Shown here: positions 1 to 49,644 of the stretch, piece after piece
Layout of the letters: every line of letters starts with the position of its first letter
How positions within the stretch are numbered: position 1 is the stretch's first letter
Assembly: GCA_902769875.1 (NCBI GenBank)
Contig: CACXQV010000037.1
Coordinates: 1 to 49,644, forward strand
Origin: an uncultured Bacteroidia bacterium
GTDB taxonomy: Bacteria; Bacteroidota; Bacteroidia; Bacteroidales; F082
DNA length: 49,644 nucleotides
Direction: 5' to 3'
Made by a program: the position numbers and the translations under genes
Notes under the pieces: generated by a model
Seen by the model: the letters and a program-made list of their open reading frames with translations, nothing else
The model's database searches: none
What the model was told of the DNA's origin: nothing

Positions 1-13
1 CGTCAACTAAGCC

Positions 14-60
14 ATTGGTACGGCTGCCACAATGCTTCGACAAGCTCAGCGACCCTGTGA
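14..60. repeat. Dispersed short repeat (CTTCGACAAGCTCAG type)
   Basis: The segment carries CTGCCACAATGCTTCGACAAGCTCAG. The same two blocks, CTGCCACAA and CTTCGACA(A/G)GCTCAG, recur inside wecB at about 8360-8393 in the opposite order. Short repeats of this type, read as peptides such as LRQAQG or LSLSKC, are scattered through many bacterial genomes (recalled, not searched). Its role here is unknown. Confidence 0.5.
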
Positions 61-103
61 CAGCCCCACAACCGTAAACTATTAACTTTCAACTGACAAC
101 TGA

Positions 104-1501
104 ATGAAATACTACCTCCTCCCCTTGGGATGCCAAATGAACTTGAGCGACTCGGAGCGCGTGCGCACGGTGCTCAACGGTATGGGCTTCGTGCAAACCG
201 AAAACGAAGACGAGGCCACCATCCTCGGCATCATCGCCTGCTCGGTGCGCCAAAAAGGCATCGACAAAGTGTATGGCCGCATCGAGAAATGGAACGCGAT
301 GAAAAACCGCCAAAGCGTGATCACCTTCGTGTCGGGATGCGTGCTGCCCGCCGACCGCGAGCGTTTCCTCAAACTCTTCGACTTGGTCTTCCCGATGAAC
401 GACCTGCCCAAACTGCCCGACATGATCAGGCAATACGGCATCGTCACACCAGCATCGTTGCGTTTCGGAGAAGAGATTGGATTTCAGCCTGTTGTCAAGC
501 CCATTGCGCCGCTGTTCCACAAAAACGACAAAATCAACCCGTCGGCCAACATGGACAAGTTTTGGTCGATTGTGCCGACACAAACCTCCAATTTCGAGGC
601 CTTCATCCCGATTCAGAACGGCTGCAACAAGTTCTGCACCTACTGCGCCGTGCCCTACACCCGTGGCCGCGAGGTTTCGAGACCTTCGGAAGAGATTCTG
701 TCCGAACTGAAGGCGTTGGTCGAAAAAGGCTACAAGAGCATCACGCTTTTGGGACAAAACGTCAATTCCTATGGCCTCGACAAGAAAGGCGAAGAGATTG
801 ATTTTGCGGAACTTCTGCGCCGCGTGGGTGAGTTCGGCAAGGCCAGCGGCAAGGAGTTTTGGGTGTATTACACCGCACCGCATCCCCGCGACATGAAGGA
901 CGACGTGATTGAGGTGATGGCGCAATACGACTGCCTCGGCAAGCAAATCCACATCCCCATCCAATCGGGCGACGAGAACATGCTGCAACGCATGAACCGA
1001 CACCACGACTTGGCCACCTACCGCCACATCATCCAGACCATCCGCGAGAAACTCCCCACTGCCACCATCTTCACCGACATCATCGTGGGCTTCACGCACG
1101 AGACCGAAGAGGAGTTTGAGAACACGCGCAAGGCCATGGAGGAGTTCAAGTACAACATGGCATTCATCGCGCAATACAGCGTGCGCCCCGGCGCAGTGGC
1201 ATCGGAATGGGATGACGACGTGCCCAAGGAAGTGAAACGCCAACGCTATCACCGCCTCACCGAGGAACTGATGAAACACAGCCTCGTCTATAACCAAAAC
1301 CTCATCGGAAAGACCGTTAAGATGCTCGTGGAAAGCCACGACCGCAAAAACGGCTACCTCACCGGTCACACCGAAGGCAAGATTGTCATCCGCTTCGCCT
1401 CGAAAGACACGAGCCTCATCGGGCAGATAGTGAATGTCAAGGTCACTTCGGCTTCGCCGTTGTCGATTGAGGGGGAACTGGCATCATCGAAAACGGAATA
1501 A
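104..1501 (+). CDS. miaB: MiaB-type tRNA methylthiotransferase (radical SAM)
   Basis: Predicted to add the 2-methylthio group to N6-isopentenyl-adenosine 37 of tRNA, using S-adenosylmethionine and two [4Fe-4S] clusters. The N-terminal UPF0004 domain shows the three cluster cysteines C10 (GCQMN), C46 (ACSVRQ) and C79 (SGCVL). The radical SAM domain has C174, C178 and C181 in GCNKFCTYC. A TRAM RNA-binding domain occupies about residues 400-460 and ends in VTSASPLSIEGEL. The 465 aa length is normal. The N-terminal wording (YLLPLGCQMNLSDSERV, DKVYG, FDLVF...DLPKLP) reminds me more of MiaB proteins from Patescibacteria than of the usual Bacteroidota form; this is memory, not a search. Copies of its last codons lie downstream at 1721-1755 and 3432-3491. 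The stop codon falls inside a 33-bp tandem repeat. Confidence 0.9.
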   Translation: MKYYLLPLGCQMNLSDSERVRTVLNGMGFVQTENEDEATILGIIACSVRQKGIDKVYGRIEKWNAMKNRQSVITFVSGCVLPADRERFLKLFDLVFPMNDLPKLPDMIRQYGIVTPASLRFGEEIGFQPVVKPIAPLFHKNDKINPSANMDKFWSIVPTQTSNFEAFIPIQNGCNKFCTYCAVPYTRGREVSRPSEEILSELKALVEKGYKSITLLGQNVNSYGLDKKGEEIDFAELLRRVGEFGKASGKEFWVYYTAPHPRDMKDDVIEVMAQYDCLGKQIHIPIQSGDENMLQRMNRHHDLATYRHIIQTIREKLPTATIFTDIIVGFTHETEEEFENTRKAMEEFKYNMAFIAQYSVRPGAVASEWDDDVPKEVKRQRYHRLTEELMKHSLVYNQNLIGKTVKMLVESHDRKNGYLTGHTEGKIVIRFASKDTSLIGQIVNVKVTSASPLSIEGELASSKTE

Positions 1502-1576
1502 ATGGTCGTTTTCCTCCCTTAAAAAACGGAATAAGTGGTAATTTTTATGGTTGATTTTATGGAATAAGTGGTTTTT
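1493..1576. repeat. 33-bp tandem repeat over the miaB stop
   Basis: Three copies of a block close to ACGGAATAAGTGGT begin at 1493, 1526 and 1559, exactly 33 bp apart. The first copy contains the miaB stop codon TAA. Only the first ~14 bases of each unit are well conserved, so the array is old or constrained only there. Confidence 0.65.
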
Positions 1577-1720
1577 CGCTTGCAAGATTCTTGAAATTAC
1601 TGCATGTTTCTCCAGCACGACCCCGAAAACGACACTACGGTCATCCTTCCTGAATTGGAAATGGTGTAGAGCCGTTTTGGGGTATTTGCCGTTGACGGAG
1701 ATTACAAATCTCCTTCCAAT

Positions 1721-1755
1721 TTCGGCTTCGCCGCTGTCGATTGAAAGAGAGTTGA
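1721..1755 (+). repeat. Partial copy of miaB 3' end (copy 2)
   Basis: The bases match miaB 1449-1481 closely (TTCGGCTTCGCCG, TGTCGATTGA) and read SASPLSIE in one frame, the same peptide that ends the MiaB TRAM domain. It is a fragment, with no upstream homology to miaB visible. Confidence 0.6.
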
Positions 1756-1778
1756 TTGGATGATTATTTTACACACCA

Positions 1779-1823
1779 TAATCGGGCAAAAACTTGCAAA
1801 AAACAGAAGTTTTTGCCCGATTA
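1779..1823. repeat. Long hairpin, copy 1 (flanks ATPase pseudogene)
   Basis: A perfect 17-bp inverted repeat (TAATCGGGCAAAAACTT pairing with its complement) surrounds an 11-nt loop GCAAAAAACAG. The central 37 bp recur without change at 3344-3380 in the same orientation, on the other side of the ATPase pseudogene. It could act as a terminator, but the exact duplication on both sides suggests a boundary element. Confidence 0.75.
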
Positions 1824-1860
1824 AAACCTTAGACAAAGTCCCAAAAAAGCATATAAGTAT

Positions 1861-3279
1861 CTAATCCACAAATAGTTCATTCATAGTTATCGGGATTGGA
1901 GAAATCTCAGAATACATATTATTTTGAAGAGAAAAAGTGGTGACTATGCTTGCCTGAACACCGCCTTTATAACCCGTTTCTTTTTGGAATGTCTCCATGC
2001 GATGTACGATTTTTTTGTATTCTCCTTCTGTCAGCGTATAGTCATCTTTGGAATATTTCATCTCGCATATCGTCGCCATGCCGTCAGCGCGGTCAATGAC
2101 CAAATCAATCTGGACGGCTGGTTTGCTATTTTGGCTACGCCATGCATAATAATCATGCCTGATGGCATCCAAGCGCAAACCTCTAACTATCTGTCTCTCA
2201 TGCCATAGGCAAACCCGCTCAAAGATTAACCCATACCAATTGTTCTGCTCAGGAGTACCCAAGGCATTGCGCCAAAAGTGTTCATCGGTGACGCGGTTCG
2301 TGCCAAACTTATAATGGAACAACGAGAAAAAGTCTATCAACTGGTAAATGCCGTTTTTTTGCAGCGTGCCGTTATTGTATCTTCGGACGAAGTCGCAATG
2401 TTCCAGGTCATCCATCATCTCACACAAGTGTCCGTTATCCGCGATCTTCAGTTCCCGCGCGATTTCCGCTCTCGTATAGCCGTCGCGATGAGAACTGAGC
2501 AACCGAATGATTTCCATATAGCCTTCGGCATTCTTAAACAACGAGTTGAAAAGCCGCTGATACTCGTTTTCAAGTTCTGGTTCGGCAGAGAAAAACAGTG
2601 CGTCAATGTTGTCAGGGACATTTAGTTTCGGGTCGAGCAGACTCAAATAATACGGCACGCCGCCAAGCACCATATAGGCCTGCAAAACCGCAATCCTCGG
2701 CCATCGGAACTTCCTGCTCTTGAGATATTCCTCGGTCTGTCCCAAAGTGAATGGGCGCAAATGCATGGTGTGGGTCGTGCGTTTATGCAACCCCGCCTTG
2801 TTGTTGACAATGTTTCGCATCATCCACGAAGTTGCCGAACCGCACACCACGAAATAGATGTTGTCCATCCAAGAGGCTCGGCTGTTCCAGAACAAGTCCA
2901 ACGCCGGCAAAAAGCCTGAACGAGGCGTGTCGAAGCAAGGCAATTCATCGAGAAATACAGTCAAACGTCGTGTCCGATTGCGGTTTTTGCGTTCCAGCAA
3001 ATCCGCAAGTTGGGTAAAGGCCTGAATCCAAGTCTTTGCCCGCTCGCCCTTATATCCATATCGCACAAGGGCATTGTGGAAAGCCTCCATTTCGGTTTCG
3101 CGCGACCCGTCGATAACCCCAGTAGCATAGAAATCGAACTTGTCTTTGAAGAAACTTCTGACGAGGAATGTCTTGCCCACACGACGGCGGCCATAAAGCG
3201 CGACAAACTCGCTCCTCCCCTACTCAAAATAATCGTTCAACTTGCCCAACTCCGTTTCTCTTCCGATAATCTTTTCCAT
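1861..3279 (-). pseudogene. AAA ATPase (ATPase_2/DUF234 type), broken by TAG
   Basis: The reading frame from ATG 3279 reads MEKIIGRETELGKLNDYFE, then TAG at 3222-3220, then GRSEFVALYGRRRVGKT and on to the stop at 1861. The stop therefore lies at codon 20, before the Walker A motif GRRRVGKT (residues ~30-37). Without it the product would be 472 aa: an ATPase_2-type P-loop domain with Walker B-like LTVFLDELP and SGSATSW-like sensor (CGSATSW), then a winged-helix and a C-terminal DUF234 nuclease-like domain (DLVIDRADG, CEMKYSK). A GTG at 3180 could restart translation only inside Walker A, which would destroy nucleotide binding. The promoter at 3308-3315 is still intact, so the break looks recent. 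The function of this ATPase family is not established. Confidence 0.8.
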
Positions 3280-3307
3280 TTGATTTTCTTGTTGTTAAAT
3301 CCGACCA

Positions 3308-3315
3308 CAAAGGTA
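3308..3315 (-). promoter_or_regulatory. -7 element for the ATPase pseudogene
   Basis: On the minus strand the bases read TACCTTTG, an exact match to TAnnTTTG, 28 nt before the ATG at 3279. It supports 3279 as the original start. Confidence 0.6.
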
Positions 3316-3343
3316 CAAACATTTTCAAATCAAAACGCGAAAG

Positions 3344-3380
3344 CGGGCAAAAACTTGCAAAAAACAGAAGTTTTTGCCCG
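3344..3380. repeat. Long hairpin, copy 2
   Basis: A perfect 13-bp inverted repeat (CGGGCAAAAACTT arms) with the same 11-nt loop as copy 1 at 1779-1823. The 37 bp are identical in both copies, while sequence outside them differs. Confidence 0.75.
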
Positions 3381-3431
3381 ATTTAGGAAAAGATTACTCA
3401 TTAAAATGCTGAAAGAAAACCATATTTGAAT

Positions 3432-3491
3432 CAGATAGTGAACGTGAAGGTGACTTCAGCTTCGCCGCTGTCGATTGAGGGGGAGCTGTGA
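3432..3491 (+). pseudogene. Remnant of a miaB 3' end (copy 3)
   Basis: These 60 bases match miaB 1424-1483 at about 90% and translate in frame as QIVNVKVTSASPLSIEGEL followed by TGA. Differences are mostly at silent positions. It reads as the last 19 codons of a MiaB-like gene whose body is missing. It may be the original end of the native gene, cut off when the ATPase cassette arrived, or a partial duplication. Confidence 0.7.
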
Positions 3492-3533
3492 TGTTTCTCC
3501 CGCCCCTATGGGGCTCATCGGTGTTTTTGTTTC

Positions 3534-3670
3534 GTTTTTGGCAGGGGTTGACACCGCCTGCCTAATGTGCTGTCACCCCTTTGGGGTTCCCATGCGCCGA
3601 CACAAAGTCACGGAGTGACGATGGATATTAGGCAGGGGTGAAATGCAATGCAACCCCTGCCAACAAAAAA
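3534..3670. repeat. REP-like nested palindrome
   Basis: Outer arms TTGGCAGGGGTTG (3538-3550) and their exact complement (3651-3663) enclose inner arms CCTGCCTAAT (3557-3566) and ATTAGGCAGG (3627-3636). Between them are smaller stems, such as GTCACGGAGTGAC near 3607-3619. It resembles the palindromic intergenic elements mobilised by TnpA-REP (IS200-like) transposases in Bacteroidota. No such transposase is in the window. Confidence 0.65.
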
Positions 3671-3753
3671 ACAATTCCCAAACAAAACAAAAAATATTTC
3701 GATAACGAAAGCGATTTGCAAGCCTTGCGAAACGAAGCATTTTGAAAAAATCG

Positions 3754-3761
3754 TAATTTTG
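3754..3761 (+). promoter_or_regulatory. -7 element for the AlbA_2 gene
   Basis: TAATTTTG fits TAnnTTTG exactly. It lies only 4 nt before ATG 3766 and 22 nt before ATG 3784. A transcript would start at or after 3766, so either the mRNA is leaderless or translation starts at 3784. Confidence 0.65.
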
Positions 3762-3765
3762 CGCC

Positions 3766-5364
3766 ATGAAACAAGAAGAGCGGATGAACAAGGCCTCCAT
3801 AAAAGCAGCATTGCTGAAGGGCGAAAAAGTTACGCTGGAGTGCAAACGAGCAAGAAACGAGGTTCCCAAGTCGGTTTGGGAAACCTATTCGGCGTTTGCC
3901 AATACCATTGGCGGACTGATTCTTTTGGGTGTCGATGAAGACCTAAAGGAGAAAAATTCGAAAAAGCGGTACCAAATCCTCGGCGTTGAAGACCCACAGA
4001 AGATTGTCACCGATTTCTGGAACACCATCAACAGCGACAAAGTGAATCAAAACATCCTTAATAATAGTGATGTGGAGATTGTAAGCATAGACGGAATGCA
4101 GATTGTTTGCATCCATGTCCCACAGGCTGACTGGCGGATGAAGCCTATCTATTTGAATGGCAATGTGTATAAGGGAACATTCCGACGCAACCACGAAGGG
4201 GATTACCATTGCACCGAGCGTCAGGTCAAGTCCATGATACGCGACTCTTTCGAGGATGGCAACGACGGCTTGTTGATGGAGCATTTCGGCATGGACGACA
4301 TCGACCCTGACTCGCTGCGCCGCTATCGTACCTTGTTCCAATACCGAAACGAAGGCCATGTGTGGAATGAGATTGACGACAAGTCGTTTCTGAAAAACCT
4401 TGGCGGCTATATCGTTGACAGAGCATCCGGAAAAGAAGGCTTGACGATGGCCGGACTGCTGATGTTCGGCAAGGGCTTGTCGGTGCGCGAGCGTTTCGAC
4501 AATTTCCGCATGGACTACATCGACTTTTGCAACCTTATCGGCGAGGAACGATACAGCGACCGCTTGACTTACGATGGCCGCTGGGAAAACAACCTATACC
4601 AGTTTTTCAGTCGGGTGATACCCAAAGTGACTTTCGACCTGCCAAGGCCTTTCCGTATGGAAGGCATACAAAGGATTGATGACACGCCTCAACACAAAGC
4701 GGTGCGCGAAGCCTTCACAAACGCCATCATCCATTCCGATTTTGCCATGGATGCGGGGATTTTGCGAATAGAGAAACACGACGAGAAACTTGTATTCCGC
4801 AACCCTGGCCTTCTGCGTGTGCCCATAGAACAAATTTACGAAGGTGGCGTTTCATACGCACGCAACCCAAAGATTCAGAACATGCTGCGCATGGTTGGCT
4901 ATGGAGAAAACCTTGGCTCTGGCTTTCCGCTCATTTTGGAGGCATGGAAACAGGCTGGATGGGCATTGCCAGAGTTGAAGAACAAAATTGATTTGGACGA
5001 AGTTGAATTGACATTGCCTGTGCAAAGGGATGAGGATAATACATTGAAAGGTACATTGAAAAGTTCGCAGAAAAGTACATTGAAAAGTATGCAGAAAAAA
5101 CCAGAAAATACAAGGGAAAGCACGCAGAAAAGTACATTGAAAAGTTCGCAGAAAAGTTCGCAGAAAAGTTCGCAGAAAAGTATGCAGAAAATCATAGAAC
5201 TAATAATAACCTCACCCTATATCACGCTTTCTGAAATGGCAACTTTCCTTGGTATGACTCGGCGTGGAGTCGACAAAAACATCCAAAAGTTAAAAGAACA
5301 AGGAATCATCCAAAGAGTAGGCTCTGACAAAGGCGGCCATTGGGAAATCATAGAAGAAAAATGA
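3766..5364 (+). CDS. AlbA_2/Schlafen-type DNA-binding protein with wHTH
   Basis: The N-terminal part (about residues 10-140) is an AlbA_2 (Schlafen AAA_4) domain with ECKRAR and SAFANTIGGLILLGVDE. The middle carries the RecG-like HATPase_c_4 region (HKAVREAFTNAIIHSDF near residue 315, RNPKIQNMLRMVGYGENLGSG near 365). A linker at about residues 425-470 is made of 4-residue repeats (KSSQ, KSTL, KSMQ). A winged helix-turn-helix follows (SEMATFLGMTRRGVDKNI). Such proteins are usually called putative transcriptional regulators; the true role is not known. The start may be M7 at 3784, because the -7 promoter element is only 4 nt before 3766. Its ATGA stop overlaps the start of mtaB, so the two are probably translated together. 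Confidence 0.85.
   Translation: MKQEERMNKASIKAALLKGEKVTLECKRARNEVPKSVWETYSAFANTIGGLILLGVDEDLKEKNSKKRYQILGVEDPQKIVTDFWNTINSDKVNQNILNNSDVEIVSIDGMQIVCIHVPQADWRMKPIYLNGNVYKGTFRRNHEGDYHCTERQVKSMIRDSFEDGNDGLLMEHFGMDDIDPDSLRRYRTLFQYRNEGHVWNEIDDKSFLKNLGGYIVDRASGKEGLTMAGLLMFGKGLSVRERFDNFRMDYIDFCNLIGEERYSDRLTYDGRWENNLYQFFSRVIPKVTFDLPRPFRMEGIQRIDDTPQHKAVREAFTNAIIHSDFAMDAGILRIEKHDEKLVFRNPGLLRVPIEQIYEGGVSYARNPKIQNMLRMVGYGENLGSGFPLILEAWKQAGWALPELKNKIDLDEVELTLPVQRDEDNTLKGTLKSSQKSTLKSMQKKPENTRESTQKSTLKSSQKSSQKSSQKSMQKIIELIITSPYITLSEMATFLGMTRRGVDKNIQKLKEQGIIQRVGSDKGGHWEIIEEK
5041..5190 (+). repeat. 12-bp coding minisatellite (KSSQ units)
   Basis: Units of AAAAGTTCGCAG and close variants (AAAAGTACATTG, AAAAGTATGCAG) repeat in frame, with three identical units in a row near 5149-5184. 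A 12-bp unit keeps the frame, so changes in copy number would lengthen or shorten the linker between the AlbA_2 core and the HTH without breaking the protein. Confidence 0.8.
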
Positions 5365-6665
5365 AAAAAATCTCCTTCAAAACCCTCGGTTGCCGCGTCA
5401 ACCTGTATGAAACCGATGCCTTGGCTTCGCGGTTCAAGGCGGCGGGATATGAAATCGCGGAAAACGACGACGACGAAATTGACGTCTTCGTCGTGAACAC
5501 CTGCACCGTCACCAACACGAGCGACCAGAAATGCCGACAGGCCATCCACCAAATCAGGCGGAAGCATCCCGAGGCCCTGATTGCCGTCACGGGCTGCATG
5601 GTGAACCATAGGAAGGAGGAACTTTTGCAATCGGGCTTGGCGGATTACGTCATCGACAACGAGCGCAAATCCGCCCTGTTCGACATCGTGGACGAGCATT
5701 TCCGCAACGGCCACAGCGACCCCGAAGGCTACGACCGCGACCTGTTCAGCTACCAACCCGCCTTCGACACCTTCCACACGCGCAGCCTCATCAAGATACA
5801 CGACGGTTGCAACAACTTCTGCTCCTATTGCATCATCCCGATGGTGCGCGGCAGGGCGACGAGCCGCCCCGCAGAGGACATCTATAATAATGTGCGCGAA
5901 GTGCTCGCCCACGGCTTCAAGGAAATCGTGCTGACGGGCGTAAACATAGGGCGTTACCAACACGAAAACACGAATTTCGAGCAGCTTGTGGAGCATATCC
6001 TTGAGATTGGAGGCGATTTCCGCGTGCGTGTTTCGTCCATCGAGCCTGACCAGTTCAGCGACCGTTTTTTGGCTTTGTTACAACACGAAAAACTCGCGCC
6101 GCACATGCACATCTGCCTGCAAAGCGGCTCCGACGACACCCTGAAACGCATGAACCGGCATTACACCGCCGCCCAGTTCCGCGAGCTTTGCCAGCGCATC
6201 AAGGCCGTGCGCCCCGACTTCAACCTCACCACCGACATCATCGTGGGCTTCCCCGGCGAAACGGAGCAAACCTTCAAGGAAAGCTGCGACTTCGCCCGCG
6301 AAATAGGCTTCAGCCACATCCACACCTTCAAATACTCGGTGCGTACAGGCACCAAAGCCGCCACCATGCCCAACCAAGTGCCTGAAAAAGTGAAATCGGA
6401 GCGGAGCGAGGTGATGCGGCAGATTTCGTTGGAGAACAAGACCAAGTATTTCGAGGCCATGCAAGGCCGGACAGAGCGCATGCTGGTGGAGCGGATAGAC
6501 AGCCGAGGCATCGCCCGGGGCTATGGTGAGCATTACCTGCCCATCGTGGCCAAAGGGAAAGGCATCGGGCGCAACACCTTCATCAATGTAAAGCTCGGCG
6601 ACATCATCCACCGGGAATTTGAGGACAAAATGGCATTCCAAAGTTTTGGTTTCCAACAATTTTAG
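5361..6665 (+). CDS. mtaB: tRNA t6A37 methylthiotransferase MtaB
   Basis: Predicted to convert N6-threonylcarbamoyl-adenosine 37 of tRNA to its 2-methylthio form. The product is 434 aa from ATG 5361. The N-terminal cluster cysteines are C11 (LGCRVN), C48 (NTCTV) and C79 (TGCMV); the radical SAM cysteines are C150, C154 and C157 in GCNNFCSYC. LGCRVN and NTCTVT are the wording of the MtaB/YqeV branch, not of MiaB (GCQMN). A TRAM domain ends the protein (FINVKLGD). The start overlaps the AlbA_2 stop as ATGA. The open frame extends upstream to 5340 but would not add conserved residues. Together with the gene at 104 the window carries two of the methylthiotransferase types that act at position 37. 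Confidence 0.92.
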   Translation: MKKISFKTLGCRVNLYETDALASRFKAAGYEIAENDDDEIDVFVVNTCTVTNTSDQKCRQAIHQIRRKHPEALIAVTGCMVNHRKEELLQSGLADYVIDNERKSALFDIVDEHFRNGHSDPEGYDRDLFSYQPAFDTFHTRSLIKIHDGCNNFCSYCIIPMVRGRATSRPAEDIYNNVREVLAHGFKEIVLTGVNIGRYQHENTNFEQLVEHILEIGGDFRVRVSSIEPDQFSDRFLALLQHEKLAPHMHICLQSGSDDTLKRMNRHYTAAQFRELCQRIKAVRPDFNLTTDIIVGFPGETEQTFKESCDFAREIGFSHIHTFKYSVRTGTKAATMPNQVPEKVKSERSEVMRQISLENKTKYFEAMQGRTERMLVERIDSRGIARGYGEHYLPIVAKGKGIGRNTFINVKLGDIIHREFEDKMAFQSFGFQQF

Positions 6666-6717
6666 CTTTAAAAAGAAAAAAAATCGCCAAATTGGTTGGG
6701 GTTTCGCAGAAAAGTTG

Positions 6718-6725
6718 TAATTTTG
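6718..6725 (+). promoter_or_regulatory. Promoter of rpsT (TTGG ... TAATTTTG)
   Basis: TAATTTTG is an exact -7 element; TTGG at 6696-6699 lies 18 nt upstream in the -33 position. Transcription would give a leader of about 40 nt before the rpsT ATG. Confidence 0.7.
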
Positions 6726-6769
6726 CAGCCCGATTCAAGAAGAATTATTAAGCAATAAGGAATAAAGAT

Positions 6770-7024
6770 ATGGCAAATCACAAAGACGCTATCAAGAGAG
6801 TTCGTCAGAACGAAAAAAGACGTTTGCACAACCGTTACTATGCCAAGAATATGCGTAACGAGATGAAGAAATTCAGGGCATTGACCGACAAGTCAGCCGC
6901 AGAGAGCCAACTCCCGAAGTTGTACTCCATTATCGACAAGGTGGCCAAGCGTGGCATCATCCACAAGAACAAAGCCGCCAACCTGAAGTCGAAGCTGACG
7001 AAGTTCACGAACAAATTGGCATAA
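6770..7024 (+). CDS. rpsT: 30S ribosomal protein S20
   Basis: An 84-aa, Lys/Arg-rich, all-helical protein that binds 16S rRNA early in 30S assembly. MANHKDAIKRVRQNEKRR is the typical S20 start and AAxLKSKLTKF-like residues end it (NLKSKLTKFTNKLA). It stands alone between its own promoter (6718) and an intrinsic terminator (7052-7083), as is usual for rpsT. Confidence 0.97.
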   Translation: MANHKDAIKRVRQNEKRRLHNRYYAKNMRNEMKKFRALTDKSAAESQLPKLYSIIDKVAKRGIIHKNKAANLKSKLTKFTNKLA

Positions 7025-7051
7025 TTGGAAGTTTTATTCATACATGTTGGT

Positions 7052-7083
7052 GCCTCTTCCACTTTTGTGGAAGGGGCTTTTTT
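7052..7083 (+). terminator. Intrinsic terminator after rpsT
   Basis: GCCTCTTCCAC and GTGGAAGGGGC form an 11-bp stem with one G-U pair and a 4-nt loop, followed by a run of T ending at 7083. Confidence 0.85.
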
Positions 7084-7138
7084 GGTTGGCACAAGCCGAA
7101 AATGACTATCTTTACAGCCCAATTGCAACCATGACGCC

Positions 7139-7828
7139 ATGAACGAAAAGAAATCCATCAAGGAATGGGCTGCCGACGACCGTCCGCGCGAGAAGATGAT
7201 GGACAAGGGAAAGGCTTCGCTCAGCAACGCCGAGCTCATCGCCATCCTCATCGGGTCGGGCAATGCCGAACAATCGGCGGTGGAACTCGCCCGCGACATC
7301 CTTGACAGGGTGGGCAACAACCTCATCAACCTCTCCAACCTCAGCCTGAAAGAGCTGATGGAGCACAAAGGCATCGGCGAGGCCAAAGCCATCTCCATCA
7401 TGGCGGCACTTGAGTTGGGCAAACGCCGCCGCGCCGCCGAAGCCGCCACCGACAACATCCTGCGCGACTCCAAAAACGCCTACGAGCGTATTCTCGACAA
7501 ACTCGACGACACGCAACAGGAGCATTTCTTCGCCATATACATCAACCAAAGCCGGAACATCCTGAAAATCGAATGCGTCAGCTATGGCGGCCTCACCAAT
7601 GCCATTGCCGACCCGAAGGTCATTTTCAGGAACGCCATCAACATCGGAGCCACCAGCATCCTCCTCAGCCACAACCACCCCTCCGGCAATCCCAAACCCA
7701 GCGAGGAGGACCGCCAGCTGACCAAAAAATTCGTCGCTGCCGGCAAGCTGTTGGACATCAGCGTCGTAGACCACATCATCATCGGCAAGGAACGTTACTA
7801 TAGTTTCTTGGACAACGGCGAAATTTAG
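7139..7828 (+). CDS. radC: RadC family JAB-domain protein
   Basis: A 229-aa member of the RadC family, historically linked to DNA repair though its role is unsettled. An N-terminal UPF0758 helix-hairpin-helix part (ELMEHKGIGEAKA, residues 72-84) precedes the JAB/MPN metallo-domain with H178, H180, S182 and D191 in HNHPSGNPKPSEED, the complete zinc-binding JAMM motif. The likely promoter is TATCTTTA at 7107-7114, one base off consensus, with TTGG at 7086. It is 21 bp upstream of the epimerase gene and probably co-transcribed with it. Confidence 0.92.
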   Translation: MNEKKSIKEWAADDRPREKMMDKGKASLSNAELIAILIGSGNAEQSAVELARDILDRVGNNLINLSNLSLKELMEHKGIGEAKAISIMAALELGKRRRAAEAATDNILRDSKNAYERILDKLDDTQQEHFFAIYINQSRNILKIECVSYGGLTNAIADPKVIFRNAINIGATSILLSHNHPSGNPKPSEEDRQLTKKFVAAGKLLDISVVDHIIIGKERYYSFLDNGEI

Positions 7829-7849
7829 CCATAAAAACCCCGAAAAAGT

Positions 7850-9031
7850 ATGAAAATCGTCACCATCGTCGGGGCACGCCCCCAAATCATCAAGGCAGCC
7901 GCACTGAGCCGCGCCATCAAGAGCCATCGCGACAGGCAAATCGAGGAAATCATCGTCCACACCGGGCAGCACTACGACGAAAACATGTCGCAAGTCTTTT
8001 TCGACGAGTTGGGCATCCCCCGCCCCGACTACAACCTCCACGTCGGCTCAGCCTCCCATGGGGTGCAAACCGCCCGAATGACCGAAGGCATCGAGGCCAT
8101 ATTAATAAAGGAGCAGCCCGACTTCATCGTACTTTATGGCGACACCAACTCGACCTTGGCCGGCGCCATAGCAGCCGCCAAGATCCACGTCCCCATTGTC
8201 CACATCGAGGCGGGGCTGCGCTCGTTCAACAAAGCCATGCCCGAAGAAATCAACCGCATCGTGTGCGACCACTGCTCCACCTTGCTCTTCACCCCCACCT
8301 TGGCCGGACTGGAGAACCTGAAACGCGAAGGGTTTCAAGTCGATGAAGGCGACACTTCGGCACTTCGACAGGCTCAGGGCCCGACTGCCACAATCCCGAC
8401 CATCAACAACCCGAAGGTCTACCACTGCGGCGACATCATGTACGACAACAGCCTGCATTTCTCAAGCATCGCCGAAACCAAGACCGACATCATCAACCGC
8501 TTGGGGCTGGGCGAAAAGCCCTTCATCCTTGCCACCATCCACCGCGACATCAACACCGACCACAAGGAACGTCTCTCAGCCATCTTCGAGGCCATCATCC
8601 GCCTTTCGGAAGAAATGCGCGTGGTGCTTCCCTTGCATCCACGGACAGCCAAACTGCTGAAAACCAACTTGGACGAGCAGCAACAATCCCGCATCTCCAA
8701 CGAGGCGAACATCAGCATCATCCCTCCCGCATCCTTCTTGGAGATGACCGCCTTGGAACGCCATGCCCGATTGGTCGTCACCGACTCGGGCGGGGTGCAG
8801 AAGGAGGCCTATTTCTTCAAAAAGCCCTGCATCATTCTGAGGCCTGAGACCGAATGGGTGGAAATCGTCAATACGGGCAACGCCATCCTCGCCGATGCCG
8901 ACGAAAGCCGCATCTGGCAGGCCTGGCAGCAATTCAAAGGCAACACAACGGCCACGTTTCCAGAGATTTTCGGCGACGGCCACGCGGCGGAATTCATATT
9001 GGAAAAAATAATTTCGGGCAAAATGCAGTAG
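7850..9031 (+). CDS. wecB: Non-hydrolysing UDP-GlcNAc 2-epimerase (WecB-like)
   Basis: Predicted to interconvert UDP-GlcNAc and UDP-ManNAc for surface polysaccharide synthesis in the cytoplasm. The product (393 aa) starts with IVGARPQIIKAA, and has HTGQHYDENMS, YGDTNSTLAGA, HIEAGLRSF, PEEINRIVCD, TIHRDIN, and TDSGGVQKEAYF with RPETEWVE, all standard for the family. Residues of about 163-188 (VDEGDTSALRQAQGPTATIP) form an insertion just before the conserved VYHCGDIMYDN, and its DNA matches a dispersed repeat. It follows radC by 21 bp. No other polysaccharide gene is adjacent, so the exact product pathway is unknown. Confidence 0.9.
   Translation: MKIVTIVGARPQIIKAAALSRAIKSHRDRQIEEIIVHTGQHYDENMSQVFFDELGIPRPDYNLHVGSASHGVQTARMTEGIEAILIKEQPDFIVLYGDTNSTLAGAIAAAKIHVPIVHIEAGLRSFNKAMPEEINRIVCDHCSTLLFTPTLAGLENLKREGFQVDEGDTSALRQAQGPTATIPTINNPKVYHCGDIMYDNSLHFSSIAETKTDIINRLGLGEKPFILATIHRDINTDHKERLSAIFEAIIRLSEEMRVVLPLHPRTAKLLKTNLDEQQQSRISNEANISIIPPASFLEMTALERHARLVVTDSGGVQKEAYFFKKPCIILRPETEWVEIVNTGNAILADADESRIWQAWQQFKGNTTATFPEIFGDGHAAEFILEKIISGKMQ
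8357..8400 (+). repeat. Dispersed repeat inserted in frame within wecB
   Basis: The bases read CACTTCGACAGGCTCAGGGC then CTGCCACAAT. They share the two blocks CTTCGACA(A/G)GCTCAG and CTGCCACAAT with the element at 14-60. The insert is in frame and adds residues such as ALRQAQGP to the enzyme. Confidence 0.65.
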
Positions 9032-9047
9032 ATAAGGAAAAAAGTCG

Positions 9048-9055
9048 TACCTTTG
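9048..9055 (+). promoter_or_regulatory. -7 element of the rpsF operon
   Basis: TACCTTTG is an exact TAnnTTTG match 57 nt before the rpsF ATG, leaving a leader of about 50 nt in which S6:S18 autoregulation could act. Confidence 0.7.
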
Positions 9056-9112
9056 CAGCCTCAAATCAAGCATATACCAATAATAATTTAATCACTTAAC
9101 TATCGAACAGTT

Positions 9113-9469
9113 ATGAATCAGTACGAAACCGTTTTCATTTTAACTCCCGTTTTGTCTGACGAACAGATGAAGGAAGCGGTAAAGAAGTATGAAGATCATC
9201 TGACCAGCAATGGAGCAGAGATTGTTCATGAAGAGAACTGGGGCATGCGCAAGCTGGCCTATCCGATCCAAAAGAAGTCAACCGGCTTCTATCAACTCAT
9301 TGAATACAAAGCCGAAGGTAACGTTATTGCCGATGTCGAAACCGAATTGAAGCGTGACGAGCGCATTCTCCGTTTCCTCACCGTGAAGCTTGACAAACAC
9401 GCCATTGCTTACAACGAGAAGAAACGCAACAAGAAAGCCGAAGCCGCCGCCGAAGAAGCACAAGCCTAA
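9113..9469 (+). CDS. rpsF: 30S ribosomal protein S6
   Basis: A 118-aa protein with the standard start [17 protein letters not shown] and the conserved [19 protein letters not shown]. It binds S18 and the 16S rRNA platform. It is the first gene of rpsF-rpsR-rplI, with a 26-bp gap to rpsR. The Ala/Glu/Lys-rich tail ([12 protein letters not shown]) is common in this phylum. Confidence 0.97.
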
Positions 9470-9495
9470 TGTTGAACAATTAAAAAACGAAGAAA

Positions 9496-9771
9496 ATGGC
9501 ACAAGTGAACAACAACAACGACATCAAGTATTTGACTCCCATAGCAGTCGACACCAAGAGAAAGAAATACTGCCGCTTCAAGAAGAACCGCATCAAGTAC
9601 ATCGACTACAAAGACGCCGACTTCTTGCTGAAGTTTGTGAACGAGCAAGGCAAGATCCTTCCTCGCCGCATCACCGGCACTTCAACAAAATACCAGCGCA
9701 AGGTCGCCCAAGCCGTCAAGCGTGCCCGTCACCTCGCCCTGATGCCATTCGTAGCAGATTGTTTGAAATAA
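9496..9771 (+). CDS. rpsR: 30S ribosomal protein S18
   Basis: A 91-aa basic protein with [19 protein letters not shown] and [16 protein letters not shown], the family signature. It forms a pair with S6 in the 30S platform. It lies between rpsF and rplI in the usual order. Confidence 0.97.
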
Positions 9772-9789
9772 TTTGAAGGAGGAAAAGAC

Positions 9790-10239
9790 ATGGATATCAT
9801 TCTGAAACAAGACATCGCCAACTTAGGATACAAGAACGACATCGTCAACGTGAAGCCCGGTTTTGGCCGCAACTATCTCATCCCGCAAGGCTTGGCCATC
9901 CTCGCCACCGAGCGCAACCGCAAAATCCTTGCCGAAGAAATCCGCCAACAGGCTCACAAGGAAGAAAAAATCAAGAACGAGGCTATCGAGAAGGCCAAGG
10001 CTCTGGAAGGCCTGAAGCTGCAAATCCCCGCCAAGGCTGCCGCCACAGGCAAGATTTTCGGCTCGGTCAACAACATCATGATTGCCAACGCCATCAAGGA
10101 AGCCACCGGCATCGAAGTGGACCGCAAGCACATCGTGCTCAATGAAGACGCCATCAAGGAAGTGGGCGACTACACCGCCAAACTGAAACTCCACAAGGAA
10201 GTGGCCGTCGACATCGACTTCAATGTCTTTGCAGAGTAA
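9790..10239 (+). CDS. rplI: 50S ribosomal protein L9
   Basis: A 149-aa protein with the N-terminal 23S rRNA-binding domain (MDIILKQDIANLGYKND, VKPGFGRNYLIPQGLA), a long connecting helix and a C-terminal domain (GKIFGSVN). It has a strong Shine-Dalgarno AAGGAGG at 9776-9782, 7 nt before the ATG, which is unusual in a phylum that mostly does without one. A terminator follows at 10277. Confidence 0.97.
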   Translation: MDIILKQDIANLGYKNDIVNVKPGFGRNYLIPQGLAILATERNRKILAEEIRQQAHKEEKIKNEAIEKAKALEGLKLQIPAKAAATGKIFGSVNNIMIANAIKEATGIEVDRKHIVLNEDAIKEVGDYTAKLKLHKEVAVDIDFNVFAE

Positions 10240-10276
10240 TTATCAATGATTTACAATATTTAGCTTTTTTGAGAGT

Positions 10277-10305
10277 GGCTGTCTCATTGCGAGACAGCCT
10301 TTTTT
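10277..10305 (+). terminator. Terminator of the rpsF-rpsR-rplI operon
   Basis: A perfect 9-bp stem, GGCTGTCTC with GAGACAGCC around the loop ATTGC, followed by six T. Confidence 0.93.
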
Positions 10306-10318
10306 GTAGTTTTCACGA

Positions 10319-11050
10319 ATGATTACCAAGAACACCATAAAACAAATCGCTTCGTTGCGGCAACAGAAGTTCCGCAAGCAACTCGGGCTTTTCGCAGTGG
10401 AAGGCCGCAAGATGGTTGACGAGCTGCTCCAGTCACGTTTTGAGACGGTGGGGCTGTATGCCACCGAGGCTTTCGTGGCCGCCCATCCTTTGGCTGCCGC
10501 CGAAACGGTGAGCGACGTGCAAATGCAGCAAATGAGCAGCCTCGACACTCCGCCGGGCATCCTCGCCGTGGCCAAGATTCCTGAACCCACACCGTTCCAC
10601 CCCCATAGCCGTTTCACGCTCGCCTTGGACGGCATCGCCAATCCAGGCAACATGGGCACACTCGTCCGCACGGCGGAATGGTTCGGCATCAGCGAAGTGG
10701 TGTGCAGCACGGACTGTGTGGAGATTTGGAACCCCAAGGTGATTCAGGCCACGATGGGCTCTGTGTTCAGAGTAAGCATCAGCGTGGCCGACCTGCCCGC
10801 GTTCCTCGGCGAACAACGCGAGCGGGGCAAAGCCGTTTACGGGGCTTTGTTGGAAGGGCGAAACCTGTTCGAGATGCGGGAGAAGCCCGATGGCATTTTG
10901 GTCATCGGGAGCGAGTCGCATGGGATTAGGGCCGAGGTCTTGCCTTGCATCACGCATCCCGTCACCATACCACGGGCGGGCGGCAGCGCAACCGAATCGC
11001 TGAACGCTGCCGTGGCCGGAGGAATCATCATGGCTGAAATGACGAGATGA
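10319..11050 (+). CDS. SpoU/TrmH family RNA 2'-O-methyltransferase
   Basis: Predicted to methylate a ribose 2'-OH of rRNA or tRNA with S-adenosylmethionine; the exact target cannot be read from sequence. The 243-aa product has a short N-terminal substrate-binding part (residues 1-90) and the SPOUT knot domain with motif 1 (NPGNMGTLVRTAEWFG), motif 2 (ILVIGSESHGIR) and motif 3 (IPRAGGSATESLNAAVA). The start is ATG 10319, 14 bp after the L9-operon terminator, so its promoter must overlap that terminator or expression depends on readthrough. Confidence 0.9.
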   Translation: MITKNTIKQIASLRQQKFRKQLGLFAVEGRKMVDELLQSRFETVGLYATEAFVAAHPLAAAETVSDVQMQQMSSLDTPPGILAVAKIPEPTPFHPHSRFTLALDGIANPGNMGTLVRTAEWFGISEVVCSTDCVEIWNPKVIQATMGSVFRVSISVADLPAFLGEQRERGKAVYGALLEGRNLFEMREKPDGILVIGSESHGIRAEVLPCITHPVTIPRAGGSATESLNAAVAGGIIMAEMTR

Positions 11051-11084
11051 TGGTTAGTTATTACATGAATTATCACGAATTGGT

Positions 11085-11268
11085 TTCACACGAATTACCA
11101 TGAATTGACCACGAATTTTTCATCAATAATTCCTGATAATTCGTGTCAAATTTCATGGCAATTCGTGTAAACGAACTGATTCTTTCCACACAAATTACCA
11201 TGAATTGACCACGAATTTTTCATCAATAATTGCTGATAATTCGTGTCAGATTTTATGGCAATTCGTGT
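11085..11268. repeat. Two tandem copies of a 100-bp palindromic unit
   Basis: The block CCATGAATTGACCACGAATT occurs at 11099 and again exactly 100 bp later, with the rest of the unit also conserved. In each unit ACACGAATTACCATGAA (11088-11104) pairs with TTCATGGCAATTCGTGT (11152-11168) with a single mismatch, and inner CACGAATT/AATTCGTG arms nest inside. It fills the gap between the methyltransferase and the T9SS gene and resembles AATTCGTG-type intergenic repeats seen across Bacteroidales. Confidence 0.8.
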
Positions 11269-11275
11269 CGAAACA

Positions 11276-11305
11276 CAAAAAAAAACCGCCCCAAAAGGAG
11301 CGGTT
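11276..11305 (-). terminator. Terminator of the T9SS cargo gene
   Basis: On the minus strand AACCGCTCC and GGGGCGGTT form a 9-bp stem with one G-U pair around TTTT, followed by a long T run. It lies 30 bp after the stop codon of the gene. Confidence 0.85.
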
Positions 11306-11334
11306 CTTTCGTTCTTTCCCGTCAGGGGAAACGC

Positions 11335-13812
11335 TTACTTCACGATGACGACGCGCTGGACGCTGTTGCGGCCATTGTTGTCGTAGATGCTGAAGAAGTA
11401 GACGCCGGCTTCAACATTCATTTCGATGTTGTTGCTCATGCTGTCGAGTTTCACCACGCGGATGAGCTGGCCAGCCACGTTGTAGATGGCCACGCTGTTC
11501 AGGTTGTCGCCTTCGAGGGTGACCTGCGAAGCGGCGGGGTTGGGATAGATGCTGGCGAGTTGCAAGGTGCTTTCCTCGACGGCATCGGGGTCGTAGTTGA
11601 GGACGACGGGGATTTCAACCTCGGCCAATTCTTCATCGTTGGTCTTGATGACGAGGTTGGCTTCGTAGCGAAGCTCGCTGAGGCCAATGCTGTTGAGGCT
11701 CAGGGTGATGACGTCGTTGGCGCCGCCCATGATGGAGCCATAGTTCTTGTCGATGGTGGCCCAAGTGGCGGGAACAGGAGTGCCTTGGCAAGTCATACGA
11801 ATGTGAATATTACCATATGAAGTTGAGAATACCTCATGGCACTTGCGGAATCCACCACCAGTGCTATAGTAATCGCCTTCACCAACCGGTGTACCACCAT
11901 CAAAATTCATCGGATAGCCACCTACAGCCTGCGTGAACGAGCAAGTCACCCACACGTCAAAGCCTGTAATGTCAACAGGCGTGTCGAATGTAGCAACATT
12001 CCAATCATTGGCAATAATTGAACTGTAAGGTATTTCCTTTTCGGCAAGAATTTCACCAGGCTGGTCATTCACGCCTTGACCATAGATGCGGAAAATAAGG
12101 GGTGTGCCTTCGACAATACCCATACCACTGTCTTGACCTTCGAATAAAGTGTACTGAGCGCTAATGACTTTAGTACCCATTGCTGCACCAGCATATGCAG
12201 TGGCGGGGAATTTTGCACCCACCTCAATTTGAACTGGCTCTTCAGTATTGAGGCCAACCAGCGACACGTTTGCACCAGTTTGAATATCGGGATCAAGATC
12301 ATAATTGAGCACCTGAGTATTATTGCCTCCTTGGCCTTCGCCAAAGTCGAGCCAACCCATCCAGTCACCAATGGAATTGCCTTGGTTGTCAATGGTGATT
12401 TCAACGGTCTTGAATTCGTCTTCTATGAGCGTCTCTTGTATGTTTTCGGGAGTGATAACAAAATGCGGAGCCGATTCGCCACCAATCTTTGTGAATTGGA
12501 TATTATCAACATAGAATTGAGAAGTGGACAAAGGACCAAAGAAGTTGGCACCAGCAAGGACTCTTGTAGCGGGATCACCAAAACTACCAAGGCTCCATTG
12601 CCAAGTGTAGATTTCTTCTTCGTTGAAGAATAGTGTGGCTTGGTCAGTGTCGCAATCAATAAGGACGCGGACACTCATCCATTCGTCCTCAACGCAAGGC
12701 AGGTCGGCCACCAAAGCACCACCAGCATGAACCGAACCATGACCAGTGCTGTGCCACATTTCATTATTTGTTTCGTCAGATTCGGCGTTGAAATAGGCTT
12801 GCATAGCCCAGTCACCATTATCAGAAGCGGGGAAAGCGTGAAGGATGTTGAAATAGCCATCCTTTCCAGCTGGTGTGTAAACATCGAAACTCAGGTCATA
12901 CACACCAGTTTCATAGTCGCCAAGCAGAAGCACTTGGTCAGAAGCATTGGTGAAATAACCAGAGTTGTTGCCTTCGGAAGCATAGTCGTTGGAAACAGTA
13001 CCATCGTTGGCACCACCTGGGTTGTTGTTCCAAGTGGTCCACCAGTCATGACCAGCAGCAACGGCAGATTGGGCAATTTTGCCTCCCACGGGATACTCCT
13101 CAAAAGACTCACCAATAAGAACCTGTTCACCACCTTGTGAAGTAAAGACAACATTATCAACATAGAACGCCGAGTTGCTTGTTCCAGGGGGATAGAAGTC
13201 GATACCGCCAAGGGTTCTGTCGCTATAACCATCTTCGCCAAAGCTATTAAGACTCCACTGCCAAGTGTGCATCAACTCGTCGTCAAAGTAGAATTCGGCA
13301 GCATCCATATCCAAGTCAACGTGGATTCTGAAGTGCATCCAGTCATTCCAGCGGCAAGGCAAGTCGAAAGAGCTGTTGGAACCGCAGTGAGCCGTTCCAT
13401 GACCATCACTCATAGTTGTGCTACTGCTTGATCCATCATTGGTGCACTGAAGGTAAATCTGAATAGCTTGGTCGCTGTTGCAGGGGAAATGGTGCATAAG
13501 GTTGAAATAACCTATCTTGTTCTCTTCGATGTAAACATCGAATTCGATGTCGTAAACGCCTGCGGTCTTTTCACCAAGGGCGACAACTTGGTCAACGCCA
13601 TTGGCAAAATAGGCGGCCATATCGCCGTTAACTGCAGCGAACACGCCGTCTTCGGAACTACCTGGGTTATCGCTCCATGTCGTCCATGGCATACCCAAGG
13701 TTTGTGCGACTTTGGCACCTTCGGGGCAACCAGTAAAGTCGTAACTGAACTGTGCGAAAGCATTGCCGCAAACGAAGGCAATCATCGCAATGAGTAAAGA
13801 TACTTTTTTCAT
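11335..13812 (-). CDS. Secreted T9SS protein with two tandem repeat domains
   Basis: An 825-aa exported protein. Residues 1-20 form a signal peptide (MKKVSLLIAMIAFVCGNAFA). Two homologous domains of about 210 residues follow: domain 1 at about 22-232 and domain 2 at about 233-445. They share GVYD(I/L)(E/S)FDVY, HTWQWSLNSFG/YTWQWSLGSFG and FYVDN(V/I)(V/Q)FT, which suggests a lectin-like beta-sandwich. A beta-rich part with weak Ig-like features comes next. The last ~75 residues are a type A T9SS sorting domain (IYPNPAASQVTLEG, GVYFFSIYDN, VQRVVIVK), for export across the outer membrane by the type IX system and anchoring or release at the cell surface. No enzyme motif was recognised, so it may bind glycans or serve adhesion. 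It is monocistronic, between its own -7 element and terminator. Confidence 0.88.
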   Translation of the reverse strand: MKKVSLLIAMIAFVCGNAFAQFSYDFTGCPEGAKVAQTLGMPWTTWSDNPGSSEDGVFAAVNGDMAAYFANGVDQVVALGEKTAGVYDIEFDVYIEENKIGYFNLMHHFPCNSDQAIQIYLQCTNDGSSSSTTMSDGHGTAHCGSNSSFDLPCRWNDWMHFRIHVDLDMDAAEFYFDDELMHTWQWSLNSFGEDGYSDRTLGGIDFYPPGTSNSAFYVDNVVFTSQGGEQVLIGESFEEYPVGGKIAQSAVAAGHDWWTTWNNNPGGANDGTVSNDYASEGNNSGYFTNASDQVLLLGDYETGVYDLSFDVYTPAGKDGYFNILHAFPASDNGDWAMQAYFNAESDETNNEMWHSTGHGSVHAGGALVADLPCVEDEWMSVRVLIDCDTDQATLFFNEEEIYTWQWSLGSFGDPATRVLAGANFFGPLSTSQFYVDNIQFTKIGGESAPHFVITPENIQETLIEDEFKTVEITIDNQGNSIGDWMGWLDFGEGQGGNNTQVLNYDLDPDIQTGANVSLVGLNTEEPVQIEVGAKFPATAYAGAAMGTKVISAQYTLFEGQDSGMGIVEGTPLIFRIYGQGVNDQPGEILAEKEIPYSSIIANDWNVATFDTPVDITGFDVWVTCSFTQAVGGYPMNFDGGTPVGEGDYYSTGGGFRKCHEVFSTSYGNIHIRMTCQGTPVPATWATIDKNYGSIMGGANDVITLSLNSIGLSELRYEANLVIKTNDEELAEVEIPVVLNYDPDAVEESTLQLASIYPNPAASQVTLEGDNLNSVAIYNVAGQLIRVVKLDSMSNNIEMNVEAGVYFFSIYDNNGRNSVQRVVIVK

Positions 13813-13880
13813 TTTTTTGAAATTTTAGTTAGTATTAAGTGAATTGAATTGAATCAAAGAAAGGTGCGAAAAACGCGCTG

Positions 13881-13888
13881 CAAATATA
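13881..13888 (-). promoter_or_regulatory. -7 element of the T9SS gene
   Basis: TATATTTG on the minus strand matches TAnnTTTG exactly and lies 68 nt before the start codon. Confidence 0.65.
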
Positions 13889-13925
13889 ATGAATTTTTGT
13901 TTGATGTCATGCCGCAAAGGAAAAT

Positions 13926-14534
13926 TTATTCCATTTTGCCTTTGGTTAATTCGGATTCAAGAAAAGAGAACACATAACGAGGACTTTGGTAATAAAGCCT
14001 GGTCTTTTCATTCAACACTTTTTGGTAAGTGTCGGAGTTAAACACTATTGAAAGCGCTTGCTCCATGCCCAACGTCGCATCTTGATCCTTTTCTGTTCCG
14101 AAAAAATACTGGATAGTCAATCCTTTTATATAATGTAGATTCTTTACTAATGTGGGTAGGTCAATAGACTTGTTCTCGTATCTCCAAAGTTGTGCGCCTA
14201 CGGTATCGTTGGCTATCGGTCCAATCACCACATCATAATCATGCATCGCCGTTTTCGATACACTGTTGCGGTTTAAAATGATGAATTTGGCCCATTCCTC
14301 GGAATAATCGTCAAAACGGAGGATGCGCAACGATGGAAACTCTGCCTCGTCCACTTGGTAGGCCATAACCACAGGAACGCCCGTTTCCAATTGTTCCACT
14401 TTTGTCTTGGCCATCTCAAAAGCCTGGTCATAATTGTCAGACAAATAGAAACCTTTACCAAAGTCCTTGTTTGGCTTTGATTTCAGCAGGTCGATGCTGT
14501 CAAATTCCACATTGGAACCATGATACAGAATCAT
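13926..14534 (-). CDS. DUF3990 protein, putative ADP-ribosyltransferase-like toxin
   Basis: A 202-aa protein beginning ILYHGSNVEFDSIDL, with DFGKGFYLSDNYDQAFEMA near residues 29-47. YHGS and (D)FGxGFYL are the recognisable motifs of DUF3990, which I recall being grouped with the ADP-ribosyltransferase fold. The DUF3791 gene directly upstream overlaps its start by ATGA. In many Bacteroidota genomes these two families sit side by side, which looks like a toxin-antitoxin or regulatory pair. No activity is proven. Other readings are a nucleotide-modifying regulator or a phage-defence effector. Confidence 0.75.
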   Translation of the reverse strand: MILYHGSNVEFDSIDLLKSKPNKDFGKGFYLSDNYDQAFEMAKTKVEQLETGVPVVMAYQVDEAEFPSLRILRFDDYSEEWAKFIILNRNSVSKTAMHDYDVVIGPIANDTVGAQLWRYENKSIDLPTLVKNLHYIKGLTIQYFFGTEKDQDATLGMEQALSIVFNSDTYQKVLNEKTRLYYQSPRYVFSFLESELTKGKME

Positions 14535-14770
14535 ACGAGAGCCCCTCCTTTTCTATGGCAATATTCCGTCAGGTCAGCGACCATGGAAGGAAACGACTGG
14601 GTATGGACATAATCATAATGACGGTCCACGAAATCAATGCCTTTGAATCGGCTCAAATAGTTAAATGCCTGCTTCATAGTGAGGCGGTGCTTCCGAGCAA
14701 ACTCAACGATGAAAATCAGTGTCCAATCCAGTTTGTCTTGAATGTTGTATGCCATATCCATCCCGAACAT
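14531..14770 (-). CDS. DUF3791 protein, probable partner of DUF3990
   Basis: A 79-aa protein with FIVEFARKHRLTMKQAFNYLSRFKGIDFVDRHYDYVHTQ, the DUF3791 pattern: a small helical domain that usually precedes a DUF3990 gene. The stop codon overlaps the DUF3990 start by 4 nt, so the two are translationally coupled with the small protein made first, as in many antitoxin-toxin operons. The start is ATG 14770, with an exact -7 element at 14785-14792; ATG 14761 or 14755 is also possible. Confidence 0.72.
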   Translation of the reverse strand: MFGMDMAYNIQDKLDWTLIFIVEFARKHRLTMKQAFNYLSRFKGIDFVDRHYDYVHTQSFPSMVADLTEYCHRKGGALV

Positions 14771-14784
14771 TTATAACTCAGCGG

Positions 14785-14792
14785 CAAAAGTA
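14785..14792 (-). promoter_or_regulatory. -7 element of the DUF3791-DUF3990 operon
   Basis: TACTTTTG on the minus strand, 14 nt before ATG 14770, giving a leader shorter than about 12 nt. Confidence 0.6.
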
Positions 14793-14836
14793 GTCAAAAA
14801 AAAGGATTTCCGCATAGATTTATGGCAATTTATTTC

Positions 14837-15628
14837 TCATGATTCTGCGGGTTCTGTGCGAGGCGATTTGGCTTCTTTCCAATAGGCAAGCATCTCGTCG
14901 AGGGTGAGGTGCTGGACGCCTTTGCCTTGCTCGCGTGCGCGTTGCTCCACATGGGCGAAACGCTCGCGGAATTTCTTGTCGGTCTTTTCGAGGGCGTCGT
15001 CGGGGTTCACGCCGATGTAGTTGCCGTAGGCGGCCAAGGCGAAGAGCAGGTCGCCGTATTCCTCCTCGACGCGGCTGATGTTGTCGGGCTTCTGCAACTC
15101 CTCAAACAGTTCTTCCTTTTCTTCCTCCACCTTCAGCCAGGCCTGCTCCGCGTTGGGCCAGCGGAAACCCACGCCGGAGGTCTTTTGGTGCATTCGGTAG
15201 GCTTTCAGCAACGACGGAAGCCTATCGGGCACACCGCCCAACACGCTGCGGTTGTGCTCGCGCTCCAGCTTGATTTTCTCCCAGTTCTGCTCCACTTGCT
15301 CGGCGTTTTCGACATGCTCGGCGCCGAAGATGTGCGGATGGCGCACGATCATCTTCTCGCAAATGCCGTTGAGCACGTCGGCGATGTCGAACACGCCCTG
15401 CTCCTGCCCTATCTTGGCGTAGAAAACGATGTGGAGCATAAGGTCGCCGAGTTCCTTTTTCACTTCGTTGAGGTCGTCGTTGAGGATGGCTTGGCTGAGT
15501 TCGTAGGTCTCCTCGATGGTGAGGTGGCGCAGGCTGTGTATGGTTTGGGTGCTGTCCCAAGGGCAGCCGGCGCGCACTGCGTCCATGATGTCGAGCAAAC
15601 GCTTGAAGGCTTTTAGTCTTTCGTCCAT
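14837..15628 (-). CDS. mazG: Nucleoside triphosphate pyrophosphohydrolase MazG
   Basis: Predicted to hydrolyse (d)NTPs to monophosphates and pyrophosphate, clearing unusual nucleotides. The product is 263 aa from ATG 15628 with two MazG domains. The first has RLLDIMDAVRAGCPWDSTQT and EETYELSQAI, ELGDLMLHIVFYAKI; the second has EEEKEELFEEL and EEEYGDLLFALAAY. The paired EExxE and GDLL motifs hold the magnesium ions. The frame is open up to 15718, but an exact -7 element at 15650-15657 lies inside that extension, so 15628 is the start. It is divergent from the PagL-like gene. Confidence 0.92.
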   Translation of the reverse strand: MDERLKAFKRLLDIMDAVRAGCPWDSTQTIHSLRHLTIEETYELSQAILNDDLNEVKKELGDLMLHIVFYAKIGQEQGVFDIADVLNGICEKMIVRHPHIFGAEHVENAEQVEQNWEKIKLEREHNRSVLGGVPDRLPSLLKAYRMHQKTSGVGFRWPNAEQAWLKVEEEKEELFEELQKPDNISRVEEEYGDLLFALAAYGNYIGVNPDDALEKTDKKFRERFAHVEQRAREQGKGVQHLTLDEMLAYWKEAKSPRTEPAES

Positions 15629-15649
15629 AGTAGTTTTTGAAATAAGATG

Positions 15650-15657
15650 CAAAGATA
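15650..15657 (-). promoter_or_regulatory. -7 element of mazG
   Basis: TATCTTTG on the minus strand, 21 nt before ATG 15628. It decides the start codon, because the longer frame would begin upstream of this promoter. Confidence 0.68.
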
Positions 15658-15830
15658 GGTATTTTTCAGGATACACTTCGTGTAGAAATCTGTCAAAAAT
15701 CAAAATAAAATCCATCAAAAATCCCGGTCGAAGCCTTTGAGTGCCAAAATGATTTTTGAATGATTTAACTGCGTTGAATACTTCGTATTTCTTTGCGAAG
15801 CAAATAAGCCTCCCATAGGCTCTTTTTTTG

Positions 15831-15838
15831 TACTTTTG
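15831..15838 (+). promoter_or_regulatory. -7 element of the PagL-like gene
   Basis: TACTTTTG with only 8 nt to the ATG at 15847, so the mRNA would have almost no leader. Confidence 0.65.
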
Positions 15839-15846
15839 CAGGCCAG

Positions 15847-17046
15847 ATGCGACATCAAAAACGCCATATCCTTTTCATGCTGTTCACCTTATTATTAATA
15901 GGTGTGGGTCGAGTGTGTGCCCAATCGAGCCACAAGAACCTTGAAATCGAGGCGCGGATGCACTATGGCTACATGTACTTCCAGAACGACGAGTACCACT
16001 CGGCCTTGGGGCGCTACAGCCGGCACACGCCCGCCTTCGAGTTTTCGCTCCACCGCAACACCTACGGCGAGCGTCGTTGGGAGGTGCTGCACAACTACCC
16101 TTCCATCGGGTTCACCTTCTATTATTCGGGCTTCGGCAACGACAGCATCTCCGCCGAGTTGGGCAAGGTGTTCGCCCTCTACCCCTTCATCAACTTCCCC
16201 ATCACGCCGAGCGAAACGAGCCGGCTGACCTTCAAGTTGGGCGTGGGCGTGTCGTTTCTCACCAACAAGTTCGACCCGAAGGAGAATTTCCACAACTATG
16301 CCATCGGTTCTCATGTGAATGCCGCCGTCAACCTGTCGTTCGAATACCGCCAACGCATCGTCAAGCGGCTGCACTGGGTGACCTCCGTGGGCCTCACCCA
16401 CTTCTCGAACGGCGCCACCCGCTCGCCCAACATGGGCATCAACATCTTCAGCGTCGCCACCGGGTTTTCGTGGTGCTTGTCGCCGCCCAAGGCCCAGATG
16501 GACACGAAACTGAGGCCCAAAAACTACCTCTTCGAGTTTGACGGCAAACGGCATTTCGTCACCGACTACCAATATATGCTCGGAATCAAGGACTTGAGCC
16601 AACAATACGGCACGCACCAGTATTACTTCGTACACAACGTGGGGGCCAACTTTATGTTCCAAATCACCGAGCGAGACCGAGTGGGCTTGGGTGTCGAATT
16701 GGTGTACGACAACTCCGACAAAATCACCAAGCCCGACTGGGGCCTCTACTTGAAGCCCGGTGTCTTGTTCTCTTACGAGATGCTGCTCGACCGCGTCAGC
16801 TTCATGTTCAACGTTGGGCTTCGAAACAACGTGCCGCTCAACGCGAAGACGTTTGGGATGCTGTTCTACCAAAAGGTGGCGGCGCGCTACTACCTCAGCG
16901 ACAACCTGTTTGCCTCAATCGCCTTCACCACCTACGACATCAAGGCCGACTTCATCGGGGTCGGCATCGGATACCATATCCAACACAAATACTATTTGCC
17001 ACGCCATGGAAAGAAACCGTATCGCAGTCCTGTTTTTCCTCGTTAG
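15847..17046 (+). CDS. PagL-like lipid A deacylase (acyloxyacyl hydrolase family)
   Basis: A 399-aa predicted outer-membrane beta-barrel. Residues 1-26 are a signal peptide (LLLIGVGRVCAQ). The key match is VTSVGLTHFSNGATRSP near residues 178-194: in PagL the catalytic His and Ser lie in a HxSNA/G motif, as here. Aromatic, alternating strands (FTFYYSGFGNDSISAELG, FMFNVGLRNN) fit a barrel. PagL removes a 3-O acyl chain from lipid A at the outer leaflet. This protein is about twice the length of PagL (~170 aa), as in Bacteroidota relatives where a second barrel-like half follows. The GIN lipoprotein gene begins inside its last 41 bases, so both are probably made from one message. Confidence 0.75.
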   Translation: MRHQKRHILFMLFTLLLIGVGRVCAQSSHKNLEIEARMHYGYMYFQNDEYHSALGRYSRHTPAFEFSLHRNTYGERRWEVLHNYPSIGFTFYYSGFGNDSISAELGKVFALYPFINFPITPSETSRLTFKLGVGVSFLTNKFDPKENFHNYAIGSHVNAAVNLSFEYRQRIVKRLHWVTSVGLTHFSNGATRSPNMGINIFSVATGFSWCLSPPKAQMDTKLRPKNYLFEFDGKRHFVTDYQYMLGIKDLSQQYGTHQYYFVHNVGANFMFQITERDRVGLGVELVYDNSDKITKPDWGLYLKPGVLFSYEMLLDRVSFMFNVGLRNNVPLNAKTFGMLFYQKVAARYYLSDNLFASIAFTTYDIKADFIGVGIGYHIQHKYYLPRHGKKPYRSPVFPR

Positions 17047-17800
17047 CCTGCTGGCCACGTCGTGCTCGAAGATGGACGCGCTGTTCAACAACGGCGAGCC
17101 CGTCACGGAGCAGCGCGACGTCGGGCATCGGTTCAGCGTCGTCTCGATGTTCAACAACGTGAACGTCAGGTTGGTGCAGAGCGACCATCCCCGTTTGGAA
17201 CTGACCTGCCCCAAAAACCTCATCGAAAAGGTGGTCACCGAAGTGGACGGCGACACCTTGTTCGTCAAAAACACCAACGAATACAACTGGCTTAGGAGCT
17301 TTGACTACAGCATCGACCTGACCGTGTATTACGACAGCCTGAGCGCCATCCACTATGCCTCAATCGGCGACCTCACCTGCACCGACTCCATCCGTGGCAT
17401 CGGCAAATTGACCATCGACTCGATAGAAGCCGACTTCGACACCCTTTGGACCCACAGTTTCGACCTGAAAATCAACGAAGGTTCGGGCCGTTTGGACCTG
17501 ACGTTCAATTGCGACGTGCTCAAGACCAACTTCAACAACGGCACTTCAGCCGTGACTTTGCGAGGCTATTCGGGCTACACCGAAATCAACATGAGAAGCT
17601 ACGGCAACGTGCATGCCGAAACGCTGGAATCGAATTTCGTCCGCGTGCAGTCACACTCCACCAACGATGCCTACGTTTGGGCCAAGAGCGGGCTGCGCGT
17701 ATGGATCTATAGCATTGGAAACGTGTACTATAAGGGCAATCCATGGATTACGGACGCCTATTACGGAGAAGGAAGAATCTTCAAGTTGGAACAAAAATGA
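17006..17800 (+). CDS. GIN-domain (DUF2807) lipoprotein
   Basis: A 264-aa putative lipoprotein. The start is ATG 17006 (MERNRIAVLFFLVSLLATSC), giving a hydrophobic signal and Cys20 for lipid attachment; the lipobox ATSC is not perfect. The rest is a beta-helix-like repeat of short strands: FSVVSMFNNVNVRLVQSDHPRLEL is the usual GIN-domain start, followed by EVDGDTLFVKN and LTVYYDSLSAIHYAS. Function unknown; the family is found in periplasm or outer membrane of Bacteroidota. It overlaps the PagL-like gene by 41 bp in another frame. Confidence 0.82.
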   Translation: MERNRIAVLFFLVSLLATSCSKMDALFNNGEPVTEQRDVGHRFSVVSMFNNVNVRLVQSDHPRLELTCPKNLIEKVVTEVDGDTLFVKNTNEYNWLRSFDYSIDLTVYYDSLSAIHYASIGDLTCTDSIRGIGKLTIDSIEADFDTLWTHSFDLKINEGSGRLDLTFNCDVLKTNFNNGTSAVTLRGYSGYTEINMRSYGNVHAETLESNFVRVQSHSTNDAYVWAKSGLRVWIYSIGNVYYKGNPWITDAYYGEGRIFKLEQK

Positions 17801-17843
17801 AAAACATGGCAAGAAAATCGGATTTTGGTACGAAAATTGTATG

Positions 17844-17851
17844 TATTTTTG
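17844..17851 (+). promoter_or_regulatory. -7 element of the Tyr/Trp-rich lipoprotein gene
   Basis: TATTTTTG is an exact match, with TTGG at 17825-17828 as a possible -33 element, 43 nt before the ATG at 17895. Confidence 0.62.
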
Positions 17852-17894
17852 CACAATCGAACCATTTTTCAAGGACAAATAAAAACTCAATAAA

Positions 17895-19271
17895 ATGAAA
17901 GCGTTAAGACTTATCCCCATCATCGCCTTAATGGCCTTCGCCAGCTGCTCATCGAGCAAGCAAACGGCCTACGACGACACCTACTATTCGCCTTACGGCA
18001 ACACAGGCGGACAAATGACGAAGGGCAACGGCTCATACGTCAGCCCAAGCATCAGCAGCAGCTCGGAATACGACTACCAAGCCTACTATTCCGACAGCAA
18101 GAACTACATCAGCAACACGGAACCCGTCTATCAGACCACTGAGACGGTGACCGACACCAACGGCGTGGTTTACACCACCACCGAAACCTACTACGACGCC
18201 GACTTTGCAGCCCGCATCAAGCGCTTCGGCACGCAAGCCTCCTCGACGAGAGACTATTACGACGACTACTACACCGGAGGCAGCGACGGCGGCACGACCT
18301 ACGTCTACGTGAACAGCTACGACCCGTTCTATTGGGACTTCTACTATCCCAGCTTCTACGTCAGCTGGGGCTACCGTCCCTACTGGCGCAGCTATTACTG
18401 GGGCTGGGACTACTATTGGGGCTATCCCTACTACAGCTACTGGGGCTGGAACCCGTACTGGAGCTATGCTTGGTATCAACCTTACCATCATCACCATCAT
18501 CATTACGCCTACGGCGACAGCTGGGGCTACAACGGTGGCGGAAATCATCATGGCGGCCACGGCAACAGCGGCAGCGGATTAGGCAACTATGTGGCCAGTG
18601 TGCGACACAACAACAGTGGCTCAAGTGCCGGCTCGATGAGCCATCGCCTGCAAAACGACGGTCGCACCAACGCAAGCAACAGCGGCAGCATGTCGGGACG
18701 CACCAACAGCAGCGCGTCGGTCAACGGCAGGAGCAGCGGAAGCATGTCGAGCCGCCCGACGGCAAGCGCAAGCCGCCCGACATCGACACGGCCCACAGTG
18801 AGCAACCGCCCGACCAGCAGCAGCCGTCCGACGGCGGGCACCAGCAGCCGCACCGGCAACGCCTCGGCCAGCCGTCCTTCGAGTTCGAGCAACGCGCGTC
18901 AGAGCAGCCAAGGCAGCGAGCGCCAATCCTACACCTCGCCCAACAACAGCCGCCAATCGCGCTCCAGCTCGGAATACGTGCGCCCGCAAGGCTCCAACTC
19001 GCAACGTCCTTCCTCGAGCGGAAGCTACAGCAGGAGCAACTCAAGCAGCAGCTACAACAGAGGCAGCTCGTCAGGCAGCAGAAGCAGTTCGTCCAACAGC
19101 AGCTACAACCGTAGCTCATCGTCGAGCTCAAGCCGCAGCTCAGGTGGCAGCTACAGCGGAGGCAGCCATAGCTCAAGTTCGGGCAGCGCAGGCGGAAGCC
19201 GTGGCTCAAGCGGAGGCGGAAGCCACAGCTCAGGCGGTGGCCGCAGCTCGGGTGGCGGAGGAAGAAGATAA
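17895..19271 (+). CDS. Low-complexity lipoprotein: Tyr/Trp-rich then Ser/Arg/Gly-rich
   Basis: A 458-aa protein of unknown function. Residues 1-18 are a lipoprotein signal (MKALRLIPIIALMAFASC) with Cys18. Residues about 130-205 are extremely rich in Tyr and Trp (WGYRPYWRSYYWGWDYYWG) and end in a natural run of six histidines at about residues 197-202. From about residue 230 to the end nearly all residues are Ser, Gly, Arg, Asn and Thr. Such tails are unfolded and may act as surface or periplasmic spacers, or in condensed assemblies; the Tyr/Arg make-up recalls phase-separating proteins, which is only a guess. Many Bacteroidota have similar proteins without known role. It has its own promoter, and the hairpin at 19302-19344 would end its transcript. 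Confidence 0.8.
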   Translation: MKALRLIPIIALMAFASCSSSKQTAYDDTYYSPYGNTGGQMTKGNGSYVSPSISSSSEYDYQAYYSDSKNYISNTEPVYQTTETVTDTNGVVYTTTETYYDADFAARIKRFGTQASSTRDYYDDYYTGGSDGGTTYVYVNSYDPFYWDFYYPSFYVSWGYRPYWRSYYWGWDYYWGYPYYSYWGWNPYWSYAWYQPYHHHHHHYAYGDSWGYNGGGNHHGGHGNSGSGLGNYVASVRHNNSGSSAGSMSHRLQNDGRTNASNSGSMSGRTNSSASVNGRSSGSMSSRPTASASRPTSTRPTVSNRPTSSSRPTAGTSSRTGNASASRPSSSSNARQSSQGSERQSYTSPNNSRQSRSSSEYVRPQGSNSQRPSSSGSYSRSNSSSSYNRGSSSGSRSSSSNSSYNRSSSSSSSRSSGGSYSGGSHSSSSGSAGGSRGSSGGGSHSSGGGRSSGGGGRR

Positions 19272-19301
19272 ATTCGCCGCACAACCTTGATATTGGAAAT
19301 A

Positions 19302-19344
19302 AAAGACTACCTTTGCAGTTTCAAATTGCAAGGTAGTCTTTTTT
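19302..19344 (+). terminator. Terminator hairpin overlapping the next gene's promoter
   Basis: AGACTACC(T)TTGCA and TGCAAGGTAGTCT pair over about 13 bp with one bulge and a loop of about 9 nt, followed by six T that end right before ATG 19345. It would stop readthrough from the lipoprotein gene. The -7 element TACCTTTG (19308-19315) is inside the left arm. Confidence 0.8.
19308..19315 (+). promoter_or_regulatory. -7 element of the OmpP1/FadL gene
   Basis: TACCTTTG is an exact match, with TTGA at 19287-19290 17 nt upstream. The expected transcription start (about 19320-19323) falls in the loop of the terminator hairpin, so the gene's own transcript lacks the left arm and escapes termination. 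Confidence 0.65.
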
Positions 19345-20814
19345 ATGGAAATGAAGAGAACCATCACAACGATATGCACGTTATTGGCCTTGGTGGCGGC
19401 TTTCGCGCAAGGCAGCGACGACGCCTGCCTGTTTTCGCAGACCTATTACCAAGGCACGGCCAAAGCGACAGGCATGGGCAACGCCTTGGGCGCAGTAGGC
19501 GGCGACGTGACGGCGGCCAACATCAACCCAGCCGGAATGGGCATCTATCGCAGCAACGAATTAACCGCCACGCTCAACTTGCTCGACAATTACCACTCGT
19601 CGACTTATTACGGCACGAAAAACGGCGCCAATATGATGAGAATGTCCATCCCCAACGTGGGCTACGTCCACACCAGATACAGGAGCAACTACCGCCCAGT
19701 GCGCTTCACGCAGTTCGGCATCACACTGAACCGCACCAACGACTACAATATCCACACATTTGCCAAAGGCATCAATCCCACAAGCTCAAAAGTCGACAAT
19801 TACCTCAACACCATCAACGATTTAGGCCTGACACCTGATGACCTGAAAGACTTCCCTTACGACCTCTTTCCCGCTTGGAACACCTATATCATCGACCAAT
19901 ATCAAGATGACCAAGGGACTTACTTCGGCAGCCCCGTCCCACAAGGCAACATTTGGCAAGGCTTGGAAACCAACTACAAAGGCCGTTCCGAGGAATGGAC
20001 TTTTGCGGGCAGCGCCAATCTTTTCGAAAAGCTATTCATCGGCGGCAGCATCGGGCTGACCCACATCAAGCGTTTCGGGACGAGCGTCGTGGAGGAAAGC
20101 CGGCCCGAAGGCAGCGAAGCCAATTTTGACCGATGGTCCTACACCCAAGACTTGAGCACTATGGCCTGGGGCTGCAATGCCAAAGTGGGCCTGATTTTCT
20201 TGGCCAGCCCTTGGCTGCGCATCGGAGCCGCGTTCCACTCGCCGACCTTCTATGGATTTGACGAGACTTGGCAAACCGAAACCGAATCGCAAATCCAGAA
20301 TGTCACCCATAAAAGCCTGAGTCCCAAAAGCCCATACGAATACAACTTCATCACGCCCTTGAAATGGATTGGGAGCATGGCGTTCATCATCGGTGATGCC
20401 GGTTTGGTGAGTTTCGATGCGGAATACACCAACTTTGGCGCGGCACGATTCAAGGCGGTCCCAAATGACGACTTCGATTACAGCAATGTCAACAACGAAA
20501 TCGAGGAAGTGTATGGGAGGACTCTCAATTTCCGCTTGGGCAGTGAATGGCGTTTGGGCGGCTCGTATCTCCGCCTTGGCGCGGCCTACTATGGCAGCCC
20601 GTTTGGCATTGGTGAACAGGGCGGCAGCGTCAAGAAAGGTTCGGTCGGCATCAGTCTCCCCGTCTCGGAAGCCACCACCTTCGATTTCGCCTACGAACTG
20701 ACTTACGGACAAACCTACATCTACCTTTACGACCCGGGCGACCTCGGCATCGAGGCAATCGACCAAAAACAGTTCAAGAGCAATTTGGCCGCCACGCTCA
20801 AGGTGAGATTCTGA
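19345..20814 (+). CDS. OmpP1/FadL family outer-membrane transporter
   Basis: A 489-aa outer-membrane barrel. Residues 1-22 form a signal peptide. The early motif SQTYYQGTAKATGMGNALGAVGGDVTAANINPAGMGIYRSNE is the FadL/OmpP1 hatch and start of the barrel, with the NPAG signature (residues about 61-64). The C-terminal strand NLAATLKVRF ends in aromatic Phe, as needed for BAM insertion. FadL relatives carry long-chain fatty acids or other hydrophobic compounds inward; the substrate here is unknown. A second start at M3 is possible. Confidence 0.85.
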   Translation: MEMKRTITTICTLLALVAAFAQGSDDACLFSQTYYQGTAKATGMGNALGAVGGDVTAANINPAGMGIYRSNELTATLNLLDNYHSSTYYGTKNGANMMRMSIPNVGYVHTRYRSNYRPVRFTQFGITLNRTNDYNIHTFAKGINPTSSKVDNYLNTINDLGLTPDDLKDFPYDLFPAWNTYIIDQYQDDQGTYFGSPVPQGNIWQGLETNYKGRSEEWTFAGSANLFEKLFIGGSIGLTHIKRFGTSVVEESRPEGSEANFDRWSYTQDLSTMAWGCNAKVGLIFLASPWLRIGAAFHSPTFYGFDETWQTETESQIQNVTHKSLSPKSPYEYNFITPLKWIGSMAFIIGDAGLVSFDAEYTNFGAARFKAVPNDDFDYSNVNNEIEEVYGRTLNFRLGSEWRLGGSYLRLGAAYYGSPFGIGEQGGSVKKGSVGISLPVSEATTFDFAYELTYGQTYIYLYDPGDLGIEAIDQKQFKSNLAATLKVRF

Positions 20815-20816
20815 AC

Positions 20817-20841
20817 AAAAAAAGGCCACACGAATGTGGCC
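20817..20841 (-). terminator. Terminator of the C4 zinc-ribbon gene
   Basis: On the minus strand GGCCACA and TGTGGCC form a 7-bp stem around a 4-nt loop, followed by seven T. It lies in the 60-bp gap between two converging genes. Confidence 0.8.
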
Positions 20842-20874
20842 AAAAACACTAAATCTCAAACAGATATCAGTGAA

Positions 20875-21948
20875 CTATGCGTTGTATTGCGCAATGATGT
20901 CTTTATCGACCAAGATACGTCCGCAATACTCACAAACGATAATCTTCTTGTGGGTGCAGATGTCCAACTGGTGTTGCGGCGGGATGCGGTTGAAGCAACC
21001 TCCGCAGGCTTCATTGTGGATGCCCACCACGGCCAAACCGTTACGCGCGTTTTTGCGGATGCGCTTGTAGGCGACCAACAGACGGTCTTCCACCAACTTC
21101 TCGCAGTCGGCTGAACGCTGTAGCAGTTGCTCCTCTTCCTTTTCGGTGCCTTCAACCAACGAATGAAGCTCCTCCTTCTTTTCCTTCAGCTCACCTTTCA
21201 GCTCGGTCAAACGCGACAAGGCTTCGTTCACCTTGACGCCCATTTCGGCCTCCTTGGCTGTGTATTCCTTGATGCGCTTTTCCGAAAGCTGAATATCAAG
21301 CGATTGGTATTCAATCTCTTTCGTCAAGGAGTCGTATTCACGGTTGTTGCGGACATTGTTCTGCTGCTCCTCATATTTCTTGATGAGAGCCTCAGTCTCC
21401 TTGATTTTGATTTTGTAGGAAGAAATCTCCTTTTGGAAAGTCTTGCTTTCTTCCTTGAAATTGGCGATACGAGTCTCAAGACCAGCGATTTCGTCCTCCA
21501 TATCCTGGATTTCAAGGGGCAGGTTGCCACGATAAGCGCGGATTTCGTCAATCTTCGAGTCGACCTGCTGAAGCGTGTAAAGCGCTACCAATTTCCGTTC
21601 GACGCTGATCTCGACGGGATCCTTCGGGGTTTCCTCCTCCACCACCTCGGTTTCCTCCTCCTCCGCAGGCGTTTCCTTCACTTCAGGTTCGGGTTCGGCC
21701 ACGGGTTCGGGAGCGGGTTCTGGCTCAGGCTCCGGTTCGGGGGCTGGCTCAGGTTCGGGTTCGGCTTTGGCTTTTGACGGCTTTTTGGCAGGCTTCTTGG
21801 TTTCCTCCACTTCGGCAGGCTCAGCCTTTTCTTCAGACTCCGCCTTGGCCTTAGCGGTTTTCTTGGTGGATTTCTTGGTTTCCTTAACCTCTTCAACTTC
21901 AGCGACTTCAGTCACCTCTGCAACTTCTTTGTTCTCTTTCTTAGCCAT
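20875..21948 (-). CDS. Coiled-coil C4 zinc-ribbon protein with long acidic/basic N-extension
   Basis: A 357-aa cytoplasmic protein. Residues 115-290 are a long coiled coil (QDMEDEIAGLETRIANFKEESKTF, ELKGELKEKKEELHSL in parts). The C-terminal zinc ribbon has CGGC near residue 312 and CEYCGR near 336. This matches the C4-type zinc-ribbon (DUF164) family, which is abundant in Bacteroidota and thought to bind nucleic acid. The first ~112 residues are an unusual extension, with Lys/Ala/Glu runs and a (EP)n block (EPEPAPEPEPEPEPAPEP). Usual family members are about 250 aa. It is 6 codons from the Nif3 gene upstream and likely shares its message. Function unproven. Confidence 0.85.
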   Translation of the reverse strand: MAKKENKEVAEVTEVAEVEEVKETKKSTKKTAKAKAESEEKAEPAEVEETKKPAKKPSKAKAEPEPEPAPEPEPEPEPAPEPVAEPEPEVKETPAEEEETEVVEEETPKDPVEISVERKLVALYTLQQVDSKIDEIRAYRGNLPLEIQDMEDEIAGLETRIANFKEESKTFQKEISSYKIKIKETEALIKKYEEQQNNVRNNREYDSLTKEIEYQSLDIQLSEKRIKEYTAKEAEMGVKVNEALSRLTELKGELKEKKEELHSLVEGTEKEEEQLLQRSADCEKLVEDRLLVAYKRIRKNARNGLAVVGIHNEACGGCFNRIPPQHQLDICTHKKIIVCEYCGRILVDKDIIAQYNA

Positions 21949-21957
21949 ATTGATTGT

Positions 21958-22755
21958 TTACTTATTTCTGACAAAATAATGCACTGAATTCGTCTTCGTT
22001 TCAGCAATTTCGGCTGCAAAGGTAGGAAATTTTTTCCGAATCAGCTCACATATTAATTCTTTCGTGAATTGTTCGGTCTCGAAATGCCCTCCATCAACCA
22101 TGAGCATACGACCTTCGGGAACAAAAAAGTCGTGATATTTTATGTCGGCCGTAAGGTAGGCATCGGCTTTTTGGCACAAGGCATCAGCGATGAACGGGCT
22201 GCCCGACCCACCACACAAAGCTACTTTCTTGATTTTGCGACCCGTCAAATCGGAATGGCGCAAGCAGGGCGAACCGATGGTATCAGCCACAAGTGTAAGA
22301 AAATCAATTTCTTCCATAGGAAGGGCCAAATCGCCAATCATTCCCGCCCCGTAAAGGTCGGGGTCGTCGGAGGCAGGCTGGAGGATGTGCAAGTCGCTCA
22401 GGCCGAGACGCTCAGCCAAAACCCGACTCACGCCTTTGAAACTATTGTCCAAATTGGTATGCATCGAAATCATAGCGATGTCTGATTTTATGGCTTTCAT
22501 GACGGCGCGTTCGATGTAAGTCTCCGGCGTCAGATGCTTCAATCCTTTGAAAATCAATGGATGATGGCTGACGATGAGGTCACAGCCTTTGGCAATGGCT
22601 TCGTCGACAACCTGTTCGGTAATATCCAAGCAAACCAAGGCTTTATGGGCTTCGGCGTTGAGGTCGCCCACTTGCAGGCCGGCATTGTCGTAGCTCTCCT
22701 GCCATTGCAACGGAGCCACTTCGGTAATGCAGTTCAAAATATCGTTTACGGTCAT
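21958..22755 (-). CDS. Nif3-like dinuclear metal centre protein
   Basis: A 265-aa member of the Nif3/YbgI (GTP cyclohydrolase I type 2-like) family, with QESYDNAGLQVGD, LIVSHHPLIFKGLKHL, MISMHTNLDN and VDGGHFETE, which supply the His and Glu ligands for two metal ions. It lacks the central ~100-residue insert that many Bacteroidota members have. The start is ATG 22755 (MTVNDILNCI); the open frame goes on to 22818 without conserved sequence. Biochemical role is still unclear for the whole family. It is next to the C4 zinc-ribbon gene, an association common in this phylum. Confidence 0.88.
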   Translation of the reverse strand: MTVNDILNCITEVAPLQWQESYDNAGLQVGDLNAEAHKALVCLDITEQVVDEAIAKGCDLIVSHHPLIFKGLKHLTPETYIERAVMKAIKSDIAMISMHTNLDNSFKGVSRVLAERLGLSDLHILQPASDDPDLYGAGMIGDLALPMEEIDFLTLVADTIGSPCLRHSDLTGRKIKKVALCGGSGSPFIADALCQKADAYLTADIKYHDFFVPEGRMLMVDGGHFETEQFTKELICELIRKKFPTFAAEIAETKTNSVHYFVRNK

Positions 22756-22769
22756 AATAATATAATGTG

Positions 22770-22812
22770 GACGCGAGGCTTCGGAACTGATGACGCAGGA
22801 CTGTCTCGCGTC
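22770..22812. repeat. Inverted repeat in the nif3-lpxK divergent gap
   Basis: GACGCGAG (22770-22777) pairs perfectly with CTCGCGTC (22805-22812). It lies upstream of the Nif3 start and could be a regulatory or REP-type stem; nothing decides between these. Confidence 0.4.
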
Positions 22813-22873
22813 GCGCATCTCAAAGTCCCGCGTCTTTTTTGTGAAATTGGCCGTAAAATTAGAGATTTTTGCG

Positions 22874-22881
22874 TAATTTTG
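22874..22881 (+). promoter_or_regulatory. -7 element of the lpxK operon
   Basis: TAATTTTG, 8 nt before ATG 22890. It places the start of lpxK at 22890 and not at the earlier in-frame ATG 22869, and it implies a leaderless or nearly leaderless mRNA. Confidence 0.68.
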
Positions 22882-22889
22882 ACCCCAAA

Positions 22890-23939
22890 ATGAGAATTTT
22901 ACTTTTGCCCATATCGCTTCTTTACCATATCGTGCTGAAAATCAGGCATAAACTATATGATTGGCACATCTTGGGAACGACACGTTTCGAGAAGCCCGTG
23001 ATTTGCGTGGGCAACCTCAACCTTGGCGGAACGGGGAAAACGCCGCACACCGAATACCTCATCGATTTGCTGAAAGGCCGATTCCGTGTGGCCACTTTGA
23101 GCAGAGGCTATGGGCGCAAGTCCAAAGGCTTTCAACTCGCTGATTCACAAAGCACTTTCGAGGACATAGGCGACGAGCCGATGCAATATCGCAAGAAATT
23201 CCCTGAGATTATTGTTGCTGTGGACGAAGACCGTGTGAATGGCACGAGACGATTGCTTTTCAACCCAATCAATGCCAATGTCGTCGTGCTCGACGATGCT
23301 TTCCAGCACCGCAAAATCAAGGCCGGACTGAATGTTTTACTTACTGAATACCAGCATCTTTATTGCGACGATTTCCTCTTTCCCGCAGGCACTTTGCGCG
23401 ACGTGAAATCAGCCACCAAACGTGCCCACATCATCGTGGTCAGCAAGTCGCCGAAGGAGTTGGATGAAAGAGAAAAACAACAGATCGTCAGGAAGTTAAA
23501 GCCGACAATCGGGCAGAAAGTGTTTTTTTCCTATTTGGAATACGCGCCATTGCAACCTTTGAACGAGGCAGCCAAACAATTTGAGGTTGCCAAAGCCGAT
23601 TCGGCACTGCTGTTTTGCGGCATTGCAAATCCGAAACCACTAATCAAAGAGCTTCACAACCGATTTCAAACACTTGACAATCTGACTTTTGCAGACCATC
23701 ACGCATATACCGAGGACAATTTGAAAACCATCATACAGCGATTTGGGCAACTCGACGGCAAGCAAAGAATCATCGTCACGACAGAAAAAGATGCAGCACG
23801 ATTGACAAATTCTCCTTATCTTTGTCAGTTTGAATCTGCGCCGCTGTTCGCTTTGCCCGTTGGTGTGAGGTTCCACGAAGAAGAAAAGTTTAACGAAGAA
23901 ATATTGGATTATGTACGACAAAATTCTTACCACAATTGA
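22890..23939 (+). CDS. lpxK: Tetraacyldisaccharide 4'-kinase LpxK
   Basis: Phosphorylates the 4' position of the lipid A disaccharide on the inner membrane. The 349-aa product has an N-terminal membrane-associated helix (ILLLPISLLYHIVLKIRHKLYDW), the P-loop VGNLNLGGTGKTPHTEYLI (residues ~41-60), LSRGYGRKSKGF, GDEPMQY, VVLDDAFQHRKI and TEKDAARL, in the order usual for LpxK. The gene overlaps the purine phosphorylase gene by 29 bp. With lpxH two genes further on it forms a lipid A-related operon. Confidence 0.94.
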   Translation: MRILLLPISLLYHIVLKIRHKLYDWHILGTTRFEKPVICVGNLNLGGTGKTPHTEYLIDLLKGRFRVATLSRGYGRKSKGFQLADSQSTFEDIGDEPMQYRKKFPEIIVAVDEDRVNGTRRLLFNPINANVVVLDDAFQHRKIKAGLNVLLTEYQHLYCDDFLFPAGTLRDVKSATKRAHIIVVSKSPKELDEREKQQIVRKLKPTIGQKVFFSYLEYAPLQPLNEAAKQFEVAKADSALLFCGIANPKPLIKELHNRFQTLDNLTFADHHAYTEDNLKTIIQRFGQLDGKQRIIVTTEKDAARLTNSPYLCQFESAPLFALPVGVRFHEEEKFNEEILDYVRQNSYHN

Positions 23940-24747
23940 TTATATCAACCTGAAAACAAGGAATTTCCGTCCAGAAATCGGAATCGTTTTGGGTTCTGGT
24001 TTAGGCGGATTGGCCAATGGCATCACGGTTCAACACGCCATCTCCTATTCTGACATCCCGAACTTTCCCGTTTCCACTGTGCAAGGCCACAAGGGGCAAC
24101 TGCTGTTCGGGACCATCGCAGGTCGGCGTGTGGTGGCCATGCAAGGGCGTTTCCACTTCTATGAAGGCTACCCGATAGAAACCGTCACCTTCCCCATTCG
24201 CGTGATGATGCAGTTGGGCATACAGTTCCTCATCCTCAGCAATGCCGCTGGCGGCCTGAACCCCGACTTCAAAGTGGGCGACATCATGATCATCACCGAC
24301 CAAATCCACATGATGCCCAACCCGCTGATTGGGCCGCACGACGACCGTTTCGGCGACCGTTTCCCCGACATGAGCGAGCCTTACGACAAGCGCCTCATCC
24401 ACTTGGCCAATGCCATCGCAAAAGAGAAAGGCATTGAGGTTCAGCACGGTGTGTACACCGCCACCACCGGCCCGACCTACGAAACACCAGCCGAGTGCCG
24501 CTACTTCCGCATCATCGGGACTGACGCCATCGGAATGTCAACCACGCCAGAGGTCATCGTGGCGCGACAAGGCAAACTGCCCGTTTTCGGCCTGTCCATC
24601 ATCTCCGACATGGGCAACATCTACGGCGAGGATCATCCAGTCACCATCACGCACGAGGAAGTCATCAAGGCCGTGAACGCCGTGGAGCCGAAACTCATCA
24701 CCCTCATCACCGAACTCATCCGCCGCTCGTCCGAAATCAAGTTCTGA
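23911..24747 (+). CDS. Purine nucleoside phosphorylase
   Basis: Predicted trimeric type I enzyme that splits guanosine/inosine-type nucleosides with phosphate, for purine salvage. The 278-aa product has LGSGLGGLA, VQGHKGQLLFG, QGRFHFYEGY, NAAGGLNPDF, GPTYETPAE and GMSTTPEV, the standard sites for phosphate and purine. The start is inside the lpxK frame (29 bp overlap) and the stop shares bases with the lpxH start (TGATG), so all three are co-translated. Its place between two lipid A genes is positional and not a known functional link. Confidence 0.93.
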   Translation: MYDKILTTIDYINLKTRNFRPEIGIVLGSGLGGLANGITVQHAISYSDIPNFPVSTVQGHKGQLLFGTIAGRRVVAMQGRFHFYEGYPIETVTFPIRVMMQLGIQFLILSNAAGGLNPDFKVGDIMIITDQIHMMPNPLIGPHDDRFGDRFPDMSEPYDKRLIHLANAIAKEKGIEVQHGVYTATTGPTYETPAECRYFRIIGTDAIGMSTTPEVIVARQGKLPVFGLSIISDMGNIYGEDHPVTITHEEVIKAVNAVEPKLITLITELIRRSSEIKF

Positions 24748-25511
24748 TGGCCGTTTATTTCGTCACCGACTTCCATTTGGGCATCCCCACGCTTGCCGAC
24801 AGCCACGAGCGCGAAAAGAAACTCGTGCGCTTCTTGGACGACATCCGCCCCGACTGCGAGGAACTCTACCTCATGGGCGATTTGTTCGACTTTTGGTTTG
24901 AGTACAAGACCGTGATTCCCAAGGGTTTCGTCAGGCTGCAAGGCAAATTGGCCGAGTTCACTGATGCAGGCGTTCCCGTGCATTTGTTCATCGGCAACCA
25001 CGATTTGTGGAGTTTTGGTTACTTGCGCGATGAAATCGGGATTGAACTGCACCGCGAACCCATCATCAAGACCATCAAAGGAAAGAAGTTCTTCCTCGTC
25101 CACGGCGACGGACGAGGTCCGGGAGACAAAGGCTACAAGTTCCTCAAAAAGGTGTTTGAATGTAAGCTCAACCAGTTCTTATTCAGACTGATACATCCCG
25201 ATTTCGGCATAGGATTGGCTTTGAAATGGTCGCACAACCACCGCCTGAAAAAACTCAAAAACGAGGTGGAATGCGGCTATTACGACGACATCCCCAACAC
25301 GCGCCTCTACCAATACGCCCAAGAACAAGCCCAACTCGACCCTTCAATTGACTTCTTCGTCTTCGGCCACCAGCACAAACCGATGCAATACAAGACCGGC
25401 GACCACGCCATAACAACCGTTGTGGGGAATTGGATTTATGATTTCAGTTATGCGGTGTTTGATGGGGAGAAGGTGGAGTTGAAGAGGTTTGAGGAAGAGT
25501 TGAAAGCGTGA
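24747..25511 (+). CDS. lpxH: UDP-2,3-diacylglucosamine diphosphatase (LpxH type)
   Basis: A 254-aa calcineurin-like metallophosphoesterase with all metal motifs: TDFHLG (1), GDLFDFWFEY (2), GNHDLW (3), VHGDGRG (4) and FGHQHKPM (5). It removes UMP from UDP-diacyl-glucosamine in lipid A synthesis on the cytoplasmic side of the inner membrane. The DFHLG and DFWFEY wording is that of the LpxH-like Bacteroidota branch. The start overlaps the purine phosphorylase stop by one base. lpxK in the same operon supports the function. Confidence 0.88.
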   Translation: MAVYFVTDFHLGIPTLADSHEREKKLVRFLDDIRPDCEELYLMGDLFDFWFEYKTVIPKGFVRLQGKLAEFTDAGVPVHLFIGNHDLWSFGYLRDEIGIELHREPIIKTIKGKKFFLVHGDGRGPGDKGYKFLKKVFECKLNQFLFRLIHPDFGIGLALKWSHNHRLKKLKNEVECGYYDDIPNTRLYQYAQEQAQLDPSIDFFVFGHQHKPMQYKTGDHAITTVVGNWIYDFSYAVFDGEKVELKRFEEELKA

Positions 25512-25532
25512 AAGACAATCGCGATTTGAATC

Positions 25533-25549
25533 GGTTACAAATTGTAACC
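25533..25549. promoter_or_regulatory. 17-bp palindrome at the DUF1016 promoter (operator-like)
   Basis: GGTTACAA-A-TTGTAACC is a perfect inverted repeat with a single central base. It spans the -33 region of the promoter whose -7 element is at 25567-25574, so a dimeric repressor bound here would block RNA polymerase. Confidence 0.6.
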
Positions 25550-25566
25550 AGTTGGAAAAACTTTTC

Positions 25567-25574
25567 TAACTTTG
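25567..25574 (+). promoter_or_regulatory. -7 element of the DUF1016-RlaP operon
   Basis: TAACTTTG is an exact match, 8 nt before the ATG at 25583. Confidence 0.65.
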
Positions 25575-25582
25575 CCGCCACT

Positions 25583-26653
25583 ATGACTACCGAAATCATT
25601 CACATTGAAGAATCCGAATACAACTCAATTCTGCTACAGGCCGTAGCAGTAATTGACAAAGCCCGTGCAAATGCAGCAAAAAGCGTGAGTTGCATTGCCA
25701 ACACTGCTTATTGGGAAATCGGCAAACTGCTTTATGAGAAAAAACTTGATAGTGGTTATGGAAACCGCGTCGTTGAAAGGCTTTCCGTCGACTTAAAGCA
25801 ATTGTATCCCTCAATGGGCCTTTCGCCCCGTAACTTATGGGATATGAAACGCTTTTATGTTCGCTTTCTTGAAAGCGACGAAAAACTGCGACAGGCTGTC
25901 GCAGTTTTGCCTTGGTCGCATAACTTGATGCTAATCAACAAAAAACTCGGATTATCTGATGACCAGATTCTTTTCTATTCACAACAAGTTGTGGCAAAAG
26001 GTTGGAATCGTGATTTGCTGATGAACGCCATCAAACTCAAGATGCACGAAAACCAGATGCCCGTTCTTCCCGACAACAATTTTTCGACAACGCTTCCCGC
26101 TCTTCAGGCCAATTATGCCAATGAGGTATTCAGGGACAATTACAACCTTGGCTTTCTCGGGGTTACGGAACCCATTGGCGAACTCGAACTTGAACGCCGT
26201 TTGGTCGAAAAGGTCAAACTGTTTCTTTTGGAACTTGGCAAAGGCTTTACCTTCATCGGAAACCAGTATGTATTGGAGTACAACGGCAAGGAAAGCAAGG
26301 TCGATATGCTTTTCTTCCATCGAGGATTACGCTGTTTGGTGGCCATCGATTTGAAGATTGGAGCCTTCAAGCCCGAATACGCTGGCAAGATGAATTACTA
26401 TCTTTCCCTTCTCGACAGAATAGAGCGGGGCGAGGACGAGAACCGTTCCATAGGCATCATCCTTTGTGCAGAGAAAGACCATGTGGATGTGGAACTGGCA
26501 TTGGAAGACATGGGAAAACCGATAGGCGTGGCCGAATACCAGTTGATACTTCCGAAGCAAGAATTGGAAAAGGTTGTCAGGGACGAAATCGCCATATACG
26601 AAAGAGACCGGCAGAGAATTTCGAGCAATTCTACAGAAAACGAATTCAATTAA
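25583..26653 (+). CDS. DUF1016 (YhcG-type) PDDEXK nuclease-domain protein
   Basis: A 356-aa protein with an N-terminal DUF1016_N domain (NTAYWEIGKLL, SPRNLWDMKRFYVRF, LPWSHNLMLINK) and a C-terminal PD-(D/E)xK nuclease domain (GKGFTFIGNQYVLE, SKVDMLFFHRGLRCLVAIDLKIGAF, GKMNYYLSLLD, SIGIILCAEKD). The catalytic set would be the Asp of KVDMLFFH and DLK. The family is found by R-M systems and defence islands; no clear activity is established. Start 25583 is chosen because the exact -7 element ends 8 nt upstream; the frame reaches 25508 and overlaps lpxH by 4 nt. The RlaP-like gene follows 18 bp later. Confidence 0.85.
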   Translation: MTTEIIHIEESEYNSILLQAVAVIDKARANAAKSVSCIANTAYWEIGKLLYEKKLDSGYGNRVVERLSVDLKQLYPSMGLSPRNLWDMKRFYVRFLESDEKLRQAVAVLPWSHNLMLINKKLGLSDDQILFYSQQVVAKGWNRDLLMNAIKLKMHENQMPVLPDNNFSTTLPALQANYANEVFRDNYNLGFLGVTEPIGELELERRLVEKVKLFLLELGKGFTFIGNQYVLEYNGKESKVDMLFFHRGLRCLVAIDLKIGAFKPEYAGKMNYYLSLLDRIERGEDENRSIGIILCAEKDHVDVELALEDMGKPIGVAEYQLILPKQELEKVVRDEIAIYERDRQRISSNSTENEFN

Positions 26654-26671
26654 CTTGAAATCGACCACAAT

Positions 26672-27460
26672 ATGGAGACCAACATGCAGAAAGCCATCTT
26701 CTCACACCTAAACCAAGTGGAACGCGAAAACAATGTGAAAGTCCTGCTTGCTGTTGAATCAGGGAGCAGGGCTTGGGGCTTCCATTCCGCTGAAAGCGAT
26801 TGGGATGTGCGCTTCGTCTATGTCCACCGACTCGACTGGTATCTGAGAGTGAATGAAGGCAAAGATGTGATTGAACACATTTACGACGATGATGTTGACC
26901 TCGTGGGTTGGGATTTGCGCAAGACTTTACGCTTATTCCAGAAGTCCAACCCTGCACTGATGGAATGGCTTCATTCGCCCATCATCTACCGCGCCGACGA
27001 GGTTTTCCTCTCACGCATGAGAGGGTTAGAGCCTGCCTATTTCAACCCCATCAAAGTCATGTACCATTATGCGAGCATCTACATCAAGCACGACAAACGC
27101 TATTTGCAAAACGCTGCCTATCCGCTGAAGCGTTTCCTTTACTACCTGCGCGGCATCCTCGCCTGTCGTTGGATTGAAGAAAGGCAATCTATGCCGCCTG
27201 TGTTGTTTATCGACTTGGTCAATGGCACTGTAAAAGAAGAAGCCATCCGTCAGAAAATCCAGGAATTACTTGCACTGAAAAAGGCGAGCAAAGAAAACGA
27301 CCTCAAGGAAGTGGACGCCAGCCTTGTGGAATACGCCCGCCATTGGGCCGATTATTATACGGAACGTGTAGGCACATTCCGTCCAGAGCATGACAAGACT
27401 TCTTCTGAGGCACTGGATTCCATCTTGTTTGATATGGTAATGCTCAACACAAACCATTAA
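26672..27460 (+). CDS. RlaP-type nucleotidyltransferase
   Basis: A 262-aa protein of the polymerase-beta nucleotidyltransferase superfamily, most like PF10127 (RlaP, proposed to act in RNA repair). The active-site block is ESGSRAWGFHSAESDWDVRF at residues about 29-48, with the GS and two Asp ligands (DWD) present; a third Asp is likely in DDDVDLVGWD. A helical C-terminal part follows (YFNPIKVMYHYASIYIKH, YPLKRFLYYLRGILACRWI). It follows the DUF1016 gene by 18 bp and so may work with it. The substrate is not known, and no RtcB or other RNA ligase is nearby. Confidence 0.78.
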   Translation: METNMQKAIFSHLNQVERENNVKVLLAVESGSRAWGFHSAESDWDVRFVYVHRLDWYLRVNEGKDVIEHIYDDDVDLVGWDLRKTLRLFQKSNPALMEWLHSPIIYRADEVFLSRMRGLEPAYFNPIKVMYHYASIYIKHDKRYLQNAAYPLKRFLYYLRGILACRWIEERQSMPPVLFIDLVNGTVKEEAIRQKIQELLALKKASKENDLKEVDASLVEYARHWADYYTERVGTFRPEHDKTSSEALDSILFDMVMLNTNH

Positions 27461-27549
27461 TTCCCATCGGAGGCGACTGCCCTGCCTCCTTAATCGCTTT
27501 CTTGATCACAACTTTTTCTCCAAACAACTCACCATTTGGATTTTTTGCG

Positions 27550-27557
27550 TAAATTTG
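27550..27557 (+). promoter_or_regulatory. -7 element of the dipeptidase gene
   Basis: TAAATTTG is an exact match, 48 nt before ATG 27606. It is followed by an AT-rich leader with repeated AATCTTGAAAT blocks. The longer frame from 27555 would begin inside this promoter. Confidence 0.65.
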
Positions 27558-27605
27558 CCCACAATCTTGAAATCTTCAAATCTTGAAATTCTAAATTCAA
27601 TAATT

Positions 27606-28982
27606 ATGCAAATCACCAACAACTACATCGAAGCCAACAAGGAGCGTTTCCTTGAGGAATTGTTTGACCTGATCAGAATCCCGTCCATCAGCTCGGAATC
27701 GGCGCACAAGCCCGACATGATCCGCTGTGCCGAGTGCTGGCGCGACCATCTTTTGAAAGCCGGCGCCGACAAGGCAGAGGTGATGCCCACCGAGGGCAAC
27801 CCCATCGTCTATGGCGAGAAAACCATCGACCCGAAACTGCCTACCGTCTTGGTTTACGGCCACTACGACGTGATGCCCGTCGATCCCATCGACCTGTGGC
27901 ACACCGACCCGTTTGAACCCGTCGTCAAGGACGGAAAAATCTGGGCTCGCGGCGCCGACGACGACAAAGGCCAGTCGTTCATGCACGCCAAAGCCTTTGA
28001 AACGATGGTGAAAACCAACACTTTGCCCTGCAACGTGAAGTTCATGCTCGAAGGCGAGGAGGAAATCGGCTCGGGTAGCCTCTCGAAGTGGATTGAGGAT
28101 TACAAAGACCTCGTGAAGGCCGACGTCATCCTCGTGTCCGACACCTCTATGATTGCCACCGACGTGCCGAGCATCACCACTGGCTTGCGCGGCTTGGCCT
28201 ATTGGGAAATCGAGGTCACCGGCCCCAACGCCGACCTCCACTCCGGCCTCTTCGGCGGCAGCGTGGCCAACCCGCTCAACACCTTGTGCGAGATGATTGC
28301 CAAATGCACCGACGAAAACAACCACATCACCATTCCGCATTTCTACGACGACGTCATTGAATGTTCCGCCCGCGAGCGCGAACTGCTCAATATGGCACCT
28401 TACAATGAGGAAAACTACAAGAACAGCCTCGGTGTGAAGGCTTTGCGCGGCGAGGAAGGCTACACCAAGATCGAGCGCGTGGGCGTGCGTCCCAGCTTCG
28501 ACCTTTGCGGAATGTGGGGCGGCTACACAGGCGAAGGCTCCAAGACCGTGCTGCCTTCGAAGGCCTACGCCAAACTCTCCTGCCGCTTGGTGCCCAACCA
28601 AAACCACGAGAAGATTGCCGCTTTGGTGAAGGACTATTTCGAGAAGAACGCTCCCGATTACGTCACGGTGAAGGTCACGCCGCTGCACGGCGGACAGGCC
28701 TACGGCTGCCCCATCGACCTGCCGGCTTACAAGGCCGCCGAAGCCGCCTACATGGACACCTACGGCAAGCAGCCCATCCCGATGCGCTCGGGCGGAAGCA
28801 TCCCGATTATCGCGAGATTCGAGGAAGTGCTGGGCATCAAGTCCATCCTGATGGGCTTCGGCCTCGGCGAAGACGCCATCCACTCGCCCAACGAGAACTA
28901 CCGCCTCGACCATTTCTACAAAGGCATCGAGACCATCATCGCCTTCTATCAGCATTTTGCGAAGGGCGGAGAGATTGCTTAA
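27606..28982 (+). CDS. M20 family dipeptidase
   Basis: A 458-aa zinc metallopeptidase of the M20A/CNDP-like branch. The metal site is visible: YGHYDVMPVD (His and Asp), WARGADDDKGQ (bridging Asp), EGEEEIGS (catalytic Glu pair), and HSPNENYRLDHF near the end. The lid/dimerisation domain lies at about residues 195-350 (GPNADLHSGLFGGSVANP). It likely splits di- or short peptides in the cytoplasm. The start is ATG 27606 (MQITNNYIEANKERFLEEL). Confidence 0.92.
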   Translation: MQITNNYIEANKERFLEELFDLIRIPSISSESAHKPDMIRCAECWRDHLLKAGADKAEVMPTEGNPIVYGEKTIDPKLPTVLVYGHYDVMPVDPIDLWHTDPFEPVVKDGKIWARGADDDKGQSFMHAKAFETMVKTNTLPCNVKFMLEGEEEIGSGSLSKWIEDYKDLVKADVILVSDTSMIATDVPSITTGLRGLAYWEIEVTGPNADLHSGLFGGSVANPLNTLCEMIAKCTDENNHITIPHFYDDVIECSARERELLNMAPYNEENYKNSLGVKALRGEEGYTKIERVGVRPSFDLCGMWGGYTGEGSKTVLPSKAYAKLSCRLVPNQNHEKIAALVKDYFEKNAPDYVTVKVTPLHGGQAYGCPIDLPAYKAAEAAYMDTYGKQPIPMRSGGSIPIIARFEEVLGIKSILMGFGLGEDAIHSPNENYRLDHFYKGIETIIAFYQHFAKGGEIA

Positions 28983-29002
28983 AACTACTCTTTATTGAAA
29001 TG

Positions 29003-29030
29003 AAAAAGAGCGGCAAACACCGCTCTTTTT
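29003..29030. terminator. Bidirectional terminator (dipeptidase / ABC operon)
   Basis: AAAAAGAGCGG and CCGCTCTTTTT form an 11-bp stem around CAAACA. The A and T runs at either side allow it to work for both converging transcripts. Confidence 0.9.
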
Positions 29031-29033
29031 CAT

Positions 29034-30227
29034 TTACTTCGAGAACATCACCTTCTCGCTGTTGAACATTCGGGTCAGACCCCAAATGGCGAAACCTGTG
29101 TAAACCACGTTGGCCACCAAAGTGACGATGACGGGCATCCATTTCATTTCGTGGGCAAAGACAGAAGTCATCACCTGAATGGAGTTGTAGAAAGGTATCA
29201 GGTAGGCCGTCAGGCTCTCAGGCGTGCCACTCTGGAACATAGGCATCAAGCCACAGAACATCACCACCAGCATGAAAGGCGTAATCATGGTACCCGCGTT
29301 CTTCACGTCTTTGGCCAAAGCAGAAAGCAAACTGACGGCCGAGGCCATAATGAGCACCGATGAAAGGATGATAAGCAGCAAAACCGTGTAATCTGCGCTC
29401 GTGTAGTTGAGCCCCAATTCTATGCCAGCCTCGTCGGCCTGTATCATCTTAGGCAGCGACAGCACGATACCAATGAAACTCGATATACCGCTCAGCAGCG
29501 CGATGCCACTCAACGAAACCACTTTGCCCAAGGCCAGCTCATTTCTCCTCAAAGGAGTCACTAACAAGGTAGCAATCGTGCCACGTTCCTTCTCGCCAGC
29601 GATGCTGCTTGGCGCGATGGCCATCACACCACTGAAGAGCATCATCAAGATAAGCATCGGGATGAGCTTGGACAAAATGCTACCCAGCACGTCGTCTTGA
29701 TTGGCCATGTCGAATTGGGCTTCCTCAGAATCGGCACGATTGATGTCGAAACGATTGCTCAGTTGGTCTTCGTAAGCAGAAAGGGAGGCTTCGAGGATAT
29801 GATAAACGCGACTTGACGCATTATTGGCCGAGTTGTAGTAGATTTCCACATTGGGAGCCGCAGTGCCGCTTTGCGGGTCAAAGGCAGCCACCTTTTCGTC
29901 GAACGCCTCGGGGAAGCGCATCAGAACGACATCGAGTTCCTTGTCTTCAAGATTCTTGACATCATCCTCCAAAAGGGGCATTGGCAGCAATGTCGTATTG
30001 GGTATCTCTTTCAAGATTGGCAGCATACTTTCTGGCAGATTCTCCACTTGGAGGACGACCTCCTCATCGGCTCCCTCATTGGCCATCTTTTTCATGCCCA
30101 TACCCATAATGGTATAAATAATGTATATGAGCAGACCCGGCATGATGACCGTGGTAAACAGCAGCTGACGGTCGCCAAAGAAACGTGCGAACTCTTTCTT
30201 GATGATAGTCAATGCGTTGCTTTTCAT
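29034..30227 (-). CDS. ABC-2 type exporter permease (NatB-like)
   Basis: A 397-aa inner-membrane protein: one N-terminal membrane helix (LLFTTVIMPGLLIYIIYTIM), a large extracytoplasmic domain at residues 50-170, then about five more helices. SIAGEKERGTIATLLVTPLRR (residues about 205-225) is the coupling motif typical of NatB/ABC-2 permeases. It overlaps the ATPase gene by 4 bp and forms one exporter with it. NatAB relatives export sodium or small toxic molecules; the substrate is unknown here. Confidence 0.88.
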   Translation of the reverse strand: MKSNALTIIKKEFARFFGDRQLLFTTVIMPGLLIYIIYTIMGMGMKKMANEGADEEVVLQVENLPESMLPILKEIPNTTLLPMPLLEDDVKNLEDKELDVVLMRFPEAFDEKVAAFDPQSGTAAPNVEIYYNSANNASSRVYHILEASLSAYEDQLSNRFDINRADSEEAQFDMANQDDVLGSILSKLIPMLILMMLFSGVMAIAPSSIAGEKERGTIATLLVTPLRRNELALGKVVSLSGIALLSGISSFIGIVLSLPKMIQADEAGIELGLNYTSADYTVLLLIILSSVLIMASAVSLLSALAKDVKNAGTMITPFMLVVMFCGLMPMFQSGTPESLTAYLIPFYNSIQVMTSVFAHEMKWMPVIVTLVANVVYTGFAIWGLTRMFNSEKVMFSK

Positions 30228-31000
30228 TCTTCACCTCCTTTCACTTCTTTGTACAATTCGAAGAAACGGTCTTCCATTGTCATGCCATTACACACCTCGC
30301 CAAGGGTGTCGCAGGCTATCATACGACCATCGATGATGATGCCCACGCGGTCACATAACCGTTCCACAAGACTGAAAATATGGGTACTGAGGATAATGGT
30401 CTTGCCCTCGTCGCGCAATTCTTGCAAATAGTCAGTAACAGTGCGGGCGGTCAGCACGTCGAGGCCATTGGTAGGCTCGTCGAAGATGATGATGTCGGGG
30501 TTGTGAACCAGTGAGATGACCAGCGAGAGTTTCTGTTTCATGCCGGTGGAAAGGTTGGCCACCTTCACCTCAGCGAACTTGTTGACTCCAAAACGCTCAA
30601 ACATCTTGGCCTTGCGTTCAGCCACTACCTCGGGCTCAATGCCGTAAAGCTGCGAGAAAAAGTCGAACAGGTAATTGGGCGTAAAGAAATCCTCGAGTTT
30701 CAGTTCCGAGGTCAAGAATCCAATCTTGCCGCGCACTTCTTCGGGCTGGTTCACCACACTGAAGCCATCCAACAGGGCGTCGCCACTGTCGGGGCGTATC
30801 AGGGTGGCCAACATGCGCAAGGTCGTGGTCTTGCCCGCCCCGTTGGGACCGAGCAGACCGAAAATCTCGCCTTTGTTGGCGGTAAACGAAAGGTTATCGA
30901 CTGCCACAATCTCCTTGCGATCCGTCTTTTCAATCTGTTGTTGTTTGCGTGAGAGCCTGAAGGTCTTGCTCAGGCTCTCAACGCGAAGGATTTCGTTCAT
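30224..31000 (-). CDS. ABC transporter ATP-binding protein (NatA-like)
   Basis: A 258-aa nucleotide-binding subunit with Walker A GPNGAGKTTTLRMLATLI, the signature LSTGMKQKLSL, Walker B IIFDEPTNGLD and the switch His in ILSTHIF. It drives the permease encoded directly downstream with a 4-bp overlap (minus strand). The wording ...SKTFRLSRKQQ... VDNLSFTANKGEIFGLLGPNG is the common NatA form. It has no exact -7 element in the 70 bp upstream. Confidence 0.92.
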   Translation of the reverse strand: MNEILRVESLSKTFRLSRKQQQIEKTDRKEIVAVDNLSFTANKGEIFGLLGPNGAGKTTTLRMLATLIRPDSGDALLDGFSVVNQPEEVRGKIGFLTSELKLEDFFTPNYLFDFFSQLYGIEPEVVAERKAKMFERFGVNKFAEVKVANLSTGMKQKLSLVISLVHNPDIIIFDEPTNGLDVLTARTVTDYLQELRDEGKTIILSTHIFSLVERLCDRVGIIIDGRMIACDTLGEVCNGMTMEDRFFELYKEVKGGEE

Positions 31001-31050
31001 AGTATTCTATTTTGATATGTTGCCACAATTTATGTAAATCTGAAAATCGA

Positions 31051-31070
31051 ATTTTATGATTTGCATAAAA
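31051..31070. repeat. 20-bp direct repeat, left of ATPase cassette
   Basis: ATTTTATGATTTGCATAAAA, identical to 32252-32271 and in the same orientation. It lies 1 bp from the stop codon of the ATPase gene. The repeat has partial dyad symmetry (TTTTATG/CATAAAA). Confidence 0.75.
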
Positions 31071-31071
31071 C

Positions 31072-32220
31072 CTAAAGGTTTTTCCATGAAATATAGTCGC
31101 CATTGGAGGTTTTGATGTTCTGCTCGCCGCCGTAAACCACATGCAGCCGATCCGTGTCCAATTGGGCGGTCTTGGCGAAAGTCTTCAACGAAGCAAAATG
31201 GTCGCTGTGCATGGTGGCCACCGACTTGATTTCGTAACACTCCAAAGTCATTCCTTGCTCTGAAAGCAAATCAACTTCGTCATTGTTGTTGTCGCGCCAA
31301 AAATAGAGGTTTGGCTCGCGGCCTTGCGCGTATGCCCGTTTCACGAACTCGGCAACTACCATGTTTTCAAACAGTTCGCCGCGCAAGTAATGCGTTTCCA
31401 TCTGTTTCGTTTCCTCCATTCCCAACAATGAGGCGACCAATCCCGTGTCGCAAAAATACAGTTTCGGTGACTTCACGAGGCGTTTGTTGAAGTTTTTGTG
31501 GTAAGGTTTCAGCAAAAAAATAGTGTAACTCGTCTCCAAAATGGATAACCAAACATTGGCAGTGGGCACCGAAATTCCACATTCCGTGGCCAATGACGCC
31601 ACATTGAGCAGTTGCCCCACACGACCCGCACAGAGTTTCAGGAAGCGGACAAACTGCGACATGTCGCTGATGTTGCGAAGCAAACGCACATCACGCTCGA
31701 GGTAAGTCTGCACATAATTGGGGAAGAAATCCACGGGAGCAATGTCCTTGTCGTAGATGCGCGGATAGCCACCGGTCATCAGCCATTCGTTCAAATTCTC
31801 AGGCAATAACGAGACTTGGCGAAGTTCGCCGACGGAGAGCGGTGCCATCTTCATCACTGCCGTGCGTCCGGCAAGGCTTTGCGAGATGCGCTCCATCAGC
31901 AGGAAGTTGTGTGAACCAGAAAGGATGTACATTCCCGTTTCGTTTCGTTCATCGACTTGGGTTTGGATGTAGGAGAACAAATCGGGGGCGTATTGTGCCT
32001 CGTCTATGATCAAAGGTGTGCCGAAGTTCATCAGGAAACCGCGAGGGTCTTCGATGGCAAACTGGCGACGGTCCAAGTCCTCCAACGAGATGTATTTGAA
32101 GTCGTTAAAGCGCTGTTTTAACAAGGTGGATTTCCCGCATTGGCGCGTGCCCGTCAGCGTGACAACAGGGAATTTTGTCGTCATTTGTCGCAGTTTTTTT
32201 TCTATGGAGCGTTCTATCAT
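31072..32220 (-). CDS. AAA_14/DUF4143 ATPase
   Basis: A 382-aa P-loop ATPase: Walker A LTGTRQCGKSTLL (residues ~22-35), Walker B TPLIIDEAQYAP, sensor YILSGSHNFLLM, then a C-terminal DUF4143 domain with a PD-(D/E)xK nuclease-like fold (LRGELFENMVVAEFVKR, YFWRDNNNDEVDLL, ECYEIKS). Such proteins occur in many copies in Bacteroidota and no function is settled. The start ATG 32220 (MIERSIEKKLRQ) follows an exact -7 element at 32236-32243. The gene is framed by exact 20-bp direct repeats, and its stop is TAG, which shows that TAG is a stop codon in this genome. Confidence 0.88.
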   Translation of the reverse strand: MIERSIEKKLRQMTTKFPVVTLTGTRQCGKSTLLKQRFNDFKYISLEDLDRRQFAIEDPRGFLMNFGTPLIIDEAQYAPDLFSYIQTQVDERNETGMYILSGSHNFLLMERISQSLAGRTAVMKMAPLSVGELRQVSLLPENLNEWLMTGGYPRIYDKDIAPVDFFPNYVQTYLERDVRLLRNISDMSQFVRFLKLCAGRVGQLLNVASLATECGISVPTANVWLSILETSYTIFLLKPYHKNFNKRLVKSPKLYFCDTGLVASLLGMEETKQMETHYLRGELFENMVVAEFVKRAYAQGREPNLYFWRDNNNDEVDLLSEQGMTLECYEIKSVATMHSDHFASLKTFAKTAQLDTDRLHVVYGGEQNIKTSNGDYISWKNL

Positions 32221-32235
32221 ACCCGAAATTTTATG

Positions 32236-32243
32236 CAAAAATA
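32236..32243 (-). promoter_or_regulatory. -7 element of the AAA_14/DUF4143 ATPase gene
   Basis: TATTTTTG on the minus strand, 15 nt before ATG 32220. It rules out the upstream TTG at 32238 as the start. Confidence 0.62.
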
Positions 32244-32251
32244 CAAATTCG

Positions 32252-32271
32252 ATTTTATGATTTGCATAAAA
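32252..32271. repeat. 20-bp direct repeat, right of ATPase cassette
   Basis: Same 20 bases as 31051-31070. It is upstream of the ATPase promoter, so the two repeats enclose promoter and gene as one unit of about 1.2 kb. Confidence 0.75.
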
Positions 32272-32311
32272 ATCGAGAAAAATTTACTCCTATTTCCTAC
32301 AGTTTTGAGGC

Positions 32312-33529
32312 TCATTCCACCCCAAACAAACTCTTATACTGCTCCGCAACATAAGCATCCACCCAATCATAATACGCCTCCATCGTCTTGAAGCTCTTCA
32401 ATTTACGAAGTCCGTCAAGGGCATCTTCTCCACGGCGCATCACTTCTTTTTCGATCGGGAGAATCCGCTGCAAAATGCCTGTTCCTTTCTTGTTTATCAA
32501 CTTGGAAAGATCGCCATAAAACTCAACATTGCCGCTTTTGAGCGAGAAAACGCGGTCTTTCAGTTGCAAGCCCATCTCATTCAGGCGGGAATGGCCCGTT
32601 CCGTCATTCGTAACAAGAGCAGGCAGCTTCCCCGAAGGCGTAAGCACCAACGGAATGGCAACGGTGGTTAGCGGCCAGCCGATAATCGTCCAACTGACTG
32701 TGTTCTGCGGCGACTCACCCGCCTTCACGCCCTGCACCATAATCACCGAAGCCGATGAATGCCGCGAAATGTAGTCATGAAATGGGAAATAGCGAGTATC
32801 ATTCTCGTTTTCAGGCATATAATCATACATATCGAATTTGGTCACTCCGTGTTTCAAGTAACGCGAAATGTGTGTCATCAAATAATCGTGTTCCAAATGA
32901 CCTTCCTTGCAGGCCTCGGCCATGAAGTCGGTGATGGCGCAATAACGCTCCACACCTTGGTCCAATTTGTGGTTGCCCGTGGTGCCGAAATTGGTGCGCA
33001 TCAAGTAACCATTGGGAGCAACATTCGGGTCGTTCACATCGAACTTCACGTAATCGTAATTGCCTGTCTCATAGTAGGCACAGCCGCCATTGGCATCAAG
33101 CACGGCAAAGTTGGAATTGACCTCGCGAGGCTTTTTGACGGTGTCCAAGAGCCGCTCGAAATCCTCCAACGTGGCGCAGAGTTCCAAAGCCTTGCGGATG
33201 AAAATGCCATCGCCGTCGGTGTCGCCGCCGTCGCCGTTCAAATTGTAGGCCGCCGTATTGATGATGCCGAATCCGGCCTCATTGTGACCGCCCCAAACAT
33301 CCACAGGCATTGTGTCCTCAGCGTTCACAAGGCCAAGATAACGAAACCTTTGGCCCTGAACGACAATCATCATATTGTGCAACTTGCCCGAATCGCGATG
33401 CTTGAAAATCATCGGGCGACCGTCTTTCGTGGCCTTGCCAGAAACAATGACCGAGGTACAGGCCAAAACAGGCTGCACCTCGGTCATCATAGCTGCCAAA
33501 AGGAAAAGTGCCAACAAACGCTTTTTCAT
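32312..33529 (-). CDS. Exported C45/C69-type Ntn-hydrolase
   Basis: A 405-aa exported protein. Residues 1-23 are a signal peptide (MKKRLLALFLLAAMMTEVQP...LA) and cleavage would expose Cys24 in CTSVIVSGKATKDGRPMIFKHRDS, which is the N-terminal nucleophile pattern of C45 acyltransferases/C69 dipeptidases. Further family marks are WGGHNEAGFGIINTAAYN, NSNFAVLDANGGCAYYETGNY and MRTNFGTTG. Expected to cleave or transfer acyl/amide groups in the periplasm; bile-salt hydrolase-like or peptidase activity cannot be told apart. It starts 11 bp after the dsbD stop, so it is co-transcribed with dsbD. Confidence 0.82.
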   Translation of the reverse strand: MKKRLLALFLLAAMMTEVQPVLACTSVIVSGKATKDGRPMIFKHRDSGKLHNMMIVVQGQRFRYLGLVNAEDTMPVDVWGGHNEAGFGIINTAAYNLNGDGGDTDGDGIFIRKALELCATLEDFERLLDTVKKPREVNSNFAVLDANGGCAYYETGNYDYVKFDVNDPNVAPNGYLMRTNFGTTGNHKLDQGVERYCAITDFMAEACKEGHLEHDYLMTHISRYLKHGVTKFDMYDYMPENENDTRYFPFHDYISRHSSASVIMVQGVKAGESPQNTVSWTIIGWPLTTVAIPLVLTPSGKLPALVTNDGTGHSRLNEMGLQLKDRVFSLKSGNVEFYGDLSKLINKKGTGILQRILPIEKEVMRRGEDALDGLRKLKSFKTMEAYYDWVDAYVAEQYKSLFGVE

Positions 33530-33540
33530 GGCAAGTCGAT

Positions 33541-35304
33541 TTAGTCTATCACATGCTGATAATACGTCCCTTCCTTGAAATTCTTGATACCGTCTTTCAG
33601 GAAGTTCACGAAGGCATCCTTGTCCAAATCGTAGGCGCGGGGCTTCATCAAGAGGTTGCCGTTGTGGTCCATCAGGCAGTAATACGGCTGGGCGTTGGTG
33701 CCGAACTTTGAGATTTGGAAATCGGCATACTTGCGCCCGATGGTCTTCTTTTCCTTGCCGTCGTAGGTGGAAGTATACCACTCGTTTTCAGGCAAAGAAG
33801 TCTTGTCGTCGACATACAAGGCGCAGAGCACAAAGTCATTGCGCAGCATATCCTTCACACGCGGGTCGCTCCACACGTTGGCTTCCATCTCGCGGCAGTT
33901 CACGCAACCGTGGCCAGTGAAGTCAACGAAAATGGGACGGTTCAAGGCTTTTGCGGCGGCAAGGGCTTGGTCGTAGTCGAAATAGCCTTTCAGGTTGTGT
34001 GGCAAATGGAAAAGGTCGGCATATTTGGGAGCTTCAGTAAATTCCACAGTTGCAGCAGCTTGACCTTGAGGAGCCACCGCCATCTTGGCCATCTTGGCAT
34101 CCACATAATCAATGACCTTCTCACTGTTCTCCTCGATAATCCTGTTCAAGTCGAAATCGAGGGTTTGCTTTGGCGGCAAATAACCCGAAAGGGCCTTCAA
34201 CGGAGCGCCCCACATACCGGGAATCATATAAACCACAAAGGTGAAGTCGATGATAATCAGCACCAAACGGAACACGCCCAACTCCTTGACTTCCTTCTCG
34301 CCCTTGAAGCGGATTTTGCCGAGGAGGTAAAGCCCGAGCAAAGCAAAGCAAACAATCCAAATGCCGAGATAGACCTCGCGGTCGAGCAGATGCCAGTGGT
34401 AGGTTTGGTCGGCCACGCTGAGGAACTTGAAGCCCAACGCGACTTCGACGAAACCCAAAACGACCTTCACCGAGTTGAGCCATCCGCCACTCTTTGGAAG
34501 GCTTTGCAGCAGGTTCGGGAAAAAGGCGAAAATGGCAAACGGCAGGGCAAAAGCCACGGCGAAAGCAAACATCGTCACGATGGGAGCCCAGAACTCGCCC
34601 GAAGTGGACTTGATAAGCACCGTGCCCACGATGGGACCCGTGCAGGCAAACGACACCAAAACGAGGGTCAATGCCATAAAGAAGATGCCGCCGAGGTTCT
34701 TGGTGCTTTGTTTGCTGTCGCTCTTGTTCACCATATTGCTGCCCAAAGTGATTTCGAAAGCGCCGAAGAACGAGGCCGCGAAAATCATAAACACCAAGAA
34801 GAACAGGATATTCGGCAGCCAGTGCGTCGCCAACCAGTTGAAAATGTCGGCAGTGACACTATTGCCACCCACAAGCCAAGTCACCAAGATGATGATAGCA
34901 ATAGGCAAAGTGTAGAGCAACACAATGAAAATGAAGTACATAAACGCCTTGAAACGTCCTTGTGCCTTGCTCTCGCCTTCGCCATGCATAAAGAACGACA
35001 CGGTCATGGGAATCATCGGGAAGACGCAAGGCGTGAGCAGTGCGGCAAAGCCCCAAAGGATGGCTTCGAGAATCATACCCCAAATGTTCGACTTGCCTCC
35101 AGCAGTTTTTTGGGGCTCAGCAGCCTCAATCACAGCAGGTTCAGAGCCGTACATCAGGTAGACATCCTCAGTCAGGGAGACGCATTGGCCGTCCTTGCAA
35201 GCCTGATAGGAAATCTCGCCAGTGATGGGGAAAGAGCCATCTTTCAGCTTACGGAAGGTCCGCAGAACCAGCGAATTGCTTGTATTCCGTCTCAAAGATG
35301 TCAT
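33541..35304 (-). CDS. dsbD: DsbD, main part after frameshift
   Basis: This frame holds most of a protein-disulfide reductase DsbD: the end of the alpha domain (SFPITGEISYQACKDGQCVSL), eight or so membrane helices with the essential CVFPMIPMTVSFFM, and a C-terminal thioredoxin domain with FTGHGCVNCREME. DsbD passes electrons from cytoplasmic thioredoxin to periplasmic proteins. The first homologous residues here (FRKLKDGSF) begin near 35262, while the upstream part of the protein is in another frame (35249-35590). The shift equals one extra base near 35260-35275. The 35304 start is only the nearest ATG and is not believed to be real. Either the gene is broken, or one base is an assembly error, or a programmed shift occurs. 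Confidence 0.8.
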   Translation of the reverse strand: MTSLRRNTSNSLVLRTFRKLKDGSFPITGEISYQACKDGQCVSLTEDVYLMYGSEPAVIEAAEPQKTAGGKSNIWGMILEAILWGFAALLTPCVFPMIPMTVSFFMHGEGESKAQGRFKAFMYFIFIVLLYTLPIAIIILVTWLVGGNSVTADIFNWLATHWLPNILFFLVFMIFAASFFGAFEITLGSNMVNKSDSKQSTKNLGGIFFMALTLVLVSFACTGPIVGTVLIKSTSGEFWAPIVTMFAFAVAFALPFAIFAFFPNLLQSLPKSGGWLNSVKVVLGFVEVALGFKFLSVADQTYHWHLLDREVYLGIWIVCFALLGLYLLGKIRFKGEKEVKELGVFRLVLIIIDFTFVVYMIPGMWGAPLKALSGYLPPKQTLDFDLNRIIEENSEKVIDYVDAKMAKMAVAPQGQAAATVEFTEAPKYADLFHLPHNLKGYFDYDQALAAAKALNRPIFVDFTGHGCVNCREMEANVWSDPRVKDMLRNDFVLCALYVDDKTSLPENEWYTSTYDGKEKKTIGRKYADFQISKFGTNAQPYYCLMDHNGNLLMKPRAYDLDKDAFVNFLKDGIKNFKEGTYYQHVID

Positions 35305-35590
35305 CATAGTAAAGCGGCACATCGGTAAGGTCGCGAGCTTCGCCCACGGCCTCGAAAAATTCCGAAGTTTGGATGTCGAACACCGTTGGCAGGGGTGCCA
35401 AATCGGGCATCTTAGTAGAATAAATGTGGTACTGCGGGTCGATGGTGGCCGTGGCGACCAAATCAAACTCGTTGTCGTTGAGGTCTTCAATGGCAATGGT
35501 CCATTTCACAGGCTCGATAATCTGTGCCCTGACCTCCGTAGGCACGATGGCTGCAAAGGCCATCAGCAGGAATAGAAATAGTTTTTTCAT
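35249..35590 (-). CDS. dsbD: DsbD, N-terminal part before frameshift
   Basis: A 113-codon frame with a signal peptide (MKKLFLFLLMAFAAIVPTEVRAQ) and the first half of the DsbD alpha domain (EPVKWTIAIEDLNDNEFDLVATA, DPQYHIYSTKMPD, VPLYYDDIFETEYKQFAGSA). After FAGSA the frame soon reaches a stop, while the continuation (TFRKLKDGSFPITGEISY) lies one base off. Joined, both parts give about 680 aa, the usual DsbD length. No -7 element is found in the 35 bp before the start, so it may depend on the MNT gene upstream. Confidence 0.8.
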   Translation of the reverse strand: MKKLFLFLLMAFAAIVPTEVRAQIIEPVKWTIAIEDLNDNEFDLVATATIDPQYHIYSTKMPDLAPLPTVFDIQTSEFFEAVGEARDLTDVPLYYDDIFETEYKQFAGSADLP

Positions 35591-35624
35591 ATTATAATTA
35601 TTGGATTTTCAATTAGTTATATTC

Positions 35625-35954
35625 TCAATAGTTTTTTTCATTCCTATACAGCACTTTTCCTTCCCGTTCAATGCTTTCAACCAAATCTTTATTCTTAAGC
35701 ATTGAAAAAAGGCTCAAATCCACAAAATAAGGCAAATACAAATCGTCAATCTTGGCATCCAAAAGTGCCAATTGAAGATAGGTTAAGTTACTGCCTTTCA
35801 ATGTAATATCAATATCCGACGAAACTCGGTTTTTTCCCCTTGCACGTGAACCGTAGATAATGGCCTCTTCCACTTCAGGTACGGAAGCCAATACATCGCG
35901 CAACGCCTTAATTTCCTGATTCTTAAGTCCAAATTCCATCGGATTGTTCTCCAT
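35625..35954 (-). CDS. MNT-type minimal nucleotidyltransferase, no HEPN partner
   Basis: A 109-aa protein of the MNT family: EEAIIYGSRARGKNRVSSDI contains the GSxxxG and the DxD pair (SSDIDI), with VDLSLF as the third Asp. MNT proteins usually pair with a HEPN ribonuclease as antitoxin (MntA adds AMP to HepT). No HEPN gene is beside it: one side is dsbD, the other tilS. The start is ATG 35954, with an exact -7 element at 35973-35980. It may be an orphan antitoxin or act on another target. Confidence 0.78.
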   Translation of the reverse strand: MENNPMEFGLKNQEIKALRDVLASVPEVEEAIIYGSRARGKNRVSSDIDITLKGSNLTYLQLALLDAKIDDLYLPYFVDLSLFSMLKNKDLVESIEREGKVLYRNEKNY

Positions 35955-35972
35955 TACACAGTAAATTTCGGG

Positions 35973-35980
35973 CAAAAGTA
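35973..35980 (-). promoter_or_regulatory. -7 element of the MNT gene
   Basis: TACTTTTG on the minus strand, 18 nt before ATG 35954. Confidence 0.62.
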
Positions 35981-36006
35981 GGAAATTTTCTTGCACCATG
36001 CAAAAA

Positions 36007-37335
36007 TTAGTCTTCAAGTCTGCAAACAAATACAGATTTTGTCCCGTTTGTGACCTTAAACCGGTCGTCAATGCGCTGCCCGACCACCCAAAGGATTTCA
36101 TTTTTGGCTGAAACCAACAAAAAGACATTCTGTTTTTGTGCTTCCGTAAACCTTTGATCCACAAAGAAATCGCTCAACAGTTTCGAGCCTTTCATGCCTA
36201 AAGGATAAAAGCGGTCACCATGCCGCCAATGGCGCAAAGTGAGCGGAAACTGGACTTTGTCGGCATCAAGCATGGCCACAATCGGCGACTTGTCAATGAC
36301 GAAATCGGAACTTTTTTCAATATGGGAAAAACGAAGATGAATTGGTGAAGCGATTTCCTCCTCCCCTACTTCAATTTGGATTTCCTCATCCACAACAGGC
36401 TTGATTTCAGAGAGTTGCAATTCATTTCTTCCAATCACCAATTGATGGGTTGGAGAGAAATATTTGTTCCCGATGCCCGTTTCCATCGCCTCAAAAATGA
36501 AATGGCATTGGTCGGTGTTGAAGCCGTATTGGCGAAGCCACTCAAACAGCAATTGGAATTCGGAATTCAGAATGTTGAATGCGGAATAGGGAACACTTTG
36601 GAGTCCACCATCTAGTTCAACAATTTGATTCAGTTTCCCCTTCAGTAATTCTCTATACAACTCATTCTCAGCAGAAAGATGTTCCAAAGATTTGTACAAA
36701 CCTTGTCGCGCCTCGGGATGAAGTTCGTCGAAAACGGGTAACAATTGGTTGCGGATTTTATTGCGCAAATACACGCTCTCGGCATTGGTATGGTCTTCGC
36801 GCCAAAGGATTTGGTTTTCAATGGCATACTGATGGATTTGCTCTCGCGAAGCCCAAAGCAAAGGACGAATAATCACACCATTTTTCGGTTGCATTCCCTT
36901 CAAGCCGCGCAATCCTGCACCGCGCAACAGATTGATGAAAAAGGTCTCGGCTTGGTCGTCGGCATGGTGCGCCACCGCGATTTTTTCGCAGTCTAATTGC
37001 TGTCGCAACTCTTCAAACCAAACATAGCGAAGGTCGCGGGCAGCCATTTCGATGGAAACACCTTTTTCTTCGGCATATTTCTCCGTTTCAAAATGCTTCA
37101 CAAAACATTGAACCCCATGCTTTTCCGCAAACTCGCGAACAAACTTTTCATCGCTATCGGATTCCTCGCTGCGTAGATGAAAATTGCAATGCGCCACAAC
37201 GAAATCCACCTTCGTTTTCAGCAGCAAGTCGGCCAGCACCATGGAATCGATGCCACCGCTGAGGGCTAAGACAGCCCTTTCATTTGGCTGAATTAGGTTG
37301 TGTTGAGTATTGTATTTTTGGAATCCTTCTAACAT
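36007..37335 (-). CDS. tilS: tRNA(Ile)-lysidine synthase TilS
   Basis: Attaches lysine to C34 of the tRNA(Ile) that reads AUA, using ATP; normally essential. The 442-aa product has the PP-loop LALSGGIDSMVL (SGGIDS at residues 26-31), HCNFHLRSEESDSDE, VAHHADDQAETFFINLLRGAGLRGL, and the C-terminal TilS domain (LRHWRHGDRFYPLGMKGSKLLSDFFVD). The start is ATG 37335, 2 bp after the hsdM stop. Its codons look more AT-rich than those of housekeeping genes elsewhere in the window. At the far end of the R-M operon (45280-45396) there is a fragment that resembles another tilS start. This copy may therefore have come in with the R-M cassette. Confidence 0.93.
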   Translation of the reverse strand: MLEGFQKYNTQHNLIQPNERAVLALSGGIDSMVLADLLLKTKVDFVVAHCNFHLRSEESDSDEKFVREFAEKHGVQCFVKHFETEKYAEEKGVSIEMAARDLRYVWFEELRQQLDCEKIAVAHHADDQAETFFINLLRGAGLRGLKGMQPKNGVIIRPLLWASREQIHQYAIENQILWREDHTNAESVYLRNKIRNQLLPVFDELHPEARQGLYKSLEHLSAENELYRELLKGKLNQIVELDGGLQSVPYSAFNILNSEFQLLFEWLRQYGFNTDQCHFIFEAMETGIGNKYFSPTHQLVIGRNELQLSEIKPVVDEEIQIEVGEEEIASPIHLRFSHIEKSSDFVIDKSPIVAMLDADKVQFPLTLRHWRHGDRFYPLGMKGSKLLSDFFVDQRFTEAQKQNVFLLVSAKNEILWVVGQRIDDRFKVTNGTKSVFVCRLED

Positions 37336-37337
37336 CC

Positions 37338-38921
37338 TCAAATCTCCTCCAGCCCCAACTCCTTCAAAAACACATTGAGTTTACCCTGTGCTTCCCCGAT
37401 TTTCGCATCCGTTTCATGCAGTTGCTTGGTAACGGTCTCAAGGTCAATCTGTTCTTCTTCTTTCGACAGGTTGACATAACGAGTGATGTTAAGGTTGTAG
37501 TCGTTTTCCTTGATTTCCGCCAATGAAACCAAGCGCGAAAAACGCGGTTCCTCTCTGCGGAATTGGTAAGTCTCCACAATCTTATCCACATCCTTGTCGC
37601 GAAGATAGTTCTGGCGTTTGCCTTTCTCGTAATGCTCCTCACCGCTGGCATTGATGAACAAAATTTTGTCGTTCTTGCGGCATTTCTTCAACACGAGGAT
37701 GCACACCGGAATGCCCGTGGAATAGAACAAATTGGCGGGAAGGCCAATGACGGTATCAATGTTGTCATCTTCAAGCAGTTTCTTGCGGATGACTTCCTCC
37801 TTACCGCCACGGAACAACACACCGTGAGGCAAAATGATGGCCATTGTGCCGTTGTCGCTCAAAAAGTGGAAGCCATGCAACAGGAATGCAAAATCAGCAG
37901 CGGACTTGGGGGCCACACCATAGCGACTGAAACGGAAGTCCTTGGCGGTTTCCTCCGTCGGGTCCCAACGCAGGCTGAAAGGTGGATTGGCGACTACTGC
38001 ATCAAACTGCATCTTCTTGGCGGGATTTTGCTCGTTGAGAATGTCCCAATCATTGGCAAGCGAATCGCCGTGGTGAATTTCAAACTCCGTGTCCTTCACG
38101 CCATGCAGCAGCATGTTCATTCGGGCAAGGTTGTAAGTAGTGATGTTCTTCTCTTGACCATAAATCTTGCCGATAGCATGGTCTTTCATTTCACGACGTA
38201 CATTCAGCAGCAACGAGCCCGAACCGCAAGCAAAATCCAGCACCTTGTCAATGCGCTTCTTTTTGCCTGTTGCGGGGTCTTGGCAGTCAAGGGTGACAAT
38301 GCGCGAAAGGATGGTAGAAATCATTTGCGGTGTGTAGAACTCACCGGCTTTCTGTCCTGAACCTGCCGCGAACTGACCTATCAAGTACTCGTATGCATCA
38401 CCCAAGGCATCGGAATCCGATGGGATTTCGGCAAGGCCGTCGGCGATGGTTTTGATGACTTTACATAAAAGTGCATTGCGCTCAGTATAGTTTTTGCCCA
38501 ACTTCTCCGAATTCAGGTTGATTTCGGAGAACAAACCCTTAAACGAACTTTCAAACGACTCGTTTTCAATGTATTTGAAACCATCTTGCAAGGTTTTAAG
38601 CAAATCATCGCTTTGCGTGCGGGCAAGTTCCACAATGTTATCCCAAAGGTATTGTGGCTCAATCACATAATGGATTTTGCGCCGCATTTGTCGTTCGAAC
38701 AACAGCGTATCGTTGGGATTTTCCTTATACCATACTTGCAAGGCTGTATAATCCGAGCCCAATTCTTTTTGTGCTGATGTTATATAGTTGTCCGACAGGT
38801 ATTTCCAGAAAAGGAACGACAGCATATAGTCGCGGAAATCGTCCGCCATCATCGCGCCGCGCAGGTTGTTGGCGATTGCCCAAAGGGTCTTGCCGAGTTC
38901 TTGTTGGTTATTATGTGTCAT
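37338..38921 (-). CDS. hsdM: Type I R-M methyltransferase subunit HsdM
   Basis: A 527-aa N6-adenine methylase. After the helical HsdM_N domain (GKTLWAIANNLRGAMMADDFRDYML) it has the SAM motif DFACGSGSLLLNV, and the catalytic NPPFS (residues about 310). GEFYTPQMIS is the usual marker of class I HsdM. It methylates adenine in the recognition site set by HsdS. The start is ATG 38921, 4 bp after the stop of the DUF1016 gene, and the stop is 2 bp from tilS. Confidence 0.94.
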   Translation of the reverse strand: MTHNNQQELGKTLWAIANNLRGAMMADDFRDYMLSFLFWKYLSDNYITSAQKELGSDYTALQVWYKENPNDTLLFERQMRRKIHYVIEPQYLWDNIVELARTQSDDLLKTLQDGFKYIENESFESSFKGLFSEINLNSEKLGKNYTERNALLCKVIKTIADGLAEIPSDSDALGDAYEYLIGQFAAGSGQKAGEFYTPQMISTILSRIVTLDCQDPATGKKKRIDKVLDFACGSGSLLLNVRREMKDHAIGKIYGQEKNITTYNLARMNMLLHGVKDTEFEIHHGDSLANDWDILNEQNPAKKMQFDAVVANPPFSLRWDPTEETAKDFRFSRYGVAPKSAADFAFLLHGFHFLSDNGTMAIILPHGVLFRGGKEEVIRKKLLEDDNIDTVIGLPANLFYSTGIPVCILVLKKCRKNDKILFINASGEEHYEKGKRQNYLRDKDVDKIVETYQFRREEPRFSRLVSLAEIKENDYNLNITRYVNLSKEEEQIDLETVTKQLHETDAKIGEAQGKLNVFLKELGLEEI

Positions 38922-38925
38922 TATG

Positions 38926-39993
38926 TTATTGATTGTCAATCTTGTTTTGCAGTCCTTTTTCAATTTCTTCTATTGTCGGAATAGTGCCTTCAACCTTTTT
39001 GGGATAAAGCCTTTCGAGTTCGTATTCAGAAATGCCAATAGGCTGTGTGCTGCCTTCGAGGGCATATTGCGCTATGGTATTGTCTTTCGATTTGCATATC
39101 AAAAGGCCTATTGTGGGGTTGTCGTCGGGGCGTTTTATGAGATGGTTGCAAGCCACAACGTATGTGCCCAATTGCCCGATGTCTCTTGGGGAAAACTTGT
39201 CAGTCTTGACCTCGACAACCACATAACAACGCAGTTGGAGATGGTAGAAAAGCAAGTCGATGAAGTTTTCTGTTTCGCCGATTTGCAACCTGTATTCCCT
39301 GCCGACGTATGCGAACCCCGTCCCCAATTCGATGAGGAAATCCGTGATGTTGCCCAGAAGCGCTTGTTTCAAAAGCGATTCGTTGTACTTGCCCCTGACT
39401 CCTGCAAATGCAAAATTGTAAGGATCTTTCGTCACCTCTTGCGCAAGGTCGCTGTCGGGCGCAGGCAGTGTGGAAGTGAAGTTGGTGAGGGCCTTGCCTT
39501 CGCGCTCGTAAAGTTCGGTGTCAATCCAATTGAGAAGCATCGTGCTGCTCCAACCGTTTTCCAGCGACTTGTTGACAAAGAACATTGCCTTGTCGGTGTC
39601 GTTTTTCACCTTGTCCATAATCAGGCAGTGGTGCCGCCACGGAATCCGGAAAACAGCGGAGGTTTCCAATTTTCCAACAGGCTGTTGGAAAATTTCAAAG
39701 TGCTGACGGTAAAGCAGATAGAACTTCTTGCAGTAGTATATGTTGCTTTTCGAGAGGCCTTCGATGCCGGGCATTTCGGTTTTCAGGTCTTGGCTGAGTT
39801 GCATAATTACGCTTTCGCCCCAACGCTCCTCCACGTGCATTTCTACAATGTCGCGCCCCAACAAGTAGTTGAAGAGCAGTTTTTCCGTGTTCACCTTCAC
39901 GGCCGCTCTCAGTTGGCTCTGACGGTAGCGTAGGGTCAGGTCTTTTACCCAATCCCTATAATCTTTATCAGTGATGACAATGCTCTTTCTCAT
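38926..39993 (-). CDS. DUF1016 PDDEXK-nuclease protein, copy between hsdS and hsdM
   Basis: A 355-aa protein: DUF1016_N domain at residues 10-170 (RQSQLRAAVKVNTEKLLFNYLLGRDI, LSKSNIYYCKKFYLLY, FRIPWRHHCLIMDKV), then a PD-(D/E)xK domain (GTGFAYVGREYRLQIGETENFIDLLFYH, YVVVEVKTDKFSPRDIGQL, TIGLLICKSKD). The catalytic residues would be the Asp of FIDLLFYH and EVK. It is 20 bp after hsdS and 4 bp before hsdM, so it is part of the R-M operon. DUF1016 genes near type I R-M loci are known, but their role is not. Confidence 0.88.
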   Translation of the reverse strand: MRKSIVITDKDYRDWVKDLTLRYRQSQLRAAVKVNTEKLLFNYLLGRDIVEMHVEERWGESVIMQLSQDLKTEMPGIEGLSKSNIYYCKKFYLLYRQHFEIFQQPVGKLETSAVFRIPWRHHCLIMDKVKNDTDKAMFFVNKSLENGWSSTMLLNWIDTELYEREGKALTNFTSTLPAPDSDLAQEVTKDPYNFAFAGVRGKYNESLLKQALLGNITDFLIELGTGFAYVGREYRLQIGETENFIDLLFYHLQLRCYVVVEVKTDKFSPRDIGQLGTYVVACNHLIKRPDDNPTIGLLICKSKDNTIAQYALEGSTQPIGISEYELERLYPKKVEGTIPTIEEIEKGLQNKIDNQ

Positions 39994-40012
39994 TTTTCAA
40001 GTCAGTTAGTTA

Positions 40013-41254
40013 TTATTGTGGAAACATCCGTTGCATCAATCCTTTTTTGTATTGCCCCAACAGGCCGACCTTCTCCGTGTAGGCATTGATTTGGTCGTCC
40101 ATCGTGGAAAGACACGAGGCGATTTTGCGCTGTTCGGGAAGAGAGGGAATAAAAACTGATATTTCTTCTATTGTTGATTTTTTTACTGCTGGAACAACAC
40201 CGCCTGCATATTTAGCCAAATCAATTAGCGACATAAGATAATACAGAAAATCATCGCATAACAAATTTTGTTCTGCTTTAACACCTGCTACATTATTATC
40301 AATCATACATTGTTTCGCTGTAATAACACGCCTATTTAACCGTATCGCTTCCCCAATCTTTGCAAAAACAACGGTTCCTTTTTGCAAAGGCTTGGCTTTT
40401 AATTCTTTAATGTCATCATCGTCCACATAATTTGCAGATTCATTTATATATTTTCGACCTTTATTTGTGATAGTCGAAATATCACCTACCTTGATAAATG
40501 GATATTTACCTTCTCCTTTCCCCTGCATTTTTTCAGGGAATCCATAACCTTGAAAAACAATTGCAACCTCTCCCAATTTCTTTTCCTCCCATTCTTTTTC
40601 GTTTCTAAACTCTGGAAATCTTAATTTTTGAATTTGTAAATCATTGATAATCAGCGATTTATACCCCATTGGATTCGCGAACAATTGCTGCATCAAGCCT
40701 TTCTTGTATGCTTTCAGTTGTTCGAGTTTCTCATTGGTGGCGGCAAGCATTTCATCTAACGCAGACAGGCAGGCCGCTATGCGACGCTGCTCGATAATAT
40801 TCTTTGGATAATAAACACTTTTCTCTTTTAGTTCTGAAAAATGCCGTTTATATTCACTTGAAATTATAGGAACAAATTGTAAGTATTGATACACATACTT
40901 ATTATCCCATTGATTGGAATCTTTTGATTTAATAATTTTTATTCCATCCGCTCCTTGAATAAATGGGAAATCAACTATTTTCAAAATGCACGTATGATCA
41001 CCAAAAACTATCAAATCTTCACTTGTCCTATTAACTAAAGCATCAACATCGTTTGAATAACCGCAAATATAGTTTTGTGATTGGTCTATTATCGGATAAT
41101 TTCCAGATTTTTGATAATCAATTGATTGTAATTTCTTTGGGGGCGTTATTGTTTGCATAATCTCTCCCAATCTTTTCACTTCCCATTCCCCATCATTTGC
41201 GAAATCGGGGAAGCGGAGGGCGGGGATGTGGTTATGTGTTAGTTTGTCGGGCAT
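40013..41254 (-). CDS. hsdS: Type I R-M specificity subunit HsdS
   Basis: A 413-aa protein with two target-recognition domains, each starting with LRFP(D/E)F and EW(E)xKRLGE/KKLGE and ending in a conserved helix: AACLSALDEMLAATNEKLEQL and ASCLSTMDDQINAYTEKVGLL. YKKGLMQQLF and YKKGLMQRMF close the two halves. Both recognition domains are strongly AT-rich compared with flanking genes, as expected for exchangeable parts. It directs HsdM and HsdR to a two-part DNA site. I see no inverted repeats or recombinase that would point to phase variation. Confidence 0.93.
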   Translation of the reverse strand: MPDKLTHNHIPALRFPDFANDGEWEVKRLGEIMQTITPPKKLQSIDYQKSGNYPIIDQSQNYICGYSNDVDALVNRTSEDLIVFGDHTCILKIVDFPFIQGADGIKIIKSKDSNQWDNKYVYQYLQFVPIISSEYKRHFSELKEKSVYYPKNIIEQRRIAACLSALDEMLAATNEKLEQLKAYKKGLMQQLFANPMGYKSLIINDLQIQKLRFPEFRNEKEWEEKKLGEVAIVFQGYGFPEKMQGKGEGKYPFIKVGDISTITNKGRKYINESANYVDDDDIKELKAKPLQKGTVVFAKIGEAIRLNRRVITAKQCMIDNNVAGVKAEQNLLCDDFLYYLMSLIDLAKYAGGVVPAVKKSTIEEISVFIPSLPEQRKIASCLSTMDDQINAYTEKVGLLGQYKKGLMQRMFPQ

Positions 41255-41256
41255 AA

Positions 41257-42264
41257 TTATTCTATTTTTCGGATATTGCCACTAATCAACCGCTTCAATT
41301 CTTCTTCGGTGGGCATATACAATTTGTATTGTGAGGCAAAGAGTTGTCGGCTTTCGGCCAGCATGGAATACTGCACCACCGTTTCATCATTTTGTGAACA
41401 GAGTATGATGCCAATGGTGGGATTGTCGGTATCGGTGCGCTTCTGTTTCTCATAAAGCCTCACGTACAAGTCCATCTGTCCCACATCCTGCGGCGTAAGC
41501 GTACCTATCTTCAAGTCTATCAGCACAAAGCATTTGAGCAGATAGTTGTAGAACACCAAATCAATGTAATAGTGTTTTCCCGCCTCGGTGGTGATGCGTT
41601 GCTGGCGTGCCACAAACGAAAATCCTTTGCCCAATTCGAGCAGGAAATCCTGTAGGCGGTTGATCAAAGCCGATTCCAAATCAACCTCCAAATAATCTTT
41701 GTTTTCTTTCAGGTCAAGAAATTCAAGGATATAAGGGTCTTTCAGAATTTCAGACGGTGAAATCGGTGTATTGTTGTTCTCTGTCTCATGTTTTACGATG
41801 TCTTTGTTCTGGCTGGCAAGCAACCGTTGATAGTAGAAAGAATTGATTTGCCGCTCCAACTGCCTTACACTCCACGCACATTCAACAGCCTCTTTCAAAT
41901 AAAATGTTCTTGCATCCTCGTTTTCAACACGCATCAATAGTCGGTAATGCGACCAACTTAATTCACTACACAGTGTGTAGCGAATTGGAAAAGCAAGATA
42001 AAACTGCCTGAAATTCCGCAAGTTGGGTACACTAAATCCTTTTCCAAAATCTAAAGTCAACTCTTTCGCAAGATTTTCGATAAGGTATTTCCCATATTCA
42101 GCACGGTTGCTGCCGTTTTGCTCCTCTTCCACAATGCGACGACCTATCTCCCAATAAGTAATGACCATCGCCGTGTTCACACTGCGCACTACATGCTGCC
42201 GCGCCTCGTTAATCAAGGCTTTGATGTCGCTAATGAAATCTCTGTTTTCAACTATATCTGCCAT
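41257..42264 (-). CDS. DUF1016 PDDEXK-nuclease protein, copy between hsdR and hsdS
   Basis: A 335-aa protein related to, but clearly different from, the copy at 38926. The DUF1016_N domain (VNTAMVITYWEIGRRIVEEEQ, FSVPNLRNFRQFYLAFP, LSWSHYRLLMRV) is followed by a PD-(D/E)xK domain (GKGFSFVARQQRI, HYYIDLVFYNYLLKCFVLID, LKIGTLTPQDVGQMDLYVR, TIGIILCSQND). The stop is 2 bp from the hsdS start. It may guard, load or replace a nuclease step of the R-M complex; nothing in the sequence decides this. Confidence 0.88.
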   Translation of the reverse strand: MADIVENRDFISDIKALINEARQHVVRSVNTAMVITYWEIGRRIVEEEQNGSNRAEYGKYLIENLAKELTLDFGKGFSVPNLRNFRQFYLAFPIRYTLCSELSWSHYRLLMRVENEDARTFYLKEAVECAWSVRQLERQINSFYYQRLLASQNKDIVKHETENNNTPISPSEILKDPYILEFLDLKENKDYLEVDLESALINRLQDFLLELGKGFSFVARQQRITTEAGKHYYIDLVFYNYLLKCFVLIDLKIGTLTPQDVGQMDLYVRLYEKQKRTDTDNPTIGIILCSQNDETVVQYSMLAESRQLFASQYKLYMPTEEELKRLISGNIRKIE

Positions 42265-42299
42265 TTATCAGTATTTTTATCGGTAATTATATCGGTATT

Positions 42300-45290
42300 T
42301 TATTCCTCATACGCCTTCAATCCCGAAATCTCTTGCCCAGGTACCAAGCGTTTCAGCAACGGCACAAGGTCATTCATCAGTTCGGTCTCTTTCCGGGTGC
42401 GGTCGCGCCAACCCAAATCAAGGGGTTCAAGCAAGTCGTTCAATTTTTCGCCATCGAAAATCTTGCGATCTACAATGTCGTCCACAAAAGCCTGCAACGA
42501 GGCCACACTCAAACCATGTTTTTCAGCAATGGCCATCAACTCTTTGGCATATTTCTCCGTTTTGAAGACCTCGTATCCTTCCTTGATTTCGTGCTGCGTG
42601 CGGCCGTTCACGCCATCGAGACTGTCAATGTAGGCGATAATGTCTTCACGGTCATCAAGCAGATTGGCACTCGAACGAATCAAGTTGACCAATTCCTCTT
42701 TGGTCATCTTCCACTTGGCTGGCTGACCCATGCACTTGGAAATCAATTCCATGATATAGTCGTAGTCGATCATGGCCGAGGCGAACAAGACAAACTCAAA
42801 ATCGAGTTCCTCTACCTCATTCGGGACAGCGGTACCAGTTTTCTCTCGTCTCGTTTTCAGTTCGCGGGCAATGTCAAGATACGCCCCACGGAAGGCACGC
42901 AAATCATCCTCCGTAAAACCATAAGGGGCTTGTGCCTCTGCCGCAACAATTGGAGCGTTCTCATCCTCAATTTCCACGAGGTCAGTATATTGGTCGAGTT
43001 GTGTTTTGAGTCGCTGCACTTCCTTAAAGCATACGATGAAACCCGCTTTGGCATCATCACCTTTCAGATTGAACACATCCTCCGCCTTGAAATCAAGATG
43101 GTGGCGCGTCATGAAATCACGCAAACCATTCACCGCATCAAGATATTTCTTCTTGATGACCGAAGCAGGTTCCACCAACCAAATTTGTCTTGCTTCTTCC
43201 TTCTTCTCCCCAGAGAACAAAGCGATGGCGGTATCCACAGCATCCTGTTGTCCTCGGAAATCAAGGATATTGCCGTAAGGCTTGCTGTCGTTTAGGATAC
43301 GGTTGGTACGCGAAAAAGCCTGCACCAAACCGTGGTATTTCAAGTTTTTGTCCACATAAAGCGTGTTCAGATACTTGGAATCGAAGCCCGTCAACAGCAT
43401 ATCCACTACAATCGTAATGTCTATTTTGTTCTTGTGGGCATAGTCCTTATTACTATATTGCTGGTTCTTGATACGCTGCTGCACATCCTGATAATAGGCA
43501 TCAAACTCGGCCACAGAATGGTTGGTGCCAAACTGTTTGTTGTAATCATCAATGATGGTCATCAACGCGGCCTTTTTCTTGTCAGGTTCTTGCTCGTTGT
43601 CTTTTTGCTCTTGTGGCAAGTCCTCTTGAATCTGTTGGATGTCACGATTACCCTCGGCGGGCGGCGAGAACACGCAAGCAATGTTCAAAGGCTCGTATGT
43701 ATTATCCATCTCTAACTTTTGGGCCTGCATCTCCTTGAACAGATGATAATACTCGATAGCCTCATTGATGGAACCCGTAGCAAGGATGGCGTTGAAACGC
43801 CCGTCGGCGGTGGCTGCACGATGCTTGCCCAAAATGGTACGCACAACCGCCGATTTCTTCACTGTTTCGCCCGCCATGTCTGACTTTTCGGGCTTGAAGT
43901 AATCCACATGGAAACGCAACACATTCCTATCTTCAATGGCATTAGTAATAGTGTAGGCGTGCAGTTCCTTCTGAAAGACATCTTTTGTGGTTTTGTATTT
44001 GGCCTCTTCGCCCGTGATTTGGGTGTAAGTGGCGTTTTCCTCAAAGATGGGTGTCCCCGTGAAGCCAAACAACTGGGCTTTCGGGAAAAACTCCTTAATG
44101 GCCTTATGGTTGTCGCCGAATTGAGAACGATGGCACTCATCGAAGATAAACACCACCCGTTTGTCTCTCAACGGTTTGAGCCTTTCTAAATAGTTACGAC
44201 GATTTTGCGGGTCAAGAGCAATGCCCAATTTTTGAATGGTAGTTACGATAATTTTATCAGCATAATCCTCGGAAAGCATACGGCGGACAAGGGCATCTGT
44301 ATTAGTGTTCTCCTCCACGCAACCCTCTTGGAACTTGTTGAATTCCTCGCGGGTTTGCTTATCGAGGTCTTTGCGGTCCACCACAAAGAGGCATTTCTCA
44401 ATTTCAGGATTGTCTTTCAATAGCGTTGAAGCCTTGAACGAGGTGAGTGTTTTTCCGCTACCCGTAGTATGCCAAATGTAGCCGTTGCCACGGTTCTCGT
44501 TGATGCAACTGACAATCGCCTTCACCGCATAAATCTGATACGGACGCATCATCAACACCTTACGTTCACAAGCCACCAAAACCATATAACGACTAATCAT
44601 CTCACCCAAACGGCACTTTTGCAAAAAAGCATCAGAGAAAGCCTCCAACTCCGTTATTTTCTCATTTTTCTCGTTAGCCCAACGATACACAGGCAAATAC
44701 TTCTCTTCAGCATTGAAATTGAAATGCTCTTTGTTATTGTTGGCGAAATAATAGGTATTATACTGATTGCTAACAATGAACATTTGCATGAAGCACAGCA
44801 GGGAATTGGTGTAACCATTGCCGACATCATTTTTGTAGTCCACAATCTGCTGCATGGCACGGCGCGGACTAACATCCAAGGTCTTCAACTCAATCTGCAC
44901 CACAGGCAAACCGTTAATAAGCAGAATCACATCATACCGTTGAAAACTGTTTCGCGTATTCATGCGCAACTGGTGAATCACCTCGTAATCATTTTTGCAC
45001 CAATCCTTGATGTTCACCAACATATATTGCAATGGCGTTCCATCTTCTCGCATGAAAGTGTTGCGCTCTCGCAACCGCTTCGAAGCATTGAACACATCCG
45101 AATCCGTGATTTCCTCCAACAAACGGGCAAACTCATTATCAGTCAAATGACAACGATTCAAGGCTTGAAACTTCTCACGGAAATTCCGCTCTAATGTAAT
45201 GCGATCGTTGATGTCAGGGCGAAATACGTATTTCAGATTCTCGCTTAAATATCGGATAAACTGTTCTTCTATTTGTTTTTCAAGTGCCAT
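42300..45290 (-). CDS. hsdR: Type I R-M restriction subunit HsdR
   Basis: A 996-aa restriction and translocation subunit. The N-terminal HSDR_N nuclease domain carries RYDVILLINGLPVVQIELKT (the PD-(D/E)xK core). The SF2 motor has Walker A WHTTGSGKTLTSFKAS, FVVDRKDLDKQ, the DEAD-like FDECHRSQFG, LFGFTGTPIFEEN, DMLLTGFDSKYLNTLYVDK and QAFSRTNRI. A helical C-terminal domain follows. The start is ATG 45290 (MALEKQIEEQFIRYL); ATG 45299 is possible. It is the first gene of the operon; its promoter (45312-45319) lies inside the putative tilS remnant. Confidence 0.93.
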   Translation of the reverse strand: MALEKQIEEQFIRYLSENLKYVFRPDINDRITLERNFREKFQALNRCHLTDNEFARLLEEITDSDVFNASKRLRERNTFMREDGTPLQYMLVNIKDWCKNDYEVIHQLRMNTRNSFQRYDVILLINGLPVVQIELKTLDVSPRRAMQQIVDYKNDVGNGYTNSLLCFMQMFIVSNQYNTYYFANNNKEHFNFNAEEKYLPVYRWANEKNEKITELEAFSDAFLQKCRLGEMISRYMVLVACERKVLMMRPYQIYAVKAIVSCINENRGNGYIWHTTGSGKTLTSFKASTLLKDNPEIEKCLFVVDRKDLDKQTREEFNKFQEGCVEENTNTDALVRRMLSEDYADKIIVTTIQKLGIALDPQNRRNYLERLKPLRDKRVVFIFDECHRSQFGDNHKAIKEFFPKAQLFGFTGTPIFEENATYTQITGEEAKYKTTKDVFQKELHAYTITNAIEDRNVLRFHVDYFKPEKSDMAGETVKKSAVVRTILGKHRAATADGRFNAILATGSINEAIEYYHLFKEMQAQKLEMDNTYEPLNIACVFSPPAEGNRDIQQIQEDLPQEQKDNEQEPDKKKAALMTIIDDYNKQFGTNHSVAEFDAYYQDVQQRIKNQQYSNKDYAHKNKIDITIVVDMLLTGFDSKYLNTLYVDKNLKYHGLVQAFSRTNRILNDSKPYGNILDFRGQQDAVDTAIALFSGEKKEEARQIWLVEPASVIKKKYLDAVNGLRDFMTRHHLDFKAEDVFNLKGDDAKAGFIVCFKEVQRLKTQLDQYTDLVEIEDENAPIVAAEAQAPYGFTEDDLRAFRGAYLDIARELKTRREKTGTAVPNEVEELDFEFVLFASAMIDYDYIMELISKCMGQPAKWKMTKEELVNLIRSSANLLDDREDIIAYIDSLDGVNGRTQHEIKEGYEVFKTEKYAKELMAIAEKHGLSVASLQAFVDDIVDRKIFDGEKLNDLLEPLDLGWRDRTRKETELMNDLVPLLKRLVPGQEISGLKAYEE

Positions 45291-45396
45291 TATTACCATA
45301 TTGTGAAAGTGCAAAAATACAAAAAATCCTTTCGTCGCCCTCGGCGATGAGGTTACACCTATTAATATATGCCTTGAATTGGTCAAGCATGGTCAT
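45280..45396 (-). pseudogene. tilS: Putative 5' remnant of a native tilS
   Basis: A 38-codon frame, MTMLDQFKAYINRCNLIAEG then DERIFCIFALS. Compared with the intact TilS (MLEGFQKYNTQHNLIQPNER), the spacing and residues M-L-x-x-F-x-x-Y-...-N-L-I-...-E-R agree, and the general TilS start (F..YI...NL....D.ILLAVSGG) fits even better. Its ATG overlaps the flavin reductase stop as ATGA, so the native gene seems to have been translationally coupled to that gene. Homology is lost after about 45328, where the AT-rich hsdR promoter begins. The identification rests on about 20 codons and is an inference. Confidence 0.55.
45312..45319 (-). promoter_or_regulatory. -7 element of the hsdR operon
   Basis: TATTTTTG on the minus strand, 21 nt before ATG 45290. 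It is the only good promoter seen for hsdR-DUF1016-hsdS-DUF1016-hsdM-tilS, so restriction, modification and tilS may be expressed together. Confidence 0.68.
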
Positions 45397-45959
45397 TTCT
45401 TTTTCTTCACCGAAAAACCAAAGCCGCCGATTTTCTCGCCGAGGCCGTAGTACTTGCCGTGAGAATAGGCCAAAGGCTTGGCGTGATTGAGTTGGAACGC
45501 GCCTGTACCCTTGTCGATGAGTTTTTCCTCCGCATTGACGGCCACCACCTCGGCGATGAACATATCGTGCGAGCCTAATTCCTTCACCTCCACCACCTTG
45601 CACTCGATGCTCAACGGCGATTCGGCTATCAAAGGGGCTTTCACGATTTGGGCAGGCTCGGTGTGCAAGTGCATCTGCTTGAACTTATTGTAGTCGCGGC
45701 CTGAGCGCACACCACACCAGTCCGTGGCAGCGGCCAAGTCCTCCGTCGTCAGGTTGATGACAAACTCCTTGTTTTTTATGATGAGGTTATGCGAATGGCG
45801 TTCCTTGCGGACGGAGATGTAGCACATGGGCGGGTCGGAACAAATCGTTCCCGTCCAGCCGATGGTGATGATATTGTAGTTTTCCTCGCAATCGCCGCAG
45901 GTGACCATCACGGCGGGCAAGGGATAAATCAATGTTCCGGGTTTGAAGGGGATTTTCAT
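45393..45959 (-). CDS. Flavin reductase-like FMN-binding protein
   Basis: A 188-aa split-barrel flavoprotein of the flavin reductase/flavoredoxin family: YPLPAVMVTCGD, NIITIGWTGTICSDPPMCYISVRKERHSH, EFVINLTTEDLA and SPLSIECKVVEV are the usual positions around FMN. It may use or supply reduced flavin in the cytoplasm. Its stop overlaps the ATG of the tilS-like remnant. It is 9 bp after the membrane-protein gene and likely shares its message. Confidence 0.88.
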   Translation of the reverse strand: MKIPFKPGTLIYPLPAVMVTCGDCEENYNIITIGWTGTICSDPPMCYISVRKERHSHNLIIKNKEFVINLTTEDLAAATDWCGVRSGRDYNKFKQMHLHTEPAQIVKAPLIAESPLSIECKVVEVKELGSHDMFIAEVVAVNAEEKLIDKGTGAFQLNHAKPLAYSHGKYYGLGEKIGGFGFSVKKKK

Positions 45960-45968
45960 TGGTATTGT

Positions 45969-46523
45969 TTATGTAATTGCAAAGAAGGCAACATGCACAT
46001 TATGATCAGGTGCCGTTTCCCAAAAGTCATTTCGAAACTCTTCAAAAACATCACTATTGCCCTTTCGCCACTTATACAAAGCAAGCATTGGGACAGATAT
46101 TCGGAAATTCAAATTGTTTCTAACACTTATGTAAAAATTTTGACATCTATTTCTCCCATTCGGATGAAAACTTTTCATGTCCCCCCACTTTATCAACCTA
46201 TACTTAGGATAAATCCTTGAGCCTGACAATCTTGTCTGTTCCAAACCCTCGATGGTTATTTTGAGATTTACTTTCACCTCCGTGATTTTAAAACCAATGA
46301 TAAAAAACAACGCATAAATAACTAAAGGCATAATCCAAACCAACCAATCATCTGTCTCACCAAAATAATCATTAAAAGCCACTATAAAGACAGCAGAAAT
46401 CACCAAACTAAAAAGCATAGAAATAAATAACACCCAACCTCTAGCATACTTCACAATCGTGTATCCTTCGGGTCTCGGGATAGTCTTTTCTTCGTCATCG
46501 GTTTTCTTCTCTTCCTCGCTCAT
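45969..46523 (-). CDS. Two-helix membrane protein of unknown function
   Basis: A 184-aa protein that starts with an acidic cytoplasmic stretch (MSEEEKKTDDEEKTIPRPEG), then two membrane helices (GWVLFISMLFSLVISAVFIV and WLVWIMPLVIYALFFIIGF), then a beta-rich soluble part of about 90 residues (NLKITIEGLEQTRLSGSRIYPKYRLI). The last part looks like a PH-like domain (bPH), as in many small Bacteroidota membrane proteins, but I cannot name a family. The start is ATG 46523, with an exact -7 element at 46544-46551; the longer frame upstream runs over the small ORF on the other strand. Confidence 0.72.
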   Translation of the reverse strand: MSEEEKKTDDEEKTIPRPEGYTIVKYARGWVLFISMLFSLVISAVFIVAFNDYFGETDDWLVWIMPLVIYALFFIIGFKITEVKVNLKITIEGLEQTRLSGSRIYPKYRLIKWGDMKSFHPNGRNRCQNFYISVRNNLNFRISVPMLALYKWRKGNSDVFEEFRNDFWETAPDHNVHVAFFAIT

Positions 46524-46543
46524 CGCTGATGGTTTTACGATTG

Positions 46544-46551
46544 CAAAAATA
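46544..46551 (-). promoter_or_regulatory. -7 element of the membrane protein-flavin reductase operon
   Basis: TATTTTTG on the minus strand, 20 nt before ATG 46523, in the divergent gap shared with the 58-aa ORF. Confidence 0.62.
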
Positions 46552-46592
46552 ATGATTTTCCCTGTCATCTTGCGGAGAATAATTCGTTTTTG

Positions 46593-46600
46593 TATTTTTG
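46593..46600 (+). promoter_or_regulatory. -7 element of the 58-aa ORF
   Basis: TATTTTTG on the plus strand, 20 nt before ATG 46621. Confidence 0.62.
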
Positions 46601-46620
46601 CGCATTGAAAACAAGATACC

Positions 46621-46797
46621 ATGACAATTACAGAAGAAGAACTCCAGCGCATTGTGGCAAGGGCGGTGGAAATTGCTTTAAAGGAAATCAAAGACAGAGA
46701 ACAAACCAGCAAAATTCAAGTAAAACAATTCACGGAAGAAGAACTTGAAGAAGCCATGTGCTTTATGGCCGCTAACAGAGATAAGCAAAACGACTGA
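46621..46797 (+). CDS. 58-aa charged helical small protein
   Basis: A short gene with its own exact -7 promoter and a terminator 24 bp after the stop, which together support it in spite of its size. The product begins MTITEEELQRIVARAVEIAL and ends in AANRDKQND. It is rich in Glu, Lys and Arg and would form two helices split near residue 35 (FTEEELEEAM). There is one Cys (C47). I recognise no family. It is divergent from the membrane-protein gene. It could be a small regulator or a stability factor, but no evidence points to either. Confidence 0.6.
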   Translation: MTITEEELQRIVARAVEIALKEIKDREQTSKIQVKQFTEEELEEAMCFMAANRDKQND

Positions 46798-46820
46798 AAT
46801 ACCGCCATTCCCAACACAAA

Positions 46821-46848
46821 AAAATCCCGCCCAAACGAGCGGGATTTT
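46821..46848. terminator. Bidirectional terminator (58-aa ORF / korB)
   Basis: AAAATCCCGC and GCGGGATTTT form a perfect 10-bp stem around an 8-nt loop. The outer A and T tracts allow it to end both converging transcripts. Confidence 0.88.
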
Positions 46849-46870
46849 CTCATTTCGAAACGTTTATAGT

Positions 46871-47902
46871 TTACTCAATCGTCCAAGTCGAACCGCTGTT
46901 CAGCAGGTCGTCCATGCACTTGATCTTCGAGTTGGCCTTTTCGTTTTCAATGACTTGCACGAGGCTGTCGTTGAAGGTCGGGGCTTTCACATCGCGGATG
47001 ACACCGATGGCCACGGGGAAATGAGGCGGCATCATGTGTGCCAGCATCATGTGGATACCCGTGTCTTCGGTGGTCTTGTCGTGGACGAGAATGTCCTTCT
47101 CGGTGATGCCGTTCTCGCCAATCTTCACCACTTCAAGTTGGTTACCATTCAGACGGATACCCTTGTCGCGGTTCTTGCCGAAGATGAGCGGCTGGCCGTG
47201 GACGCACTTCACTTGCATGTCGTCGCGGACATCCTTGCCGGTGATGTTCTCATGCACACCGTTGGAGAAAATCATGCAGTTTTGCAAGACTTCAGTCACG
47301 GCAATGCCGTCGTGTTTGTACGACTCCCAGAAGATTTCGCTCAACTCCTTCGGGTTGATGTCAACACCACGGGCAAAGAAGGTAGCCTTGGCACCGATGG
47401 CGAGTTCGCCGGGATTGAACGGGTCTTCGTATGTGCCTTGCGGCGAAGTCTTGGTCTTCGTGCCACGGAAAGTGCAGGGCGAGAACTGACCCTTGGTCAT
47501 ACCATAGATACGGTTGTTGAACAGGATCAGGTTGATGTCGATGTTACGACGGCAGGCGTGGATGAAGTGGTTGCCACCGATGGCGGTGCAGTCGCCGTCG
47601 CCAGTGATCATCCACACGCTGAGGTTCGGGTTGGCCAGCTTCACGCCAGTGGCGGCAGCGGCAGCACGACCATGGATGCTATGGAAACCGTATGTATTCA
47701 TATAGTAAGGGAAGCGCGAGGAGCAGCCGATGCCGCTGACGACAACGATGTCTTCCTTCTTCTTACCCAACTTTGGGAAAATGTCTTGAACGGCCTTCAA
47801 GATGGCGTGGTCACCGCAGCCGGGGCACCATTTCACCACTTGATCGCTTGCAAAATCCTCTTTGGTCAGCATGACCTCTTGTTCGATATTCTGATTTTCC
47901 AT
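46871..47902 (-). CDS. korB: 2-oxoglutarate:ferredoxin oxidoreductase, beta subunit
   Basis: A 343-aa thiamine-diphosphate subunit that decarboxylates 2-oxoglutarate to succinyl-CoA with ferredoxin, in both oxidative and reductive use. It shows VVKWCPGCGDHAILKA, SGIGCSSRFPYYMNTYGFHS, HGRAAAAATGVK, and the TPP/Mg motif GDGDCTAIGGNHFIHACRRN with NNRIYGMTKGQ. GGNH and NIDINLILFNN are typical of KorB rather than of pyruvate enzymes. It starts 8 bp after korA. Confidence 0.92.
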   Translation of the reverse strand: MENQNIEQEVMLTKEDFASDQVVKWCPGCGDHAILKAVQDIFPKLGKKKEDIVVVSGIGCSSRFPYYMNTYGFHSIHGRAAAAATGVKLANPNLSVWMITGDGDCTAIGGNHFIHACRRNIDINLILFNNRIYGMTKGQFSPCTFRGTKTKTSPQGTYEDPFNPGELAIGAKATFFARGVDINPKELSEIFWESYKHDGIAVTEVLQNCMIFSNGVHENITGKDVRDDMQVKCVHGQPLIFGKNRDKGIRLNGNQLEVVKIGENGITEKDILVHDKTTEDTGIHMMLAHMMPPHFPVAIGVIRDVKAPTFNDSLVQVIENEKANSKIKCMDDLLNSGSTWTIE

Positions 47903-47909
47903 AGTCGTG

Positions 47910-49644
47910 TTATTTTAAAAGGTCATTAAACTTAGCTTCAAGCTCGCCGATGGTGAACGGCAGGCCCATCACCTTATTGAATTGCTCGCACTTGTATTCC
48001 GGGAAATTCATACGCAGGTACTTGGCGAACTGGCCGCGATTGATTTCGCAAACCACGATCTTCTTGTGACCTTGCAGCACTTCCTCAGTGTTGCGCGGCA
48101 GCGGCATGATGTAGTCGAAGTGGGCGTGAGCGATGCTCTTGCCTTCTTCCATCAAGCCCTCGACGGCGGTGCGGACGGTGCCGAAAGTGCCGCCCCAGCT
48201 CACCACGAGGAGGTCGGCGTTCTTGTCGCCGTAGATTTCTTGCAGCGGAATGTCATTGGCCACGCGGTTGATCTTTTCCTCACGGAGTTCGGTCATGATC
48301 TGGTGGTTCTCAGGATTGGTGGACAAGTTGCCCTTGCCGTTTTCCTTTTCCAGACCGCCAACGCGGTGACGCAAACCGGGCGTTCCCGGGATAGCCCATT
48401 CGCGGCGGAGCCATTTCTCGTCGCGGCGATAAGGCATGTAGTTCGGGTCGTCGGCCTTGGCCAACGGAGGCGTGATGCTCGGCAGATCGGCCATCTTGGG
48501 GATGCGGAACACCTCGGAGCCGTTACCCAACGAACCGTCGCTGAGCATGATGACGGGAGTCATGTGCTCCATGGCGATACGGGCGGCTTCGTAAGCGGTG
48601 TAGAAGCAACCGGCAGAGCTGCGGGCAGCGATGACCACAAGCGGAGCGTCGCCGTTGCGGCCGTAAAGGGCCTGCATCAGGTCGCTTTGTTCCATCTTGG
48701 TCGGAAGTCCCGTGGAGGGACCGCCACGCTGCACGTCGATGATGACCAACGGAAGTTCTGTCATCACGGCCAGACCCATGGCTTCGCTCTTCAGCGAGAG
48801 GCCGGGGCCGGAAGTCGTCGTCACGGCCATGCAGCCTGTGTAGGCAGCGCCGATGGATGACATGATGCCGGCGATTTCGTCTTCAGCCTGATAAGCCTTG
48901 ACGTTGAGGTTCTTGTATTTGGTCAGTTCGGCCAAAATGTCGGTGGCGGGAGTGATGGGGTACGAACCGAGGAAGAGCGGGCGGCCCGACTTCTCGGAGG
49001 CGGCCATCAAGCCCCAAGCGGCGGCGGTGTTGCCGGTGATGTTGCGATACTTGCCCTTTTCGAGGTCGGCGGCTTCCACACGATAGGTGTTGGTGAAGAG
49101 CTCCCAAGTGTCGGCGTAGTGGTAACCGGCGTCGAGGACGGTGCGGTTGGCCTTGATCACTTGGTCTTTGCCTTTGAACTTGGTCTCGAAATAGGCATAC
49201 ACAGTGTCGAGTTCGCGGTTGAACAGGTACATCACGATGCCGAGGGCAAACATGTTCTTCGACTTGAGCATCGACTTGTTGTCCATGCCGAAGTCCTTCA
49301 GGGCCTCCTTGGTGAGTTCCGAGATGGGAGCCTTCACCACTTGATAGTCGGCCAAGGTGCCGTCAACGGTGGGGTCGTCGGCATAGCCAGCCTTCTCGAG
49401 GGCCTTTTCGGTCACCGAGTCGGAGTCGAAGATGATGATGGTTCCGGGACGGAGCCAACGCATATTAGCCTTGATGGAGGCGGGGTTCATTGCCACAAGG
49501 ACGTCGCAGAGGTCGCCCGTGGTGTGGACAGGTTTGTGTCCGAAATGCACTTGGAAGCCAGAGACGCCAGCCACGGTGCCTTGCGGTGGGCGGATTTCAG
49601 CCGGATAGTCCGGGAAGGTGGCGAAATCGTTTCCGGCAAATGCT
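47910..49644 (-). CDS. korA: 2-oxoglutarate:ferredoxin oxidoreductase, alpha subunit (5' end cut)
   Basis: The frame runs from the stop at 47910 to the window edge without a start, so the N-terminus is missing. The first visible residues are AFAGNDFATFPDYPAEIRPP then GTVAGVSGFQVHFG, the usual gamma-domain start of fused KorA. A GTG at 49574 is internal and not the start. Further on are GNTAAAWGLMAASEKSGRPLFLGSYPITPATDIL (in parts), YQAEDEIAGIMSSIGAAYTG, TTSGPGLSLKSEAMGLAVM and RGGPSTGLPTKMEQSDLMQALYG, all standard for the family. It pairs with korB 8 bp downstream. Confidence 0.93.
   Translation of the reverse strand, partial: AFAGNDFATFPDYPAEIRPPQGTVAGVSGFQVHFGHKPVHTTGDLCDVLVAMNPASIKANMRWLRPGTIIIFDSDSVTEKALEKAGYADDPTVDGTLADYQVVKAPISELTKEALKDFGMDNKSMLKSKNMFALGIVMYLFNRELDTVYAYFETKFKGKDQVIKANRTVLDAGYHYADTWELFTNTYRVEAADLEKGKYRNITGNTAAAWGLMAASEKSGRPLFLGSYPITPATDILAELTKYKNLNVKAYQAEDEIAGIMSSIGAAYTGCMAVTTTSGPGLSLKSEAMGLAVMTELPLVIIDVQRGGPSTGLPTKMEQSDLMQALYGRNGDAPLVVIAARSSAGCFYTAYEAARIAMEHMTPVIMLSDGSLGNGSEVFRIPKMADLPSITPPLAKADDPNYMPYRRDEKWLRREWAIPGTPGLRHRVGGLEKENGKGNLSTNPENHQIMTELREEKINRVANDIPLQEIYGDKNADLLVVSWGGTFGTVRTAVEGLMEEGKSIAHAHFDYIMPLPRNTEEVLQGHKKIVVCEINRGQFAKYLRMNFPEYKCEQFNKVMGLPFTIGELEAKFNDLLK

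Follow-up and report, generated by a model that had tools for sequence, protein, structure and literature searches.

The window, by which we mean the whole stretch of 49,644 nucleotides analysed here (contig C37 of a fragmented assembly: 138 contigs, completeness 82.6%, contamination 5.7%), carries on its minus strand, in reading order, a flavin reductase-like gene (FR), a 38-codon frame, hsdR, a DUF1016 gene, hsdS, a second DUF1016 gene, hsdM, tilS, an MntA-like gene and a gene that we take to be dsbD. The parts of the locus are the following:

45393 to 45959, minus strand: FR, flavin reductase-like protein, ancestral upstream partner of tilS (Pfam Flavin_Reduct, 117.8 bits)
45331 to 45390, minus strand: scar, codons 1 to 19–20 of the former resident tilS (MLDQFKAYINRCNLIAEGD), assigned by DNA match to the tilS starts of relatives
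45304 to 45327, minus strand: promoter-like stretch of hsdR, including TATTTTTG, a motif that recurs in many genomes of the genus
42300 to 45290, minus strand: hsdR, type I restriction subunit (TIGR00348, 393 bits against a cut-off of 284.6)
41257 to 42264, minus strand: first DUF1016 / YhcG PDDEXK nuclease-like gene (Pfam; PADLOC PDC-S02)
40013 to 41254, minus strand: hsdS, specificity subunit (Pfam Methylase_S, in two stretches; PADLOC Specificity_I)
38926 to 39993, minus strand: second DUF1016 / YhcG PDDEXK nuclease-like gene (Pfam)
37338 to 38921, minus strand: hsdM, type I methylase (TIGR00497, 395 bits against a cut-off of 242.8)
37276 to 37335, minus strand: putative replacement tilS 5' end, hereafter B, codons 1 to 20 (MLEGFQKYNTQHNLIQPNER), possibly up to codon 26 (37258)
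36007 to 37275, minus strand: tilS body, running from a point just ahead of the P-loop to the stop codon, assigned to a within-genus allele (TIGR02432, 193.7 bits against a cut-off of 93.6)
35625 to 35954, minus strand: MntA/Polbeta-like nucleotidyltransferase gene (Pfam Polbeta, 54.1 bits)

The type I restriction-modification (R-M) set is complete, the R, M and S subunits being encoded together in a single cluster (Pfam, PADLOC and NCBIfam). HsdR shows the domains HSDR_N, SWI2/SNF2 and EcoR124_C, and HsdS reaches 100.1 bits for Methylase_S in Pfam (cut-off 22) but only 23.4 bits, far under the cut-off of 662, for the one NCBIfam model listed. The system has in common with known type I systems a complete hsdR, hsdM and hsdS as well as DUF1016 genes within the operon, which PADLOC scores as PDC-S02; a copy of the second DUF1016 gene in the cassette of another genome of the genus (G018) is 95% identical. 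As the initial annotation had stated, the operon ends 2 bp before an intact tilS: the hsdM stop TGA lies at 37338–37340 and the tilS ATG at 37333–37335, with GG in between. On the far side of tilS, the MntA-like gene, which many of the relatives likewise have 3' of tilS, scores 39 bits with the NCBIfam MntA model, under the cut-off of 60. Further on, the presumed dsbD is frameshifted near 35.27 kb (within 35200–35300), while in the eight relatives examined a long frame stays open at this place, in one of them up to the end of the contig; the frameshift is a genuine mutation or else an error of the assembly.

The remnant behind the flavin reductase gene

The 38-codon frame (45280–45396), whose start overlaps the stop of FR (ATGA), reads MTMLDQFKAYINRCNLIAEGDERIFCIFALSQYGNNGT. 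Within it, tilS proper begins at the second ATG (45390), as in relatives, in which the sequence 3' of FR starts with TGACCATGCTCGACCAG. When positions 45285–45396 were searched against the DNA of 99 genomes of the genus, including that of the window, matches were obtained in 67, i.e., in 66 others. For 36 of these 66 (36 of the 98 others), the match spans the remnant and falls on a listed tilS start, the best being those of G461 (94% over 62 nt, E 7.7e-21), G468 (92%) and G012 (92%). In the remaining 30 genomes, the match is confined to the promoter-like part, which starts at query position 58 and recurs throughout these genomes. By these matches, the frame is, far beyond chance, a real tilS 5' end, as the initial annotation had read it from the window alone. 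Its further claim that the likeness to tilS decays where the hsdR promoter begins holds as well, with tilS similarity stopping at about 45335–45331 and the promoter-like sequence starting at about 45327. The promoter consensus of Bacteroidetes is TAnnTTTG; scans for sigma-70 promoters and terminators gave chance-level results only.

The closest relative of the scar is nearly a matter of single nucleotides: G461 is ahead of G468 by about 1 nt over 62 nt, and L130, a locus apparently on the same contig as G468:C22, is ahead of G461 by 1 nt over the first 57. Because these are near-tied, the scar is not attributable to the allele to which the tilS body belongs. The DNA of tilS codons 7–11 (CATATATTAATAGG) is nearly unchanged across much of the main clade, a conservation that perhaps exceeds the need of the protein.

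The ancestral gene order and its variants

In 35 other genomes of the genus, of which 32 have both genes, FR and tilS lie on one contig within about 2.5 kb in 29 of the 32, and in 7 genomes they abut via the same 5-nt joint that links FR and the scar. The two genes are on separate contigs in three genomes (G001, G006 and G014), and a close copy of one or both is missing in 3 of the 35 (G002, G007 and G013). Outside the family, none of 24 genomes has FR and tilS within 5 kb. Those relatives that bear names are Bacteroidales of rumen and gut, bacterium F082 (L080) being one of them. The ancestral order postulated by the initial annotation is thereby recovered: FR and tilS are an ancestral pair, side by side and probably in one operon. 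Its proposed check, to look for FR followed directly by tilS in relatives lacking R-M genes there, has an answer in G461, in which FR abuts tilS, without R-M genes at this place and with an ordinary tilS start.

To describe variation at this joint, a census was made in which each distinct FR 3' end is represented by a single locus, provided that tilS is downstream of FR in the DNA examined; 46 of 80 named FR loci have no tilS in that DNA, all of them with an FR at most 85% identical and some of them stopping soon after FR. The census holds 61 distinct junctions including the window. FR and tilS abut in 14 of the 60 others, are separated by a gene of about 1.5 kb in 18 (L143, L246, L070, L083 and others) and by about 1 kb in 4 (L082, L016, L018 and L021, with an insert of 1.0 kb), show short gaps or altered starts in 8, and are 0.6–2.5 kb apart in 16 that have a more distant FR. 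The inserts that were translated (4 of the 18 and 3 of the 4) resemble, judged by eye, secreted, thioredoxin-like proteins. With inserts at so many junctions, the FR–tilS joint therefore often accepts DNA.

Some loci are altered in other ways. Two genomes, G003 (bacterium F082, L080; locus L152) and G030 (L151), have an extra copy, located between two insert genes, in which tilS codons 1–22 continue in frame into FR, at about FR codon 29; the two fusions are probably one shared event. A subgroup of loci (L075, L017, L078, L020, L255, L019, L082, L016, L018 and L021) has short or mutually unlike TilS starts, e.g., MKELSGKLILALSGG, and locus L154 (G014:C261) shows three flavin reductase pieces in succession, one of them containing stops.

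Body and first codons of tilS

The initial annotation had proposed that the cassette carried an AT-rich tilS of its own, and had suggested composition and a TilS tree as checks. The contrast in GC content that it had noticed is real within the window (0.453 for tilS vs 0.532 for FR), but it is much the same in relatives: their tilS genes (n = 38) have a mean GC of 0.460 (sd 0.014) and a mean GC3 of 0.511 (sd 0.030), against a GC3 of 0.498 for the tilS of the window. A foreign origin of tilS based on GC or GC3 was thus rejected, the values being normal among the 38 relatives. In a quick tree computed from the P-loop on, with 58 of the 61 census rows (L016, L018 and L021 were omitted, their reading having begun out of place), the tilS of the window is sister to that of G461 (SH-aLRT 99), then to L070 (97), within the main clade. 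The two sister genes are 96% identical over 420 columns, and the proteins 93% over their whole length. Judged from tree and identity, the body of tilS is an allele from within the genus whose sister is found in G461, and only the first 20–26 codons clearly do not belong to it.

Compared with G461, 36/78 nt are identical over codons 1–26, against 1194/1248 over all codons after 26. The change is abrupt, with 29/30 nt in codons 27–36 and 50/60 nt in codons 37–56, the successive blocks after the break giving 29/30, 26/30, 24/30, 68/72, 194/210, 291/300, 296/300 and 266/276. Because codons 21–26 resemble those of other residents (14/18 nt with G464, L146 or L076), the break is placed between codons 20 and 26. 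Since the G003/G030 fusions also broke near codon 22, the stretch before the P-loop has broken at least twice and tolerates replacement.

Upstream of the break, B is a genuine TilS N-terminus, to judge from its score as such, reached by 0 of 2000 shuffles and 0 of 2500 control peptides; it retains M1, F5, Y8 and L14, residues that are invariant or nearly so in 24 TilS proteins (window included). Its origin was searched for at several levels. A DNA search (E <= 0.001) gave no tilS match to B in the 98 other genomes of the genus; a 38-nt match within the genus was rejected, being antisense and in an unrelated gene. The matches listed from an order-wide DNA search were short ones at chance level, besides the window itself and a match to the tilS body of G033, and those listed from a protein search were ordinary TilS only. 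Among 64 distinct N-termini, the best partner of B is L134 by substitution score (9/20 aa) and L031 by nucleotides (38/60 nt), both deep-branching, while the highest plain amino acid identity is found with the main-clade L273 (10/20 aa, but 28/60 nt).

Neither of the two joints was found whole in another genome of the genus, and the hsdM–tilS joint is absent from the viral contigs searched. Among the repeats listed (20 direct families out of 35, and 25 inverted pairs out of 27), no large one pairs the two joints; the hexamer GAAAGG is present at both.

As for the product, TilS (tRNA(Ile2) lysidine synthetase) is normally essential, and the chimeric protein looks functional on several predictive grounds. 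It is full length, with both domains over their cut-offs (TIGR02432, 193.7 vs 93.6 bits; TIGR02433, 29.5 vs 20.2 bits; PF01171, 181.8 vs 27; PF11734, 33.5 vs 22), it keeps the conserved residues named above, and its six best solved folds are TilS (3a2k, 1wy5, 2e21, 2e89, 1ni5). The AlphaFold2 model (mean pLDDT 81) has an N-terminal helix at residues 2–12, with a pLDDT of about 91 for residues 1–10; its pTM is only 0.45, so that the domain arrangement is uncertain. It would differ from other TilS proteins in that a different tilS provided its first 20–26 residues. The same assembly contains a further TilS (L177, G000:C119:5-139), which, being partial, differently built and at a contig end, was set aside as probable contamination; we take it to be Prevotella-like. 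Divergence of tilS is also a subject of the H. pylori study PMC3120642.

The nearest relative is not constant along the region. In 120-bp windows compared with nine relatives, the block from tilS to the MntA-like gene is mostly nearest to G461 or G470, the latter gene lying in the same G461/G470-like tract as tilS, while FR is nearest to G464, G466, G018 or G470, and dsbD agrees in its 5' part at 99–100% with G464; G461 itself is 89–100% identical to the window in tilS and 83–91% in FR. The relatives nearest in FR (G464, G466, G018 and G463) have a tilS only about 69–88% like that of the window in DNA. Because they carry a less similar tilS than G461 does, an exchange of the body occurred at some time. 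Over 20 kb tested on 16 genomes, G461 is 70–78% like the window, while G018, G466, G464 and G463 reach 82–87% in the first block, the other blocks varying more. Gene by gene, the nearest relative changes along the region (28 relatives); exchange within the genus is therefore common and not attributable to the R-M event. Given its discordance with the flanks, the tilS body may nevertheless have come in with the R-M operon.

The R-M operon and its proposed entry into the locus

Of the 98 other genomes of the genus, 10 have an HsdR with at least 85% identity, and among these 10 flanks of at least 500 bp are common to only two groups. Two other conserved genes, W27 and W24, flank the R-M genes in G018, G463 and G468; tilS is undisturbed and about 8 kb away in G018 and G468, and on a different contig in G463. 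G025 and G453 have another site in common. Among the other five, no upstream flank of 500 bp is common, the downstream comparison having been made without G485 and G031. As these sites indicate, the operon moves within the genus, occupying several chromosomal places. A TilS-like start or B-like peptide follows hsdM in none of the 12 genus cassettes with a 3' flank (within 600 bp; 443 in one), so that we reject the idea of a cassette that always brings along a portable tilS 5' end. Likewise, no TilS or B-like peptide stands beside hsdM at the 16 HsdM loci obtained order-wide (393 genomes, E <= 1e-150; flanks up to about 1.5 kb). A donor with the R-M genes directly upstream of a B-like tilS was thus not found among these 16 loci and 12 cassettes, nor is an R-M operon splitting tilS described in the titles and abstract openings among the literature matches listed.

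The explanation that we favour, with somewhat better than even confidence, is that an R-M operon already joined to the first codons of another tilS entered the resident gene, by a homologous joint near the P-loop and an illegitimate joint on the FR side. The ancestor would have had FR and tilS adjacent, probably in a single operon. A type I R-M operon of about 8 kb, in which hsdM was already linked to the first codons of the tilS of another lineage, would then have entered the locus in a single event. On the tilS side, homologous recombination just before or in the conserved P-loop codons (codons 20–26) would have left the gene intact; on the FR side, an illegitimate joint would have cut the resident tilS after codon 19–20 and left its start behind FR as the scar. 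Lying 2 bp 3' of hsdM, tilS would now probably be transcribed and translated with the R-M operon, and loss of the operon would take away both the tilS start and its likely promoter.

Integration with one-sided homology has been described in several bacteria, the accompanying deletion being generally about the size of the insert (PMC3240628). Such homology-facilitated illegitimate recombination, in which one joint is homologous and the other has at most a few bases in common (PMC3240628), may resemble the present case; the break near the P-loop would fit the homologous joint. The present case differs in that no comparable deletion is seen, at most a few codons seeming lost in the one genome from which the event is reconstructed. 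Also counting against the favoured reading are the lack of a matching donor among the loci and cassettes searched, the discordance of the tilS body with its flanks, the near-tie over the closest relative of the scar and the conflicting rankings of the N-termini nearest to B.

The most serious competitor, to which we give perhaps a quarter of our belief, holds that the incoming DNA comprised the R-M operon and a whole G461-like tilS from within the genus (perhaps with the MntA-like gene), replacing the resident tilS except for its first 19–20 codons. It would account for the tract from tilS to the MntA-like gene being nearest to G461/G470 while FR and the 5' part of dsbD are nearest to others, and for G461 standing at 70–78% over the 20 kb where G018, G466, G464 and G463 reach 82–87% in the first block. 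Yet it leaves unexplained why the first 20–26 codons are foreign to the G461 allele (36/78 vs 1194/1248), and an independent exchange of tilS would be just as likely, since neighbouring genes differ in their nearest relative; moreover, G461 has no R-M genes at tilS.

An assembly chimera, in which reads of two strains were joined at the hsdM–tilS boundary or at an identical 24-nt stretch of the P-loop, strikes us as unlikely. The assembly does consist of 138 contigs, at 82.6% completeness and 5.7% contamination, with at least one foreign-looking contig (C119), and the failure to find either joint whole in other genomes of the genus, or the hsdM–tilS joint in viral contigs, is what such an artefact would give. 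But the joints stand at both ends of a complete operon, and B keeps the conserved TilS residues in frame, which a random join would not create.

We attach very little weight to a site-specific element that targets tilS and restores it with a portable 5' end: GAAAGG at both joints and the repeated rewriting or breaking of the tilS start in the genus would suit it, but the matches listed for the five R-M operon genes (Pfam, PADLOC and NCBIfam) include no recombinase family, the same R-M genes lack such a 5' end in the 12 cassettes, and joining the hexamers gives, as read from the sequences, one codon more than in relatives. Nobusato and colleagues, whose paper of 2000 is among the references of PMC3031569, reportedly described R-M mobility by insertion with long target duplication. 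Here too R-M genes lie among other genes with sequence of the target gene at both ends, which is what invites the comparison, but the two starts, only 27/57 nt alike, are not copies of one another, and the unselected scar is the conserved one while the copy in use is divergent, the reverse of the prediction, so that this last explanation is already contradicted and hardly credible.

Returning to entry by one homologous and one illegitimate joint, the R-M operon would be tied to an essential gene because tilS follows hsdM and probably needs its transcript. That the island would thereby be hard to lose had been proposed from the window alone; in sum, what the initial annotation observed stands, and its interpretation is supported in part. 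A broader and rather improbable generalization, offered as speculation, would make the FR–tilS joint a hot spot at which DNA repeatedly enters and rewrites a dispensable TilS N-terminal tip before the P-loop, a defence operon thereby holding an essential gene hostage, so that its own deletion would be lethal to the cell.

R-M systems are commonly regarded as mobile units that persist through addiction. The present one is an ordinary type I system in an unusual place, remarkable only for its position 2 bp ahead of a gene that is normally essential and to which it seems to have given a start. What makes the locus valuable is that its joints can be read and that the breakpoint recurs. From the scar, the joints and the relatives without the interruption, a possible route emerges by which an operon may bind itself to an essential gene, namely by lending that gene a start. 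Within the genus, the tip of TilS ahead of the P-loop varies, which would make this site unusually tolerant, and the locus thus offers a testable case of an essential gene captured by an operon.
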